Shown here: positions 1 through 64,000 of the stretch, piece by piece
How positions within the stretch are numbered: position 1 is the first letter of the stretch
Layout: every line of letters begins with the position of its first letter
From: Ureibacillus thermophilus
Lineage (GTDB): Bacteria; Bacillota; Bacilli; Bacillales_A; Planococcaceae
DNA length: 64,000 nt
Assembly (NCBI RefSeq): GCF_004331915.1
Contig: NZ_CP036528.1
Location: forward strand, 1,316,567 to 1,380,566
Direction of reading: 5' to 3'
Translations under genes and position numbers: made by a program
The notes under the pieces: model-generated
The model's input: only the letters and a program-made list of their open reading frames with translations
What the model was told of the DNA's origin: nothing
Databases searched by the model: none

Positions 1-45
1 TCGAAGAAAGAAAAAGAAGAATTTGATTATCGAATTGGACTTTAA
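1..45 (+). CDS. ylbG: C-terminal tail of a YlbG-like (UPF0298) protein, partial
   Basis: The window opens inside a forward gene: the first 14 codons read SKKEKEEFDYRIGL and stop at TAA. The ending closely resembles the acidic/basic tail with a DYK-(I/L)-G motif that closes YlbG proteins. YlbG normally sits just upstream of rsmD in Bacillales, which fits the position here. Function in the family is unknown. Only the tail is visible, so the identification is an inference from the last residues and the neighbourhood. Confidence 0.5.
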   Translation, partial: SKKEKEEFDYRIGL

Positions 46-435
46 TTAATCGAGCGGTGGAATTAAGCGGTTCATTCGCAATACGCCGATTAAATGTTGA
101 TAGAATAAAATGGTTTCAGCATAGTAACAGGAGTGTTTTATATCCATTGGAACTGCTTCTTTGCCGATTTCTTTTAATGCTTCCTCAAATAGCTCTAGCC
201 GCTTAGATGGTTTTTCTGGTGTGTAAGGAATTCCTTCGCGGCATATGTATATCGGCATAAAATTGCTGTCGCCAACGGGTTCAAAGGCTACTGCCGGGGA
301 AGCGTACGCTTGATTTCCTTTATAAGATATAAATAAAAAGGCGTTATGGAATCTTTTTTTATTGGTGCGAATCAATTCACAAAGCTCATAAATATCTCCA
401 TAACCTTGTCCTAGTTCGACAAATTGTTGAGTCAT
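46..435 (-). CDS. conserved Bacillales protein of about 130 aa (YlbA/DUF7147-like)
   Basis: A 129-residue soluble protein without signal peptide or membrane segment. It begins MTQQFVELGQGY and contains the stretch PIYICREGIP followed by EKPSKR, and ends with LIGVLRMNRLIPPLD. As far as I can recall this matches the uncharacterised YlbA-type family (DUF7147) of Bacillus. No catalytic motif is evident and no function is proposed. It converges with the ylbG tail (stop codons directly adjacent) and is divergent from the next gene. In B. subtilis ylbA lies several genes away from ylbG and is not inverted against it, so the arrangement differs here. Confidence 0.65.
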   Translation of the reverse strand: MTQQFVELGQGYGDIYELCELIRTNKKRFHNAFLFISYKGNQAYASPAVAFEPVGDSNFMPIYICREGIPYTPEKPSKRLELFEEALKEIGKEAVPMDIKHSCYYAETILFYQHLIGVLRMNRLIPPLD

Positions 436-489
436 TTTTTTATCATCCTTTCTTTTTCATATATTAACATGGTTAAAGGTGGTTTGCCC

Positions 490-1905
490 ATGAAATATAT
501 CGTGTCTTTTTTTAGTGTGCTCGTTCTGCTGATTGGCGGCGTACTCTTTTTTCAATATCAAGTTTTTTCTAATCAAGAAGAAAGTGAATTAGAAGAGTTT
601 ACTTATAATCAAGAAATTGATGTCGTGTTAAGGGGAGATAGTTTAGATATCCGCCACCACTTAAAAAATCTACCAAATCAAACGGTTTATATCAACTGGC
701 CCGAACAAGCCCAAAACCCTGATTGTTTTATCGAAAAAGAAAATAGCTGCAAACGGTTAAGTGACGATTATTCCAAATTTGAAAAAAGCGATATTCAAAC
801 TCAATCCATATCATACATAATCCCATTACAAGGCGGATTAAAATCCAGCCAGCTGCTGAAAAATATTTTTGTTACATTAGAAAATGGAATTGTATCTCAT
901 ACAACAGTGCATGTTACAACTGACCAATCTGTGAATGGAACATGGATTACAGGATTGCCTTTAGTCGGCCAACAATCTTTATCGTTAGTCAACTATACGA
1001 TGTTTAGCGGCACTGGTCCAGTCTATGAATTGTATTATCAAGCTGGAGAGCTGTATCATCGAGAAAAAGATGACTTAATTTCGATTTATTCACCAAATCC
1101 AATTCAGGATGATTTAATGAAACAATTTGATGAAATAAAATTCATGAATGATGAACATATTGCTGTTGTACTTAACTCTAGCCTTGATTCGCAAGGAAGC
1201 CGCATTTTGTTTACGAATCAGTCAACTGTTGAAGCCATGAAGGAAGATATATTTTTAACGCAATTAAACATGAAGTATCAGTTTGAAAATGTGCCAAATT
1301 GGTTAAGAGAAGTATTAGCTTCATTTTTAACTAATAGCGAAATTGGCGGAGAGAAAGCAAAAGAAATGACAGTGACGCTAAAAAATCGGATGACGGAATC
1401 CCAACTTAAACTTTGGAATGAAAAATTGCAGGAGTTGGAAGGCAAAAAAATTGATGCAGCCACTTTAGATCAACTGTTAAGCGAAGTGTTCGGCAACCAT
1501 ACACAATATTTTGAGGCAAATGCTTCAGCGGATGGAGTCTATCCATTATTGTTTAATGATACACGGGATGTGTATGTCAATACCAACTTAGTGAAAGATG
1601 TTGAAGTCATTTTTAAAGATGGGCAAGTGCTCTATTCGGCTGATTCATTATTAAAACATCTTGGATATGAAACGAAGATTGGAGAAAATGGCTTTTATGT
1701 GGACAATGATGCAAGACAATTCCGCTTCCCGATTGACCACGGCTTTTATGTTTATAATCAAAGACGATACAATACGGTTTCTCAACCAATAAAAATCGTT
1801 TCAGGGAAGTATTACATCGAAGAGTCTTGGCTGCAAAAATTATTCCTTGTAGAAGTGGACAAAAAGAAAGACACTATTTCCATTCATACACTTGAATTAA
1901 AATAA
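490..1905 (+). CDS. membrane-anchored extracytoplasmic protein with C-terminal stalk-like domain, function unknown
   Basis: A 471-residue protein starting MKYIVSFFSVLVLLIGG, one N-terminal hydrophobic segment of about 20 residues typical of an uncleaved anchor; the rest is hydrophilic and probably outside the cell. The last 90 or so residues (VEVIFKDGQVLYSADSLL onwards) have the length and beta-rich pattern of the copper-amine-oxidase-N-like 'stalk' domain found in Firmicute surface proteins; this is a weak match by eye. ATG at 490 is preferred because AAAGGTGG lies 7 bases before it; longer in-frame starts at 424 and 469 would put extra residues before the anchor. The stop overlaps the ATG of a longer rsmD frame, suggesting co-transcription with rsmD and coaD. 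I do not recognise a characterised homologue. Confidence 0.75.
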   Translation: MKYIVSFFSVLVLLIGGVLFFQYQVFSNQEESELEEFTYNQEIDVVLRGDSLDIRHHLKNLPNQTVYINWPEQAQNPDCFIEKENSCKRLSDDYSKFEKSDIQTQSISYIIPLQGGLKSSQLLKNIFVTLENGIVSHTTVHVTTDQSVNGTWITGLPLVGQQSLSLVNYTMFSGTGPVYELYYQAGELYHREKDDLISIYSPNPIQDDLMKQFDEIKFMNDEHIAVVLNSSLDSQGSRILFTNQSTVEAMKEDIFLTQLNMKYQFENVPNWLREVLASFLTNSEIGGEKAKEMTVTLKNRMTESQLKLWNEKLQELEGKKIDAATLDQLLSEVFGNHTQYFEANASADGVYPLLFNDTRDVYVNTNLVKDVEVIFKDGQVLYSADSLLKHLGYETKIGENGFYVDNDARQFRFPIDHGFYVYNQRRYNTVSQPIKIVSGKYYIEESWLQKLFLVEVDKKKDTISIHTLELK

Positions 1906-1928
1906 TGAAAGAAAGATTGGTGAGAAAA

Positions 1929-2979
<1,051 letters not shown>

Positions 2980-2982
2980 TAG

Positions 2983-3013
2983 AAACTCGGCAGTGATGAT
3001 GCCGAGTTTTTCC
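2983..3013 (+). terminator. terminator after coaD, possibly bidirectional
   Basis: Stem AAACTCGGCA / TGCCGAGTTT with loop GTGATGA, followed by TTTTT. It lies between the convergent coaD and ylbJ genes; the reverse strand also carries a short T-run, so it may serve both. Confidence 0.88.
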
Positions 3014-3024
3014 TTTTTCAAGTT

Positions 3025-3819
3025 TTATAAAAATAAGATAAAATATAACAACGGAATGATGAATGACATCAAAATTCTTATTAAAATATATGGTTTAAGC
3101 GAAATGTTTTCGCTTTTGGCAATCACTGCCACTTGCATATGAATGCTTAAACTTTGTGTAGATAAAAAAATGGTTAAAAGCAGCGGAAGCAAAATAGGTT
3201 CACTTTCAAAAAAATTATATGAAATTTGGAGTCCATTTGTCATTTCTAAAGATGCTGCTGTCAGTAGTAGCAAATATGTATGTACGTTTGGAACAATGGT
3301 TTGGATTGTATACATCACAACTGTATAAATCGTTGTGAAAAAGATGATGGTCGAACCAACGACAAGAACTGTAGGAATGCTGTCTTTGATGCTGGAAATA
3401 AACGGGTTTTCGTTTTGTTTAGGGTTGTCTAATTGAGCCATTTGATGAGGATTAGAACGGTTATAAAAGTAATATACAAGCAAAATCATGATTGAAATGG
3501 TATGATACAATATTAAATATTGCCAACTGAAACGGGTATTGTGCAATAAGTCATGTCCAACGAATCCTAATACGAATAATGGGCTTGGACTATGACAAAT
3601 ACTTAAAAGACCGTTTGCTTCCTGTTTAGAAATTTGCTTTGTCCTTTTTAAATAAACAATCGTCGCAGCTCCCGTAGGAAATCCGCCGAGAGCGCTAATT
3701 CCATAAGTTTTTAAATATAATTTGAATTTCGATAAGGAATTGGGCTTTTCTGGTGTCAAGCGAATAAACCATTGTGTTAAAATCAAATACGGCAATAAGT
3801 ATGGGAATAAAGCTTCCAA
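3025..3819 (-). CDS. ylbJ: YlbJ-like sporulation membrane protein, 5' end apparently damaged
   Basis: Multi-pass membrane protein with the features of YlbJ, a nucleoside-recognition ('gate') domain protein of the mother cell needed for heat-resistant spores. Recognisable blocks are EALFPYLLPYLI, ALGGFPTGAATIVYL and LSTQSLSIHMQVAVIA near the end. The 264-residue frame given starts at a TTG that has no good ribosome site. In the same frame the homologous sequence continues upstream for about 36 residues (PLVYLFVCIALICLLL...) to a TGA at 3928-3930 without any ATG, GTG or TTG. An ATG at 3926-3928 sits one base out of frame, which looks like a single-base frameshift right after the start. Family members are about 400 aa, so the linker here is also short. 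Possible pseudogene or non-standard start. ylbK, usually next door, is absent. Confidence 0.65.
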   Translation of the reverse strand: MEALFPYLLPYLILTQWFIRLTPEKPNSLSKFKLYLKTYGISALGGFPTGAATIVYLKRTKQISKQEANGLLSICHSPSPLFVLGFVGHDLLHNTRFSWQYLILYHTISIMILLVYYFYNRSNPHQMAQLDNPKQNENPFISSIKDSIPTVLVVGSTIIFFTTIYTVVMYTIQTIVPNVHTYLLLLTAASLEMTNGLQISYNFFESEPILLPLLLTIFLSTQSLSIHMQVAVIAKSENISLKPYILIRILMSFIIPLLYFILFL

Positions 3820-4046
3820 GAAAAGTTTGAGTCCAAGATCGGCCCCTTTGTGTGCAATTCCTGGAAAGAGTAATAATAAACAAATCAGTGCGATACATAC
3901 GAAAAGGTATACTAGTGGAATAAGCCATCAACTCTTTTCAACTAATGTTTTTCTATGATTCACAATGATTGAAGTGCTAAACTAATATATGCATGTTTGA
4001 TTTTATTTATTTAGCTTTTTTGGCTGAACTAGGGGTGATTTAACCT

Positions 4047-5099
4047 TTGAAGCGTTTACTATTGATGATATTGATGATGCTGGGGACATTTTTTTTATTT
4101 TTTTATCAGTTGGATTACTATATTATGAAACCTGGAAGCGCCTATGATGTAAGCAAGTTTGTTACTGTGGAAAATGGGGATTTGGACGATGAAGGGACAT
4201 TTAGTTTAATGACCGTTGCCATGAGCCAAGCCACTCCTTTAACGTATCTGATTGCAAAATTTAGCGAGCATGAAGAGCTTATGAAGAAGGAAGATATTCA
4301 TCAAAAGGAAGAAGATGAACAGGAGTATAATATTCGCCAGTTGAAGCTGATGAAGGATTCACAATTTAATGCCATTTATGTTGCTTATAATAAGGCAGGG
4401 CTTCCTTATACGGTTGATTACAACGGCATCACCGTTTTAAATGTTTTAGCCGGCGGGGCAAGTGACGGAATATTGGAGCCGGGAGATAGAATTGAAGAAA
4501 TCGATGGAACCGTCATTAAAAAAGCAGAGGATTTAGTGCATGTGCTAGAAACAAAAAAAGAGGATGATGTAGTTCAATTAGTAATTCAAAGGGATGAAAA
4601 ATTGTTGGACCGCACCATGACATTGAAGGAAATCCCTGATAGCGGTGGGAAAATTGGTTTAGGTATTACATACGCTGAAAATAAAACGATTCAAACGGAT
4701 CCAAAAATCAAAATTAACTCGAAAGATATCGGCGGTCCATCAGCGGGACTCATGTTTACCCTCGAAATTCTCAACCAGCTTTTGGATGAAGATATAACAA
4801 AAGGATATTTAGTGGCAGGCACCGGTGAAATGCATGAAGACGGCACAGTCGGCCGAATCGGGGGCATTGAAAAGAAAGTGGTGGCTGCCCATAGGGATGG
4901 AATGGAAATTTTCTTTGCACCTGATGATGAAATTTCAGAAGAAGTCAAAAAGAAAAATCCTGAAATCCTCTCCAATTATGAAGCAGCCGTGAAAACGGCG
5001 AACAAAATAAATACCGACATGAAAATCGTGCCGGTAAAAACAATTGATGATGCGTTAAATTATTTAAAGAATTTACCTGAAAAAGAAAAAACTTCATAA
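4047..5099 (+). CDS. ylbL: membrane-anchored PDZ/Lon-type serine protease (YlbL/SepM family)
   Basis: Extracytoplasmic serine protease of the S16-like family that includes streptococcal SepM (pheromone processing) and Bacillus YlbL (linked to cleavage of a DNA-damage division inhibitor). The 350-residue protein has one N-terminal membrane segment (residues 2-22), a PDZ domain at about 125-205 with GGASDGILEPGDRIEEIDG, and a Lon-like proteolytic domain to the end. The catalytic serine is in GGPSAGLMF (Ser232) and the lysine in GGIEKKVVAA (Lys277). Starts with TTG at 4047 behind AGGGGTGATT (4031-4040). Its 3' end overlaps the convergent tmcAL by a few bases. Confidence 0.92.
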   Translation: MKRLLLMILMMLGTFFLFFYQLDYYIMKPGSAYDVSKFVTVENGDLDDEGTFSLMTVAMSQATPLTYLIAKFSEHEELMKKEDIHQKEEDEQEYNIRQLKLMKDSQFNAIYVAYNKAGLPYTVDYNGITVLNVLAGGASDGILEPGDRIEEIDGTVIKKAEDLVHVLETKKEDDVVQLVIQRDEKLLDRTMTLKEIPDSGGKIGLGITYAENKTIQTDPKIKINSKDIGGPSAGLMFTLEILNQLLDEDITKGYLVAGTGEMHEDGTVGRIGGIEKKVVAAHRDGMEIFFAPDDEISEEVKKKNPEILSNYEAAVKTANKINTDMKIVPVKTIDDALNYLKNLPEKEKTS

Positions 5100-6302
5100 T
5101 CGAATTGGCGGAGTTTGATAATCTCCGTCAATTTTTTTATTTGAATAATATTCAACCCCTAAAGCATATATCTCGGATGCGCGTATATCGATTTGCAGCA
5201 TCGAATCTTTCGCTTGGGCAACTCGGCTGATTAGAGGCAATTCAAATTGCTTTTTGTGTTCTGATAAATAAGCTTGCCCTTTCTTTGTCATTCCTAGCAA
5301 ACGAATATAGGAAGGCGTTTTGAATTGATGCAATTCTTCTTTCGTAATGCCGGTGAAGATGTGGGTAAGCATTCTTTGCAGCCTTGTCCATGTATATCGT
5401 TTTGATTTAATGCCGGACATAAATTGTGAAAAATTTTCGCTCTGTTTGGCATGTTTTATAAGGGCATATTCTATTCCTTCTGAAACGTCGGCAAAGGCTG
5501 TTAAGCTTTCTGGACGGTAGCGCATAATGGCATATCTTAAAAGCGGCCAAAATGCTTCCCAATCCACAAAATGCTTATACTGCTGTTGCCATTCTGCCAG
5601 CTCATTGAATGTGGATTGTGGAACATAAGCAGAAATTGCATGAATAGTTCCCTTTTGAAAGAGTTCTCTCCTTATGCCTGTTGCACTGGCTATGGATGAA
5701 GCCTTGTTGACGGAATCGTGATAATTGGCTTGGACTCGTTGAATGGTCACTGGCTGAATGGATAAGTTGTATTTTTTTGCGGCAGCTATATAGTGATAGC
5801 CGAGAATATTATTCGGCTTGGATAAGTCGATATAGGTTTGATGTTTTTTTTGTTTTAAATGTTCGTATGCATAATACAAACTTTGCGGATAACTGATTCC
5901 GGTTGAGACAAACTTTTTTATAAGGCCATTATATTCTTCAAAATGCTCTTCAATTAAGTTGAAAGTATTAAGAAAAGGCTCAATTTTCCCTTCTTCGCTG
6001 CCAAAAGCGAAGACGTCGCATTTCAGCGAATCAAGTAGAAAAATCGCCCCTTCTGCAAACATAGGAGCATTGGCTGTGCTGAAAACATAGGGCAATTCAA
6101 CAACAAGATCCACGCCGTTTGCTAAAGCCATTTTTGTCCGATGCCATTTGGAAACGAGGGCCGGTTCTCCCCTTTGGAGAAAGGGGCCGCTCATCACCGC
6201 GATAACAACATCTGCGTTTGTAATGCTTTTTGACTGGGTAACATGATAATAATGTCCATTATGGAATGGATTATATTCCACAACGATTCCGACTGCTTTC
6301 AT
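5094..6302 (-). CDS. tmcAL: tRNA(Met) cytidine acetate ligase TmcAL (YlbM)
   Basis: Makes N4-acetylcytidine at the wobble position C34 of elongator tRNA-Met, using acetate and ATP through an acetyl-adenylate rather than acetyl-CoA. The 402-residue protein (usual length about 400) begins MKAVGIVVEYNPFHNGH; residues 10-20 form the nucleotidyltransferase-like ATP-binding motif with His14 and His17, and VVIAVMSGPFLQRGEPAL follows as in the family. Starts with ATG at 6302 on the reverse strand, convergent with ylbL and divergent from the ylbN-rpmF operon. Confidence 0.95.
   Translation of the reverse strand: MKAVGIVVEYNPFHNGHYYHVTQSKSITNADVVIAVMSGPFLQRGEPALVSKWHRTKMALANGVDLVVELPYVFSTANAPMFAEGAIFLLDSLKCDVFAFGSEEGKIEPFLNTFNLIEEHFEEYNGLIKKFVSTGISYPQSLYYAYEHLKQKKHQTYIDLSKPNNILGYHYIAAAKKYNLSIQPVTIQRVQANYHDSVNKASSIASATGIRRELFQKGTIHAISAYVPQSTFNELAEWQQQYKHFVDWEAFWPLLRYAIMRYRPESLTAFADVSEGIEYALIKHAKQSENFSQFMSGIKSKRYTWTRLQRMLTHIFTGITKEELHQFKTPSYIRLLGMTKKGQAYLSEHKKQFELPLISRVAQAKDSMLQIDIRASEIYALGVEYYSNKKIDGDYQTPPIRL
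5103..5137 (+). terminator. terminator of the ylbL gene, lying inside the 3' end of tmcAL
   Basis: Stem AATTGGCGGAG / CTCCGTCAATT (one G-T pair) with a 9-base loop, then a run of seven T. It begins four bases after the ylbL stop and therefore lies within the last codons of the convergent tmcAL gene. Confidence 0.82.
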
Positions 6303-6387
6303 TGTATGCCCCTTTCCAAATATTTCAGTTCTTCATAAGTTTATACTGAATTATAGTATCGTTTTTGTAAAGTGACAAGGAAATATC

Positions 6388-6416
6388 TTGACATCTAATT
6401 TATCACATTATATAAT
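6388..6416 (+). promoter_or_regulatory. sigma-A promoter of ylbN-rpmF
   Basis: Perfect consensus: TTGACA at 6388-6393, 17-base spacer, TATAAT at 6411-6416, 30 bases before the first start codon. Expected to give strong vegetative expression, fitting a ribosomal-protein operon. Confidence 0.92.
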
Positions 6417-6445
6417 CATCATTGTTGTCTTGGGGTGATTCGTGA

Positions 6446-6973
6446 ATGAAATGGTCTATTCATCAACTATCTAAGTATCGCCATACTGGCATGCCGATTG
6501 ATACAGTTGTCGAGTTGGATGACGTGAAAAAGCGAAATAGTGATATTCGCGAGATTTCACCCGTTCATATAAAAGGTCACTGTACTATCGGAAATTCACA
6601 AATGACTTGTCATTTAAACTTAACAGCGACCTTAACTCTTCCATGTGCTCGCACGTGGGAAAATGTTGAATTTCCTATTGAAGTGGATACGGTTGAAGTC
6701 TTCAATTGGGCTGATCCGGAACTTCGTGGGAATGATGATGAGGATATCCATTACACAGATGGAGAAGTCATCGATTTAACACCAGTCTTAGAAGAATTGA
6801 TCCTCCTTGAGATACCGATGCAAGTATTCAAAGAAGGTACTGAAGGTACAATAAAAGGTGGAAAAGACTGGAGTTATTATACAGATGAAGAATTAAGTCA
6901 ACAAAATGACGAACCAAAAGTGGATCCAAGACTTGCTGGATTAGCCAAGTTTTTTGATCAAAAAGATGAATAA
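6446..6973 (+). CDS. ylbN: DUF177 (YceD/YlbN) family protein
   Basis: A 175-residue acidic soluble protein of the DUF177 family, which is almost always encoded directly before rpmF and is linked to 23S rRNA accumulation in other organisms and plants; the molecular role is not settled. The family signature is visible as MTCHLNLTATLTLPCARTWE and the acidic C-terminal half contains IDLTPVLEELILLEIPM. ATG at 6446 lies behind GGGGTGATT (6431-6439). rpmF follows 21 bases later in one transcription unit. Confidence 0.93.
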   Translation: MKWSIHQLSKYRHTGMPIDTVVELDDVKKRNSDIREISPVHIKGHCTIGNSQMTCHLNLTATLTLPCARTWENVEFPIEVDTVEVFNWADPELRGNDDEDIHYTDGEVIDLTPVLEELILLEIPMQVFKEGTEGTIKGGKDWSYYTDEELSQQNDEPKVDPRLAGLAKFFDQKDE

Positions 6974-6994
6974 ACCTACAAGGAGGTGCCAATC

Positions 6995-7168
6995 ATGGCT
7001 GTACCATTTAGAAGAACTTCTAAAACTGCAAAAAGAAAACGCCGTACTCATTTCAAATTATCAGTACCTGGTATGGTAAATTGCCCAAATTGCGGTGAAC
7101 CAACTTTATCTCACCATGTTTGCAAATCTTGCGGACATTACAAAGGTAAAGAAGTAGTAAGCAAATAA
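6995..7168 (+). CDS. rpmF: 50S ribosomal protein L32
   Basis: Small 57-residue large-subunit ribosomal protein starting [17 protein letters not shown]. It is the zinc-binding form, with four cysteines in two CxxC pairs (Cys30, Cys33, Cys43, Cys46). The start at ATG 6995 is set by the strong AGGAGGTG at 6981-6988 and the invariant family N-terminus; an upstream in-frame ATG would add three residues. A terminator follows. Confidence 0.98.
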
Positions 7169-7196
7169 TAAAGCGTATATCGTTTACGCTCTGACC

Positions 7197-7244
7197 AAAA
7201 AGACTATTAGAGTGACCATGGCTCTCTAATAGTCTTTTTGTGCT
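7197..7244 (+). terminator. terminator of ylbN-rpmF
   Basis: Sixteen-base stem AAAAAGACTATTAGAG / CTCTAATAGTCTTTTT with an 11-base loop. The A-rich 5' arm and T-rich 3' arm make it a strong terminator that could work in both directions. Confidence 0.92.
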
Positions 7245-7275
7245 TTTTTCACAAAAAAATGGTCATAACCAATTC

Positions 7276-7304
7276 TTGTCATCCGGGTATTCGTCTATTA
7301 CTAT
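7276..7304 (+). promoter_or_regulatory. sigma-A-type promoter of the crotonase-family gene
   Basis: TTGTCA (7276-7281), 17-base spacer, TACTAT (7299-7304), about 54 bases before the start codon and just after the rpmF terminator, so the gene is probably transcribed independently. Confidence 0.7.
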
Positions 7305-7357
7305 GAAAACATATGGCAAACTATTGAAATCACTGTTTAAAAAGGGGATGTTGTTCA

Positions 7358-8128
7358 TTGTCTTACAAAATTGACCTAAAAGAGGGTATTCTTACGTTTA
7401 CCATTGACAGGGAAGAAAAAAGAAACGCAGTAAATGATGAGGTTATGGATGGGCTAAAAAAAGTCATTAAACATATTAAAGAAAATAAAGATGTGCGTTT
7501 CTTAGTCATTACCGGCGCCGGGGAGAAAGCTTTTTGTTCCGGCGGTGATTTATCAGAATTTCATAGTTTAAAAACGGCTGAAGAAGCTTTCGGAATGCTC
7601 AGCAAAATGGGGAATATTTTATATGAACTTGCCACACTGCATGTTCCTACCATTGCCCTCATTAATGGGACAGCCGTTGGTGGAGGCTGCGAAATTGCTA
7701 CAGCCTGCGATTTCCGATTGGTGGCTAGACATGCCAAATGCGGCTTCATTCAAGGTACATTAGCCATCACGACTGGATGGGGAGGAGGAACCTATTTATT
7801 TGAACGGGGATTGCGACATGACCGCGCATTAAAAATGTTGATTGATGCAAAACCATATGATGCGCAAACATTATATGATATCGGATGGGCGATGAGAGTC
7901 TTTGACGGTCCAAAAGAAGAAGCTTTAGAAGCCTTTATTGAAGATATGAAAAAAGTGCATCCATCTGTCCATCATGCTTATAAAGAAATTGAACTCCGCA
8001 AATGGAGAGAGCGGAATGTGTATGGACGCGTAATGGAAGAAATCAGACTTTGCGCGAAGCTTTGGGAAAGCGAGGAACATGAAAAAGCCGTAGAGCGATT
8101 CTTGTCAAAATCGAGCAGCCAAAAATAA
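7358..8128 (+). CDS. enoyl-CoA hydratase/isomerase (crotonase) family protein
   Basis: A 256-residue cytoplasmic crotonase-fold protein. The two oxyanion-hole segments are visible: AFCSGGDLSEF (58-68) and NGTAVGGGCEIATACDF (103-119). The position that carries the first catalytic glutamate in true enoyl-CoA hydratases (segment GFIQGTLAITTGWGGG, 129-144) appears to hold Thr instead, so the reaction may not be hydration; a decarboxylase, isomerase or other crotonase chemistry is possible. Starts with TTG at 7358 behind AAAAGGGG. Flanked by its own promoter and terminator. Substrate unknown. Confidence 0.85.
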   Translation: MSYKIDLKEGILTFTIDREEKRNAVNDEVMDGLKKVIKHIKENKDVRFLVITGAGEKAFCSGGDLSEFHSLKTAEEAFGMLSKMGNILYELATLHVPTIALINGTAVGGGCEIATACDFRLVARHAKCGFIQGTLAITTGWGGGTYLFERGLRHDRALKMLIDAKPYDAQTLYDIGWAMRVFDGPKEEALEAFIEDMKKVHPSVHHAYKEIELRKWRERNVYGRVMEEIRLCAKLWESEEHEKAVERFLSKSSSQK

Positions 8129-8164
8129 AAGCTAGATGATTTGGAGCATAGATTCATTTTTTTG

Positions 8165-8212
8165 AAATAGGTTGCGACAAATTTTTTCTATGTCGTAACC
8201 TATTTTTTCTAT
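8165..8212 (+). terminator. terminator after the crotonase-family gene
   Basis: Fifteen-base perfect stem AAATAGGTTGCGACA (8165-8179) / TGTCGTAACCTATTT (8191-8205) with an 11-base loop and a T-run. Confidence 0.9.
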
Positions 8213-8276
8213 ATTCTTTAATTCTATTTATTCTCTTTTTGCATATAGTAGAGTAAAAAAATGAGAGGAGATAGGT

Positions 8277-8672
8277 ATGGAAGGGAAAAGAAGAAAAGAT
8301 CAATGGACCCCTGAAGATGATGAAAAATTAGCAGAAATTGTGATTACAGCTGTACAAAACGGTAGAACTCAATTAGAAGCATTTGCAGAGGCTGCAGAAG
8401 TGCTGGGACGAACAAAGCAGGCTTGCGGTTTCCGCTGGAATAAAACATTAAGACAACAATATGGCCAAATGTTAAATAGCGTTAGAAAACGGCCAAAGCA
8501 ATTAATGAGAAGCCATTTAAAACTTGCATTAAATAGTTTTGATGAATTGACGGAAGCGTATAATGAGCTGGAACTGAAGTATCGGGAGCTTCAAACCGAG
8601 CACGATAAAGTATTAAAATGGCTTCAACAAGGAGCGGTTTTTATTGAACAGCAGCAAAAGCAACAGCAGTAA
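8277..8672 (+). CDS. rsfA: RsfA-family sporulation transcription regulator (Myb/SANT-like)
   Basis: A 131-residue protein with an N-terminal Myb/SANT-like DNA-binding domain (RKDQWTPEDDEKLAEIV, then CGFRWNKTLRQQY; residues about 5-60) and a C-terminal coiled coil ending in a glutamine-rich tail. This is the layout of RsfA/YlbO, the forespore regulator that tunes sigma-F-dependent genes. The position between rpmF and panE matches ylbO. ATG at 8277 follows GAGAGGAGATAGG. I could not find a convincing sigma-F promoter upstream. Confidence 0.88.
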   Translation: MEGKRRKDQWTPEDDEKLAEIVITAVQNGRTQLEAFAEAAEVLGRTKQACGFRWNKTLRQQYGQMLNSVRKRPKQLMRSHLKLALNSFDELTEAYNELELKYRELQTEHDKVLKWLQQGAVFIEQQQKQQQ

Positions 8673-8744
8673 TAAACGGTTCCCGTTCTTCTTGATGATT
8701 CAGCGAAAAATATCGAAAACTTCAAAAATTTCCAGTATAATATG

Positions 8745-8781
8745 AAAAAAGGGTGTGACACTCTATCAGTCACACCTTTTT
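8745..8781 (+). terminator. terminator after rsfA
   Basis: Stem AAAAAGGGTGTGA / TCACACCTTTTT with one bulged G and a short loop, followed by a T-run interrupted by C. It lies between rsfA and panE. Confidence 0.85.
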
Positions 8782-8821
8782 CTTGTTCGAGTTTAGTTCA
8801 TCAGGAAAAGAGGTAGCGGAT

Positions 8822-9715
8822 ATGAAGATTGCGGTGATTGGAGCAGGTTCTGTCGGAATGTTGTTATCCACCTTTTTAGCAGACCGTTTAGATGTAACAT
8901 GCATTGTTAGAAGAAAAGCGCAAGAGATAGCAATCGGCGAGCATGGCATAAATAGAATAAATTTAGACGGAACAGTTACAAAAACTTCTGTGAAAGCATC
9001 TAGAGATTATAACGAATTGGAGGGGGCATCTTTAGTCATTGTTGCGGTAAAATATACGCATTTGCCATTACTGTTACCAAAGCTTGCGGATTTATCGGTC
9101 GATATTCCCCTGTTGTTTGTGCAAAACGGTTTAGCTCATTATGAAAAGGCGCTACAACTTCCACAAAAGACCATTGCTTTCGGCTCTTGCCAATTTGGAG
9201 CGCAAAAAGAAAATGATTATACGGTTATCCATCGCGGCATAGGTGTGTTAAAATTAGCTGTTGAACGGGGAAATGCTGAGATTTTTCAATTGTTTCGTGA
9301 GGTTGAAAGCCCATTGTTCCCTGTCCAATTTGTGGAGCATGCGGAAAATATGCTTTTTGAGAAAGCTTTATATAATTGCTTTATCAATCCAATGACAACA
9401 GTGCTCCAAGTGAAAAATGGGGGGCTTGTTGCAAATCGCCATGCCAAAAAATTGTTGGAAGCATTGTATGAAGAATGTATGGATGCATTTCCGGAGCAAC
9501 GGGAGAATATTGCTTTCAGTGATGTTGTTTCGTTATGCGAAAAAACAGCATCCAATACGTCATCGATGCTACAGGATCGGTTAATGAATCGGAAAACAGA
9601 AGTGGAATCCATTGTTGGTGCCGTAATTAAAAAAGCTGAACAAAGAGGTCGAAGTTTGCCGATATTAAATACTTTTTATCATTTGGTATTAGCGATAGAG
9701 GGTGAAAAAACGTGA
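8822..9715 (+). CDS. panE: 2-dehydropantoate 2-reductase (ketopantoate reductase)
   Basis: NADPH-dependent reduction of ketopantoate to pantoate, a step of pantothenate and hence CoA synthesis. The 297-residue protein starts MKIAVIGAGSVGML, with the dinucleotide-binding GxGxxG at residues 7-12, and contains LVIVAVKYTHL (the region of the catalytic lysine) and an all-helical C-terminal half with ENMLFEKALYNCFINP. ATG at 8822 follows AGAGG. The frame is open to a TTG at 8783 that would place extra residues before the Rossmann strand. Occupies the ylbQ position. The 3' end overlaps the next gene. Confidence 0.92.
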   Translation: MKIAVIGAGSVGMLLSTFLADRLDVTCIVRRKAQEIAIGEHGINRINLDGTVTKTSVKASRDYNELEGASLVIVAVKYTHLPLLLPKLADLSVDIPLLFVQNGLAHYEKALQLPQKTIAFGSCQFGAQKENDYTVIHRGIGVLKLAVERGNAEIFQLFREVESPLFPVQFVEHAENMLFEKALYNCFINPMTTVLQVKNGGLVANRHAKKLLEALYEECMDAFPEQRENIAFSDVVSLCEKTASNTSSMLQDRLMNRKTEVESIVGAVIKKAEQRGRSLPILNTFYHLVLAIEGEKT

Positions 9716-10104
9716 AAATGGTTTTCGCTTATGTTCTCGGCACCCTAATTTTACTGCCAATCATAACGTTTTTCATTGCGTATTTGATTTTTCGGAAATT
9801 TTTAAAGAAAAAAGCCAACTATAGTTTCCGTTTAGCTGCAGATGTCACGACCTTTTTTCTATTTTTCTCCGTTGTGATTTCCATTTCAACCTTATGGGGA
9901 ACCACCATCAGCATCGCTGCCATCACCATCTCATTTTTGATTGCAATCATTATGACTTTTATTGATTGGAGGACACAAAAGGAAATAAAAGTCATTCCTC
10001 TATTGAGAAGAATTTGGCGGGTGCAATTTGTATATTTATTTCTTGTGTACAATATTGTATGGATCGTAGGAATAGTTCAAAATATACTCCTTTTTATTAC
10101 ATAA
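9712..10104 (+). CDS. DUF3397 family membrane protein
   Basis: A 130-residue integral membrane protein with four hydrophobic helices (roughly residues 5-25, 42-64, 66-86 and 105-127) and basic loops such as RKFLKKK. It matches the small DUF3397 family found in Bacillales near bshC; function unknown. Starts at GTG 9712, overlapping the panE stop (GTGA), or at ATG 9718. The overlap implies translational coupling to panE. Confidence 0.8.
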   Translation: MKMVFAYVLGTLILLPIITFFIAYLIFRKFLKKKANYSFRLAADVTTFFLFFSVVISISTLWGTTISIAAITISFLIAIIMTFIDWRTQKEIKVIPLLRRIWRVQFVYLFLVYNIVWIVGIVQNILLFIT

Positions 10105-10230
10105 TTGGGCCGATACATATTTTGATTGAGCCATTTTCTTTTCAGACCATGGGGGAAACGTTTACAATATTACAAGTAAAAACTCATTCATAGAAATTGA
10201 ACGTACAGAGATAAGTAGAGGAGAAGACAT

Positions 10231-11844
10231 ATGGAACTGGAAAGAATATCACCAGTTAACAATCAATTGTTATCTGACTATTGGGCAGGAAACGAACAGT
10301 TACTTTCTTTTTATCAATATCCGTATCATGATGAATCATTCCAAGTGCGGGCGCGTTATTTAAAAGAACAGACGTATGACAGAGAAGAATTGTGTGAAGT
10401 CATTTATCAATTTATGGAGCCCTTTGGAATTTCTGAAAAATCGTTAGAGCATTTGCGGAAGCTGGAAAAAGGAGCGCTTGCGGTTGTCGGTGGACAGCAG
10501 GCAGGACTGCTCACCGGACCCCTTTATACAGTTCATAAAGCCATCAGTGTCTTACTGCTTTCAAAAGAACAAAGTGAAAAATTAAACACAGATGTGGTGC
10601 CGATTTTCTGGATTGCAGGTGAAGATCACGATATTCTTGAGATCAATCATACGTATACTATAGTTAATGGCCTGCCGAAAAAGAAAATATACGGAGTGGA
10701 TCATCGAAAAAAAACGCTTGCTTCGGAAACGCCAATTGACCATTCCCTTATGAAGCAATATATTGATGAAATTTTTAAAGACTACGGAGAAACGGAATAC
10801 ACTCAAGCACTCTATCAATCAGTGCTTCATCATATGAATGAAAGCGAAACTTTTACGGATTTTTTCGCTCGTTTAATGAATGATTTATTTAAAGATGAAG
10901 GGCTATTGATGATTGATTCAGCCTTTTTACCATTCCGACGTTATCAAACGTCATTTTTTCAGCGCATCATTGAAAAAAATGAAGAAATTAGTACATCCGT
11001 TGTCGAAAAGGAGCAGTTGTTAGAAAAGAGAGGTTATGGTACGCCGATTTTAGCGTCGAAAGAAAATGCAAACCTTTTTTATGTGAAGGATGGAGAACGA
11101 TTTTTACTTGAAAGAAAAAACGGATATTTCATCAACTTAAGTGCCAATGTTAAATTTTCTAAGGAAGAGCTGTTGCATCTTGCCGAAGAATCGCCGGAAA
11201 AGCTAAGCAATAATGTGGTGACAAGGCCATTGATGCAAGAAATGTGCTTGCCGGTATTGGCCTTTGTTGCTGGCCCTGGGGAACTTCTGTATTGGGCGAC
11301 ATTAAAAGATGCTTTTGATGTTTTAAATCTGCAAATGCCGATTTTAGCACCGAGATTAAACATCACCTTCATTACCCGCCAAGTGGAGCAGCTGCTTTCT
11401 GAATACGATGTAACTTTTGAAGAGGTTATTAATGGTGAAGTGGAGCAAATTAAACACCGTTTTATTGAAAGCATTCAAGAGGCAGAAGCCAAAAATAAAA
11501 TCGATCAAATTCGAAACATGCTTGAAGAAGCGTATAAAGACTTGCATTGTTATTTAGATTCGAAAGGCCTTCATTTAGAAAAAATTATGGAAAAAAATAA
11601 AAAATACCACCACATGCAATTGGATTATTTAAATCAAAAAATCGAACAGGAAGTGCTTTTAAAACACGAACATACAATTCGACGGTTAAATACCATTGCC
11701 AGTGAATTGTATCCGAATCAGAATTTCCAAGAGCGTGTATACAATCCGTATCAATATATAAACAGATATGGTCAAAGCCTCATTTCGGATTTATTAAAAT
11801 TACCGCTTTCAATAAGCGAGTCCCATTATTTAGTGAAATTTTAA
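10231..11844 (+). CDS. bshC: bacillithiol biosynthesis cysteine-adding enzyme BshC
   Basis: Last step of bacillithiol synthesis: adds cysteine to glucosaminyl-malate to make the main low-molecular-weight thiol of many Firmicutes. The 537-residue protein (family about 540) contains the nucleotide-binding-like Rossmann stretch GGQQAGLLTGPLYTVHKA, then FWIAGEDHDILEINH, LLMIDSAFLPFRR and a C-terminal coiled coil. The position directly before mraZ matches B. subtilis yllA. ATG at 10231 follows AGTAGAGGAGAAGAC. A terminator follows. Confidence 0.95.
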   Translation: MELERISPVNNQLLSDYWAGNEQLLSFYQYPYHDESFQVRARYLKEQTYDREELCEVIYQFMEPFGISEKSLEHLRKLEKGALAVVGGQQAGLLTGPLYTVHKAISVLLLSKEQSEKLNTDVVPIFWIAGEDHDILEINHTYTIVNGLPKKKIYGVDHRKKTLASETPIDHSLMKQYIDEIFKDYGETEYTQALYQSVLHHMNESETFTDFFARLMNDLFKDEGLLMIDSAFLPFRRYQTSFFQRIIEKNEEISTSVVEKEQLLEKRGYGTPILASKENANLFYVKDGERFLLERKNGYFINLSANVKFSKEELLHLAEESPEKLSNNVVTRPLMQEMCLPVLAFVAGPGELLYWATLKDAFDVLNLQMPILAPRLNITFITRQVEQLLSEYDVTFEEVINGEVEQIKHRFIESIQEAEAKNKIDQIRNMLEEAYKDLHCYLDSKGLHLEKIMEKNKKYHHMQLDYLNQKIEQEVLLKHEHTIRRLNTIASELYPNQNFQERVYNPYQYINRYGQSLISDLLKLPLSISESHYLVKF

Positions 11845-11867
11845 TATTATTAAATCATTTTTTCTGT

Positions 11868-11900
11868 GAGCTATCTCCTATAGGGATAGTTCTTTTTTCT
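11868..11900 (+). terminator. terminator after bshC
   Basis: Ten-base hairpin GAGCTATCTC / GGATAGTTC region with two G-T pairs around a TATA loop, followed by six T. It separates bshC from the dcw cluster. Confidence 0.78.
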
Positions 11901-11927
11901 TGAAAAAATTTTAGTTGTTAAGTGCTA

Positions 11928-11955
11928 TTGTCATATTTTATTAAAAGTCTATTAA
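11928..11955 (+). promoter_or_regulatory. candidate sigma-A promoter of the dcw cluster
   Basis: TTGTCA (11928-11933), 16-base spacer, TATTAA (11950-11955). It places the start of transcription just before the MraZ-type repeats and about 70 bases before mraZ. The -10 is imperfect. Confidence 0.55.
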
Positions 11956-11970
11956 CTGTATGAAAAATAG

Positions 11971-12015
11971 GTGGTGGAAAGTGGGGGATTGTGGTAAATT
12001 ATTTACTAAAGTGGG
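11971..12015 (+). promoter_or_regulatory. MraZ-box: GTGG direct repeats at 10-base spacing
   Basis: GTGG occurs at 11971, 11981 and 11991, exactly 10 bases apart, and again in phase at 12011. This matches the known MraZ operator (short G-rich direct repeats at one-helix-turn spacing) just downstream of the promoter and before mraZ, indicating autorepression of the dcw cluster. Confidence 0.75.
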
Positions 12016-12024
12016 GTGAGTAGC

Positions 12025-12456
12025 ATGTTCATGGGAGAATATCAACATTCTGTTGATGCCAAAGGACGTTTAATCATACCATCCAAATTTCGTGAAGCGT
12101 TAGGGAATACTTTTGTGATTACAAGAGGTCTTGATAACTGTCTTTTTGGCTATCCTATGAACGAATGGCGAAAACTCGAAGAAAAACTGAAAGACTTGCC
12201 AATGACGAAAAAAGATGCGAGGGCTTTTGCTAGATTCTTCTTCTCAGGGGCTACCGAAGTGGAATTAGATAAACAAGGGCGCATCAACATCCCATCGAAC
12301 CTTGCTGCTTACGCCAAACTTGAAAAAGAGTGTGTCATCTTAGGGGTTTCAACCAAAATTGAAATATGGTCTAAAGCACTTTGGGAAGAGTATTTCAACA
12401 AGGCAGAGGAATCTTTCAATGATATTGCAGAAAATCTGATCGGCTTTGACTTCTAG
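12025..12456 (+). CDS. mraZ: transcriptional regulator MraZ
   Basis: DNA-binding AbrB/SpoVT-fold regulator that represses the division and cell-wall cluster it heads. The 143-residue protein starts [21 protein letters not shown]; a second copy of the fold follows with [15 protein letters not shown]. Family length is about 143. The frame is open to a GTG at 12016 but the invariant family N-terminus sets the ATG at 12025, behind TGGGGTGAG. Its likely operator is the GTGG repeat just upstream. rsmH follows 30 bases later. Confidence 0.96.
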
Positions 12457-12486
12457 AGAATACATCCAAGAAGGAGCAAATTCACA

Positions 12487-13437
12487 ATGTTTAATCACAC
12501 TACTGTTTTGTTAAAAGAAGCTGTTGATGGCTTGAATATTAATCCGGACGGAATCTATGTGGACTGTACGTTAGGTGGAGCTGGTCATAGCGAATATTTA
12601 GTTCAACAACTTTCTGAAAAGGGAAGATTAATTTGTTTTGACCAAGACCTAAATGCTATTGCCCATGCAAAAAAGCGTTTACAAGAGTTTGAAGGAAACA
12701 TTACCTATGTCCATTCCAATTTCCGCTATCTAAAGGAACAATTAGATTTGCTAAATATTCAGAAAGTTGATGGCATCCTTTATGATTTAGGAGTTTCTTC
12801 TCCGCAGCTTGATACACCAGAACGTGGGTTCAGCTACCAACATGACGCTCCTTTAGATATGCGCATGGACCAAACGCAAGAATTAACAGCTTATCATATT
12901 GTGAATGAATGGCCATATGAAGAACTAGTTCGCATTTTTTTTCGTTATGGAGAAGAACATTTTTCAAAGCAAATTGCCCGCAAAATTGAAATGGCAAGAA
13001 AAAAAGCACCCATTGAAACAACAGGACAACTTGCAGAATTAATTAAAGAAGCGATTCCAGCTTCTCGCCGTCGTACTGGCGGACATCCAGCCAAAAGAGT
13101 TTTCCAAGCAATTCGCATCGCTGTAAATGATGAATTAGGAGCGATTGAGGAGTCGCTAACAGATGCCATTGATTTATTGCGTGTGGGGGGACGCATAAGC
13201 GTTATTACATTCCACTCATTGGAAGACCGCATCGTGAAAACAATTTTTAAAGAGGCATCTTCATTACCAGAATTACCTCCAGGGTTACCAATCATTCCAG
13301 ATGAATATCAACCGGTTTTAAAATTGATTACGAAAAAGCCGATTGTTCCATCAAAGAAGGAAATATTAGCAAACCATCGTGCAAGATCGGCAAAACTGCG
13401 CATCTCTGAAAAAATTCATGAAAAAGGGCGTGGCTAA
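12487..13437 (+). CDS. rsmH: 16S rRNA (cytosine(1402)-N(4))-methyltransferase RsmH
   Basis: SAM-dependent N4-methylation of C1402 in the 16S rRNA decoding centre. The 316-residue protein has the motif [13 protein letters not shown] (26-38), [20 protein letters not shown], and the C-terminal [13 protein letters not shown] typical of MraW/RsmH. ATG at 12487 follows AAGGAG. The stop TAA abuts the ATG of ftsL. Second gene of the dcw cluster, as in most bacteria. Confidence 0.98.
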
Positions 13438-13812
13438 ATGGCAGTTCGTGTAAGGCAACCATTATATTACCAACAGCAAGAAGCACCCTATGAACAACCC
13501 ACCATCCAACCTAAGACCAAGCCGAATTCAAAGAAGCAACGAATCACTGCAAGGGAAAAGTTTCTATATATCCTATTTGTTATAATTGCTGCAACGTTAG
13601 CAATATTCATATTACATAAACAAAGCGCTATTCAAAGAACGACGATCGAAATAAAAGAGATTGAAAAAGAAATTGCAGAAATAAAAAACGAAAATGTTGA
13701 TTTAAAAGTGCGAGTCAGTGAATTATCAACATACGAAAGAATCTGGGAAAAAGCGAATTCACTCGGTTTAACTCTGAAAGAAGATAATGTAAAGGTAGTG
13801 CCGGGAGAATGA
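13438..13812 (+). CDS. ftsL: cell division protein FtsL
   Basis: Bitopic membrane protein of the divisome that forms a coiled-coil complex with DivIC and DivIB and activates septal peptidoglycan synthesis. The 124-residue protein has a basic cytoplasmic N-terminus, one membrane segment (about 38-60, FLYILFVIIAATLAIFIL) and a heptad coiled coil (about 65-105). Its ATG begins directly after the rsmH stop, and its end overlaps the pbpB start by four bases (ATGA). In B. subtilis FtsL is an unstable, limiting division factor. Confidence 0.93.
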   Translation: MAVRVRQPLYYQQQEAPYEQPTIQPKTKPNSKKQRITAREKFLYILFVIIAATLAIFILHKQSAIQRTTIEIKEIEKEIAEIKNENVDLKVRVSELSTYERIWEKANSLGLTLKEDNVKVVPGE

Positions 13813-16019
13813 AGAAAAAGAAATTTCGTTTCCAATGGGGAGCCTTTCTCATGTTTATCTTTTATGGAGGGCTCTTTTTTGCATTATTCTTGAGAATTTT
13901 ATATATACAAGCGACCGGACAAGTGGAAGGGGAAGAATTAAAGGCAAGAGCGGCAGCATTGTATCAAAAAGAGGCGGTGCTTACTGCTGAGCGGGGAAAA
14001 ATTCTAGATCGGAACGGCAATATCATTGCTGAAGATACTTTGAGTTACCGTTTAATTGCCGTTGTGAATCCCGCTGCAACAACGAATAAGGAAAAACCGC
14101 AGCATGTAGTGGATCCGGAAGAAACGGCAAAAGTATTAGCAAAATATATTGCCATGGATGAATCGGAAATTTATAAAATTTTAACAAAACGCAGACCAGA
14201 TGGCCGCTATTATTATCAAGTGGAGTTTGGAGCGGCGGGAAGAGGCATCAGCCATGAAGTGAAAACAAAGATCGAAAACGAAAAGCTTCCGGGAATTAAA
14301 TTTGTCAGCGATACGAAAAGGTATTATCCTAATGGAGTATTCGCCTCCCATTTAATTGGATTTACCCAAAGGGAAAAAAAGGGAGATGGCACATTCATTT
14401 CCGTTGGGAAAATGGGGCTTGAATTGACTTACAATAAACAATTAACTGGGCAAAACGGGAAAATTGAATATGAAAGTGATGCCTATCATTATTTAATTCC
14501 AAATCGAGAAAAAATGGTTCAGCCAGCTAAAAACGGAAACAATATTTACTTAACGATTGATAAAACGATTCAAAACTTTTTAGAAGATGCCATGACGAAG
14601 GTTCATAAAGAGTATAATCCGGAAGCGATGGTAGGCATTGTAGCCGATGCAAAAACAGGTGAAATCCTTGCAATGTCTCAAAGACCAACTTTCAATCCTG
14701 AAACGCGGGAAGGATTGGAAAACAATTGGTTAAACTATGTCATTCAAGAGGTAATTGAGCCCGGTTCCACAATGAAAACTTTCACTTTAGCAGCGGCGAT
14801 TGAGTCTGGTCATTGGAATCCGAATGCAACTTATCAATCTGGCGCATACAAGGTGCTTGACCGGACGATTCGAGACCATAACACCTATGGTTGGGGGAGA
14901 ATCACTTATTTAGAAGGGTTTCAGCGCTCCTCCAATACGGCAATGGCTAATTTGCTGGAAATTATGGGAAACGATACGTTTATGAAGTACTTAAATGCTT
15001 TTGGTTTCGGGCAAAAAACAGGCATTGACTTGCCGGGAGAAGTGACGGGAACGATTTTAACCCGTTATCCAATCAACTATGTAACGACTTCCTTTGGACA
15101 AGGTTCTACAGTGACGCCAATTCAGCTTGTACAAGCAATGACGGCCATCACAAATGATGGAGTTATGATGCAGCCGTATGTCATTGATAAAATTGTAGAT
15201 TCCACAACAGGCAAAGTAATTGAGGAACATAAGCCAAAAGAAAAAGGCAAGCCGATATCAGCAAGCACTGCAAAACAAGTAAGAGAAATTTTGGCTTCTA
15301 CTGTTACATCTGAAGTGGGGACTGCAAGAAATTATAAAATCGATGGATATGAAGTGGCAGGGAAAACAGGAACCGCCCAAATTCCAAACCCGAATGGAAA
15401 AGGGTATTTATATGGAAAAAATAATTATTTATATTCCTTCTTAGGGATGGCACCGGCTGATAATCCACGATTGATCGTTTATGTAGCGGTAAAAAGACCG
15501 AAACTGAAAGACACCGAAGTTGGCTCTGAACCGGTGGCAAAAGTATTTAACCCTGTAATGGAAAATAGTTTGAAGTATTTAAATATCGATCCGGAAGATG
15601 TAAAACCGGTGGAAACGGTGAAAATTAGAAATTATATTGGAAAAAATGCTGTAAACATCCAACATGAATTAGAGAGCCAAGGGTTGAAACCTATTGTAAT
15701 CGGTGAAGGCGGTGAAATCACAGACCAATATCCGAAAGAAGGCATTGCCCTGCTAAAAAATAATCTCGTCTTTTTAAAAACAGATGGGGTTGTCACATTG
15801 CCATCTTTTGAAAACTGGTCATTAAGAAATTTACTCATCTATAAAGCGATGTCTGGTATAAATATTGAAATTGTAGGAGAAGGCTATGTTGAAAGCCAAA
15901 GTGTTACAGAAAACACAGTGATTTCCGATTCGTCACCAGTTGTTGTAAAACTTAAAACACCGGAAGAATCCTTTGTTCAGACAAGCGAAGAGACAGAGGA
16001 AGAGTTGCCTCAAGATTAA
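13809..16019 (+). CDS. pbpB: septal penicillin-binding protein 2B (FtsI-type transpeptidase)
   Basis: Class B penicillin-binding protein that cross-links peptidoglycan at the division septum. The 736-residue protein has an N-terminal membrane anchor (about 13-32), the PBP dimerisation domain, and a transpeptidase domain with all three motifs: STMK with active Ser320, SSN at 374-376 and KTGT at 519-522. Two PASTA domains occupy about residues 605-725. The start overlaps ftsL. Length and domain order match B. subtilis PBP2B. A second class B gene, spoVD, follows. Confidence 0.96.
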   Translation: MKKKKFRFQWGAFLMFIFYGGLFFALFLRILYIQATGQVEGEELKARAAALYQKEAVLTAERGKILDRNGNIIAEDTLSYRLIAVVNPAATTNKEKPQHVVDPEETAKVLAKYIAMDESEIYKILTKRRPDGRYYYQVEFGAAGRGISHEVKTKIENEKLPGIKFVSDTKRYYPNGVFASHLIGFTQREKKGDGTFISVGKMGLELTYNKQLTGQNGKIEYESDAYHYLIPNREKMVQPAKNGNNIYLTIDKTIQNFLEDAMTKVHKEYNPEAMVGIVADAKTGEILAMSQRPTFNPETREGLENNWLNYVIQEVIEPGSTMKTFTLAAAIESGHWNPNATYQSGAYKVLDRTIRDHNTYGWGRITYLEGFQRSSNTAMANLLEIMGNDTFMKYLNAFGFGQKTGIDLPGEVTGTILTRYPINYVTTSFGQGSTVTPIQLVQAMTAITNDGVMMQPYVIDKIVDSTTGKVIEEHKPKEKGKPISASTAKQVREILASTVTSEVGTARNYKIDGYEVAGKTGTAQIPNPNGKGYLYGKNNYLYSFLGMAPADNPRLIVYVAVKRPKLKDTEVGSEPVAKVFNPVMENSLKYLNIDPEDVKPVETVKIRNYIGKNAVNIQHELESQGLKPIVIGEGGEITDQYPKEGIALLKNNLVFLKTDGVVTLPSFENWSLRNLLIYKAMSGINIEIVGEGYVESQSVTENTVISDSSPVVVKLKTPEESFVQTSEETEEELPQD

Positions 16020-16029
16020 TTCATCCTTT

Positions 16030-16058
16030 GAATAGATGAGAAGTTCGAATCATACCTT
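16030..16058 (+). promoter_or_regulatory. candidate sigma-E promoter of spoVD
   Basis: GAATAGA (16030-16036), 14-base spacer, CATACCTT (16051-16058), close to the sigma-E pattern (-10 CATACAnT). It lies 25 bases before the spoVD start. spoVD is a sigma-E gene in B. subtilis. Confidence 0.55.
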
Positions 16059-16082
16059 GTTAAAAACGAGGTGTGGTGTCGA

Positions 16083-18002
16083 ATGAAGTGGATTTCCACC
16101 GTTTCAAAAAAACGGCTAAGGATTGTGATGTACGCCTTTATCCTGTTTGTGATAGCCGTCATCATCCGATTGTTTTATGTTCAAATCATCCAACACGACA
16201 AGTTAACAGAACTGGCCAAACAAAACTGGGACAGAGAAATTCCCTTCGCTTCCGAACGGGGGGAGATTGTTGACCGAAACGGTGAAGTGATTGTCACAAA
16301 CAAATTGGCACCAACGCTGTACTTTATGCCAGCACAAAATGATGATATTGAACAAGCGGCAAAACAAATTGCTTCCGTAATAAAAGTGGACGAGAAAAAG
16401 CTATACGAAAAAATGAATTCAAAATCATATTTAGTCAAGCTTGCGCCAGAAGGAAAAAATATTACGTATGAACAAGCAGTGGAACTACAACGGTTAAAAA
16501 TCGATGGATTATATACCGGGGTTGATTACGTTCGGCATTACCCTTATGGAACGCTGCTTTCCCGTTTGCTTGGGTTTACCGGTTATGATACCCAAGGCCT
16601 TGCTGGGATTGAATATCAATATGACAAGTACCTTACATCAAAAGATGCAGCGATTCGTTTATTTACAGACGCAAAAGGGAATTCTTTGCCGCACGTAGAT
16701 GATGAATGGCGGGAAGGAAAACAAGGAGCAACGGTACAATTAACCATTGATTTAGAAGTGCAACAAGTGGTAGAAAGAGAACTGGCGCAAGCAATGGAAA
16801 AATATAATGCAGAACAAGCTTTAGCAATCGTCATGAATCCAAATACAGGAGAAATATTATCTCTTGCCTCTTACCCTACATATGATCCAAGCAAATATGA
16901 AGAGGTGAGTTCGGAAATCTATAACCGGAACTTGCCGGTTTGGATGACCTTTGAACCAGGGTCAACATTTAAAATTATTACACTTGCTGCAGCCCTTGAA
17001 GAAGGCAAAGTAGATTTGGACAAAGACACTTTTTATGATAAAGGTTACACCATTGTAGAAGATTCGAGGCTGCGTTGCTGGAAGAGGGAAGGACATGGCC
17101 TGCAAACATTTTTGCAAGTGGTGGAAAACTCTTGCAACCCAGGGTTTATTGAGCTCGGTCAGCGAGTGGGACCTGATAAATTGATGCAATATATTCGAAA
17201 TTTTGGATTTGGCGAAACTACAGGATCAAACATTGCAGGTGAAGCAACAGGCATTTTATTCTCAAAAGAAGCTTTCGGTCCAGTTGAACATGCGACAACG
17301 TCCTTTGGGCAGGGGATTGCTGTTACGCCAATCCAGCAAGTTCAAGCGGTGTCCGCGGCCGTTAATGGCGGGAAACTTTATAAACCTTATGTCGTTTCAA
17401 AAATTATCGATTCTGAAACTGGAAAAACCATTCTAGAAAATAAGCCGGAATTAAAGCGGACGGTGATTAGTGAACAAACTTCCGAAAAAATCAGATATGC
17501 GTTAGAATCGGTTGTTGCCAATGGTTCCGGACGAAATGCCTATCGTGACGGAATGCGCATTGGTGGAAAAACGGGAACGGCACAAAAGGTGGAAAACGGC
17601 CGATACAAATCGGGAGACTATATCGTTTCTTTTATTGGGTTTGCACCGAGCAATAATCCGCAAGTGGTTGTTTATGTAGCTGTTGATAGTCCAAAAGGTT
17701 CAGTCGTATTCGGAAGTACCATCGCTGCTCCAATCGTTGGGCAAATCATAGAAGATATTGCGCCAATTATGGGATTGGAAGTCAACCGTGAAGGGCAGAT
17801 GGAAAAGCAATACCGCTGGGGAGATCCGATAACTGAACGGGTGCCGAATTTAGTTGGAATGAAGGTAGATGAAATTATGAAATTAAATTACCCATTCAAC
17901 ATTGAAATGCATGGAGAAGGTGAAGTTGTAAAATCTCAACTGCCGGAACCGGATAATCTTTTAGAAGTGGATGGAACGGTTCATTTATATTTAGGAAAAT
18001 AA
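16083..18002 (+). CDS. spoVD: stage V sporulation protein D, class B penicillin-binding protein
   Basis: Mother-cell transpeptidase needed for spore cortex peptidoglycan, partner of the SEDS protein SpoVE. The 639-residue protein has an N-terminal membrane anchor (about 16-33), a dimerisation domain, a transpeptidase domain with STFK (Ser294), the SCN-type motif in VENSCNPGF and KTGT (496-499), and one C-terminal PASTA domain beginning VPNLVGMKVDEIMKL. One PASTA domain instead of two distinguishes SpoVD from PBP2B. ATG at 16083 follows GAGGTGTGG; the frame is open four codons upstream. murE, the usual next gene, is missing. Confidence 0.94.
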   Translation: MKWISTVSKKRLRIVMYAFILFVIAVIIRLFYVQIIQHDKLTELAKQNWDREIPFASERGEIVDRNGEVIVTNKLAPTLYFMPAQNDDIEQAAKQIASVIKVDEKKLYEKMNSKSYLVKLAPEGKNITYEQAVELQRLKIDGLYTGVDYVRHYPYGTLLSRLLGFTGYDTQGLAGIEYQYDKYLTSKDAAIRLFTDAKGNSLPHVDDEWREGKQGATVQLTIDLEVQQVVERELAQAMEKYNAEQALAIVMNPNTGEILSLASYPTYDPSKYEEVSSEIYNRNLPVWMTFEPGSTFKIITLAAALEEGKVDLDKDTFYDKGYTIVEDSRLRCWKREGHGLQTFLQVVENSCNPGFIELGQRVGPDKLMQYIRNFGFGETTGSNIAGEATGILFSKEAFGPVEHATTSFGQGIAVTPIQQVQAVSAAVNGGKLYKPYVVSKIIDSETGKTILENKPELKRTVISEQTSEKIRYALESVVANGSGRNAYRDGMRIGGKTGTAQKVENGRYKSGDYIVSFIGFAPSNNPQVVVYVAVDSPKGSVVFGSTIAAPIVGQIIEDIAPIMGLEVNREGQMEKQYRWGDPITERVPNLVGMKVDEIMKLNYPFNIEMHGEGEVVKSQLPEPDNLLEVDGTVHLYLGK

Positions 18003-18035
18003 ATAAGATTGGAAAGGATTGTTCACATTTCTATG

Positions 18036-18059
18036 TCCTGCGGGAATTCCCCCGCAGGA
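18036..18059. other. GC-rich hairpin in the spoVD-mraY spacer
   Basis: Nine-base perfect stem TCCTGCGGG / CCCGCAGGA with a 6-base loop and no T-run on either strand, so not a standard terminator. It stands where murE is found in related genomes. It could be an RNA-processing or stability element. Confidence 0.55.
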
Positions 18060-18089
18060 AACAAAGTAAAGAAGGAAGAATGTAAAAAT

Positions 18090-18119
18090 TTGTTAATGTA
18101 CGATGTATTTTTTTATGAT
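18090..18119 (+). promoter_or_regulatory. candidate promoter of mraY
   Basis: TTGTTA (18090-18095), 18-base spacer, TATGAT (18114-18119), 45 bases before mraY. It would let mraY-murD-spoVE be transcribed independently of the sporulation gene spoVD. Confidence 0.5.
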
Positions 18120-18163
18120 ATTGTAGAAATCAATTTAGAAAGAAGTTTTGAGGGAGATTTAAA

Positions 18164-19138
18164 ATGTCAATCGAAACAACTATAACCATCTTAGCCATAT
18201 CCTTTCTTACTTCAGTGATATTGGGTCCGATATTCATACCAATACTAAGAAGATTAAAATTCGGCCAAAGCATTCGAACAGAAGGTCCAAAATCTCATAT
18301 GAAAAAAGCAGGTACACCAACGATGGGCGGAGTGATTTTCTTAATTTCTATTATCTTCACTACCATCATCGTTGGAAAAATATTCAATTTATTTACCACT
18401 CAATCTGTTGTCTTGCTTTTAGTATTAGTGGGTTTTGGCGTGATTGGACTATTGGATGACAGTATTAAAATTGTTTTTAAAAGAAATCTAGGGCTAACTT
18501 CCTTACAAAAATTAATTGGTCAAATTGTTATATCCATCTTAGCTTTCTTGCTATTGAGATTGGGTACTTTCGATACATCCATCAGCATCCCATTTAAGGA
18601 TTGGTCCATTGATTTAGGAATACTTTATGTAGCCTTTTTAATTTTTTGGCTCGTCGGTTTTTCTAATGCGGTCAATTTGACGGATGGGTTGGATGGATTG
18701 GTAGCCGGCACAGCATCCATTGCTTTTAGCGCCTTTGGAGTAATTGCGCTATTTAATGAACAAACTGATGTGGCAGTATTTACCTTTGCAGTAACAGGCG
18801 CATTATTAGGATTTTTAATCTTCAATGCAAATCCTGCAAAAGTATTTATGGGGGATACGGGATCTCTTGCATTGGGCGGTGCCCTTGGACTTGTATCCGT
18901 CATTGTGAAGGAAGAGTTGTTGCTTTTATTGATTGGGCTTGTTTTTGTGATTGAAACATTATCCGTCATTCTTCAAGTGGCAAGCTTTAAAATGCGCGGA
19001 AAACGCATATTTAAAATGGCGCCGATTCATCACCATTTTGAATTATCAGGATGGTCTGAAAGAAAAGTGGTTGGCGTATTTTGGACAATAGCTTTATTAG
19101 TTGCAATGATTGCTGTGATAGCGGAGGCATATTTATGA
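18164..19138 (+). CDS. mraY: phospho-N-acetylmuramoyl-pentapeptide transferase MraY
   Basis: Makes lipid I: moves phospho-MurNAc-pentapeptide from UDP to undecaprenyl phosphate at the cytoplasmic membrane. The 324-residue protein has about ten membrane helices and the family motifs KAGTPTMGGVIFL, GLLDDSIK (catalytic acidic residues), NLTDGLDGL, FMGDTGSLALGG and the histidine loop MAPIHHHFE. ATG at 18164 follows TGAGGGAG. The stop overlaps the murD start (ATGA). Confidence 0.98.
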   Translation: MSIETTITILAISFLTSVILGPIFIPILRRLKFGQSIRTEGPKSHMKKAGTPTMGGVIFLISIIFTTIIVGKIFNLFTTQSVVLLLVLVGFGVIGLLDDSIKIVFKRNLGLTSLQKLIGQIVISILAFLLLRLGTFDTSISIPFKDWSIDLGILYVAFLIFWLVGFSNAVNLTDGLDGLVAGTASIAFSAFGVIALFNEQTDVAVFTFAVTGALLGFLIFNANPAKVFMGDTGSLALGGALGLVSVIVKEELLLLLIGLVFVIETLSVILQVASFKMRGKRIFKMAPIHHHFELSGWSERKVVGVFWTIALLVAMIAVIAEAYL

Positions 19139-20487
19139 TTTATACAACACAATTTCAACATAAAAAAATTTTGGTTTTAGGCTTAGCAAAAAGCGGAGTG
19201 GCTGCATCGCTCCTACTACATAAGCTTGGGGCATTTGTGACAGTGAATGATGCAAAACCTTTTGATGAAAATCCCGATGCTCAATCTTTGCTGAAAAAGG
19301 GGATTACTGTCATTTGCGGCCGACATCCGGAAGATTTGCTAGATGAAGGATTTGAAATGGTTGTAAAAAATCCTGGCATTCCTTACACCAATCCCATTGT
19401 AAAAGAAGCCCTCTCACGAAATTTACCAGTCATTACGGAAATTGAGTTGGCTTATTTGATCAGCGAAGCACCGATGATCGGCATTACAGGAACAAATGGT
19501 AAAACAACTACAACAACATTAATTTTTGAAATGTTAAAAAGAAGCGGCCGTCATCCAAAAATTGCGGGCAATATCGGAACGGTAGCTTGCACTGTTGCGG
19601 AAGAGGCTACAAAAGATGAAGTAATTGTAACGGAATTATCATCATTTCAATTGATGGGCATTATTCAATTTAAACCTAAAATTGCCGTGCTAACCAATTT
19701 ATATGATGCTCATTTAGATTATCACGGCACTTTTGAGGAATATGCGAAAGCGAAATTTGGAATTACGAAAAATCAAACGGAAGAGGATTATTTAATCTTT
19801 AATCAAGATCAAGAGGTCGTTGTCGAATGGGCGAAAGCATCGCGGGCAAAAAAAATTCCTTTCAGCATTCAAGGCCGCATGGAAGAAGGGATTAGCGCCG
19901 ATGATTCAACCATTTACTGGCAAGGTGAAACGTTTATTGACCGGGAAATAATTGCTTTGCCAGGCAAGCACAATTTGCAAAATATTTTAGCAGCCATTGC
20001 TGCTTGCCTCACATATGGATGCGACAAGTTGGCAATTGAAGAAGTATTAAAAACCTTCTCCGGCGTCCGCCATCGCACTCAATTTGTCCGTGAGTGGAAA
20101 GGAAGAAAAATTTACAACGATTCGAAGGCAACAAATTGTTTAGCAACAAAAGTAGCGCTTGAAGCATTTCAACAGCCAATCATATTAATTGCGGGGGGAC
20201 TAGAACGAGGACATTCCTTCGAAGAATTGCGGGAAGCAATGAAAAATGTTAAAGCTGTTGTGGCAATGGGTGAAACGAAAAATCGTTTTATCGAATTTGC
20301 AAAGTCTTGCAATGTAAAAGAATGTGTAATTGCTGCCGATATTGCTGAGGCTGTTGAAAAGGCTGCAGAACTTTCCGAAAGCGGAGACGTTATTTTATTA
20401 TCGCCGGCTTGTGCCAGCTGGGATCAATATAAAAACTTTGAAGTTCGAGGGGATTTATTTATTGAGGCGGCAATGAAACTTTCTTAA
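19135..20487 (+). CDS. murD: UDP-N-acetylmuramoyl-L-alanine--D-glutamate ligase
   Basis: ATP-dependent addition of D-glutamate to UDP-MurNAc-L-Ala in cytoplasmic peptidoglycan precursor synthesis. The 450-residue protein has an N-terminal UDP-binding Rossmann fold (VLGLAKSGVAASLLL), the ATP loop GITGTNGKTTTT, and the Mur-ligase motifs LPGKHNLQN and YNDSKATN. The ATG at 19135 overlaps the mraY stop and lies behind GCGGAGG; an upstream frame extension is not homologous. Confidence 0.97.
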   Translation: MIYTTQFQHKKILVLGLAKSGVAASLLLHKLGAFVTVNDAKPFDENPDAQSLLKKGITVICGRHPEDLLDEGFEMVVKNPGIPYTNPIVKEALSRNLPVITEIELAYLISEAPMIGITGTNGKTTTTTLIFEMLKRSGRHPKIAGNIGTVACTVAEEATKDEVIVTELSSFQLMGIIQFKPKIAVLTNLYDAHLDYHGTFEEYAKAKFGITKNQTEEDYLIFNQDQEVVVEWAKASRAKKIPFSIQGRMEEGISADDSTIYWQGETFIDREIIALPGKHNLQNILAAIAACLTYGCDKLAIEEVLKTFSGVRHRTQFVREWKGRKIYNDSKATNCLATKVALEAFQQPIILIAGGLERGHSFEELREAMKNVKAVVAMGETKNRFIEFAKSCNVKECVIAADIAEAVEKAAELSESGDVILLSPACASWDQYKNFEVRGDLFIEAAMKLS

Positions 20488-20515
20488 TGGTGGAATGAAA
20501 AAATATTAAGAAAGG

Positions 20516-21604
20516 ATGCCTTCACTGAAATTTACGTATAAAAGGCTGTTTATACTTTCTGCATTTACACTGTCCGTTGTCGGTATCATTTTCATTTATT
20601 CGGCGGGTACATATTGGAGTGCGATTCATTACAAAGGAGAAATTCCTTTTTACATTAAACAATCCATTTACCTTTTACTTGCGCTTATAGTCTTTTATAT
20701 CGTCTCCAATATGTCCATTTTTCACCTTGAAAAAACGTGGATTAGCTTATATATATTTTCTCTGTTCTTGCTTGTCCTTGTGTTAATTCCAGGAATCGGC
20801 CTTGAGCGGAACGGCTCTCAAAGCTGGATCGGAATCGGGCCATTAACTGTACAGCCTGCCGAGTTAGTGAAAATTACGACTTTAATGGTTTTAAGCTTTT
20901 TGCTTAGCAAGGTGCTTAGCGGTGAGCGGATTGTCCGCCTCCAGCATTTCCTCATTATCATTATTCCAAGCGCTCTAATTATGTTGCAGCCTGATTTTGG
21001 TTCTGTGTTTATATTAGTTATCTCCTCATTTATTTTGTTATTTATTGCAAGATATCCAATCAAACTTTATGTGGCTATTATTGTTATTGGCGTGATTGGA
21101 TTAGTCGGACTTATTGCAGCTGCACCTTATCGGTTAAAGCGGATTGAAGCCTTCATCGATCCTTGGCAAGATCCGTTAGGCAGCGGTTTCCAGGCGGTGC
21201 AGTCGCTCTTAGCCATTGGTCCTGCCGGATTGCTCGGACATGGCTTTCAGCAAAGCAGACAAAAGTTTTTATATTTACCGGAGCCGCAAAACGATTTTAT
21301 CTTTTCCATTATTTTGGAGGAAATCGGATTTGTAGGCGGTTGTTTTCTCATCGCCCTGTTTTGTCTATTCATCTATTCAGGAATGGGTTTAGCTTTGCAG
21401 GCAACGAGAAGTTCGGATTTTTTCGCTATCAGCTCCCTTGTTGCTATGATCGGCTTCCAAGCAGCATTAAATATTGGCGTTGTGATTGGGCTGATTCCTG
21501 TAACAGGTGTGACGTTGCCGTTTATTAGTTATGGCGGCACATCGCTCATGATTATATGGTTTGTTGTTGGCGTCATTGTAGCTATTTCAAATCGAACCAC
21601 ATAA
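20516..21604 (+). CDS. spoVE: SEDS-family peptidoglycan polymerase SpoVE (FtsW-like)
   Basis: Shape-elongation-division-sporulation glycosyltransferase acting on lipid II in the membrane; in B. subtilis the copy at this place is SpoVE, the cortex partner of SpoVD. The 362-residue protein has about ten membrane helices and the motifs NGSQSWIGIGPLTVQPAE, QPDFGSVF, PYRLKRIEAFIDPWQDP, SRQKFLYLPEPQNDFIFS and PFISYGGTS. The start is doubtful: AAGAAAGG abuts the ATG at 20516, too close for normal use. Whether it serves vegetative division as well depends on whether another ftsW exists elsewhere. murG and murB, which normally follow, are absent. Confidence 0.9.
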   Translation: MPSLKFTYKRLFILSAFTLSVVGIIFIYSAGTYWSAIHYKGEIPFYIKQSIYLLLALIVFYIVSNMSIFHLEKTWISLYIFSLFLLVLVLIPGIGLERNGSQSWIGIGPLTVQPAELVKITTLMVLSFLLSKVLSGERIVRLQHFLIIIIPSALIMLQPDFGSVFILVISSFILLFIARYPIKLYVAIIVIGVIGLVGLIAAAPYRLKRIEAFIDPWQDPLGSGFQAVQSLLAIGPAGLLGHGFQQSRQKFLYLPEPQNDFIFSIILEEIGFVGGCFLIALFCLFIYSGMGLALQATRSSDFFAISSLVAMIGFQAALNIGVVIGLIPVTGVTLPFISYGGTSLMIIWFVVGVIVAISNRTT

Positions 21605-21623
21605 TTGGAAAGGAGGAGTAAAA

Positions 21624-22454
21624 ATGGATAAAGTCATTGATATTGAAGAACGCATTCCCACCTTAAAGAAGAAAAGAAGAAGAAGAACAAACACAAAGTT
21701 TGTCGTGATGATATCCCTATTTTTAGTCTTGTTATTTTTACTCCTTTATTTCCAATCATCTTACAGCGATATTCAAAAAATTACCGTGCATGGAGCGAAG
21801 TTGGTAAAAGAAGATTATTATATCGAAAAGTCCGGACTTCAAATAGGCGATTCAATGTGGGGATTCAAAGTTCTCGACATTGAAAAAAAATTGCAAGAGG
21901 ATTGGGTTAAAGATGTGACCGTAAAAAGAAAGTGGCTTACAACTGTAGAAATACAAGTGAAAGAATACCGAAAAGTTGCCTATATATTTGAAGATCATCA
22001 TTTCTACCCAATATTGGAAAATGGGGTTGTCTATAAATCATCGGAGAAAATTGACCCTACCATTGATGCACCTATTTTTTTAAACTTTGATGATGAAGAG
22101 TTGAGAAAAAAGGTTTTGAAAGAATTGGCGGAACTGGATGATGAGGTGTTGGCGCTCATTTCTCAAATCAATTTAAATGCAACAGAATCGGATCCGTATT
22201 CGATTACATTATTTATGAATGACGGGTTTGAAGTTAGAGCGGAAATCAACACCCTTGCAGAAAAAATGAAATATTACCCAGCGATTGTTGCGCAAATTGA
22301 AAATGCGGAGGAAAACGGAAAAGGTATCATTGATATTGAAGTTGGTTCTTATTTCAAACCTTATTCTGAAGTATATAAGACCATAGATATCAATGCAGAA
22401 TCCGACCATGAACCGGACGAACAGGATGTGGAAGATGATGAATCAACTCCATAA
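21624..22454 (+). CDS. divIB: cell division protein DivIB/FtsQ
   Basis: Bitopic divisome protein that works with FtsL and DivIC. The 276-residue protein has a basic cytoplasmic N-terminus (KKKRRRRTNTK), one membrane segment (about 27-45), a POTRA domain beginning near ITVHGAKLVKEDYYIEKSG, and the FtsQ/DivIB beta domain, ending in an acidic tail. ATG at 21624 follows AAAGGAGGAG. The next gene starts inside its last codons, pointing to coupled translation. Confidence 0.93.
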   Translation: MDKVIDIEERIPTLKKKRRRRTNTKFVVMISLFLVLLFLLLYFQSSYSDIQKITVHGAKLVKEDYYIEKSGLQIGDSMWGFKVLDIEKKLQEDWVKDVTVKRKWLTTVEIQVKEYRKVAYIFEDHHFYPILENGVVYKSSEKIDPTIDAPIFLNFDDEELRKKVLKELAELDDEVLALISQINLNATESDPYSITLFMNDGFEVRAEINTLAEKMKYYPAIVAQIENAEENGKGIIDIEVGSYFKPYSEVYKTIDINAESDHEPDEQDVEDDESTP

Positions 22455-23133
22455 TCGAAAACAAAATAAATTTTCAAAAAGACGTTTTATTTTCCTGTTA
22501 GTTTGCATCGTGACCGGTTTCATCATCGGTTATGCCTATAACTTGGCAAAGGATCATAAAAAGCTGGATTCAAGCGCTTTGGATCAAGAGGATAATTACC
22601 GGACGGAACTTATTGAGCAGCAAGAGAAAACCAAAGAATTGATGGACGAGCTGAATGAATTGAAAGAACAAATTAGCAAATATGAAAAATCTTTTACAGA
22701 AAATGAAAATGATTACAAAGAACTGGCAGAAGAAGCTGAAAAATTAAGATTAATGCTCGGTGAATTGCCCGCCCATGGAGAGGGGATTAAAGTCACTTTA
22801 AAAGATGGAGCTTATAATCCGAAATCCACCAATCCGAATGATTATATTGTTCATGAAAGCCATATCTTTCTTGTCATCAATGAGTTAAAGATTTCAGGTG
22901 CAGAAGCCATTTCAATTAATGGCCATCGCTTAAAACCAAATTCTTATATCCATTGCAACGGCCCTGTCATTACAATAGATGGAAAACAATATCCTGCTCC
23001 ATTTGAAATTGAAGCAATTGGAAACTCTCAAACTTTAATTTCTTCATTAAAAATTCCAGGAGGAGTTTTTGATCAATTATTAAATGATTCAATCGTAATA
23101 GCGATTCAAGCGATGGACGATATCAAAATGTAA
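22435..23133 (+). CDS. ylxW: DUF881 family protein (YlxW-like)
   Basis: A 232-residue membrane-anchored extracytoplasmic protein: basic N-terminus, one membrane segment (about 17-37), a long coiled coil (about 45-115) and a C-terminal DUF881 domain with GEGIKVTLKDG and NELKISGAEAISINGHRL. Function unknown; the family clusters with division genes in Gram-positives. The start is at ATG 22435 or 22438, overlapping divIB by 20 bases, behind AGGATGTGG. The next gene is a paralogue. Confidence 0.88.
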   Translation: MMNQLHNRKQNKFSKRRFIFLLVCIVTGFIIGYAYNLAKDHKKLDSSALDQEDNYRTELIEQQEKTKELMDELNELKEQISKYEKSFTENENDYKELAEEAEKLRLMLGELPAHGEGIKVTLKDGAYNPKSTNPNDYIVHESHIFLVINELKISGAEAISINGHRLKPNSYIHCNGPVITIDGKQYPAPFEIEAIGNSQTLISSLKIPGGVFDQLLNDSIVIAIQAMDDIKM

Positions 23134-23147
23134 AAGGGGGCAGGTAG

Positions 23148-23864
23148 GTGGAGAAAAATGTAGTCATACGAATTACCATCATTTCATTTATTGTAGGGTT
23201 CATGATTGCCATTCAATATAACACTGTAAAAAAACCTGAATTGAGAGATACAAGAGACATTTGGGAAATTCGCCAAGAATTAAGCGAAGAAAAAAAAAGG
23301 CATTCAGAACTGTTAGATGAAATTGCTTCCTTGAAAAAAATTAAATCGGAATATGAAAATAATAACAATGAAGAACTGGGAGAAGTTTTACAGTCAACGG
23401 TTGAAGATTTAAGAAAGCGAGCAGGGCTCACTAAAGTAACAGGTCCAGGAGTACATTTAAATATTCAACCTGCAGAGGAATTAATCCTCAGCGGCTATAA
23501 AGTGGAGCCAATTTCCCCAGACCTTTTAATACGACTTGTCAATGAAATTTACCGTTATAATGGCTTATACATTGAAATTGATGGACAAAGGGTTGTTCAT
23601 ATAACAGCTATAAGGGATATTAATGGAAAGACGACAGTCAATAGTGTGCCAATCAGCAATTCGAATGTAGATATCTATATCATTACAGAAACCTTTGAAA
23701 AAGCTGAGAAACTTCACAGCTATTTATATGCATCCACTTTTCAAGATGACTTTTATATTGATAATCTAAAACTAACTATTTCTCCAGCAAAAGAAGAGAT
23801 TACAATCGACGCTTATGATGGAGAATTGACAAATACCTATTTGTTGAAAAGTGAAGGGGATTAA
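23148..23864 (+). CDS. ylxX: DUF881 family protein (YlxX-like)
   Basis: A 238-residue paralogue of the preceding gene with the same layout: one N-terminal membrane segment (about 6-24), coiled coil (about 35-85) and DUF881 domain containing TKVTGPGVHLNIQPAEE and VNEIYRYNGLYIEIDGQRV. Starts with GTG at 23148 behind AAAGGGGGCAGG. Function unknown. The pair ylxW-ylxX followed by sbp is the conserved arrangement before ftsA in Bacillales. Confidence 0.88.
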   Translation: MEKNVVIRITIISFIVGFMIAIQYNTVKKPELRDTRDIWEIRQELSEEKKRHSELLDEIASLKKIKSEYENNNNEELGEVLQSTVEDLRKRAGLTKVTGPGVHLNIQPAEELILSGYKVEPISPDLLIRLVNEIYRYNGLYIEIDGQRVVHITAIRDINGKTTVNSVPISNSNVDIYIITETFEKAEKLHSYLYASTFQDDFYIDNLKLTISPAKEEITIDAYDGELTNTYLLKSEGD

Positions 23865-23867
23865 AAA

Positions 23868-24236
23868 ATGTGGCTACCATTTCTAGGATTAATTTTAGGA
23901 TTAACTTTAGGGCTCTTGACGGATATCCAAATTCCATCCGTATATGAAAATTACTTATCAATTGCTGTTTTGGCTGCCCTTGATACTATTGTGGGAGGAA
24001 TGCGAGCCCATTTGCAGCAAGTTTATGATGATAAAGTATTTATAACTGGTTTTTTCTTTAATATTGCCCTTGCCATTGGACTTGCTTTTTTAGGTGTCCA
24101 TTTAGGAGTCGACTTGTATTTGGCCGCCATTTTTGCTTTCGGTGTGAGACTTTTTCAAAATATTGCTATCATTCGACGAATTTTGATACAAAAGTGGGAA
24201 GACAGACATATAAAAAAAGATGAAAAAACTGTATAA
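23868..24236 (+). CDS. sbp: small basic protein Sbp (DUF1290)
   Basis: A 122-residue membrane protein with three to four hydrophobic helices, starting MWLPFLGLILGLTLGLL and containing the conserved SIAVLAALDTIVGGMRAHLQ and the basic end of the last helix. The DUF1290 family is conserved upstream of ftsAZ; function unknown. Three bases separate it from ylxX. It is probably the last gene read from the upstream promoter before ftsA. Confidence 0.93.
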   Translation: MWLPFLGLILGLTLGLLTDIQIPSVYENYLSIAVLAALDTIVGGMRAHLQQVYDDKVFITGFFFNIALAIGLAFLGVHLGVDLYLAAIFAFGVRLFQNIAIIRRILIQKWEDRHIKKDEKTV

Positions 24237-24341
24237 TAGCAGTAAAATTTATTATGTATAATGTTATAGAAGAATTTACTGACACATATATAATATTCTA
24301 AAATAGAATGAGTGAGTAGCATTCGAAGGAGGTGCGGTGGA

Positions 24342-25634
24342 ATGAATCATCAAAACATATATATATCACTTGACATAGGTTCCTCTTCAATAAAAGTACT
24401 AATTGGCGATGTTACAGATGGCCAGTTGCATGTCATAGGAGTAGGAAACACAAAAACTAATGGAGTAAAAAAAGGCACAATTGTTGATATAGATGCAACC
24501 GTTCAATCCATTAAAAAAGCAGTAGAACAAGCAGAGCGAATGACAGGAATTCAAATTAGAGAAGTTGTTTTAGGCATTCCAGCAAATCAAACAGTATTGC
24601 AGCCGGTAAAAGGTGTTGTGGCTGTAAACAGCGAAAATCGTGAAATTACAGATGATGATTTAGATCGAGTGTTTGAATCTGCTCAAGTGATGTCGATACC
24701 ACCGGAGAGGGAACTGGTCAACATTATACCAAAACAATTTATTGTTGATAATTTGGATGAAATTAAAGACCCTCGAGGTATGATTGGTATACGACTGGAA
24801 ATGGATGCCACGATGATAACCACATCCCGCACTTTATTGCATAATGTTTTAAGATGTGTTGAACGGGCGGGGCTTAATATAAAAGAAATCTATTTGCAGC
24901 CTCTTGCAGCAGGATATTTTGCATTAACGGAAGACGAAAAAAATCAAGGCACGGCATTTATTGATATTGGCGGCGGTTCAACCACGATTGCAGTTTTTGA
25001 AGATGGCTTGTTGACGCATACCGGCGTTGTACCAGTCGGAGGAGAACATATTACAAAAGATTTGTCCATCATATTAAAAACCCCTACTGAACAAGCCGAA
25101 AAAATTAAAAGAGAGTATGGACATGCCTTTTATGAAGATGCTTCGGATGATGAAGTGTTTGAAGTCCCAGTAGTAGGGACAGATGCAACGGAAGAATACA
25201 GCCAAAAATTTATATCCGAAATTATTTGTTCTCGTTTAGAAGAAATGTTCGACCTGGTGTTGGATGAATTAGCCCGCTTAGGTGTTCGGGATTTACCGGG
25301 AGGAATTGTCATTTCAGGTGGTGTAGCTTCATTAGAAGGAATTGCACAACTTGCTCGCCAAGTCATGCAAACCCGCGTCAGAATTTATATACCGGATTAT
25401 ATCGGAGTCAGAGATCCGTCTTATACGACTGCTGTTGGTTTAATTCGATATGCGCATATGGAAGATGAGTTTTTTGGAAGAAGCCCAGCTTCTAAAGCAC
25501 CTGTTTATCAAGCGGTAGGTTCAGTTACTACTCCTCCTAAAAAGCAATCTCATGCATCTGAAAGAACTGATAATGAATATAAAACAAGTGTTTTTGATAA
25601 AGCAAAAAGGTTATTTGATAAATTTTTTGAATAG
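24342..25634 (+). CDS. ftsA: cell division protein FtsA
   Basis: Actin-like ATPase that tethers FtsZ filaments to the membrane. The 430-residue protein has the phosphate-binding motifs DIGSSSIKVLIGD and FIDIGGGSTTIAVF, the FtsA-specific 1C subdomain in between, and a C-terminal amphipathic membrane-binding helix (VFDKAKRLFDKFFE). ATG at 24342 follows the strong AAGGAGGTG at 24326-24334; the frame is open ten codons further but without homology. A 105-base A+T-rich gap before it contains TATAAT sequences (24257, 24289), so a local promoter is possible though no good -35 was seen. Confidence 0.97.
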   Translation: MNHQNIYISLDIGSSSIKVLIGDVTDGQLHVIGVGNTKTNGVKKGTIVDIDATVQSIKKAVEQAERMTGIQIREVVLGIPANQTVLQPVKGVVAVNSENREITDDDLDRVFESAQVMSIPPERELVNIIPKQFIVDNLDEIKDPRGMIGIRLEMDATMITTSRTLLHNVLRCVERAGLNIKEIYLQPLAAGYFALTEDEKNQGTAFIDIGGGSTTIAVFEDGLLTHTGVVPVGGEHITKDLSIILKTPTEQAEKIKREYGHAFYEDASDDEVFEVPVVGTDATEEYSQKFISEIICSRLEEMFDLVLDELARLGVRDLPGGIVISGGVASLEGIAQLARQVMQTRVRIYIPDYIGVRDPSYTTAVGLIRYAHMEDEFFGRSPASKAPVYQAVGSVTTPPKKQSHASERTDNEYKTSVFDKAKRLFDKFFE

Positions 25635-25682
25635 TGGAAAAGAAAATCTAAAATTTAGACTAGTGTGGCAGGAGGAGAAAGA

Positions 25683-26837
25683 ATGTTAGAATTTGATACG
25701 AATATTGACCAACTAGCCAAAATAAAAGTAATTGGTGTTGGCGGTGGTGGAAATAATGCGGTTAATCGAATGATTGAACACGGTGTTCAAGGTGTTGAAT
25801 TTATTGCTGTCAATACAGATGCGCAAGCTTTAAATCTATCAAAAGCTGAAATAAAGTTGCAGATTGGTAGTAAACTGACACGTGGATTAGGTGCAGGGGC
25901 AAATCCAGAAATCGGAAAGAAGGCTGCAGAAGAAAGCAGAGAACAAATTGAAGAAGTTGTACGCGGAGCCGATATGGTGTTTGTCACTGCAGGAATGGGT
26001 GGAGGAACTGGAACTGGTGCCGCACCAATTATTTCACAAATTGCTAAAGATTTAGGAGCTTTAACTGTTGGGGTAGTTACACGTCCGTTTTCCTTTGAAG
26101 GAAAAAAGAGACAGACACAGGCAATCAATGGAATTGCAGCGATGAAAGAAGCAGTGGACACGTTAATTGTTATTCCGAATGATAAACTGCTGCAAATCGT
26201 TGATAAAAGCACTCCGATGCTTGAAGCTTTCCGAGAAGCGGATAACGTACTTCGCCAAGGTGTGCAAGGAATTTCTGACTTAATCGCGACGCCAGGTCTC
26301 ATCAACTTAGACTTTGCAGATGTTAAAACAATTATGTCCAATAAAGGTTCAGCATTGATGGGTATCGGTATTGCTTCCGGCGAAAACCGGGCAACGGAGG
26401 CAGCGAAAAAAGCGATTTCCAGCCCGCTTCTTGAAACTTCTATTGATGGAGCAAAAGGCGTCATCATGAACATCACAGGCGGAACAAATTTAAGCTTGTT
26501 TGAAGTTCAAGAGGCTGCGGATATTGTTGCATCTGCTTCTGATGAAGAAGTTAATATGATTTTTGGTTCCGTTATTAATGAAAACTTAAATGACGAAATC
26601 ATTGTAACGGTCATTGCAACTGGCTTTGATGATGCTGCACCTCAAACAATTCAAAGTGCAAGACCATCAATAAATGTGCGAAATTCACAAATGAACTCCA
26701 TACCACAACAGCAACCTCCAGTGCGTGAACGAAATGTGGAACCGCAGCAGCAACAGGATTATTATCGAAACCAACAACAAGAAGATCTTTTAGATATTCC
26801 GACATTTTTAAGAAATCGTCGAAATCGAAATCAATAA
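25683..26837 (+). CDS. ftsZ: cell division GTPase FtsZ
   Basis: Tubulin homologue that forms the Z-ring. The 384-residue protein starts [20 protein letters not shown] and has the tubulin signature [14 protein letters not shown]-binding and T7 loop segments, a glutamine-rich variable linker and the conserved C-terminal peptide [12 protein letters not shown] that binds FtsA and SepF. ATG at 25683 is preferred over an upstream in-frame start because AGGAGGAGA precedes it. A terminator follows, closing the dcw cluster. Confidence 0.99.
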
Positions 26838-26929
26838 CATTCATCATTCAATGGAAATAGTGTTACAAAATAACAAAAAAATCGACAATTCTCAAATTTG
26901 ACTTTACAATATTATGTAAAAATGACATA

Positions 26930-26977
26930 AAGAAACTATCTGGAATAAGAATTTATTTCTAGATAGTTTCTTTTTTA
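26930..26977 (+). terminator. terminator after ftsZ
   Basis: Twelve-base stem AAGAAACTATCT (26930-26941) / AGATAGTTTCTT (26961-26972) followed by TTTT. It separates the division cluster from the sporulation operon. Confidence 0.9.
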
Positions 26978-27037
26978 TGCATAATTTCCCGCTCTATGCA
27001 ATATTTTGTCAATAAAAACTCCGGTTTTGCTACGATG

Positions 27038-27069
27038 TTTTGACATTTTCTACATAGGGATAGTGTTAA
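27038..27069 (+). promoter_or_regulatory. candidate spoIIG promoter with overlapping Spo0A-box
   Basis: TTTGACA at 27039-27045 matches the inverted 0A box (TTCGACA) in six of seven bases and overlaps a -35 TTGACA. A further TTGTCAA lies at 27006. No good -10 is present at 17 bases; TGTTAA is 18 bases away. The spoIIG promoter of B. subtilis is likewise Spo0A-dependent with abnormal spacing. Confidence 0.45.
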
Positions 27070-27092
27070 TCTATCAATAGGAGGACGCTAAA

Positions 27093-27920
27093 ATGATTGG
27101 AGAATTACTCGTACTATACAATACGTTATTTAATTACTTACTATTAAAATTCACAAAGGAAATAACGGGATTGTATGTCAAGAAACGAAGGCTTTTGTTC
27201 AGTGCATTCGTCAGCGGACTCGTGTCATCTATTTTTTATCAAACTTTTATAGGAGCTGTACTCAGTTTCCTGCTACTAATAGGACTCGCTTTCTCCTTTC
27301 GATTTCAAACTTTGTTAAAACAAGGAACAGTGTTGCTTGTAGCTACCTTTTTTCTGGGGGGGCTACTCACCAGTTTACTTCCTTTTTTGCTTAGGCAATC
27401 CGATCTCATTTTTTTTATCTTTTGTTTAAGTCTTGCTGTTCTTAGTTTAACTTTTATTCATTCGAAGTGGAGAAATCTGACAAAGGAAAGGTTGCAACAA
27501 TCTTTTGTAGTGGATTGCGAATTAGAGCTTTTTCAAAACACATATTCGTTGAAAGGATTCATTGATACGGGAAATGAATGTGTGGAGCCGATCAGCGGAA
27601 AACCTGTTCATTTCTTATCGTATCAAGCGGTAGAAGAAAAACTGCCGAAAGAATTAAAAGTTGGATTGCTTACGTGGAACGACCAGAATCCTTATCAACT
27701 AACAATGTTTCCTGACTTTATGTACCCCAAGATCAGAGTATTGAGATTGTCAACGGTTCAAAAAGAAACGTCTACCGCTTTAGCATTCCGATTTGAACGT
27801 CTGATTCTTTACGGAAACATAAAGAAGGAAATATTGGATGAATATGTTGTTTTTACAAGACACGATGCCCGTTTTCCGCAGAATGCACAAATGATTCTCC
27901 ACGTTTTAGCGTTGAACTAA
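27093..27920 (+). CDS. spoIIGA: sigma-E processing peptidase SpoIIGA
   Basis: Membrane aspartic protease that removes the pro-sequence of pro-sigma-E after engulfment signalling from the forespore. The 275-residue protein has five hydrophobic segments in its N-terminal half (residues 1-125) and a C-terminal protease domain with the catalytic motif FIDTGN ([19 protein letters not shown]). Family length is about 300. ATG at 27093 follows ATAGGAGGACG. It lies 20 bases before sigE, its substrate, the standard spoIIG operon. Confidence 0.95.
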
Positions 27921-27940
27921 ATCATAAAGGGGGAGAATGG

Positions 27941-28648
27941 TTGTTTGGAAAATTAAAAGAACTGCTCTCAAGAATATTTAGTAAGTTTCGCACTAAAAAA
28001 ACATACTATATAGGAGGTCATGATTCATTGCCAGTGCCATTAACTAGAGAAGAGGAAATGTCAGTAATTGAAGCATTTATGAATGGGGATATGAAAGCAC
28101 GGGATACCCTCATTGAAAGAAATTTGCGACTTGTAGTTTACATTGCACGACGATTTGATAATACAGGTACGCCAATTGAAGATTTAATCAGCATCGGTTC
28201 GATTGGATTAATTAAAGCGATTGAAACCTACAATAAAGAAAAGAATATAAAACTTGCCACATACGCTTCTCGATGCATTGAGAATGAGATTTTAATGCAT
28301 TTGCGAAAGACAAGTCGTATGAAGGGCGAAGTTTCGTTGGATGAACCATTGAATTCTGATCCTGATGGTAATGAACTCCTTTTATCAGATATTTTAGGCA
28401 CAGATGAAGAAATTATTATGAATGATGTAGAAAAGAAAATTGAACGTGCGTCGATGTTTGAAGCTATTAACGGATTAAGCGAGAGAGAAAGATATATTAT
28501 GGAATGCCGTTTCGGATTAAACGGCAAAAAAGAAATGACTCAAAAAGAGGTAGCGGATCATTTAGGCATTTCCCAATCCTATATTTCCAGACTAGAAAAG
28601 AAAATTATTTCTGAGTTAAGAGAGTCCTTGAACCAACCAATCTCATAA
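27941..28648 (+). CDS. sigE: RNA polymerase sporulation sigma factor SigE (pro-sigma-E)
   Basis: First mother-cell sigma factor. The 235-residue protein has an N-terminal pro-sequence (about 27 residues, basic and amphipathic: [20 protein letters not shown]) ending at KTYYIGG, the SpoIIGA cleavage region; sigma-70 region 2 with [16 protein letters not shown] and STASR-like core segments follows, and region 4 with a helix-turn-helix ([19 protein letters not shown]). Starts with TTG at 27941 behind AAAGGGGGAG. A weak hairpin (28633-28659) overlaps the stop. Confidence 0.97.
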
Positions 28649-28679
28649 AGAATTGGTTGAAATTGGACGAATTGCGCAC

Positions 28680-28708
28680 GCATATTCTTTTCCATTTCGG
28701 ACAAACTT
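28680..28708 (+). promoter_or_regulatory. sigma-F/sigma-G-type promoter of sigG
   Basis: GCATA (28680-28684), 14-base spacer, GGACAAACTT (28699-28708), which fits the forespore pattern GYATA ... GGnnAnAnTT. It lies 41 bases before the sigG start, matching forespore-specific expression of sigG. Confidence 0.72.
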
Positions 28709-28749
28709 AAAAAACAGTCCAAGAGATAAAAAGTCTGGAGGAAAAGAAG

Positions 28750-29532
28750 ATGGTGCGTACAAAAGTCGAGCTTTGTGGTGTTGATACTGCTTCCTTGCCG
28801 GTATTAAGCCATGAAGAAATGAGAGAGTTGTTTGTTCGTCTTAAAAATGGTGATACAACGGTAAGAGAACAATTGGTCATTTGCAATTTGCGATTAGTAT
28901 TGAGCATCGTTGGCCGGTTCTCTTACCGTGGGGAACAAGCAGATGATCTGTTCCAGGTAGGATGTATTGGATTATTGAAAGCCATCGATCATTTCGATTT
29001 AAAGCATAACGTAAGATTTTCCACATATGCTGTACCAATGATAATCGGAGAAATTCGCAGACACTTGCGGGACCATCATGCATTGAGAGTATCAAGATCA
29101 TTGAGAGATATTGCATATAAGGCGATGCAGGCGAAAGAAAAGTTCATATCCGAAAATTTATATGAACCGACAATTGAACAAATTGCCGAAATGATTGACA
29201 TGAAAAAAGAAGATGTGCTGTATGCTTTAGATGCAATTCAGGATCCCCTTTCTCTTCAGGAGCCGATTTATTCCGATGGCGGCGATGCAGTGTATATCAT
29301 GGACCAATTGCGAGATGAAGGTGTATCAGAAGATCAATGGGTTGCGTATGTGAGTGTAAAAGAAAGCATTCAAAGATTGGATGAACGTCAACAATTAATA
29401 CTTGCAAAGCGTTTTTACTATGGAGAAACGCAAACGGAAATTGCCAAATCCCTTGGAATATCCCAAGCCCAAATTTCTAGGCTCGAGAAAAGTGCTATAG
29501 AAACAATGCAAAAAGATTATAAATTTGGATGA
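28750..29532 (+). CDS. sigG: RNA polymerase sporulation sigma factor SigG
   Basis: Late forespore sigma factor. The 260-residue protein starts MVRTKVELCGVDTASLPVL, the typical sigma-G N-terminus used for control by SpoIIAB and Gin; region 2 contains NLRLVLSIVGRFSYRGEQADDLFQVGCIGLLKAI and region 4 the helix-turn-helix TEIAKSLGISQAQISRLEK. Family length is 260. ATG at 28750 follows TGGAGGAAAAG. It has its own forespore-type promoter and a terminator, while read-through from spoIIG is possible as in B. subtilis. Confidence 0.97.
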   Translation: MVRTKVELCGVDTASLPVLSHEEMRELFVRLKNGDTTVREQLVICNLRLVLSIVGRFSYRGEQADDLFQVGCIGLLKAIDHFDLKHNVRFSTYAVPMIIGEIRRHLRDHHALRVSRSLRDIAYKAMQAKEKFISENLYEPTIEQIAEMIDMKKEDVLYALDAIQDPLSLQEPIYSDGGDAVYIMDQLRDEGVSEDQWVAYVSVKESIQRLDERQQLILAKRFYYGETQTEIAKSLGISQAQISRLEKSAIETMQKDYKFG

Positions 29533-29550
29533 TGCTGATTCATATAATCC

Positions 29551-29580
29551 GACGCACTTTTTATAAGTGCGTTTTTATTT
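29551..29580 (+). terminator. terminator after sigG
   Basis: Stem ACGCACTT / AAGTGCGT with loop TTTAT, followed by TTTTATTTTT. Confidence 0.9.
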
Positions 29581-29662
29581 TTATCGGTCAAAGAGAAGGG
29601 TCAAACATAAAATAGAATTGAATGATTGTTACAGACATACGCCTTAAAGAAGAGGAGTTCAT

Positions 29663-29707
29663 ATGCATAATTTATACAAATGTTTGGTAGAAAGGAGATG
29701 CCATTGA
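29663..29707 (+). CDS. 14-codon leader ORF overlapping the ylmC start
   Basis: ATG at 29663 lies behind AGAGGAG (29652-29658) and encodes [14 protein letters not shown]. Its TGA stop (29705-29707) overlaps the TTG start of the next gene (29704), the layout of translational coupling. No homologue is recalled; it may be chance, but the ribosome site is as good as those of the real genes around it. Confidence 0.35.
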   Translation: MHNLYKCLVERRCH

Positions 29708-29940
29708 AGTTTTCAGAAGTGCAGCAAAAAGAAATTATTGAAGCCGGCAGCGGGCGTTTTATTGGATATATTATCGATGCGGAAGTATGTGCAACAACCG
29801 GTATGATTACAGCTTTTCTTGTGGCGGAACCGAAAAAAATGTTTAACTTTTTTCATGGAGATGAATCTGTACGAAGAGTATTAATCAGCGATATTTTAGT
29901 CATCGGGAAAGATGTCATTTTAGTAAAAGATGTTTCATAA
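29704..29940 (+). CDS. ylmC: YlmC/YmxH family PRC-barrel sporulation protein
   Basis: A 78-residue single PRC-barrel domain protein ([21 protein letters not shown], then [14 protein letters not shown] and [14 protein letters not shown]). YlmC/YmxH members are small Bacillales proteins associated with sporulation genes; molecular role unknown. TTG at 29704 is chosen over ATG 29698 because AAAGGAG (29691-29697) abuts that ATG but is well placed for the TTG. First gene of the ylm cluster after sigG; the usual next gene, ylmD, is missing. Confidence 0.82.
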
Positions 29941-30016
29941 TACCGCGATTTCATTGAAAAATAGAGAGTTGATTGTTAAAATGAAAGAAACTATTGTTGT
30001 AAAGATGGGATTTAGT

Positions 30017-30688
30017 ATGTCAAGCATTCGAGAAAACTTAGAAATCATTCAGCAAAGAATCGAAGAAGCAAAAACAAGAGCTAATCGATTGAATGATGAT
30101 ATTAATATTATTGCAGTGACAAAACAAGTTTCTGTAGAACGCACGAAAGAAACATTGGATGCAGGGCTTGTTCATCTCGGCGAAAATCGTCCAGAAGGAT
30201 TGCTTTCAAAAAAAGAAGAAATTCGAGAACAGGCAATCTGGCATTATATTGGTACCCTTCAAACAAGAAAAGTAAAAAAAGTCATTAATGAAATTGATTA
30301 TCTTCATTCACTGGACCGCCTCAGTTTAGCGGAAGAAATCGAAAAACGGGCAGAAAAGCCGGTTAAATGCTTTGTGCAAGTCAATGTGTCCGGTGAAGAA
30401 TCAAAACATGGATTAAGCAAAGAAGAGACCATTCCATTCATTCAGGCTTTAGAGAAATTCACTAAAATTCAAGTGGTCGGATTAATGACGATGGCGCCGT
30501 ATACAGATGATAAAGAAACAATTCGAAAAGTCTTTCGAGAATTGAAAGAATTACAACAAGAGGTTGTGAAGCTAAACTTGCCGTATGCACCGTGCCAAGA
30601 ATTATCTATGGGAATGTCCAACGACTATGAAATTGCAATTGAAGAAGGTGCTACATTTATAAGAATCGGAACAGCTCTTGTTGGATAG
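30017..30688 (+). CDS. ylmE: YggS family pyridoxal-phosphate homeostasis protein (YlmE)
   Basis: PLP-binding protein of the YggS/PLPBP family, thought to buffer PLP supply; no catalytic reaction is established. The 223-residue protein has the PLP lysine in [11 protein letters not shown], then [26 protein letters not shown], and the phosphate-binding [29 protein letters not shown] at the end. The start is uncertain: ATG 30017 gives the family N-terminus ([11 protein letters not shown]) but has a poor ribosome site; ATG 29981 would add 12 residues. sepF follows 11 bases later. Confidence 0.93.
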
Positions 30689-30699
30689 GAGGTTGAAAA

Positions 30700-31155
30700 A
30701 TGGGCGTGTTCAGCAAAATAAAAAATTTCTTTTACTTAGAAGATGAAGATGATGAAATTCAACCACCAATCAAAGAACCAGCTGTATTGCCGCAAGAGAC
30801 TGTAACAAGAAAAACGAAAAAAATTGTGAATAGCTATGGCGAAGAAAAAACGCTGAATGTCATTAATATTCAATCTGCCAATGCTTTGAAAAACACGAAA
30901 GTAATCATTGTCGAGCCAAGGGTGTATGCTGAAGCGCAAGATATTTCGGAGCATTTAAAAAATAAACGGGCCATCATTGTCAATCTTCAGCGAATTGATC
31001 GAGAGGCGGGAATGCGAATTATTGATTTTTTGAGCGGAACCGTCTATGCTTTAGGTGGAGATATTCAGCGAATTGGCGATAATATCTTTTTATGCACACC
31101 AGATAACGTGGAAGTGCAAGGTGAAATTTCAGGATATTTTTACGACGATATTTAA
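30700..31155 (+). CDS. sepF: cell division protein SepF
   Basis: Cytoplasmic FtsZ-binding protein that bends into rings and anchors FtsZ to the membrane, partly redundant with FtsA. The 151-residue protein has an N-terminal amphipathic membrane helix (MGVFSKIKNFFYLED), an acidic linker, and the SepF domain (about 60-150) with KVIIVEPRVYAEAQDISEHL, NLQRIDREAGMRIIDFLSG and GGDIQRIGDNIFLCTP. ATG at 30700 follows ATAGGAGGT. Confidence 0.97.
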   Translation: MGVFSKIKNFFYLEDEDDEIQPPIKEPAVLPQETVTRKTKKIVNSYGEEKTLNVINIQSANALKNTKVIIVEPRVYAEAQDISEHLKNKRAIIVNLQRIDREAGMRIIDFLSGTVYALGGDIQRIGDNIFLCTPDNVEVQGEISGYFYDDI

Positions 31156-31179
31156 AAATAGAGAGGTAATAAAAAATCT

Positions 31180-31443
31180 ATGGATATTGTAGATATTATA
31201 AATTTTGTTTTCAGAATTTATACATTAATGTTAATCGTTTATATTTTAATGTCTTGGATACCGTCCAGCAGGGATACAGCGTTCGGACGCTTTTTAGAAA
31301 AATTTTGTGAACCTTATTTAGGATTTTTCCGCAAGTTTATTCCGCCGCTTGGAATGATTGATTTTTCGCCGATTATTGCTTTACTTGTGTTGACGTTTAT
31401 TGAACAAGGCATTTATAACTTGCTCTATATGTTATTTTATTAA
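31180..31443 (+). CDS. ylmG: YggT family membrane protein (YlmG)
   Basis: An 87-residue membrane protein with two hydrophobic helices and the YggT signature LMSWIPSS...FLEKFCEPYLGFFRKFIPPLGMIDFSPIIALLVL. The family is linked to division and, in plastids, nucleoid or cytochrome assembly; its role in Firmicutes is not settled. ATG at 31180 follows GAGAGGTAAT. A terminator-like hairpin comes directly after the stop. Confidence 0.93.
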   Translation: MDIVDIINFVFRIYTLMLIVYILMSWIPSSRDTAFGRFLEKFCEPYLGFFRKFIPPLGMIDFSPIIALLVLTFIEQGIYNLLYMLFY

Positions 31444-31444
31444 T

Positions 31445-31477
31445 GGGTGCGGCTCGCTGGGAGTCACATCCTTTTTT
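31445..31477 (+). terminator. terminator after ylmG
   Basis: Hairpin GGGTGCGGCT / AGTCACATCC with one mismatch and two G-T pairs, followed by six T. Confidence 0.72.
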
Positions 31478-31538
31478 ATAATGTTCGAACTTTTCTAAAT
31501 TATGCATTTACTTAAATTCAATTAAGTGAGTTGACGAT

Positions 31539-32324
31539 ATGAACCATATTTTGCAGCATTTTCATAAAGATGAACATCCTTTTATAGAAAGAGTCCTTGA
31601 ATGGAAAAAAGAAGTGGAGGATCGGTATGCGCCAAAATTGACCGCATTTTTAGATCCCCGAGAACAATATATTGTCCAATCTATCGTTGGGAATCAAGGC
31701 GAGCTTTCTGTATATAGCGAGGGGATTTTTCAGGAAGCGGAACGCAAAAAAGTTTATATTGCCCCATCTTATTTTGTTCCAACAATGGAAGACTACGATA
31801 TCTCCATTTTAAAACTGTCATTTCCCTCTAAATTTGTTCAATTAAAACATCCGGATGTATTAGGAGCACTGCTGTCCCTCGGAATTGACCGCAAACATTT
31901 TGGCGATATTCGCATGAATGAAGAAATGATTCAGTTTGCTTGTACAAAAGAAATTGCTCTTTACGTCAAAACCAACTTGCAAAAAGTAGGGAGAGTAAAT
32001 GTTCGGATTGATGAAGTAGAAAACATAAATGAGCTCATCCCTCCGCAAGAGGATTGGAAAGAGCAGCAGCTTACAGTTTCTTCGATGAGATTAGATGCAG
32101 TGATGTCGAGTTGTTTTAATATCTCAAGGCAAAAATCCCAAAATTTGATTCGTGGAGGTAAAGTAAAGGTCAACTTTACTCTTTCAGAAAAAACGGACTT
32201 TGAATTGCAAGAAGGGGATATGATTTCCTGCCGTGGATTTGGACGTTTCAAAATCAATGCCATTGAAGGACGAACAAAAAAGGAGAAAATTCGTTTAAGC
32301 ATTTGTCGAATTGACAGAAAGTGA
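31539..32324 (+). CDS. ylmH: S4-domain RNA-binding protein YlmH
   Basis: A 261-residue protein of the YlmH family, with an N-terminal RRM-like part and a C-terminal S4 RNA-binding domain (about 180-240: SSMRLDAVMSSCFNISRQKSQNLIRGGKVKVNF). YlmH has been tied to ribosome-associated quality control, working with stalled 50S-peptidyl-tRNA complexes, which would link it to rqcH at 49.6 kb in this window. ATG at 31539 follows AAGTGAGTTG. divIVA comes next, as in all relatives. Confidence 0.93.
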   Translation: MNHILQHFHKDEHPFIERVLEWKKEVEDRYAPKLTAFLDPREQYIVQSIVGNQGELSVYSEGIFQEAERKKVYIAPSYFVPTMEDYDISILKLSFPSKFVQLKHPDVLGALLSLGIDRKHFGDIRMNEEMIQFACTKEIALYVKTNLQKVGRVNVRIDEVENINELIPPQEDWKEQQLTVSSMRLDAVMSSCFNISRQKSQNLIRGGKVKVNFTLSEKTDFELQEGDMISCRGFGRFKINAIEGRTKKEKIRLSICRIDRK

Positions 32325-32365
32325 GTCGAATCAAAAAATTTACTGTAAAGAATTATCTTGATGGG

Positions 32366-32371
32366 TATAAT
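32366..32371 (+). promoter_or_regulatory. candidate -10 element before divIVA
   Basis: A perfect TATAAT 40 bases before the divIVA start, in an 87-base spacer. No clear -35 was found at 17 bases, so this is tentative. Confidence 0.3.
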
Positions 32372-32411
32372 AGTTATATGCTTATATTTTTGATTAAAGG
32401 AGTGCGAAACG

Positions 32412-32966
32412 ATGCCACTATCACCTCTTGATATACATAATAAAGAATTTACAAGGGCTTTCCGCGGCTATGCGGAAGACGAGGTTAATGAATTTTTGGA
32501 CCAAATTATTAAAGACTATGAGCTGTTACTCCGAGAAAAAAAAGAGCTTGAAGATAAAGTAAAACAAATGACCGAACAAATGGAACACTACAATACGATG
32601 GAAGAAACGCTGCAAAAATCCATTGTCGTTGCGCAAGAAGCTGCGGAGGAAGTGCGCAGAAATGCCCAGCAAGAGGCCAAGTTAATCATTAAAGAAGCAG
32701 AAAAAAACGCGGATCGCATCGTGAACGAAGCATTGACAAAGGCTCGTAAAATTACGATTGAAATCGACGCTTTAAAAAAGCAATCCAAGGTGTTTCGCAA
32801 TCGTTTCAAAATGTTGGTGGAAGCTCAATTAGACTTATTGAATTCCGACGACTGGGATCATTTAATGGAATATGATATTGGTTTAACAGAAATCCAAGAA
32901 CAATTTAGACAAGAGGACGAAGATGATTTTCTAAAAAACAGTACAAGTGAGCAAGAAAAGTATTAA
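32412..32966 (+). CDS. divIVA: cell-pole and septum protein DivIVA
   Basis: Coiled-coil protein that recognises negatively curved membrane at septa and poles and places MinJ/MinCD and, in sporulation, the chromosome anchor. The 184-residue protein has the N-terminal membrane-binding segment PLSPLDIHNKEFTRAFRGY and EDEVNEFLDQIIKDYE, then a long heptad coiled coil to about residue 130. ATG at 32412 follows AAAGGAGTG. The following gap contains the ileS T-box leader. Confidence 0.97.
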   Translation: MPLSPLDIHNKEFTRAFRGYAEDEVNEFLDQIIKDYELLLREKKELEDKVKQMTEQMEHYNTMEETLQKSIVVAQEAAEEVRRNAQQEAKLIIKEAEKNADRIVNEALTKARKITIEIDALKKQSKVFRNRFKMLVEAQLDLLNSDDWDHLMEYDIGLTEIQEQFRQEDEDDFLKNSTSEQEKY

Positions 32967-32981
32967 TAATTTTCTTACTAC

Positions 32982-33010
32982 TTGACGGGCTCCCATGATT
33001 TTCATATACT
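32982..33010 (+). promoter_or_regulatory. sigma-A promoter of the ileS T-box leader
   Basis: TTGACG (32982-32987), 17-base spacer, TATACT (33005-33010), about 35 bases before the first conserved T-box element. Confidence 0.85.
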
Positions 33011-33048
33011 GATACACAGAAATTTAATACATGCGGCTGACAGGTGTT

Positions 33049-33292
33049 GACGGAGAAAGTATTTTTTGTCCGTGGCAATTATAGCGATCCGAGGATGGTG
33101 GAAGCTCGGACAAGCGGCAAAAAAGAAAATCACTCCCGAGCCAAATCACTGAAAGAACAGTAAGTGATTTCGTCTACACGGCGTTACAGTGTCAAGAGGC
33201 AGCGTCGAAATGCTTTTCTTCGGCGTTGTAAAGAAGGGTGGTACCACGGGTAATCGTTTCTCGTCCCTATGGGATAGAGAAACTTTTTTTAT
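33049..33292 (+). promoter_or_regulatory. T-box riboswitch (tRNA-Ile sensor) of ileS
   Basis: Classical T-box leader. Stem I begins GACGGAGAAAGTA, and the stem I apical AG-type motif GAGGATGGTGGAAGCTC is present. The likely specifier codon ATC (isoleucine) is at 33129-33131. The T-box sequence AAGGGTGGTACCACG is at 33234-33248 and is followed by a terminator with stems GTTTCTC (33256-33262) / GAGAAAC (33277-33283) and seven T. Uncharged tRNA-Ile is expected to favour the antiterminator and switch on ileS. It fills most of the 392-base gap between divIVA and ileS. Confidence 0.95.
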
Positions 33293-33358
33293 TATTGGGG
33301 ATTTTCTTTTTTGCCGAATAGATAGTATGAAGTCAAAAATAAACAAGGAGGAAACATA

Positions 33359-36121
33359 ATGGTAGAGTATAAAGATACGTTGTTAATGCCGAAGACCGAT
33401 TTCCCGATGCGAGGAAATCTACCGGTAAACGAACCAAAAATTCAAGCAAAATGGGAAGAAATGGATATTAATCAACTTGTATTAGAGCGTACGAAAGGCC
33501 GTCCGGAATTCGTATTGCATGATGGTCCTCCATATGCAAACGGTGATATTCATATTGGACATGCGTTAAATAAAATCATTAAAGATATGATTAACCGCCA
33601 CCGTTCTATGACAGGCTATCATGTGCCATATATTCCTGGTTGGGATACTCACGGACTACCAATCGAGCATGCCTTGACGAAAAAAGGCGTGAACCGTAAA
33701 GAAATGTCGGTTGCTGAATTCCGTAAACTCTGTGAAGAGTATGCCTACGAACAAATTGAAAACCAAAAAGCGCAATTTAAGCGTTTGGGAGTTCGCGGCG
33801 ATTGGAAAAATCCTTATGTCACATTAACCCCTGAATTTGAAGCCCGTCAAATTGAAGTGTTTGGCCGCATGGCAGAGAAAGGATATATATACAAAGGACT
33901 AAAACCTGTTTATTGGTCTCCATCCTCTGAATCTGCGTTGGCAGAAGCAGAAATTGAATATAAAGATGTGAAGTCTCCTTCCATTTATGTAAGTTTTGAA
34001 ATCAAAGATGCAAAAGGCGTTGTACCTGAAGAGGCCAAGTTCATTATCTGGACAACAACACCTTGGACAATTCCAGCCAACCTAGGAATTTCAGTCAACC
34101 CAGAATTTACGTATGCTGTTGTGAAAGTGGATGGCAACTTATATATCATTGCAAAAGAATTGATTGAAAATGTTTCAAAAGAAATTGGATGGGAACAAGT
34201 TGAAATTGTGCAAGAAGTAAAAGGACAACAATTGGAATATATTGTAGCCAAACATCCATTCTATGACCGCGATTCTTTAGTAATGGTTGGGGAACACGTT
34301 ACGCTCGATGCCGGTACTGGATGCGTTCACACAGCGCCTGGCCACGGGGAAGACGACTATATCGTCGGTAAAAAATACGGTTTAGATGTATTAAGCCCAA
34401 TTGATGACCGTGGTTGCTATACAAGTGAAGCGCCAGGATTTGAGGGCATGTTCTATGATGATGCCAACAAAGTCGTGACTGAAAAATTAAAAGAAGTGGG
34501 CGCCTTATTAAAATTAGGTTTCATCACCCACTCCTATCCACATGACTGGCGCACGAAAAAACCGGTGATTTTCCGTGCTACACCGCAATGGTTCTGTTCC
34601 ATCGAGCCGTTCCGCGATCAATTATTGGAAGCGATTGAAAATACAACATTTACGCCAAACTGGGGTAAAATCCGCCTTTACAATATGATTCGCGACCGCG
34701 GCGACTGGTGTATTTCCCGTCAACGGGCTTGGGGTGTGCCAATTCCAGTATTCTATGCGGAAAACGGTGAAGAAATCATTACGCCAGAAACAATCGCCCA
34801 TGTGGCAAAATTATTCCGTGAACATGGTTCAAACATTTGGTTCGAAAAAGAAGCGAAAGAATTATTGCCAGAAGGATTTACTCATCCGGGAAGTCCAAAC
34901 GGCAAATTTACAAAAGAAAAAGATATTATGGACGTTTGGTTTGACTCCGGTTCCACTCACCAGGGCGTGCTTGTAGAACGCGGCATGAAATATCCTGCTG
35001 ACCTTTATTTGGAAGGTTCTGACCAATATCGCGGATGGTTTAACTCATCTCTCATTACATCTGTTGCCATCAACGGTTTCGCACCTTATAAAGGCATCCT
35101 GTCTCACGGTTTCGTACTGGATGGGGAAGGCCGTAAAATGAGTAAATCTCTTGGAAACGTAATTGCCCCTGAACAAGTAATGAAACAATACGGTGCGGAT
35201 ATTCTTCGCTTGTGGGTGGCATCTGTAGACTATACTGGCGATGTACGGATTTCCATGGATTTGTTAAAACAAATTTCCGAAGTGTATCGTAAAATCCGCA
35301 ACACGCTTCGCTATTTGCACGGTAACTTATTTGATTTTGATCCGAAAAAAGACCGCGTTCCTTACGAAAACTTACGCGAAGTGGATCAATATATGTACAT
35401 GCGTTTGCAGGAAGTATTAAAACAAGTGCGTGCAGCTTATGACCGCTATGATTTCTCAGCTGTATATCATGCTATCAACAACTTTGTATCCGTTGAACTG
35501 TCTGCCTTCTATTTGGATGTGGCAAAAGACGTGGTTTATATTGAAGCACCAACAAATCCTGCTCGCCGTGCAATGCAAACAGTAATGTATGACAGCTTGT
35601 TGACATTGCTAAAAATCTTAACGCCAATTATTCCGCATACAACGGATGAATTATGGTCTTACTTAAACGAAGAAGAAGTATCTGTGCAATTAACAGACTT
35701 CCCAGAAGTGGATGAGCGCGAGAACTTCAAAGAGTTGAAAGAAAAATGGGGCAAAGTGATGGATATTCGCGATGAAGTATTGAAAGCTCTTGAAGAAGCG
35801 CGAAATGAAAAAGTTATAGGTAAACCATTGGATGCAAAAGTAGTTGTTTATGCAGATGACGAAAACGTATTAGCGCTATTGAACGATGACAAAGTTGATT
35901 TCAAACAAATTACCCTTGTTTCTCAATTTGTCGTTGCCGGCAGTCGAAAAGATGCACCAGAAAATGCTATTGCATTAGAGAATACATCTATCGTTGTAGA
36001 AAAAGCGGATGGAGGAAAATGTGAACGCTGCTGGTCTTATTCAGAAACGGTTGGCCAAAATGAAACACATTCTACATTGTGCGCCCGCTGTGCAGAAATT
36101 GTAATCAATCATTACGAATAA
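33359..36121 (+). CDS. ileS: isoleucine--tRNA ligase
   Basis: Class I aminoacyl-tRNA synthetase charging tRNA-Ile, with an editing domain that removes valine. The 920-residue protein has the HIGH motif HIGH at 65-68 ([13 protein letters not shown]), the CP1 editing domain with [12 protein letters not shown] and the [16 protein letters not shown] segment, the KMSKS motif at 593-597, and a C-terminal zinc site (CERCWSYSE and CARCAE). This is the eubacterial, mupirocin-sensitive type by layout. ATG at 33359 follows AAGGAGGAAAC. Expression is controlled by the T-box leader. Confidence 0.98.
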
Positions 36122-36129
36122 TCTTTTTC

Positions 36130-36168
36130 CCGCTCTTGAATATAAGATCATTCAAGAGCGGATTTTTT
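36130..36168 (+). terminator. terminator after ileS
   Basis: Twelve-base perfect stem CCGCTCTTGAAT (36130-36141) / ATTCAAGAGCGG (36150-36161) with an 8-base loop, followed by six T. Confidence 0.95.
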
Positions 36169-36196
36169 GTTTAGGGTGTTTGGTTTGGACATTCGA

Positions 36197-36343
36197 GCGG
36201 TGTTTCACATTAAACTGGTGGACAAATACACGAAAATGGAGGGTATCCGCACCAAAGAGGTTGACAAACGCACGAAAAGGAAGGATATCTGCACTAAATG
36301 GAATATCATCCGCACGAAAAAGTGGAAAGCAACGAATATGCAT
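36197..36343. repeat. degenerate 21-bp tandem repeat, about seven units
   Basis: Units start at 36197, 36218, 36239, 36260, 36281, 36302 and 36323, all exactly 21 bases. The core is close to GATATCCGCACGAAA; units 2-6 are clearest and the outer two are degraded. Because 21 is a multiple of three, frames stay open on both strands (forward: repeating I-R-T-K / D-K-R-T-K words), producing spurious ORFs of 61-85 codons. There is no ribosome site or promoter to support a protein. The remaining part of the 302-base ileS-lspA gap holds the ileS terminator and the lspA promoter region. Confidence 0.8.
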
Positions 36344-36381
36344 GGCAGATGAGAAGATTTTCTGTATTAATGGACGGAATA

Positions 36382-36390
36382 TGTTAGAAT
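36382..36390 (+). promoter_or_regulatory. candidate extended -10 promoter of lspA
   Basis: TGTTAGAAT is an extended -10 (TGn plus TAGAAT), 34 bases before the lspA GTG. The -35 region is poor, as often with extended -10 promoters. Confidence 0.5.
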
Positions 36391-36423
36391 AATGAAGATA
36401 TATAGGCAAACGGGGGAAAGATT

Positions 36424-36903
36424 GTGTTTAAATACTACATTTTAGCACTTATCGTTATAGTGATGGACCAGCTTACAAAATGGGTGGTTGTAAGCAATAT
36501 GGAAATCGGAGAACGAATTTCTGTATGGGATCCTTGGTTCGGCATTTTAAGCCATCGGAACCGGGGAGCAGCATGGGGAATGCTTCAAGGACAAATGTGG
36601 ATTTTCTATCTTGTTACCATCGTTGTCGTGGCGGCAGTGATTTATTATTTCCAAAAAGAAGGGAAACACAAGCCGTTTTTAGGGGTAAGTTTAATGATTT
36701 TGTTAGGCGGCGCCATTGGCAACTTTATTGACCGCATCTTTCGTGGAGAAGTGGTAGATTTTATTGATGTATACATTCCAATTATCAATTATGATTTTCC
36801 GATTTTTAATGTGGCCGATGCTGCATTGACGATTTCTGTCATCATGCTCATACTAGCAATGTTGAAGGAAGATCAAAAAGAAAAGAAAAAGGTGAAATCA
36901 TGA
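36424..36903 (+). CDS. lspA: lipoprotein signal peptidase (signal peptidase II)
   Basis: Membrane aspartic protease that removes the signal peptide from diacylglyceryl-modified prolipoproteins. The 159-residue protein has four membrane helices and the family motifs MDQLTKW, GNFIDRIFRGEVVDFID (first catalytic Asp) and FNVADAALTIS (second catalytic Asp). Starts with GTG at 36424 behind GGGGGAAAG. Overlaps rluD by four bases (ATGA). Confidence 0.97.
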   Translation: MFKYYILALIVIVMDQLTKWVVVSNMEIGERISVWDPWFGILSHRNRGAAWGMLQGQMWIFYLVTIVVVAAVIYYFQKEGKHKPFLGVSLMILLGGAIGNFIDRIFRGEVVDFIDVYIPIINYDFPIFNVADAALTISVIMLILAMLKEDQKEKKKVKS

Positions 36904-37811
36904 CAGTAACAATCACGATTGAAGCAGAATATGCAGGAGAACGACTTGATAAAGCATTATCTACTATTCATGAGGATTGGTCGCGAACGCAAATCGCGGG
37001 CTGGATTGAAGAAGGGCTTGTCATGGTAAATGGCAAGGAAGTGAAGGCAAAATATAAAGTGAAAGAGGGGGATGTCGTTGAAATTGAAGTTCCAGAACCG
37101 GAAGAGCTTGAAGTCATCCCTGAAAATTTGGATTTAGATATCGTGTATGAAGATGAAGACGTTATTGTAGTGAATAAACCAAAGGGAATGGTGGTGCACC
37201 CTGCCCCTGGACATATGACTGGGACGCTCGTGAATGGACTGATGTATCATTGCAAAGATTTATCCGGCATCAATGGCGTGCTGCGTCCAGGAATTGTCCA
37301 TCGCATTGATAAAGATACTTCCGGTTTGTTGATGGTTGCCAAAAATGACATGGCTCATAATGGACTTGTGGAACAACTTGTGAATAAAACGGTGACGCGG
37401 AAGTATACGGCATTGGTTCACGGCCATATTCCTCATAATAAAGGGACGATTGATGCGCCAATTGGCCGTGATCCGAAAGACCGCCAAAAACAGGCCGTTG
37501 TTGATAATGGAAAAGAAGCGATTACTCATTTCCAAGTGTTGGAACGATTTGGTGGGAAATATACATTGCTGGAATGTAAGCTAGAAACAGGACGCACCCA
37601 TCAAATCCGCGTTCATATGAAATATATCGGATATCCATTAGTAGGGGATCCAAAATATGGTCCGAAGAAAACGATTGATTTTGGCGGCCAAGCATTGCAT
37701 GCTGGCGTATTAGGATTTATACATCCTAGAACGAAAGAATATTTGGAATTTGAAGTACCTTTGCCTGAAGATTTTATGAATTTACTTGAACAATTAAGAA
37801 AAGAATGTTGA
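36900..37811 (+). CDS. rluD: 23S rRNA pseudouridine synthase, RluD type
   Basis: Pseudouridine synthase of the RluA/RluD family (B. subtilis YlyB position). The 303-residue protein has an N-terminal S4 RNA-binding domain (about 14-75) and a catalytic domain with the signature GIVHRIDKDTSGLLMVAK, whose Asp in HRIDKDTSG is the nucleophile. The C-terminal part has LETGRTHQIRVHM and GDPKYG. The start overlaps the lspA stop. Its own stop codon lies within the -35 of the pyr promoter. Confidence 0.93.
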   Translation: MTVTITIEAEYAGERLDKALSTIHEDWSRTQIAGWIEEGLVMVNGKEVKAKYKVKEGDVVEIEVPEPEELEVIPENLDLDIVYEDEDVIVVNKPKGMVVHPAPGHMTGTLVNGLMYHCKDLSGINGVLRPGIVHRIDKDTSGLLMVAKNDMAHNGLVEQLVNKTVTRKYTALVHGHIPHNKGTIDAPIGRDPKDRQKQAVVDNGKEAITHFQVLERFGGKYTLLECKLETGRTHQIRVHMKYIGYPLVGDPKYGPKKTIDFGGQALHAGVLGFIHPRTKEYLEFEVPLPEDFMNLLEQLRKEC

Positions 37812-37836
37812 CTTAGAGAGTAAATAGTTCTATACT
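37808..37836 (+). promoter_or_regulatory. sigma-A promoter of the pyr operon
   Basis: TTGACT (37808-37813), 17-base spacer, TATACT (37831-37836). The -35 overlaps the end of rluD. Transcription would begin about 30 bases before the PyrR-binding stem. Confidence 0.9.
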
Positions 37837-37865
37837 TTACAACAGTAAAAATTAAATAGGGAATA

Positions 37866-38055
37866 CCTTTAATGGCAGTCCAGAGAGGCTGAAAAGGTAA
37901 AAGCGTGTTGGTGAAGAGAAGCTGATGCCCTATCCTTATTCTCTAGCTTTTCTAATAGGGGCATAGTATATCTTCATATGGACAGAATTATTATACCAAC
38001 ATAGTATTTTACTGTAATTTCAACCTCTTAAGCTGACGCTTAGGAGGTTTTTTTG
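37866..38055 (+). promoter_or_regulatory. PyrR-dependent attenuator, pyr operon leader
   Basis: The PyrR-binding anti-antiterminator is a stem-loop with CAGTCCAGAGAGGCTG at 37876-37891, matching the consensus ARUCCNGNGAGGYU exactly, within an outer stem CCTTT/AAAGG. It is followed about 130 bases later by a terminator with a 12-base stem AACCTCTTAAGC (38022-38033) / GCTTAGGAGGTT (38038-38049) and a T-run. UMP-loaded PyrR should favour termination before pyrR. Confidence 0.93.
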
Positions 38056-38072
38056 TGCAATCAAAATCATGA

Positions 38073-38639
<567 letters not shown>

Positions 38640-38661
38640 AAAGTGATTGCGGGGAAACAAT

Positions 38662-39996
38662 ATGTCAAATCAAGTAATCGATATTCATGAAAAACCGTCA
38701 GGCGGGCAGTTGATTACATTAAGTTTTCAACATATGTTCGCAATGTTTGGATCAACGATTTTAGTGCCACAGCTTGTTGGACTAAGTCCTGCGATTGCAC
38801 TGTTAACAAGTGGAATTGCAACCATCGTCTTCCTTTTAGTAACACAATTTAAAGTGCCCGCCTACTTAGGTTCATCTTTTGCTTTTATTACGCCGATGTT
38901 ATTAGTATCTGGCGGGTTGGATCCAGAGGGGGCTGCCGTAAATCCTGGAAATGCAATGATTGGCGCAATGGCAGTCGGACTTGTATACGCAATTGTTTCA
39001 TTATTAATTTACAAAAGCGGGTATAAGTGGATTATGAGATTATTGCCAGCTGTTGTGGTAGGGCCGGTCATCATGGTAATCGGACTTGGACTAGCTGGAA
39101 CAGCAGTAGATATGGCAATGAATATTTCTGTGGAACAAGTAAATCCAAATACAGGAGAAACTGAACTGGTTAAACAATATAGCGGTTGGCATTTTTCAGC
39201 AGCATTAGTGACATTGTTTGCAGCGATTATTTTCAACGTGTACTTTAAAAATATTTTAAGCGCGATGCCAATTTTGCTTGGATTAGTGGCAGGATACATT
39301 TACTCCGCAATCATCGGCATCGTTGATTTTACGAAAGTGAAAGAAGCATCATGGTTTGCTTTGCCAGACTTTTTAATCCCTGGTGTGCATTATGAGTTTC
39401 ATGTGACTACAAACATCTTGCTCGCAATGGTTCCAATCGTGATTGTAACGATTTCGGAACATATCGGACATCAATTGGTTTTAGGAAAAATCGTTGAACG
39501 AAATTACATTAAAGATCCAGGTTTGCACCGTTCAATCCTTGGGGACGGACTAGGAACATTTGTCAGTGCGTTAATCGGTGGTCCTCCAAAAACGACTTAC
39601 GGTGAAAATATCGGGGTATTAGGAATTACAAGAGTATATTCTGTGTACGTGATTATGGGTGCAGCATGCATCGCCATCTTGCTTTCATTCTTCGGTAAAG
39701 CGATGGCTTTAGTGCAAACAATTCCTACTTCAGTACTTGGAGGCATTTCCATTCTGCTATTCGGAATTATCGCTTCCAGCGGTCTTCGAATGATTGTGGA
39801 CAATAAAGTAGATTTTGGCAAAAACCGGAACATGGTTATAGCTTCAGTTATTTTAGTCGTTGGAATCGGCGGTGCAGCAATCCGCATTTCAGAGGCTTTT
39901 TCAATCGAAGGTATGGCACTTGCTGCAATTATTGGTGTAATTTTAAACTTAATCCTTCCTGGAAGGGATAAAAATGTAGAAGAGTTTGACGAATAA
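38662..39996 (+). CDS. pyrP: uracil permease
   Basis: Uracil-proton symporter of the nucleobase/ascorbate transporter (NCS2) family in the cytoplasmic membrane. The 444-residue protein has about 14 membrane helices and the motifs QHMFAMFGSTILVP, TISEHIGHQLVLGK and GPPKTTYGENIGVL. The ATG at 38662 gives the family start (MSNQVIDIHEKPS) behind GCGGGG; the frame is open five codons upstream. It follows pyrR by 22 bases with no attenuator between them. Confidence 0.96.
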   Translation: MSNQVIDIHEKPSGGQLITLSFQHMFAMFGSTILVPQLVGLSPAIALLTSGIATIVFLLVTQFKVPAYLGSSFAFITPMLLVSGGLDPEGAAVNPGNAMIGAMAVGLVYAIVSLLIYKSGYKWIMRLLPAVVVGPVIMVIGLGLAGTAVDMAMNISVEQVNPNTGETELVKQYSGWHFSAALVTLFAAIIFNVYFKNILSAMPILLGLVAGYIYSAIIGIVDFTKVKEASWFALPDFLIPGVHYEFHVTTNILLAMVPIVIVTISEHIGHQLVLGKIVERNYIKDPGLHRSILGDGLGTFVSALIGGPPKTTYGENIGVLGITRVYSVYVIMGAACIAILLSFFGKAMALVQTIPTSVLGGISILLFGIIASSGLRMIVDNKVDFGKNRNMVIASVILVVGIGGAAIRISEAFSIEGMALAAIIGVILNLILPGRDKNVEEFDE

Positions 39997-40018
39997 ACAA
40001 TTTAATCATCCTTTAAGA

Positions 40019-40112
40019 TTTGTCCAGTGAGGCAAAAAAGGAGACGAATGGCAAGCGCATACTGCATACTTGTCATCCCTCCTAAGCCTTTTAAATAGTG
40101 ATAGGAGGAAAT
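40019..40112 (+). promoter_or_regulatory. PyrR-type RNA element with Shine-Dalgarno-sequestering hairpin before pyrB
   Basis: A PyrR-type stem TTTG-TCCAGTGAGG-CAAA occupies 40019-40036 and keeps the UCCNGNGAGG core. Instead of a terminator, CCTCCTA (40078-40084) is perfectly complementary to TAGGAGG (40102-40108), the pyrB ribosome site. A competing pairing exists: AGGC and AAGGAG at 40030-40043, overlapping the 3' half of the PyrR stem, can pair with CTCCTAAGCCT at 40079-40089 and free the ribosome site. This predicts PyrR-controlled translation of pyrB. Confidence 0.65.
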
Positions 40113-40116
40113 TGAC

Positions 40117-40986
40117 ATGAAAAATTTGCTTTCAATGGAATATTTAACAAATGATGAGATAATGTCGATTATCGAGCGTGCTAGGGAATTTGAACAAGGG
40201 GCTGAACCGAAGTTGGACCGCTCCCATTATGTGGCCAATTTATTCTTTGAACCCAGCACTCGAACAAAAACGAGTTTCGAAATGGCGGAACGGAAAATCG
40301 GTTGTACAGTGATTCCTTTTGAAGCGGGATTTTCTAGCATGTTAAAAGGGGAAACATTGTACGATACGGTGAAAACTTTAGAAATGATTGGCCTCGATGC
40401 AGTGGTCATTCGGGCGAAAGAGGATGAATATTATCGCGAACTGCTTGAAGGAATTAATGTCTCTGTCATCAATGCAGGCGATGGAACAGGCCAGCATCCT
40501 TCCCAAAGTTTGCTGGATTTATACACGATTTATAAAGAATTCGAACGATTTGATGGACTGACGGTGACGATAGTTGGGGATATTGCCCATAGCCGCGTGG
40601 CAAAATCCGATGCCATTGCATTACGGAGGCTTGGTGTGAATGTCAATTTCCTTTGTCCTCCAGAGTGGGCTGGCAATTTTGAGGCGCAGTATTCTTGGGA
40701 TGGGATTCTTGAAGAAAGTGATGTCATTATGCTGCTCCGCATTCAACATGAACGACATGATGTGCCGTTTTCAAAAGAACTTTATCATCAACAATATGGA
40801 TTAACGGTTGAACGTGAAAAACAAATGAAAGAACATGCTATCATCATGCATCCTGCACCGGTGAACCGAGATGTGGAGATTGCTTCAGAATTAGTGGAAT
40901 GCAAGCGTTCAAGAATTTTCCATCAAATACACAATGGCGTATTTGTTCGAATGGCAATTCTGGAAACAATATTGAAGGAGAGATAA
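40117..40986 (+). CDS. pyrB: aspartate carbamoyltransferase catalytic subunit
   Basis: Second step of UMP synthesis: carbamoyl phosphate plus aspartate to carbamoyl aspartate. The 289-residue protein has the carbamoyl-phosphate motif [13 protein letters not shown], the loop [19 protein letters not shown], and the aspartate domain with [11 protein letters not shown] and MHPAPVNRD. No pyrI regulatory subunit is present, as usual in Bacillales. ATG at 40117 follows GGAGGAAATTG, whose ribosome site can be hidden by a hairpin. Confidence 0.98.
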
Positions 40987-40988
40987 CA

Positions 40989-42263
40989 GTGGCAACATTT
41001 ATCGAAAATATCAAAATGTTAAATGAACAAGGGAAATTGATTGAAACAACAATTACCATTGACGGTGGAAAAATTGCTGTCATCGGTGGATCCAAGCCAG
41101 AAGGAGCACAAGTGATTGATGGAAAAGGTAATTTCGTATCCCCAGGGTTTGTAGATGTGCATGTTCATTTACGGGAGCCGGGATTTGAGCATAAAGAAAC
41201 GATTGCCACAGGAACTCGCTCTGCGGCAAGAGGCGGATTTACAACAATTTGTGCGATGCCAAATACAAAACCTGTACCAGACTCTGTGAAAAACCTTGAA
41301 TATGTGAAAGGATTAATTCAAAAAAGCGCTGTTGTCCGAGTACTTCCTTATGGTTCCCTTACAATGGATGAAAAAGGAGAAAAGCGCACTAATATCGCAG
41401 AACTAAAAGCCCATGGTGCCGTTGCTTTTTCAGATGATGGGGTGGGTGTCCAACTGGCCTCAACTATGTACGAGCAAATGCTGGATGCGGCAAAGGTTGG
41501 CGCAGTCGTTGTTGCACACTGTGAAGATAATTCTTTAATTTACGGCGGCGTCATGCACGAAGGAAAACGCAATAAAGAACTTGGGCTTCCAGGCATTCCA
41601 AGCATTTGTGAATCGGTGCAAATCGCGCGGGACGTTTTGCTTGCCGAAGCTGCCGGTGCAAGATATCATGTATGCCATGTTTCCACGAAAGAATCCGTCC
41701 GTACGGTAAGGGATGCGAAAAAAGCAGGGATTCGCGTGACGGCTGAAGTTTGCCCACACCATTTGCTGCTTGAAGAAATGGATATTCCAAGCGATGATGC
41801 CAACTGGAAAATGAATCCGCCGTTGCGCTCATCAGAAGATCAAAAAGCATTAATCGAGGGATTGCTGGATGGCACAATTGATTGCATCGCCACAGACCAC
41901 GCACCACATACCCAGGAAGAAAAATGCTGCGGCATGGTGGGTGCGCCGTTCGGAATTGTCGGTTTTGAGACAGCTTTTCCTCTTCTCTTTACAAAATTTG
42001 TCGAAACTGGCATCTTTACTTTAAAGCAATTAGTGGATTGGATGACGATCAAGCCGGCTGAAATCTTCAATCTTCCATATGGAAAAATTGAGGTAGGAGC
42101 TTCTGCGGATTTGACAATCATTGATTTTAATAAAGAAAAAACAATTGATGCCAATGAATTTTATTCAAAAGGCCGCAATACACCATTCAATGGCTGGAAG
42201 GCAAAAGGCTGGCCGATTATGACAATCTTTGAAGGAAATGTGGTTTATAAGGAGGAAGAATGA
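40989..42263 (+). CDS. pyrC: dihydroorotase
   Basis: Zinc-dependent cyclisation of carbamoyl aspartate to dihydroorotate. The 424-residue protein is a type I dihydroorotase of the amidohydrolase superfamily with the metal motifs [31 protein letters not shown] and [10 protein letters not shown]. The GTG at 40989 (reading [11 protein letters not shown]) is preferred, behind AAGGAGAG; an upstream frame running into pyrB is not homologous. Its end overlaps the carA start. Confidence 0.97.
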
Positions 42264-43360
42264 TGAAAAAGCGTCTCTTAATTTTAGAAGATGGGACAGT
42301 ATTTGAAGGAGCAGCGTTTGGAAGTGATCGAGCTAGTCAAGGAGAGGTTGTATTTACAACAGGGATGACTGGCTATGAAGAAACGCTTACAGACCCTTCT
42401 TTTTACGGTCAAATTGTAACATTCACTTATCCGCTTATCGGCAACTATGGAATTAACAGCGATGATTTTGAATCCATCGCTCCTGTTGTCCGCGGTGTGG
42501 TTGTGAGAGAATTAACGAAAATTCCTTCCAATTTCCGCTCAGAAATGACATTGGATGAATATTTAAAAAGTCATGATATTCCTGCAATTGAAGGAATCGA
42601 TACACGGAAATTAACTCGCATCATCCGTTCAAAAGGTGCTGTACGTGCCATGTTGACTCAAGCGGACGAGGAAGTAAACATAGTTGAAATTGTGAAACGA
42701 TTAAATGAAACGCCATATTTAAAAAATCATGTACGAGAAGTTTCTTCCAAAATGCCATTTCCAAGTCCGGGCAGAGGAAAACGGGTTGTTCTTATGGATT
42801 TTGGAATGAAAAAAGGCATTTTGCGGGAGTTAAATAATCGCCATTGCGATGTGCTTGTAGTTCCTTATAATACACCAGCTGAGAAAATTTTAAGCTTCCG
42901 TCCAGAAGGAATTTTATTGTCCAATGGACCAGGAAACCCTGCCGATGTGACAGAAGGTATTGAAACAATTAAACAATTAATCGGGAAAGTCCCAATGTTT
43001 GGCATTTGTTTAGGACATCAAATCATTGCGCTTGCTTGCGGTGCAAAAAGTTTTAAATTGCCTTTCGGACATCGAGGCGCCAACCATCCGGTGAAAAATC
43101 TTCAAACAGGCATCGTTGAAATAACTTCACAAAACCACGGCTATGCCATCGATGCAAACTCATTAGAAGGTACGGATTTAGAAATTACCCATGTTTCATT
43201 AAATGATGGTACAATTGAAGGATTAAAACATAAAAAATATCCAGTATTTTCTGTACAATTCCATCCGGAAGCATCACCAGGTCCGGAAGATTCAAACTAT
43301 TTATTTGATGAATTCATTAAATTAATGGAACAAGCAGGGGAGGAAAAACAACATGCCTAA
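42260..43360 (+). CDS. carA: carbamoyl-phosphate synthase small subunit (pyrimidine-specific)
   Basis: Glutaminase subunit that feeds ammonia to CarB. The 366-residue protein has the N-terminal CPSase small-chain domain ([26 protein letters not shown]) and a class I glutamine amidotransferase domain with the nucleophile Cys in [10 protein letters not shown] and the His/Glu pair in [13 protein letters not shown]. The start is ATG 42260 or 42263, overlapping the pyrC stop; the carB start overlaps its end by eight bases. Its place in the pyr operon marks it as the pyrimidine-regulated (pyrAA) copy. Confidence 0.97.
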
Positions 43361-46300
43361 ACGTACTGATATCGAAAGCATTTTAGTGATTGGTTCAGGT
43401 CCAATCGTCATTGGACAAGCAGCAGAGTTCGACTATGCCGGCACGCAAGCTTGTCTTGCTTTAAAAGAAGAAGGATATAAAGTAATTCTTATAAACTCAA
43501 ACCCTGCAACGATTATGACAGATACTCAAATTGCAGACAAAGTTTATATAGAGCCAATTACTTTAGAATTTGTTTCCCGAATTTTAAGAAAAGAAAGACC
43601 AGACGCAATATTACCAACTCTCGGCGGACAAACTGGATTAAATATGGCCATTGAGCTTCAAAAATCCGGCATTTTAGATGAATTAGGAATTGAAATTTTA
43701 GGAACAAAATTGGAAGCTATCCATAAAGCGGAAGACCGTGAAATGTTCCGCCAATTAATGTATGAATTGGGTGCTCCTGTTCCGGAATCCGATATTGTGC
43801 ACAGTGTGGCAGAAGCAAAAGCCTTTGTTGAAAAAATCGGCTATCCAGTGATTGTTCGACCAGCCTTTACTTTAGGGGGTACTGGAGGCGGAATTTGCAA
43901 CAATGAACAAGAGTTGGAAGAAATCGTGTCAAGCGGTTTGAAATACAGCCCAGTAAAACAATGTCTACTTGAAAAATCCATTGCCGGCTATAAAGAAATT
44001 GAATTTGAGGTAATGCGCGACTCAAAAAACAATGCGATTGTTGTATGTAGCATGGAAAACGTGGACCCTGTCGGCATCCATACTGGGGATTCCATCGTTG
44101 TTGCGCCTGTCCAAACATTAACAGATCGGGAATATCAAATGCTGCGCAAGATCTCATTAGATATAATCCGCGCATTAAAAATCGAAGGTGGATGCAACGT
44201 TCAATTAGCCCTTGATCCAAACAGCTTCAACTACTATGTGATTGAAGTGAACCCGCGGGTATCCCGTTCATCTGCTTTAGCATCCAAAGCAACAGGTTAC
44301 CCAATTGCAAAAATTGCGGCAAAAATTGCGGTTGGTTTAACGTTGGATGAAATTAAAAATCCTGTTACAGGTACTACATATGCAGACTTCGAACCTGCTA
44401 TCGACTATGTAGTGGCAAAAATCCCGCGCTGGCCATTTGATAAATTTGAATCAGCCAAACGGAATTTAGGTACGCAAATGAAAGCGACAGGGGAAGTAAT
44501 GGCTTTAGGACGCACGTTTGAAGAAGCCATTTTAAAAGCGGTGCGCTCCCTTGAAACAGGCCACATTCATATTGATTTAAAACATGCGGATGAACATGAT
44601 GACAACTGGGTGGAAAAACGCATCAAAAAAGCGGGAGATGAACGATTATTCTTCATCGCTGAAGCCATGCGCCGAGGCATTTCGCCTGAACAAATCCACG
44701 AATGGTCGCGAATTGATTTATTCTTCTTGTACAAACTGAAAAATATTATCGAAATGGAATCTGAATTGCAAGAAAATAAAATGGATTTAGAAGTTTTAAG
44801 AAAAGCGAAACGCATGGGCTTTGCGGACAAGAAAATTGCTGAGCTTTGGGGTATGGACGCAAGAGAAATTTACGAATTGAGAAAAGCAAACGGCATCGTT
44901 CCAGTTTATAAAATGGTTGACACTTGCGCTGCAGAGTTTGAATCAGCAACGCCTTATTATTACGGCACGTATGAAGAAGAAAATGAATCCATCGTGAGTG
45001 AAAAACCTTCTGTCATTGTGCTTGGTTCCGGTCCAATCCGAATTGGACAAGGCATCGAGTTCGACTATGCTACAGTGCACTCTGTTTGGGCAATTCAAGA
45101 AGCAGGTTATGAGGCGATCATTATCAACTCCAACCCTGAAACGGTTTCAACAGACTTCTCGATTTCGGACAAACTTTACTTCGAACCGTTAACAATCGAA
45201 GACGTTATGAACATTATCGATTTAGAAAAACCGGTTGGCGTAGTCGTACAATTTGGTGGACAAACTGCCATTAACTTAGCGGATAAATTGGCTGCCCATG
45301 GCGTAAAAATCTTAGGTACATCCTTAGAAAACATCGACCGTGCAGAAAACCGCGATTTATTTGAACAAGCATTAAAAGAATTAGAAATTCCACAGCCTGA
45401 AGGGGATACGGCGGTTTCATTGGATGAAGCATTAACGATTGCGAAAAGAATCGGCTTCCCAGTATTAGTTCGTCCTTCTTACGTACTTGGCGGCCGTGCA
45501 ATGGAAATTGTTTATAACGAAGATGAATTGAAACATTATATGGAAAATGCGGTAGAAGCTTCACCAGACCATCCAGTATTAATTGACCGCTACTTAACAG
45601 GTAAAGAAGTGGAAGTGGATGCCATTTCCGATGGCGAAAATGTGCTCATCCCTGGAATTATGGAACATATTGAACGCGCAGGGGTGCACTCCGGAGACTC
45701 CATTTCCGTATATCCGCCTCAAAGCTTAACAAAAGAACAAATCGATACGATTGTGGATTACACAACACGTTTAGCAAGAGGGTTAAATATTGTGGGATTA
45801 ATGAACATTCAATACGTCATTTCCGGCGGCAATGTATATGTCATTGAGGTTAACCCACGTGCATCTAGAACAGTGCCATTTTTAAGCAAAATCACAAACA
45901 TTCCAATGGCCAACGTTGCAACGAAAGTCATTTTAGGCAAATCTATTGTGGATCAATGTTATGAAACTGGCCTTGTGGAACCGAAAAAAGGTGTATATGT
46001 AAAAGTGCCGGTATTCAGCTTTGCAAAACTTCGCCGCGTAGACATCACCCTTGGACCTGAAATGAAATCAACAGGGGAAGTTATGGGTAAAGATGAAACA
46101 TTAGAAAAAGCATTGTATAAAGGTTTAGTTGCTTCTGGTATGAAAATTCAGCCATATGGAACAGTGCTCTTTACGGTGGCAGATAAAGATAAAGAAGAAG
46201 CAGTAAGCCTTGCGAAACGTTTCCAAGCTGTCGGCTACCGCATTATGGCGACAGAAGGAACAGCGAAAAAATTTGAAGAGGCTGGCATCCGTACAGAAGT

Positions 46301-46546
46301 TGTCGAAAAAATTGGCGGCAAAGGCAAAACATTAGTGGATGTTATCCAAAACGGCGAAGCGCAAGTGGTCATCAATACATTAACAAAAGGAAAACGGCCT
46401 GCCCGCGACGGTTTCCGCATTCGTCGTGAAGCGGTTGAAAACGGCATTCCTTGCTTGACTTCATTGGATACAGCGAACGCGTTAATTACAGTGATTGAAT
46501 CCATGACTTTTGCTATTCAAGAAATGCCGAAATCGGAGGTATATGC

Positions 46547-46550
<4 letters not shown>
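43353..46550 (+). CDS. carB: carbamoyl-phosphate synthase large subunit (pyrimidine-specific)
   Basis: Makes carbamoyl phosphate from bicarbonate, ammonia and two ATP. The 1065-residue protein contains two homologous ATP-grasp halves; each starts with a GSGPIxIGQ..EFDYA motif (about residues 13 and 560) and the first has [12 protein letters not shown], the second [11 protein letters not shown]. The C-terminal MGS-like domain (about 930-1065) is the allosteric region. Length is normal for the Bacillales pyrAB type. ATG at 43353 follows AGGGGAGG, with overlaps to both neighbours. Confidence 0.98.
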
Positions 46551-48227
<1,677 letters not shown>

Positions 48228-48228
<1 letters not shown>

Positions 48229-48926
48229 TGAATAAACCGATTATTGCTTTAGATTTTCCAGGGGAACAAGAGGTTTTCCAATTTTTGAACCATTTTGAAG
48301 AGAAGTTGTTTGTTAAAGTGGGCATGGAGCTGTTTTATCAAGAAGGTCCAGATATCGTTCGAAAAATTAAGGATTTAGGACATGACATTTTTCTCGATTT
48401 AAAATTACACGATATTCCGAATACGGTGAAATCCGCTATGAAGGGGCTAGCTCGGTTGGGCGTGGATTTAGTCAATGTCCATGCAGCTGGCGGCAAGCAA
48501 ATGATGGAAGCAGCTCTTGAAGGGTTAGAGGCAGGAAGTGTTGGGAAAAGACCGTTGCTCATTGCAGTAACCCAGTTGACTTCTACTACGGAAGAACAAA
48601 TGCAAAAAGAGCAAAAAATTCCTTTAACATTGTTGGAGTCGGTGCTGCATTATGCCCAGCTGACAAAAGAAGCCGGTTTGGATGGCGTCGTTTGTTCGGT
48701 TCATGAGGCAAAGCAGATTGCGGAACGTTGCGGGGAAGCATTCCTTCGTGTAACGCCAGGGATTAGACTTTTAGGCGGAGATGCCCATGACCAAAAACGG
48801 GTGGCAACCCCTGATTTTGCCCGGGAAAACGGTTCATCTTACATCGTAGTTGGACGGGCAGTGACGAAAGCGGAAAATGTAGTAGAGGCTTATCAAGAAG
48901 TATGTCGACTTTGGGAGGGAAAATAA
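48228..48926 (+). CDS. pyrF: orotidine 5'-phosphate decarboxylase
   Basis: Final step: OMP to UMP. The 232-residue TIM-barrel protein has the catalytic Asp-Lys-Asp array in [15 protein letters not shown], substrate-binding [10 protein letters not shown], and the phosphate loop [23 protein letters not shown] at 48228 follows AAGGAGTCACC. Its TAA stop overlaps the pyrE ATG (TAATG). Confidence 0.98.
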
Positions 48927-49558
48927 TGGCGATCGAAAAAGAAATTGCCCATATCATGTTAAAAGTGGGGGCTGTCGAATTGAACCCGACGGATTTATTC
49001 ACATGGGCAAGTGGAATTAAATCCCCAATCTATTGCGATACACGGCTTACAATTTCGTATCCAGAAGCAAGAAAACAAATTGCAAATGGATTGGCAGAGA
49101 AAATCAAAGAACATTTCCCTGAAACGGAAGTGGTTGCAGGAACAGCCACAGCCGGCATACCCCATGCGGCATGGGTGAGCGACCTGTTGCAGCTGCCGAT
49201 GGTGTACGTGCGTTCCAAACCAAAAGATCATGGCCGCGGCAATCAAATCGAAGGAAAAATTGAGCCGGGGCAAAAAGTGGTTGTGGTGGAAGATATCATT
49301 TCCACTGGCGGTTCATCCTTGACTGCGGTTGAAGCGCTGAGAGAAGCAGGTTGCGAAGTGGTTGGGGTTGTATGTGTTTATACATACAATTTGCCAAAAG
49401 CGGAAGAGACATTTGAAAAAGCCGGTGTGAAATATGTAAGCCTAACAAACTTCGATTATTTGATTGAAGCCGCAAAGGAAACCGGCGCAATCAAATCGGA
49501 AGATATCCCGTTCCTAAAAAATTGGCATGAAGATTTGAAAGCGGGCAGATTAAAATAA
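48926..49558 (+). CDS. pyrE: orotate phosphoribosyltransferase
   Basis: Adds ribose phosphate from PRPP to orotate to make OMP. The 210-residue protein has the PRPP-binding motif [15 protein letters not shown] and [12 protein letters not shown]. The ATG at 48926 ([12 protein letters not shown]) follows GGGAGGG inside pyrF; an upstream frame start at 48902 adds eight non-homologous residues. Last gene of the operon. The order F then E matches B. subtilis. Confidence 0.98.
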
Positions 49559-49568
49559 AAATAAAAAG

Positions 49569-49605
49569 ACTCCTGATTCACCGAAGAAATCAGGAGTTTT
49601 TTTTG
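49569..49605 (+). terminator. terminator of the pyr operon
   Basis: Stem ACTCCTGATT (49569-49578) / AATCAGGAGT (49588-49597) followed by eight T. It may also act weakly for the convergent rqcH through the A-rich left flank. Confidence 0.94.
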
Positions 49606-49631
49606 TTATAACAACCCAGGGAACAGAGATG

Positions 49632-51311
49632 CTATTCTTTTTGCTTCAGCTTTAATACCACTTCTTCATCCGGTGTGACGTAGAGGGTTTTTTGTTCGAA
49701 ATAAATGACAAAGCCCGGTTTTGCTCCGCTTGGTTTCTTCACATGGCGGATTTGGGTGTAGTCAACGGGAACGGAAGAAGAGTTTCTGGCTTTGCTGAAA
49801 TATGCGCTTAATATCGCCGCTTCTTTTAAAGTCGTATCATCGGGTTCGCTGGAATGAATCACGACATGAGAGCCAGGAATGTCTTTTGTATGAAGCCAAA
49901 TATCGGATTTTTTGGCAATCTTAAAAGTTAAATAGTCGTTTTGTTTGTTGTTTTTGCCGACGGAAATCGGGATTCCGGTGGATGATACAAACTTTTCAGG
50001 AGCAGGTTTTGCCGGTTTATTTTTTTGTTTATTAGTTCTTTTTTTCAAATATCCTTGTTCCACAAGTTCTTCTCGGATTTCTTCAATATCTGTCGGGCTT
50101 GCTTGGTTGACTTGGTTTAATAGCATTTCAAAATATTCAATTTCCTCATTCGTTTTGTCGATTTGTTCCTTCACCCGAATGAGGGCATTTTTGGCTTTAT
50201 TGTATTTCGTATAGTAGCTTTGGGCGTTTTCAACAGGCGTCTTTCTTTCATCCAATGGAATGGTGATTTCTTCATTATTATAGTAATTGATGACCCTTAC
50301 TTCCTTCATGCCTTTTTCAAATTGATACAAATTGGCCATTAGCAATTCGCCGAATAATTGATATTGGTCGAGTTTTGATGCCTGCTCCAAATCATTATGT
50401 AATTTTTTCAATTTCGTTTTTAGCTTATTGATTTCATTTAGGATGAAGCGCTCCAAATCGCCGGCTTGCTGTTTCACCCGGTCCCTTTCAGCTCGTGCAT
50501 AAAATACCCGATCGAGAAGGGAACTTAAATCTTCATAATGGGTAATTCGCCCAGATAAATGTGTAATCATGGTTGGCGAAAAATAAGGCTTTCCATCTGC
50601 TTCTAAATAAGTTGGCTTGTCGCTCGTTATGATTTCGCCAATAAAGTCGCGGAAAACTTGGGATACATTTCCGTCTTTCATCCGGTGCAATAATTCGTTT
50701 GCGTGGAAAGGCGAGAATCCGGCAAAATGCTCCACCACTTCCTGCGGTGTTCTGTCTGCTGAGAAAAATTGTTCAATTTCTTCATCCGAAACATTTTGTG
50801 GATTCACTTTTTCCTGCATAGGAGGCTGGACGTACTCAAATCCCGGAAGAACCGTACGATAACTATTGACAGAAGGCGGCAAATGCTTGAGCCCGTCAAT
50901 GATTTTATTCGTTTCATCTACTAATATTAAATTGCTGTGTCTCCCCATAATTTCAATGATTAGTTTCCTAGAGACCGGATCGCCGATTTCGTTTTTGCTT
51001 TCAATATGAAAGGTAATCACCCGTTCAAACCCATCATTTTCAATCCGTGTAATAATGCCCCCTTCAATATGCTTTCGAAGGAGCATGCAAAACATCGGCG
51101 GCTCTTGTGGATTATCGATCGATTCTTTTGTTATGTGAACCCGAGCGTAGGAAGGATGGATGGAAAACAAAAGCTTTTCATTTTTGCCCATTGCCCGGAT
51201 ATGCAGTACCACTTCCAGCGCATTTGGTTGATGAACTTTTGAGATTCTTCCGGTTTCAAGTTTTTTCAGTTCATTGATGATTGCTACAGTAAATAATCCA
51301 TCAAATGCCAT
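49632..51311 (-). CDS. rqcH: Rqc2 homologue RqcH (NFACT family, YloA/FbpA)
   Basis: Ribosome-associated quality control factor that binds obstructed 50S-peptidyl-tRNA and recruits tRNA-Ala to add C-terminal alanine tails. The 559-residue protein starts MAFDGLFTVAIINELKKL and has the NFACT-N domain with VDETNKIIDGLKHLPPSVNSYR, a long coiled coil (about 275-440), and the NFACT-R domain with SDIWLHTKDIPGSHVVIHS. Reverse strand, flanked by forward operons; the cysH group that often lies between pyrE and this gene in Bacillus is absent. YlmH, another factor of this pathway, is also in the window. Confidence 0.95.
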   Translation of the reverse strand: MAFDGLFTVAIINELKKLETGRISKVHQPNALEVVLHIRAMGKNEKLLFSIHPSYARVHITKESIDNPQEPPMFCMLLRKHIEGGIITRIENDGFERVITFHIESKNEIGDPVSRKLIIEIMGRHSNLILVDETNKIIDGLKHLPPSVNSYRTVLPGFEYVQPPMQEKVNPQNVSDEEIEQFFSADRTPQEVVEHFAGFSPFHANELLHRMKDGNVSQVFRDFIGEIITSDKPTYLEADGKPYFSPTMITHLSGRITHYEDLSSLLDRVFYARAERDRVKQQAGDLERFILNEINKLKTKLKKLHNDLEQASKLDQYQLFGELLMANLYQFEKGMKEVRVINYYNNEEITIPLDERKTPVENAQSYYTKYNKAKNALIRVKEQIDKTNEEIEYFEMLLNQVNQASPTDIEEIREELVEQGYLKKRTNKQKNKPAKPAPEKFVSSTGIPISVGKNNKQNDYLTFKIAKKSDIWLHTKDIPGSHVVIHSSEPDDTTLKEAAILSAYFSKARNSSSVPVDYTQIRHVKKPSGAKPGFVIYFEQKTLYVTPDEEVVLKLKQKE

Positions 51312-51399
51312 ACTGGTTCCTCTTTTCTGTTTCAGTGATGTACACTATTTTATCATGTTTCTATCATGCATTCATTCTATACAAATAATGATTCAGGCG

Positions 51400-51428
51400 T
51401 TATAATTTTCTAATCATGTGTTATAATT
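51400..51428 (+). promoter_or_regulatory. yloC promoter region with duplicated -10 sequence
   Basis: GTTATAATT occurs at 51400-51408 and again at 51420-51428. The second copy is preceded by TG one base upstream (TGTTATAAT), an extended -10 element 33-35 bases before yloC. Confidence 0.55.
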
Positions 51429-51459
51429 GGAGCATAGCTTAGGAAAGGTGTGACTAACC

Positions 51460-52991
<1,532 letters not shown>

Positions 52992-52994
52992 TCC

Positions 52995-53219
52995 ATGTTA
53001 TATCCATCTATTGATTTACTAAAAGAAAAAGTGGATTCTAAATATTCATTAGTGAGCCTTGCAGCAAAACGCGCCCGTCAAATTCAAGAAATGGGAGAAT
53101 TAAAATTAAGCAAATATAAATCATTAAAGCCTGTTGGGATGGCGTTGGAAGAAGTGGCTGCAGGCGCACTTCAAATGGAAATTCCTGAAAAAAATAAAGT
53201 TTATTCTGATGAACAATAA
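52995..53219 (+). CDS. rpoZ: DNA-directed RNA polymerase subunit omega
   Basis: Small RNA polymerase subunit that helps fold and hold beta prime. The 74-residue protein contains the family core [15 protein letters not shown] and [14 protein letters not shown] at 52995 follows AAAGGAGAATG. Directly follows gmk, as in B. subtilis. A hairpin without a good T-run (53244-53272) lies between it and the next gene. Confidence 0.96.
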
Positions 53220-53243
53220 AAAATGGTTAATGAATCGATGATT

Positions 53244-53272
53244 AGCTCCCGGAGAAATTTTCTTTGGGAGCT
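53244..53272 (+). other. hairpin between rpoZ and the coaBC remnant
   Basis: Stem AGCTCCC / GGGAGCT with a further inner GAGAAA/TTTTCTT pairing, followed only by TATCCTTT. It could be a weak terminator or a processing site. Confidence 0.45.
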
Positions 53273-53297
53273 TATCCTTTGAAAGGGTGAAAGTTTG

Positions 53298-53840
53298 ATG
53301 AGCCGAAATATTTTGCTTGGAGTATCGGGAGGTATCGCAGTATATAAAGCCGTGGCATTGGTCAGCAAGTTAACGCAGGTTGGCTTTAATGTAAAAGTCA
53401 TTATGACCGAGTCCGCCATGAAATTTGTGACTCCCCTCTCATTTCAAGTGATGTCCAAAAATGATGTGTATATTGATACATTTGATGAAAAAGACTCTAG
53501 TGCCATTGCCCATATCGATTTGGCCGATTGGGCGGATTTAATCATCGTTGCTCCTGCTACAGCGAATATCATTGGGAAGCTGGCAAATGGCATTGCCGAT
53601 GATATGTTGACTACGACATTACTTGCTGCAACGTGTCCCGTTTGGATTGCCCCAGCGATGAATGTCCATATGTATGACCATCCTGCTGTCAAACGCAATA
53701 TTGCCCAGCTCGCAAAAGATGGCTATAGCTTTATTGAACCATCGGAAGGGTACTTGGCATGTGGATACGTTGGAAAAGGCCGATTGGAAGAGCCGGAGAA
53801 AATTACGGAACTGGTCATTCAATTTTTTGAAAGCGAGTAG
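53298..53840 (+). CDS. coaBC: phosphopantothenoylcysteine decarboxylase (CoaC half of CoaBC only)
   Basis: Decarboxylates phosphopantothenoylcysteine to phosphopantetheine in CoA synthesis. The 180-residue protein is a complete flavoprotein CoaC domain: GVSGGIAVYKAV, the active His region AIAHIDLADWADLI, PAMNVHMYDHPAV, and the Cys loop GYLACGYVGKGRLEEP. It stops at QFFESE, exactly where the linker to the CoaB (phosphopantothenate-cysteine ligase) domain normally begins; the usual protein is about 400 aa. priA starts five bases later, so no CoaB remnant is left. The ligase must come from another gene if the pathway works. ATG at 53298 follows GAAAGGGTG. Confidence 0.93.
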   Translation: MSRNILLGVSGGIAVYKAVALVSKLTQVGFNVKVIMTESAMKFVTPLSFQVMSKNDVYIDTFDEKDSSAIAHIDLADWADLIIVAPATANIIGKLANGIADDMLTTTLLAATCPVWIAPAMNVHMYDHPAVKRNIAQLAKDGYSFIEPSEGYLACGYVGKGRLEEPEKITELVIQFFESE

Positions 53841-53845
53841 GGATC

Positions 53846-56257
53846 ATGAAAATTGCAGAAGTAATTGTTGACGTATCCGCCTATCCGGTTGACCGTCCTT
53901 TTGATTATTCCATTCCAGAAGCGTTAGAGGAACTTATTGAATGCGGATGCCGGGTGCAAGTACCTTTTGGGAACCGCAACATTTTAGGGTTTGTTGTGGC
54001 CATTAAAAATGAAACGGAAGTGCCTCTTGATAAATTAAAACCCATTTCCACATTGCTCGATATTGAACCGGTATTGACGGGCGAAATGCTGGAACTAGCG
54101 AAATGGATGAAACGGGAAACCATCGCCTATGAAATTGATTGCCTGCAAGCAATGATTCCATCGGCGCTTAGGGCAAAATACGAAAAAATGGTGTTGCTTG
54201 AGACGGATGTGGAGAATTTGGAGGAAGCACTAAAACCTTTTTTTCAACACTCAACAAAAGTGCCTTATAAAGAATTTGAGAAACATAATTTGCTCATCCC
54301 TCTCAAAAAAGGGCTAAGAGAGAAGCACTTATCCATTGAAAACGTCGTCAAGCAAAAGGGGCAAATTAAAGAAATTCGCAAAGTAAAAATTTCAGAGGAT
54401 CATAAGCAGCTTCAAAAGATTCATGATAACTTATCCAATCGAGCAAAAAAACAAAAACAAATGCTCCTTTGGATGCAGCAGCACGCGGGGGCTATCATAG
54501 AACCAGAAGAGATTTATAAAGAGACCGAAAGTTCGCCGCAAGTGCTGCATGCAGTGATGGAGCTGGGGGCAGCACAATTTGTTTTTGAAGAAGTGTATCG
54601 GAATCCATTTAAAAAAGAAGTTGAAAAAACCGATTTTTTAACATTGACCGATGAGCAGGAAAAAGCATTGAAAGCGGTTGTCAATGCGATGGACAGCCAT
54701 TTGCCGGAAACTTTTTTATTACATGGCGTAACAGGAAGCGGAAAAACAGAAATTTATCTCCAAGCCATCCAACATTGCATCCAGCAAGGAAAAGAAGCCA
54801 TTGTGCTTGTGCCGGAGATTTCCCTTACCCCTCAAATGACGAACCGCTTCCGTTCAAGATTCGGAGAGCAGGTTGCTGTGATGCACAGCGGCCTTTCCGT
54901 TGGCGAAAAATATGACGAGTGGCGGAAAGTTCACGAGAAAAAGGTGAAAGTTGTTGTCGGGGCTCGTTCTGCTGTTTTCGCCCCATTTGAAAACGTAGGG
55001 CTCATTATATTAGATGAGGAGCATGAATCTTCATATAAACAGGAGGATTCACCAAGGTACCATGCAAGAGATGTAGCGATTTGGAGAAGCAAATATCATC
55101 AATGCCCCGTTATTTTAGGAAGCGCTACGCCAAGTTTAGAATCTTATGCCCGGGCAAGAAAAAATGTTTATAAACTGCTGGCGTTAAAAGAGCGGGCCAT
55201 GAAGCAGCCCCTGCCGAAAGTGGAAATTGTTGATATGCGGGAAGAATTGAAAAAAGGAAACCGTTCCATGTTTTCGGAAAAATTAGTTGAAGGCATAAAA
55301 AGCCGATTGGAAAAGAAAGAACAAACCGTCTTGTTCTTAAATCGGCGGGGTTATTCTTCCTTTGTGTTATGCCGGGATTGTGGAACGGTGATGCAATGCG
55401 AAAATTGTGATATTTCCTTAACGTACCACCGATATAATGAGCGATTAAAATGCCATTATTGCGGTTTTGAACAGCCTGTGCCAACCATTTGTCCGGAGTG
55501 CGGCAGCGACCATATCCGCTATTTTGGGACAGGGACGCAAAAAGTGGAAGAGGAATTGACGAAACTTTTTCCGGAGGCGCGCGTACTTCGCATGGATGTA
55601 GATACGACGAAGCGGAAAGGTTCCCACGAAGCGATTTTAGAAGATTTTGGAGCGGGTAAAGCCGATATATTGCTTGGAACGCAAATGATAGCGAAGGGAT
55701 TGGATTTTCCGAACATCACTTTAGTCGGCGTGTTAAGTGCGGACACGTCTTTGCATTTGCCGGATTTTCGTTCTGCTGAGCGCACGTTCCAGCTGTTGAC
55801 ACAGGTAAGCGGCAGAGCGGGAAGGGCGGAAAAGCCGGGCGAGGTGATTATCCAAACTTATACCCCTGAACATTATGCTATTCAATTTGCAAAAGAGCAG
55901 CTATATGAACCCTTTTATGAAAGAGAAATGATGATGCGCCACGCTGCAGATTACCCGCCCTATTATTATATTGCCTTAGTTCAGGTATCCCATGAAGATT
56001 TGTTGGTTGCAGCAGATTACGCAAAAAAATGCGCCGACTATCTTCGCTCCAATCTTTCTTTCAACGCTTCGATTATTGGTCCGACGACAGCCGGCATCGT
56101 TCGCCTGCAAAATAGATATCGGTATCAATGTCTGATAAAATACAAAATAGAACCAAATTTAATTCCAACATTTTTACAATTAATGAAAATATATCGAACA
56201 GAATGGATTAAAAAGGGAATTGTTTTAACAATCGATATAAATCCATCCTTGATTTAG
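53846..56257 (+). CDS. priA: primosomal replication restart helicase PriA
   Basis: Superfamily 2 helicase that recognises abandoned forks and reloads the replicative helicase. The 803-residue protein starts MKIAEVIVDVSAYPVDRPFDY (N-terminal fork-binding domain) and has Walker A GVTGSGKTEIY, the DEEH box LDEEHESSYK, eight zinc-binding cysteines between about residues 510 and 555 (CRDCG, CENC, CHYCG, CPECG), and the helicase C domain with LTQVSGRAGRAEKPG. ATG at 53846 follows AGTAGGGATC. Confidence 0.97.
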   Translation: MKIAEVIVDVSAYPVDRPFDYSIPEALEELIECGCRVQVPFGNRNILGFVVAIKNETEVPLDKLKPISTLLDIEPVLTGEMLELAKWMKRETIAYEIDCLQAMIPSALRAKYEKMVLLETDVENLEEALKPFFQHSTKVPYKEFEKHNLLIPLKKGLREKHLSIENVVKQKGQIKEIRKVKISEDHKQLQKIHDNLSNRAKKQKQMLLWMQQHAGAIIEPEEIYKETESSPQVLHAVMELGAAQFVFEEVYRNPFKKEVEKTDFLTLTDEQEKALKAVVNAMDSHLPETFLLHGVTGSGKTEIYLQAIQHCIQQGKEAIVLVPEISLTPQMTNRFRSRFGEQVAVMHSGLSVGEKYDEWRKVHEKKVKVVVGARSAVFAPFENVGLIILDEEHESSYKQEDSPRYHARDVAIWRSKYHQCPVILGSATPSLESYARARKNVYKLLALKERAMKQPLPKVEIVDMREELKKGNRSMFSEKLVEGIKSRLEKKEQTVLFLNRRGYSSFVLCRDCGTVMQCENCDISLTYHRYNERLKCHYCGFEQPVPTICPECGSDHIRYFGTGTQKVEEELTKLFPEARVLRMDVDTTKRKGSHEAILEDFGAGKADILLGTQMIAKGLDFPNITLVGVLSADTSLHLPDFRSAERTFQLLTQVSGRAGRAEKPGEVIIQTYTPEHYAIQFAKEQLYEPFYEREMMMRHAADYPPYYYIALVQVSHEDLLVAADYAKKCADYLRSNLSFNASIIGPTTAGIVRLQNRYRYQCLIKYKIEPNLIPTFLQLMKIYRTEWIKKGIVLTIDINPSLI

Positions 56258-56275
56258 ATAGAAAGAGGTTATCAA

Positions 56276-56761
56276 ATGATTAGAGAAATCGTAAAACATC
56301 CAGCAGAAATCTTAACGCAAGTCTGCAAAGAAGTTACGGAAATCAATGAGGAAATCATCACATTGCTTGACGATATGTACGAAACGATGGTGGAATATGA
56401 CGGCATGGGCATTGCCGCTCCGCAAGTCAACGTTCCTCTCCGCATCGCGATTGTGGAATTGGGAGAAGAGCGGACGTTGATTGAAATGATCAATCCGACG
56501 GTGATTGAAACATCCGGTTCATCTGTGGATATTGAAGGTTGTTTAAGCTTCCCGGGGCTTTATGGAGAAGTGGAAAGACCATCTTACGTGAAAATTGAAG
56601 CCCATGACCGATACGGGCAAGTGTATCAATTAGAAGCGGTGGATTATGATGCCCGTTGTATTTTACATGAAATTGACCATTTAAATGGAATCTTATTTGA
56701 TTCGAAAATTACGCGGGTTTATACAGAAGAAGAATTGGAAGAAATGTTTGAGGAGGAATAA
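56276..56761 (+). CDS. def: peptide deformylase
   Basis: Metalloenzyme that removes the formyl group from nascent N-terminal methionine. The 161-residue protein has motif 1 GMGIAAPQV (43-51), motif 2 EGCLSFPG (metal ligand Cys89) and motif 3 HEIDHLNG (His131, Glu132, His135). ATG at 56276 follows AAAGAGGTT. It is followed four bases later by fmt, the enzyme that adds the formyl group, a universal pairing. Confidence 0.98.
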   Translation: MIREIVKHPAEILTQVCKEVTEINEEIITLLDDMYETMVEYDGMGIAAPQVNVPLRIAIVELGEERTLIEMINPTVIETSGSSVDIEGCLSFPGLYGEVERPSYVKIEAHDRYGQVYQLEAVDYDARCILHEIDHLNGILFDSKITRVYTEEELEEMFEEE

Positions 56762-56764
56762 TTA

Positions 56765-57703
56765 ATGACAAAAATCGTCTTTATGGGAACTCCTGATTTT
56801 TCAGTGCCGATTTTGCGAATGCTACATGAAGAAGGCTACGAAATTTTAGCGGTGGTAACCCAACCGGACCGCCCTGTTGGACGAAAACGGGTTCTTACTC
56901 CTCCTCCTGTTAAAGAAGAAGCCCTTCGTTTAGGGTTAAAAGTGCTTCAACCAGAAAAATTAAAAGGCTCTGAAGAATTGGAAGAAATTTTGCGTTTAAA
57001 TCCGGATTTAGTTGTAACCGCAGCATTTGGACAAATTTTGCCTAAAGAATTATTGGATGCCCCTCGGTTAGGATGCATCAATGTTCATGCATCCCTTCTT
57101 CCAAAATATCGAGGCGGTGCGCCAATCCATCAAGCGATTATGGATGGGGAAGAGAAAACGGGCGTAACGATTATGTATATGGCTGAAAAATTAGATGCAG
57201 GGGATATTATTTCCCAAAGAGAAATTCCGATTGAAGAAATGGATCATACAGGTATTTTGTTTGAAAAATTGAGCCTTTTAGGAAGAGACTTATTGAAGGA
57301 CACTTTACCAAGCATTATTGCCGGAACAAATGCCCGTATTCCGCAGGATGAAAGCAAAGCCACTTTTGCCCACAATATTACAAGGGAACAAGAGCGCATT
57401 GATTGGTCCAAAAGCGCTCGGGAAATTTATAATCAAGTGCGCGGACTGCATCCTTGGCCAGTTGCTTATACCACTTATAAAGGAGAAAATATGAAAATAT
57501 GGTGGGCGAAAATTGGGGATTCCAATGCGAAAGGCCAGCCGGGAGAAGTGGTGAAAATAGCAAAAAACTATTTTGAAGTTGCAACAGGGGAAGGAACCCT
57601 TGCAATTCTTGAGTTACAACCTGCAGGGAAAAAACGCATGTCAGCAGAAGACTTTTTGCGCGGCGTAGGTTCAAAATTGCAGATTGGAGAAGTATTTGAA
57701 TGA
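56765..57703 (+). CDS. fmt: methionyl-tRNA formyltransferase
   Basis: Formylates initiator Met-tRNA using 10-formyltetrahydrofolate. The 312-residue protein has the catalytic N-terminal domain with the folate-site motif [20 protein letters not shown] (Asn/His pair) and [14 protein letters not shown] at the start, and a C-terminal OB-like tRNA-binding domain. ATG at 56765 follows GAGGAGG. The stop overlaps the rsmB start (ATGA). Confidence 0.98.
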
Positions 57704-59055
57704 GGAAGAAGAAAGAAAATGTCATATGGAATGGGAATGTGAGAGATGCAGCCCTTAGTATTTTGCTTGCTGTTGACAATCACCAAGCCTATTCCAATCT
57801 ATTATTAAATCAAACCATCAATAAATATGAAATTAAAACAAAAGATCGGGCTTTACTCACAGAATTAACGTACGGAACGTTGCAATATAAATATACATTG
57901 GATTATTTTTTGGATCCTTTTATCCGAGGAAAGATCGATACTTGGGTTCGATGGCTTCTTAGATTATCCGTTTATCAAATGGTTTATTTATCCAAAATCC
58001 CTGAACATGCCATCGTAAATGAAGCGGTGGAAATTGCCAAAAGAAGAGGGCATAAAGGAATCGCTTCAATGGTAAATGGGATTTTGCGCTCGATTTTGCG
58101 GATGGGCATTCCTTCTCTTGAGAAAATCAAAGATTCCATTGAGCGCATCTCCATTGAAACGAGCCACCCACGATGGATAGTGGAAATATTGGTCGACTCA
58201 TACGGACTTGAAACAACCGTTGAAATGTTAAAAGCCAATAATTTACCGCCAAGACAAACTGTTCGTGTAAATACTTTAAAAGCGACAGTGAAAGAAGCAA
58301 TCGAACTGCTTTCCGAAGAAGGTATCGAAGCAGAGAAAAGCAAAATAATTCCGCAATGTTTAGTTCTTTTAAACGGACAAGCCTCAAGAACAAAAGCCTT
58401 TCAAAATGGTATTATCACCATTCAAGATGAAAGTTCCATGATGCCGGCAATTGTTTTAAATCCAAAGCCTGGAGAAAGAGTATTGGATATGTGTGCTGCC
58501 CCTGGAGGCAAAACAACCCATATGGCGGAAATTATGAATAATAAAGGGCAGATTCTTGCAACGGATATCCACCCTCATAAATTAGCTTTAATTGAAGAAA
58601 ACTGTGAGCGGCTTGGCATCAACATCGTACAAACGGCTCCAATCGATGGAAGGAAAGCAGCGGCAACCATGCAGCCGGAATCTTTTGAAGCCATTCTTGT
58701 AGATGCCCCTTGTTCCGGCCTAGGCGTGATTCGCCGAAAACCGGATATCAAATATACGAAGCGGAAAGAGGATTTTGACCGCTTGCAGGAAATTCAATTG
58801 GAATTGTTAAATAATGCTGTCCCTTTGTTGAAGCGGGGGGGAAGACTTGTTTACAGCACTTGCACAGTTAGCAAAAAAGAAAATGAGGAAACAGTTGAAG
58901 CCTTTCTTGCGTCACATCCAGAAATGAAACTGGCGAAAATAGAACATTTGCCAGAGATACTTCTTGAAAAACAACAGGATGGTATGTTGCAAGTCTTTCC
59001 GCAAGACTTTGGAAGCGACGGTTTCTTTGTCGCTTTATTTGAAAAAGTTAAGTAA
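57700..59055 (+). CDS. rsmB: 16S rRNA (cytosine(967)-C(5))-methyltransferase RsmB
   Basis: SAM-dependent m5C methylation of C967. The 451-residue protein has an N-terminal NusB-like RNA-binding domain (about 10-145) and a C-terminal methyltransferase with [14 protein letters not shown], the Cys of [17 protein letters not shown] and the catalytic Cys of [12 protein letters not shown]. Family length is about 445. The start overlaps fmt. Confidence 0.96.
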
Positions 59056-59076
59056 AAAGGAGAATTCTAATCAAGA

Positions 59077-60213
59077 ATGGATAACAATATTTTTAATGAA
59101 CGCATCAATGAGTTGGTTGAACAGGCAGAGAAGCCGCAGAAACGAAAGAAAAAAGAAAAGCCTAATGTGAAAGAATCCATTTATTCTTTCACATTGGATG
59201 AATTAAAAGAATGGCTGAAAGAACAGGGGGAAAAACCGTTCCGCGCTGCACAAATTTATGACTGGCTTTACAATAAGCGGGTCAAAACCTTCGAGGAAAT
59301 GACCAATTTACCAAAGCCGCTTCGAGAAAAATTAAAGGAGCAATTTGTATTCACAACCCTTTCAACTATTGTGAAGCAAGAATCAAAGGACGGAACGATT
59401 AAATTCCTATTCCAATTGCAAGACAACTATTCGATAGAAACTGTCTTAATGCGCCATGATTATGGCAATTCCGTCTGCGTCACAACGCAAGTAGGATGCA
59501 GAATCGGCTGTACCTTCTGCGCTTCTACATTGGGCGGTTTAAAAAGACATTTGTTGCCTGGAGAGATCGTTGAGCAAGTAGTTAAAGTGCAGCAAGCGCT
59601 GGATGAAGAGGGAGAAAGGGTCTCCCATGTAGTGGTCATGGGAATTGGTGAACCATTCGACAATTATGATGCACTGATGAAATTTTTAACGGTAATCAAC
59701 CATGAAAAGGGATTAAATATTGGAGCGCGCCATATTACAGTTTCGACTTCCGGCATCATTCCAAAAATCTATCAATTTGCCGATGAAGGGCTTCAAATTA
59801 ATTTCGCCTTATCTTTACATGCGCCAAACCAAGAATTGCGTGAACGTTTGATGCCGATTGCCCGAGCTTATAAATTGGACAAATTGCTCGAAGCCATTCG
59901 TTACTATACGAAAAAAACGGGCAGGCGTGTAACTTTTGAATACGGATTATTCGGCGGTGTGAACGATACGGTGGAACATGCGGAAGAATTGGCGAAGCTT
60001 ATCAAAGACATTAAATGCCATGTCAACTTAATTCCAGTCAACTATGTGCCGGAGCGGAACTATGTACGGACACCGAGAAATCAAATTTTTGCTTTTGAAA
60101 AAGCGTTGAAAAAGAATGGCATCAATGTAACCATTCGAAGAGAACATGGTTCAGACATTGATGCTGCATGTGGACAGTTGCGGGCGAAAGAGAGAGTTCA
60201 CGAGACGAGGTGA
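59077..60213 (+). CDS. rlmN: dual-specificity 23S rRNA/tRNA adenine C2-methyltransferase RlmN
   Basis: Radical-SAM enzyme that methylates C2 of A2503 in 23S rRNA and A37 in some tRNAs. The 378-residue protein has the cluster motif CRIGCTFC (Cys141, Cys145, Cys148), GMGEP-like [12 protein letters not shown], and the C-terminal catalytic Cys365 in DAACGQL; it also has an N-terminal helix-hairpin region with [24 protein letters not shown] at 59077 follows AAAAGGAGAA. The stop is followed within six bases by prpC. Confidence 0.97.
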
Positions 60214-60218
60214 CCATT

Positions 60219-60965
60219 GTGAAATTTACTGTGGAAAGTGATGTTGGGAGAAAAAGAGTAATCAATGAAGACAGGGCTGCTTTTTTAGAGCGCCCTGATT
60301 CATTGAAAATGGCATTGCTCGCCGATGGAATGGGCGGCCACAATGCTGGCGATGTCGCAAGCGAAATGGCCATTCAAGAGATGACCAATTATTTTTTACA
60401 AGTTGAATTTCAAAATCCAAGCGTCGAAGAAAAGCGGAAATGGATGGAAGAATCCATCGCCAATATCAATAAAAAAATTTACGAATATTCACTGGAAAAC
60501 GAACGCTGCAAAGGTATGGGAACGACATTTATTGCCGTGTTAATCGATAAAAACCATTGTTTAATCGGCCATATTGGCGACAGCCGAGTATACCACTTTA
60601 CTTCTAATAGCGTCGACTTAATTACAAGGGACCACTCATATGTCAATATACTGGTCGACAACGGAGAAATCAGTGAAGAAGAGGCCCAAAACCATCCACA
60701 GAAAAATTTTATCGTTAAAGCTTTAGGTACGGAACCGACCATTGAGCCGGATTTTTATGAAGTAACCTTAAAAGAATATTCTTATTTGCTCATTTGTTCA
60801 GATGGTTTAAGCAATAAAATTTCGACAGACGAGATGGCGGCGATTATTACTTATCCGATGCCAATAGCAGAAAAAGGACGGAAACTTGTACAATTAGCAA
60901 ATGACAGCGGTGGAGAAGACAATATATCTTTAATCCTTTTGATGATGACCGAAGAGGAGGTGTAA
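60219..60965 (+). CDS. prpC: PP2C-family Ser/Thr protein phosphatase PrpC (Stp1)
   Basis: Metal-dependent phosphatase that opposes PrkC. The 248-residue protein has the PP2C motifs RKRVINEDRAAF, LLADGMGGHNAGDVAS (metal Asp), GDSRVYHF, LLICSDGLSNKI and GGEDNISLIL. GTG at 60219, just after the rlmN stop, behind ACGAGGTGACC, gives the family start (MKFTVESDVGRKR); an upstream frame overlapping rlmN is not homologous. prkC follows three bases later. Confidence 0.96.
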   Translation: MKFTVESDVGRKRVINEDRAAFLERPDSLKMALLADGMGGHNAGDVASEMAIQEMTNYFLQVEFQNPSVEEKRKWMEESIANINKKIYEYSLENERCKGMGTTFIAVLIDKNHCLIGHIGDSRVYHFTSNSVDLITRDHSYVNILVDNGEISEEEAQNHPQKNFIVKALGTEPTIEPDFYEVTLKEYSYLLICSDGLSNKISTDEMAAIITYPMPIAEKGRKLVQLANDSGGEDNISLILLMMTEEEV

Positions 60966-60968
60966 AGG

Positions 60969-62936
60969 GTGCTTGAAGGACAACGCATAAATGATCGCTA
61001 CAAAGTCATTAGACTCATTGGCGGCGGCGGCATGAGCAATGTATATTTAGCCCATGATATGATTTTAAATCGGGATGTAGCAATTAAAGTATTGCGCTAT
61101 GATTCCACAAATGAAGAAGAAAGCATGCGCCGTTTTCATCGGGAAGCTTTATCTGCGACAAGTTTAATGCATCCAAATATCGTCAGCATTTATGACGTTG
61201 GCGAAGACGGGGATATGCATTATATTGTCATGGAGTATGTGAAAGGAAAAACGCTGAAGCAGTACATAAAAGAAAATGCGCCACTTTCCCCTGCTCGAAG
61301 CGTTCAAATTATGAAACAATTAACGAGCGCCATCAGCCATGCCCATGAAAATCAAATTATACATCGTGACATCAAGCCGCAAAATATCCTGATGGACGAA
61401 AATGGAAATGTTAAAATTACAGACTTTGGAATCGCCACTTCTCTTGCTGCGACCAGTTATACTAAAACGAATTCCGTTATGGGGACCGTCCACTATTTGT
61501 CGCCGGAACAAGCCCGCGGAGGTGTGGCGACAAAAAAATCCGATATTTATTCGTTGGGAATTGTATTGTATGAGCTATTGACCGGAGAAGTGCCTTTTTC
61601 CGGGGAATCTCCCGTATCGATTGCATTGAAGCATCTTCAAGCGGAAACGCCTTCTGTGCGCGATTTTGACGCCTCTATTCCGCAAAGTCTAGAAAATGTT
61701 ATTTTAAAGGCGACCGCCAAAAACCCTGATCACCGATATGCTTCTGTTGATGAAATGGCAGCGGACTTAGAAACGGTGTTGTCTCCTGCCCGGAGAAATG
61801 AACCGAAATTCCGTCCGCCGGTAGATAACGAAGAAACGAAAGCCATTCCAATTATTAAAGAATCTTTGCCAATCGATGATATGGTGAAAACAAAAGAAAT
61901 TAAAGCTGCGACTCCGAAAAAAGAGAAAATTGTAAAAGACGGAAAAGAAGAAGTGAAAAAGAAAAAACAAAAGAAAAATCGAAAAAAACTATGGACGATC
62001 ATCGGGGCAGCGGCACTTTTGCTGATTCTCGGCATCATTGTGTTCATTAATTTAATTTTGCCGGATAAAGTAGAAATTCCTGATGTTTCTAATATGGAAG
62101 TGGAAGAAGCAACGGAAGTTTTGGAAAAAGCCGGATTTGAAGTTGGCGAAATAAGGGAAAAGAATTCCGATGAAGTAGAAGAAGGCCATGTCATTGAAAC
62201 GGATCCAAAAGCCGGATTGACAAGAGCTAAAGGTTCTAAAATTGATATCATTGTCTCCATTGGCAATGAAGAAATGGAAATGAAAGATTATGTAGGGAAA
62301 CAGCTAAATCAAGTATTGTCCATTATCAGCGATGAATTTAAAGATGTGAAAGTGATCGAGGAATATTCCAATCAAACGGAAGGCACCATCCTCAGCCAAG
62401 ATCCTTCACCGGGCGAGAAAGTAGTGCCGGAAGAAACAGTTGTTACATTAACCGTAAGCAAAGGAAAACAAATTGGCACAGTAGTTGATTTAACAGGCTA
62501 CAACCAATCAGCCATGAGGGAATATGAAAAAAGTTCAGGATATAAAATTAAAATCGTTGAAGAAGTATATTCGGATGATATTCCAGCGGGCAGCGTAGTT
62601 TCGCAAAATCCGAAACCAAACACTAAATTGGAAGTAGGAGAATCGATAAACGTCGTTATTTCAAAAGGTCCAAAGAAAAAACAAGAAAAATTATACGTTA
62701 AAGATATCGTCATTCCATATGATCACGCATTGATGGGCCAAGAACAACGAGTTAAAATTTTTATACAAGATAAATCGAATACAATGGTCAAACCATTCGA
62801 TGAATTCACGATTACAGAAGATACCACTTACCGCATTCAATTAACAATTGAGGAAGGTTCTACAGCGGCATACCGAATTGAAAAAGATTCAGTGGTTATC
62901 GAAGAAGAAACTATACCATTCGACAAAATAAATTAA
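60969..62936 (+). CDS. prkC: PASTA-domain Ser/Thr protein kinase PrkC
   Basis: Transmembrane kinase that senses muropeptides and is involved in germination and cell-wall control. The 655-residue protein has a Hanks-type kinase domain (about 10-275) with the glycine loop GGGGMSNVYLA, ATP Lys40, catalytic HRDIKPQN (Asp134) and DFGIA; a lysine-rich linker; one membrane helix (about 341-363); three PASTA domains (about 370-565, each introduced by VExP/MKDYVG/TVVDLTG-type segments), and a C-terminal Ig-like part. Starts with GTG at 60969 behind GAGGAGGTG. Confidence 0.97.
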   Translation: MLEGQRINDRYKVIRLIGGGGMSNVYLAHDMILNRDVAIKVLRYDSTNEEESMRRFHREALSATSLMHPNIVSIYDVGEDGDMHYIVMEYVKGKTLKQYIKENAPLSPARSVQIMKQLTSAISHAHENQIIHRDIKPQNILMDENGNVKITDFGIATSLAATSYTKTNSVMGTVHYLSPEQARGGVATKKSDIYSLGIVLYELLTGEVPFSGESPVSIALKHLQAETPSVRDFDASIPQSLENVILKATAKNPDHRYASVDEMAADLETVLSPARRNEPKFRPPVDNEETKAIPIIKESLPIDDMVKTKEIKAATPKKEKIVKDGKEEVKKKKQKKNRKKLWTIIGAAALLLILGIIVFINLILPDKVEIPDVSNMEVEEATEVLEKAGFEVGEIREKNSDEVEEGHVIETDPKAGLTRAKGSKIDIIVSIGNEEMEMKDYVGKQLNQVLSIISDEFKDVKVIEEYSNQTEGTILSQDPSPGEKVVPEETVVTLTVSKGKQIGTVVDLTGYNQSAMREYEKSSGYKIKIVEEVYSDDIPAGSVVSQNPKPNTKLEVGESINVVISKGPKKKQEKLYVKDIVIPYDHALMGQEQRVKIFIQDKSNTMVKPFDEFTITEDTTYRIQLTIEEGSTAAYRIEKDSVVIEEETIPFDKIN

Positions 62937-62947
62937 GGAGGAATTGG

Positions 62948-63832
62948 ATGCCTAATGGGCAAATACGCAAGGCATTAAGCGGATATTACTATGTATACGA
63001 TGAAGGAAAATTATTGCAATGCCGAGGACGAGGGGTTTTCCGGAAAAGAGGGGAACAGCCTCTCGTCGGCGACTTTGTTGAATATGCCAAAGAAAACGAA
63101 GGATCTGATGGGGTCATAACAAAAATTTATCCGCGAAAAAACGCTTTAATCCGTCCGCCCATTGCCAATGTGGACCAAGCTATACTCGTTTTTTCAGTAA
63201 AAGAGCCGGATTTTAATTTAATTTTATTGGATCGGTTTTTAGTTGTTTTGGAATCTCACCGAATAACACCGATCATATGCTTAACAAAAATGGATTTGCT
63301 TTCTGAAAATGAAAAAGATGATATCCAAGCGTATATTCAAATCTATCAAGAAATTGGATATGAAGTGATAGAGACGTACAAAAATGATCCAACCCTGCTT
63401 GCAAAACTGGAACCTTTTTTAAAGGAAAAAACAACCGTATTGGCTGGACAATCCGGCGTTGGAAAATCCACTTTATTAAATACATTGATTCCTCAGTTGA
63501 ATCTGAAAACAGGGGAAATATCCCAATCTCTTGGAAGAGGGAAGCATACAACAAGGCACGTGGAATTAATCGAAGTGGCAGGGGGACTTGTTGCAGATAC
63601 GCCAGGATTTAGCTCCTTTGACTTTGAGCATATCGAAAAAGAGGACTTGACCGCTTGTTTTCCGGAGTTTGAACGGAAAAAAGACGAATGCAAATTCCGC
63701 GGATGCCTTCATTTGAAAGAACCTCAATGCGCCGTAAAGGCAGGAGTGGAATCTGGCGAGATTCAATCATTCCGTTATGAACATTATTTAGATTTTATGC
63801 AAGAAATCATTGATCGAAAGCCGAGGTACTAA
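62948..63832 (+). CDS. rsgA: ribosome small subunit-dependent GTPase A (RsgA)
   Basis: Circularly permuted GTPase that helps the late maturation of the 30S subunit. The 294-residue protein has an N-terminal OB fold, the G4 motif CLTKMDL placed before the P-loop [13 protein letters not shown]3 DTPGFSSFD, and the C-terminal zinc finger with Cys in [20 protein letters not shown] at 62948 follows AAGGAGGAATTGG. It follows prkC as in B. subtilis yloQ, and rpe begins two bases after its stop. Confidence 0.97.
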
Positions 63833-63834
63833 TC

Positions 63835-64000
63835 ATGATTAAAATTGCTCCATCTATTTTATCAGCGAATTTTGCAAAATTAGGGGAAGAAGTAAAGGAA
63901 GTGGAAGCTGCAGGTGCAGACCTGATCCATATTGATGTGATGGACGGGCATTTTGTTCCGAATATTACGATGGGTCCTATTGTGGTGGAAGCATTGAGAC
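63835..64000 (+). CDS. rpe: ribulose-phosphate 3-epimerase, partial (N-terminus)
   Basis: Interconverts ribulose 5-phosphate and xylulose 5-phosphate in the pentose phosphate pathway. The first 55 residues are present, [19 protein letters not shown], then the strictly conserved metal-binding [18 protein letters not shown]. The gene runs off the window end. The order rsgA-rpe is the usual one. Confidence 0.95.

Follow-up and report, generated by a model that had tools for sequence, protein, structure and literature searches.

Introduction

The pyr operon of Bacillus subtilis carries three attenuator sites, AR1-3. In Mycobacterium smegmatis, a PyrR-dependent repression of translation has reportedly been described (by Fields and Switzer, in 2007), in which PyrR is said to bind directly beside the first start site. 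PyrR in B. subtilis is described as acting on the pyr operon by transcription attenuation, and TRAP, in the same organism, as acting by termination in the trp leader and on translation for trpE and trpG (PMC7430163). In sequestor/antisequestor riboswitch platforms, a ligand-stabilised element blocks the antisequestor, and the ribosome-binding site (RBS) is hidden (PMC2258182). For the pyrR RNAs of Streptococcus pneumoniae, mechanisms are predicted and unverified (PMC10942264). A search of the open-access literature, which omits most subscription papers, returned nothing recognisable by title, opening of the abstract, or selected passages as translational PyrR control in Bacillota, and none was recognised in passages of PMC10942264, PMC4347634, PMC4342826, PMC3766115, PMC6296669, and PMC13273304.

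The spacer between pyrP and pyrB of Ureibacillus thermophilus, analysed here by computation within a window of 64,000 nucleotides (the whole stretch of DNA under consideration; all pyr operon features given below lie on its + strand), carries a PyrR element in which no terminator is found. We put at roughly 0.7 the probability that the ancestor of a small clade within Ureibacillus converted the output of a PyrR attenuator from termination to translation, PyrR-UMP now hiding the Shine-Dalgarno sequence (SD) of pyrB.

Results

The pyr operon and its two PyrR elements

The genome is a single contig of 3.02 Mb, and the pyrB of the window shares 89% identity with its counterpart in Ureibacillus thermosphaericus DSM 10633. 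The coordinates of the open reading frames (ORFs), with NCBIfam for part of the names, give the order pyrR-pyrP-pyrB-pyrC-carA-carB-pyrK-pyrD-pyrF-pyrE. By sequence, the product of pyrR (38094..38639), a regulator and uracil phosphoribosyltransferase, is a standard PyrR protein (NCBIfam NF003549, 258.7 bits; PDB PyrR chains, for example 1a3c, E 3.6e-74); pyrP (38662..39996) matches the NCBIfam uracil permease and NCS2 models, scoring slightly below the cut-off of the former, and the 22 bases between the two genes hold no PyrR element on inspection of the sequence. The regulated gene pyrB (40117..40986) encodes aspartate carbamoyltransferase (NCBIfam NF002032, 349.6 bits). It is followed by pyrC, identified by NCBIfam, and by six genes which, from their translations, we take to be carA, carB, pyrK, pyrD, pyrF, and pyrE (together 40989..49558); the ORFs from pyrC to pyrE overlap or almost touch, and their translation is plausibly coupled to that of pyrB. 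Elsewhere in the window, a T-box leader (33038-33271; RF00230, 110.5 bits) lies upstream of a large ORF (33359-36121), presumably ileS.

The first PyrR element of the operon is an ordinary attenuator before pyrR (37862..38056), matching RF00515 at 58 bits, over the gathering score, and with an intrinsic terminator of 12 pairs (38022-38049) followed by a T run, as located by a terminator scan. Read by eye, this terminator is kept in the window and in all four clade relatives (L124, L125, L126/L002, and L127), in agreement with the proposal of the sequence-only reading that pyrR-pyrP is controlled by termination.

The second element, in the spacer between pyrP and pyrB, begins with a predicted PyrR-binding hairpin at 40010..40041, supported by its sequence, by its folds, and by a sub-threshold match to RF00515. 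The motif TTTG-TCCAGTGAGG-CAAA, reported earlier at 40019-40036, is there as described, but the hairpin extends beyond it: below the upper stem (40019-40022/40033-40036), which closes the loop UCCAGUGAGG (40023-40032), there is an additional lower stem of CCTTT (40010-40014) with AAAGG (40037-40041). Sequence and folds give it the features of the RF00515 hairpin, with a UCCNGNGAGG loop, a G-C closing pair, and an internal bulge. The U-A pair beside the loop, which had been taken to be flipped as a local compensation, shows the arrangement usual in the family, 85 of 101 elements having TA, so that this explanation is rejected. RF00515 matches 40006-40116 at 37.7 bits (E 9.1e-4 in a search of 401 bases), below its gathering score of 54 bits; since the model contains a terminator hairpin and a T run, both absent here, terminator-less sites of this kind may be under-annotated. 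A hairpin-only model, R1, built from 20 hairpins drawn from the window's family, from Bacillus, and from the window, finds the hairpin in the whole genome at E 5.9e-5, a value that is not independent, the hairpin being among the training sequences. Exact matches to TCCNGNGAGGC number 5 in the genome, against 4 for the backward control, and two of the five lie in the pyr operon, the same operon that encodes PyrR. Overlapping the 3' arm of the hairpin is AAGGAG, the SD of a possible 16-codon leader ORF (40048..40098); of 17 elements examined in the genus, 15 have an ATG at a constant spacing of 4 from AAGGRG, opening ORFs of 2-47 codons.

Competing folds around the pyrB Shine-Dalgarno sequence

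The sequence CCTCCTA at 40078..40084, here called the anti-SD arm, is complementary to the pyrB SD TAGGAGG at 40102..40108, both strings and coordinates being as first reported, and pairs with it in the OFF fold. The same arm belongs to an antisequestor (40029..40090), which constitutes the ON fold and which is the minimum-free-energy structure of a transcript truncated ahead of the SD. The sequence-only reading had anticipated a competing pairing at this place; it resolves into three helices, joining 40029-40055 with 40069-40090: GAGGC (40029-40033) with GCCTT (40086-40090), AGGAG (40039-40043) with CTCCT (40079-40083), and ATGGCAAG (40048-40055) with CTTGTCAT (40069-40076). PyrR hairpin and antisequestor overlap at 40029-40041, antisequestor and sequestor at 40079-40083, and the fold computation bears out that at either switching point one alternative excludes the other.

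In the OFF fold the pyrB SD is paired, the pairing probability of its GGAGG being 0.99-1.0 at 37 C and 0.87-0.97 at 55 C. A helix of seven pairs with the SD arises in 70 of 5000 dinucleotide shuffles; within the window, pyrB alone of 43 SD-bearing starts of ORFs of at least 100 amino acids reaches seven pairs, the other 42 having five at most. The folding z-score of the spacer is a moderate -1.7, with 12 of 200 shuffles equally good.

The balance between the folds shifts as the RNA lengthens. Cut before the SD, the RNA of the window favours the antisequestor over a fold with the PyrR hairpin forced, at -21.3 versus -19.4 kcal/mol (37 C) and -13.1 versus -9.2 kcal/mol (55 C); PyrR would tip this small early difference. 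The sister elements L030, L031, and L032 show an advantage of 1.9, 0.3, and 0.6 kcal/mol at 37 C, and of 3.8, 3.6, and 1.0 kcal/mol, respectively, at 55 C; the cut RNA of L032 forms the upper antisequestor helices only, and that of L033 prefers the PyrR hairpin over the antisequestor at 37 C. At full length, the PyrR hairpin with a hidden SD reaches -30.1 kcal/mol versus -23.0 kcal/mol with a free SD at 37 C, and -15.7 versus -13.1 kcal/mol at 55 C, an advantage for the SD-hidden fold of about 7 and 2.6 kcal/mol. Because the full-length free RNA thus prefers the hidden SD, the ON state would be kinetic or held by ribosomes.

Terminator-less elements upstream of pyrB form a single clade

Neither a consensus terminator scan of 37700-40300 on the + strand, which returned nothing except the terminator before pyrR, nor a fold-based caller found a terminator within the pyrP-pyrB spacer of the window; a hidden intrinsic terminator is thereby rejected, the earlier statement that no hairpin with a T run exists in the spacer stands, and the element lacks the output of a PyrR transcription attenuator.

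The survey of relatives comprised 117 regions upstream of pyrB: 27 from named genomes, 25 from the genus (out of 25 genus genomes searched), and 65 from the rest of the family, these last lying among 225 genomes searched, five being returned and 60 chosen among the matches listed. The rows L001, which repeats the window, and L054-L058, which are weak and represent other carbamoyltransferases, were left out of the counts. The 117 loci represent 109 distinct contexts, of which 101 have a PyrR element upstream of pyrB, none being found in the other eight (L010, L063, L064, L068, L070, L112, L117, and L122). In L063 and L010, pyrB sits close behind pyrP, and the second PyrR element has probably been lost.

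A hairpin followed by a T run is present in 96 of the 101 elements. For one of these (L044), the fold-based caller chose a hairpin inside an insertion, the PyrR terminator, GCCTCGCAAGCTTGCGAGG followed by a T run, being visible on reading; insertions of about 100-200 bases separate the PyrR terminator from the pyrB SD in L006, L012, L015, L017, and L044, and a repeat-like stretch, GCCAAGGCGAAATTGAT, is common to those of L012, L015, and L017, with a variant in L006. The five elements without a terminator are those of the window (L029), of three sister species (L030, L031, and L002, which is the same as L032), and of L033. In a pyrB tree of 39 rows they form one clade with 99/98 support, placed among terminator-bearing relatives and outgroups; L063 was labelled terminator-bearing in this tree though no PyrR element was found in it, which does not affect the clade.

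Remnants of the terminator persist to different degrees within the clade. L033 retains a decaying hairpin (-9.7 kcal/mol, tail AACTTTTA), accepted as terminator-like by one consensus scan, the same that detects the terminator of the relative L036; L032 retains a hairpin of five pairs without a T run; and in the window the second half of the terminator is gone, with GCC, which pairs in the antisequestor, retained. The simplest history suggested by these sequences is that the terminator was lost within this clade, with the steps still visible.

Conservation and covariation of the switching arms

Between pairs of L029-L032, only 37-45% of the fourfold-degenerate sites of pyrB are identical (95-104 sites per pair), yet the switching parts of the spacer hardly vary: 34 of 36 columns are invariant in the PyrR hairpin, 11 of 13 in the first arm of the antisequestor hairpin, 18 of 19 in the second arm, which includes the anti-SD and GCC, and 10 of 11 around the SD. 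The corresponding values are 1/8 and 3/13 for the two loops, 4/12 for the 5' flank, 3/7 for the stretch from the SD to the start, 79/131 for the end of pyrP, and 44/60 for the beginning of pyrB. Arms that are near-invariant against such diverged fourfold sites indicate that the element is probably functional rather than a relic.

The sequence-only reading had pointed to covariation in relatives as a check, and the antisequestor does covary among 25 elements of the genus, 24 of them distinct, with a score of 0.220 against at most 0.113 for slid controls. In 88.0% of cells it is paired, the slid controls reaching 46-61%. Six of its 18 pairs show changes on both sides; all six lie in the hairpin helix, itself paired in just 75.0% of cells, and the two lower helices are almost invariant. 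In a shuffle control that takes no account of kinship, none of 500 shuffles reaches the covariation score and 11 of 500 reach the count of doubly changed pairs; the doubly changed cells number 17, and one slid control (-2) has 18. The sequestor stem (40078-40084/40102-40108) is invariant in the clade, and its SD side is also constrained by the ribosome, so that this stem lends no covariation support either way.

PyrR elements across the Bacilli

Searched with R1, 71 Bacilli genomes yielded 90 matches, spread over 50 of them. With the window and a sister genome excluded (G021; four matches, L167 and L168), a rescan of the fetched loci yielded 87 elements, one of them new. The caller, which accepted a terminator only if it lay within 150 bases and reached at least -9 kcal/mol, flagged 10 of the 87 as lacking one; six of these have a terminator on reading (L163, at a distance of about 300 bases; L189, a weak one of -7.5 kcal/mol; L190, L196, L209, and L229), bringing the total to 83 of 87 (77 by caller, six by reading).

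The four without a terminator (L180, L181, L182, and L220) all belong to one family, f16. Here the PyrR hairpin continues, at its 3' arm, into an apparent SD belonging to the following gene, which encodes a PyrP-like permease; this SD reads AAGGAG or AAGGGAG and lies eight bases upstream of the ATG. The hairpins occupy the pyrR-pyrP junction (L180, 2207-2250; L181, 2201-2244; L182, 2205-2248; also in L220 and L237-L254), and in L180-L182 the element before pyrR retains its terminator. By exact pattern search, the AAGGAG arrangement occurs in 18 of 398 class genomes, all of genus g34. To go by these sequences, Bacilli probably also have a second, independent translational PyrR site that differs in mechanism, being direct.

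The anti-SD itself may have a simple origin. The antiterminator strand AAGGRG resembles an SD, and its partner CCTCC therefore resembles an anti-SD; eight terminator-bearing loci (L003, L005, L034, L047, L048, L050, L051, and L052) in fact have 7-8 contiguous pairs, G-U allowed, between the CCTCC arm and the pyrB SD. To judge from these sequences, the conversion may have needed nothing beyond loss of the terminator. It is a more tentative thought, which we rather doubt, that PyrR attenuators of this kind carry a built-in anti-SD, such that even terminator-bearing relatives in this genus could hide the pyrB SD on read-through and repression at two levels would be ancestral; if true, terminator loss would be a one-step conversion, and escape to purely translational control a repeatable route.

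A proposed mechanism and its rivals

In the mechanism that we favor, the nascent RNA would form the antisequestor at low UMP, ahead of synthesis of the SD, leaving TAGGAGG free and pyrB translated. At high UMP, PyrR-UMP would hold the hairpin at 40010-40041 and thus block the antisequestor, freeing CCTCCTA to pair with the SD; pyrB, and probably the closely packed genes downstream, would then go untranslated. The element before pyrR would continue to act by termination. The terminator kept in the pyrR leader and the spacer in which none is found together suggest that PyrR probably uses two outputs in one operon: it would end transcription ahead of pyrR and sequester the SD ahead of pyrB.

The hairpin might instead gate the leader ORF at 40048: its ribosomes would keep CCTCCTA unpaired, stop beside the pyrB SD, and couple to pyrB, and with PyrR bound the leader ORF would be blocked and pyrB silent. 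This would account for the persistence of the ON state, and the ATG does stand at a constant spacing of 4 after AAGGRG in all five clade elements and in 10 of 12 other genus elements (chosen from 20); moreover, the leader ORFs of L029-L032 (16, 19, 12, and 19 codons) end 1-22 bases upstream of the pyrB start, a proximity that may be due to chance, and in family f16 the equivalent hairpin arm appears to serve a real gene as its SD. We nevertheless consider it unlikely, as neither peptide nor frame nor length is conserved, with a 7-base indel between the window and its sisters; the SD-to-ATG spacing is short, the leader SD is paired in the antisequestor fold, and the ATG sits in a covarying stem, where RNA structure alone could account for it.

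Control might also be exerted beyond the spacer, PyrR hiding the SD and the untranslated pyrB mRNA then being terminated by Rho or degraded, so that regulation would look transcriptional. Such a sequence of events is known for other systems, and a spacer without an intrinsic terminator leaves the route available; intragenic Rho polarity is weak in B. subtilis, however, and we hold this explanation to be very improbable. The lowest probability of all goes to the element being a decaying relic, with pyrB freed from PyrR and the operon regulated by the leader attenuator only: the lost terminator, the sub-threshold Rfam score, and the relic hairpins of L032 and L033 would fit, but near-invariance of the PyrR loop, of the two antisequestor arms, and of the anti-SD, where fourfold sites approach saturation, speaks against it.

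Discussion

If the SD is sequestered as proposed, a protein-sensing RNA switch has moved from transcriptional to translational output while its sister element in the same operon stayed transcriptional. Within one genus, the relatives form a series from an intact terminator through a decaying hairpin to a terminator gone, so that a change of mechanism in expression platforms becomes directly testable with closely related sequences. Translational PyrR sites may moreover be under-called by the Rfam PyrR model, which includes the terminator.

With M. smegmatis the window would share the action of PyrR on translation; there PyrR reportedly binds beside the start site, whereas in the window it is predicted to work by way of an antisequestor, from about 60 bases upstream. 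The PyrR hairpin of the window ends at 40041 and the SD begins at 40102, so that PyrR would not sit on the SD itself; that direct arrangement does occur in family f16, with the pyrP SD in the hairpin arm. With the B. subtilis attenuators (RF00515; PMC7430163), the window has in common the PyrR hairpin, the position between pyrP and pyrB, and a three-way competition between an anti-antiterminator, an antiterminator, and an output hairpin; it differs in that its output hairpin hides the SD, with no terminator or T run found. In sequestor/antisequestor riboswitch platforms, too, blocking of the antisequestor hides the RBS (PMC2258182), but the sensor of the window is a protein-binding hairpin and not an aptamer. 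The likeness to TRAP lies in one RNA-binding repressor acting at both levels; protein and RNA are different, and the two sites in the window are of the same element kind, the translational one descending from a terminator version. PyrR-mediated translational repression (in M. smegmatis) and a repressor acting at both levels (TRAP) are thus already known, and on our best reading what is new is a PyrR attenuator turned translational within a genus.
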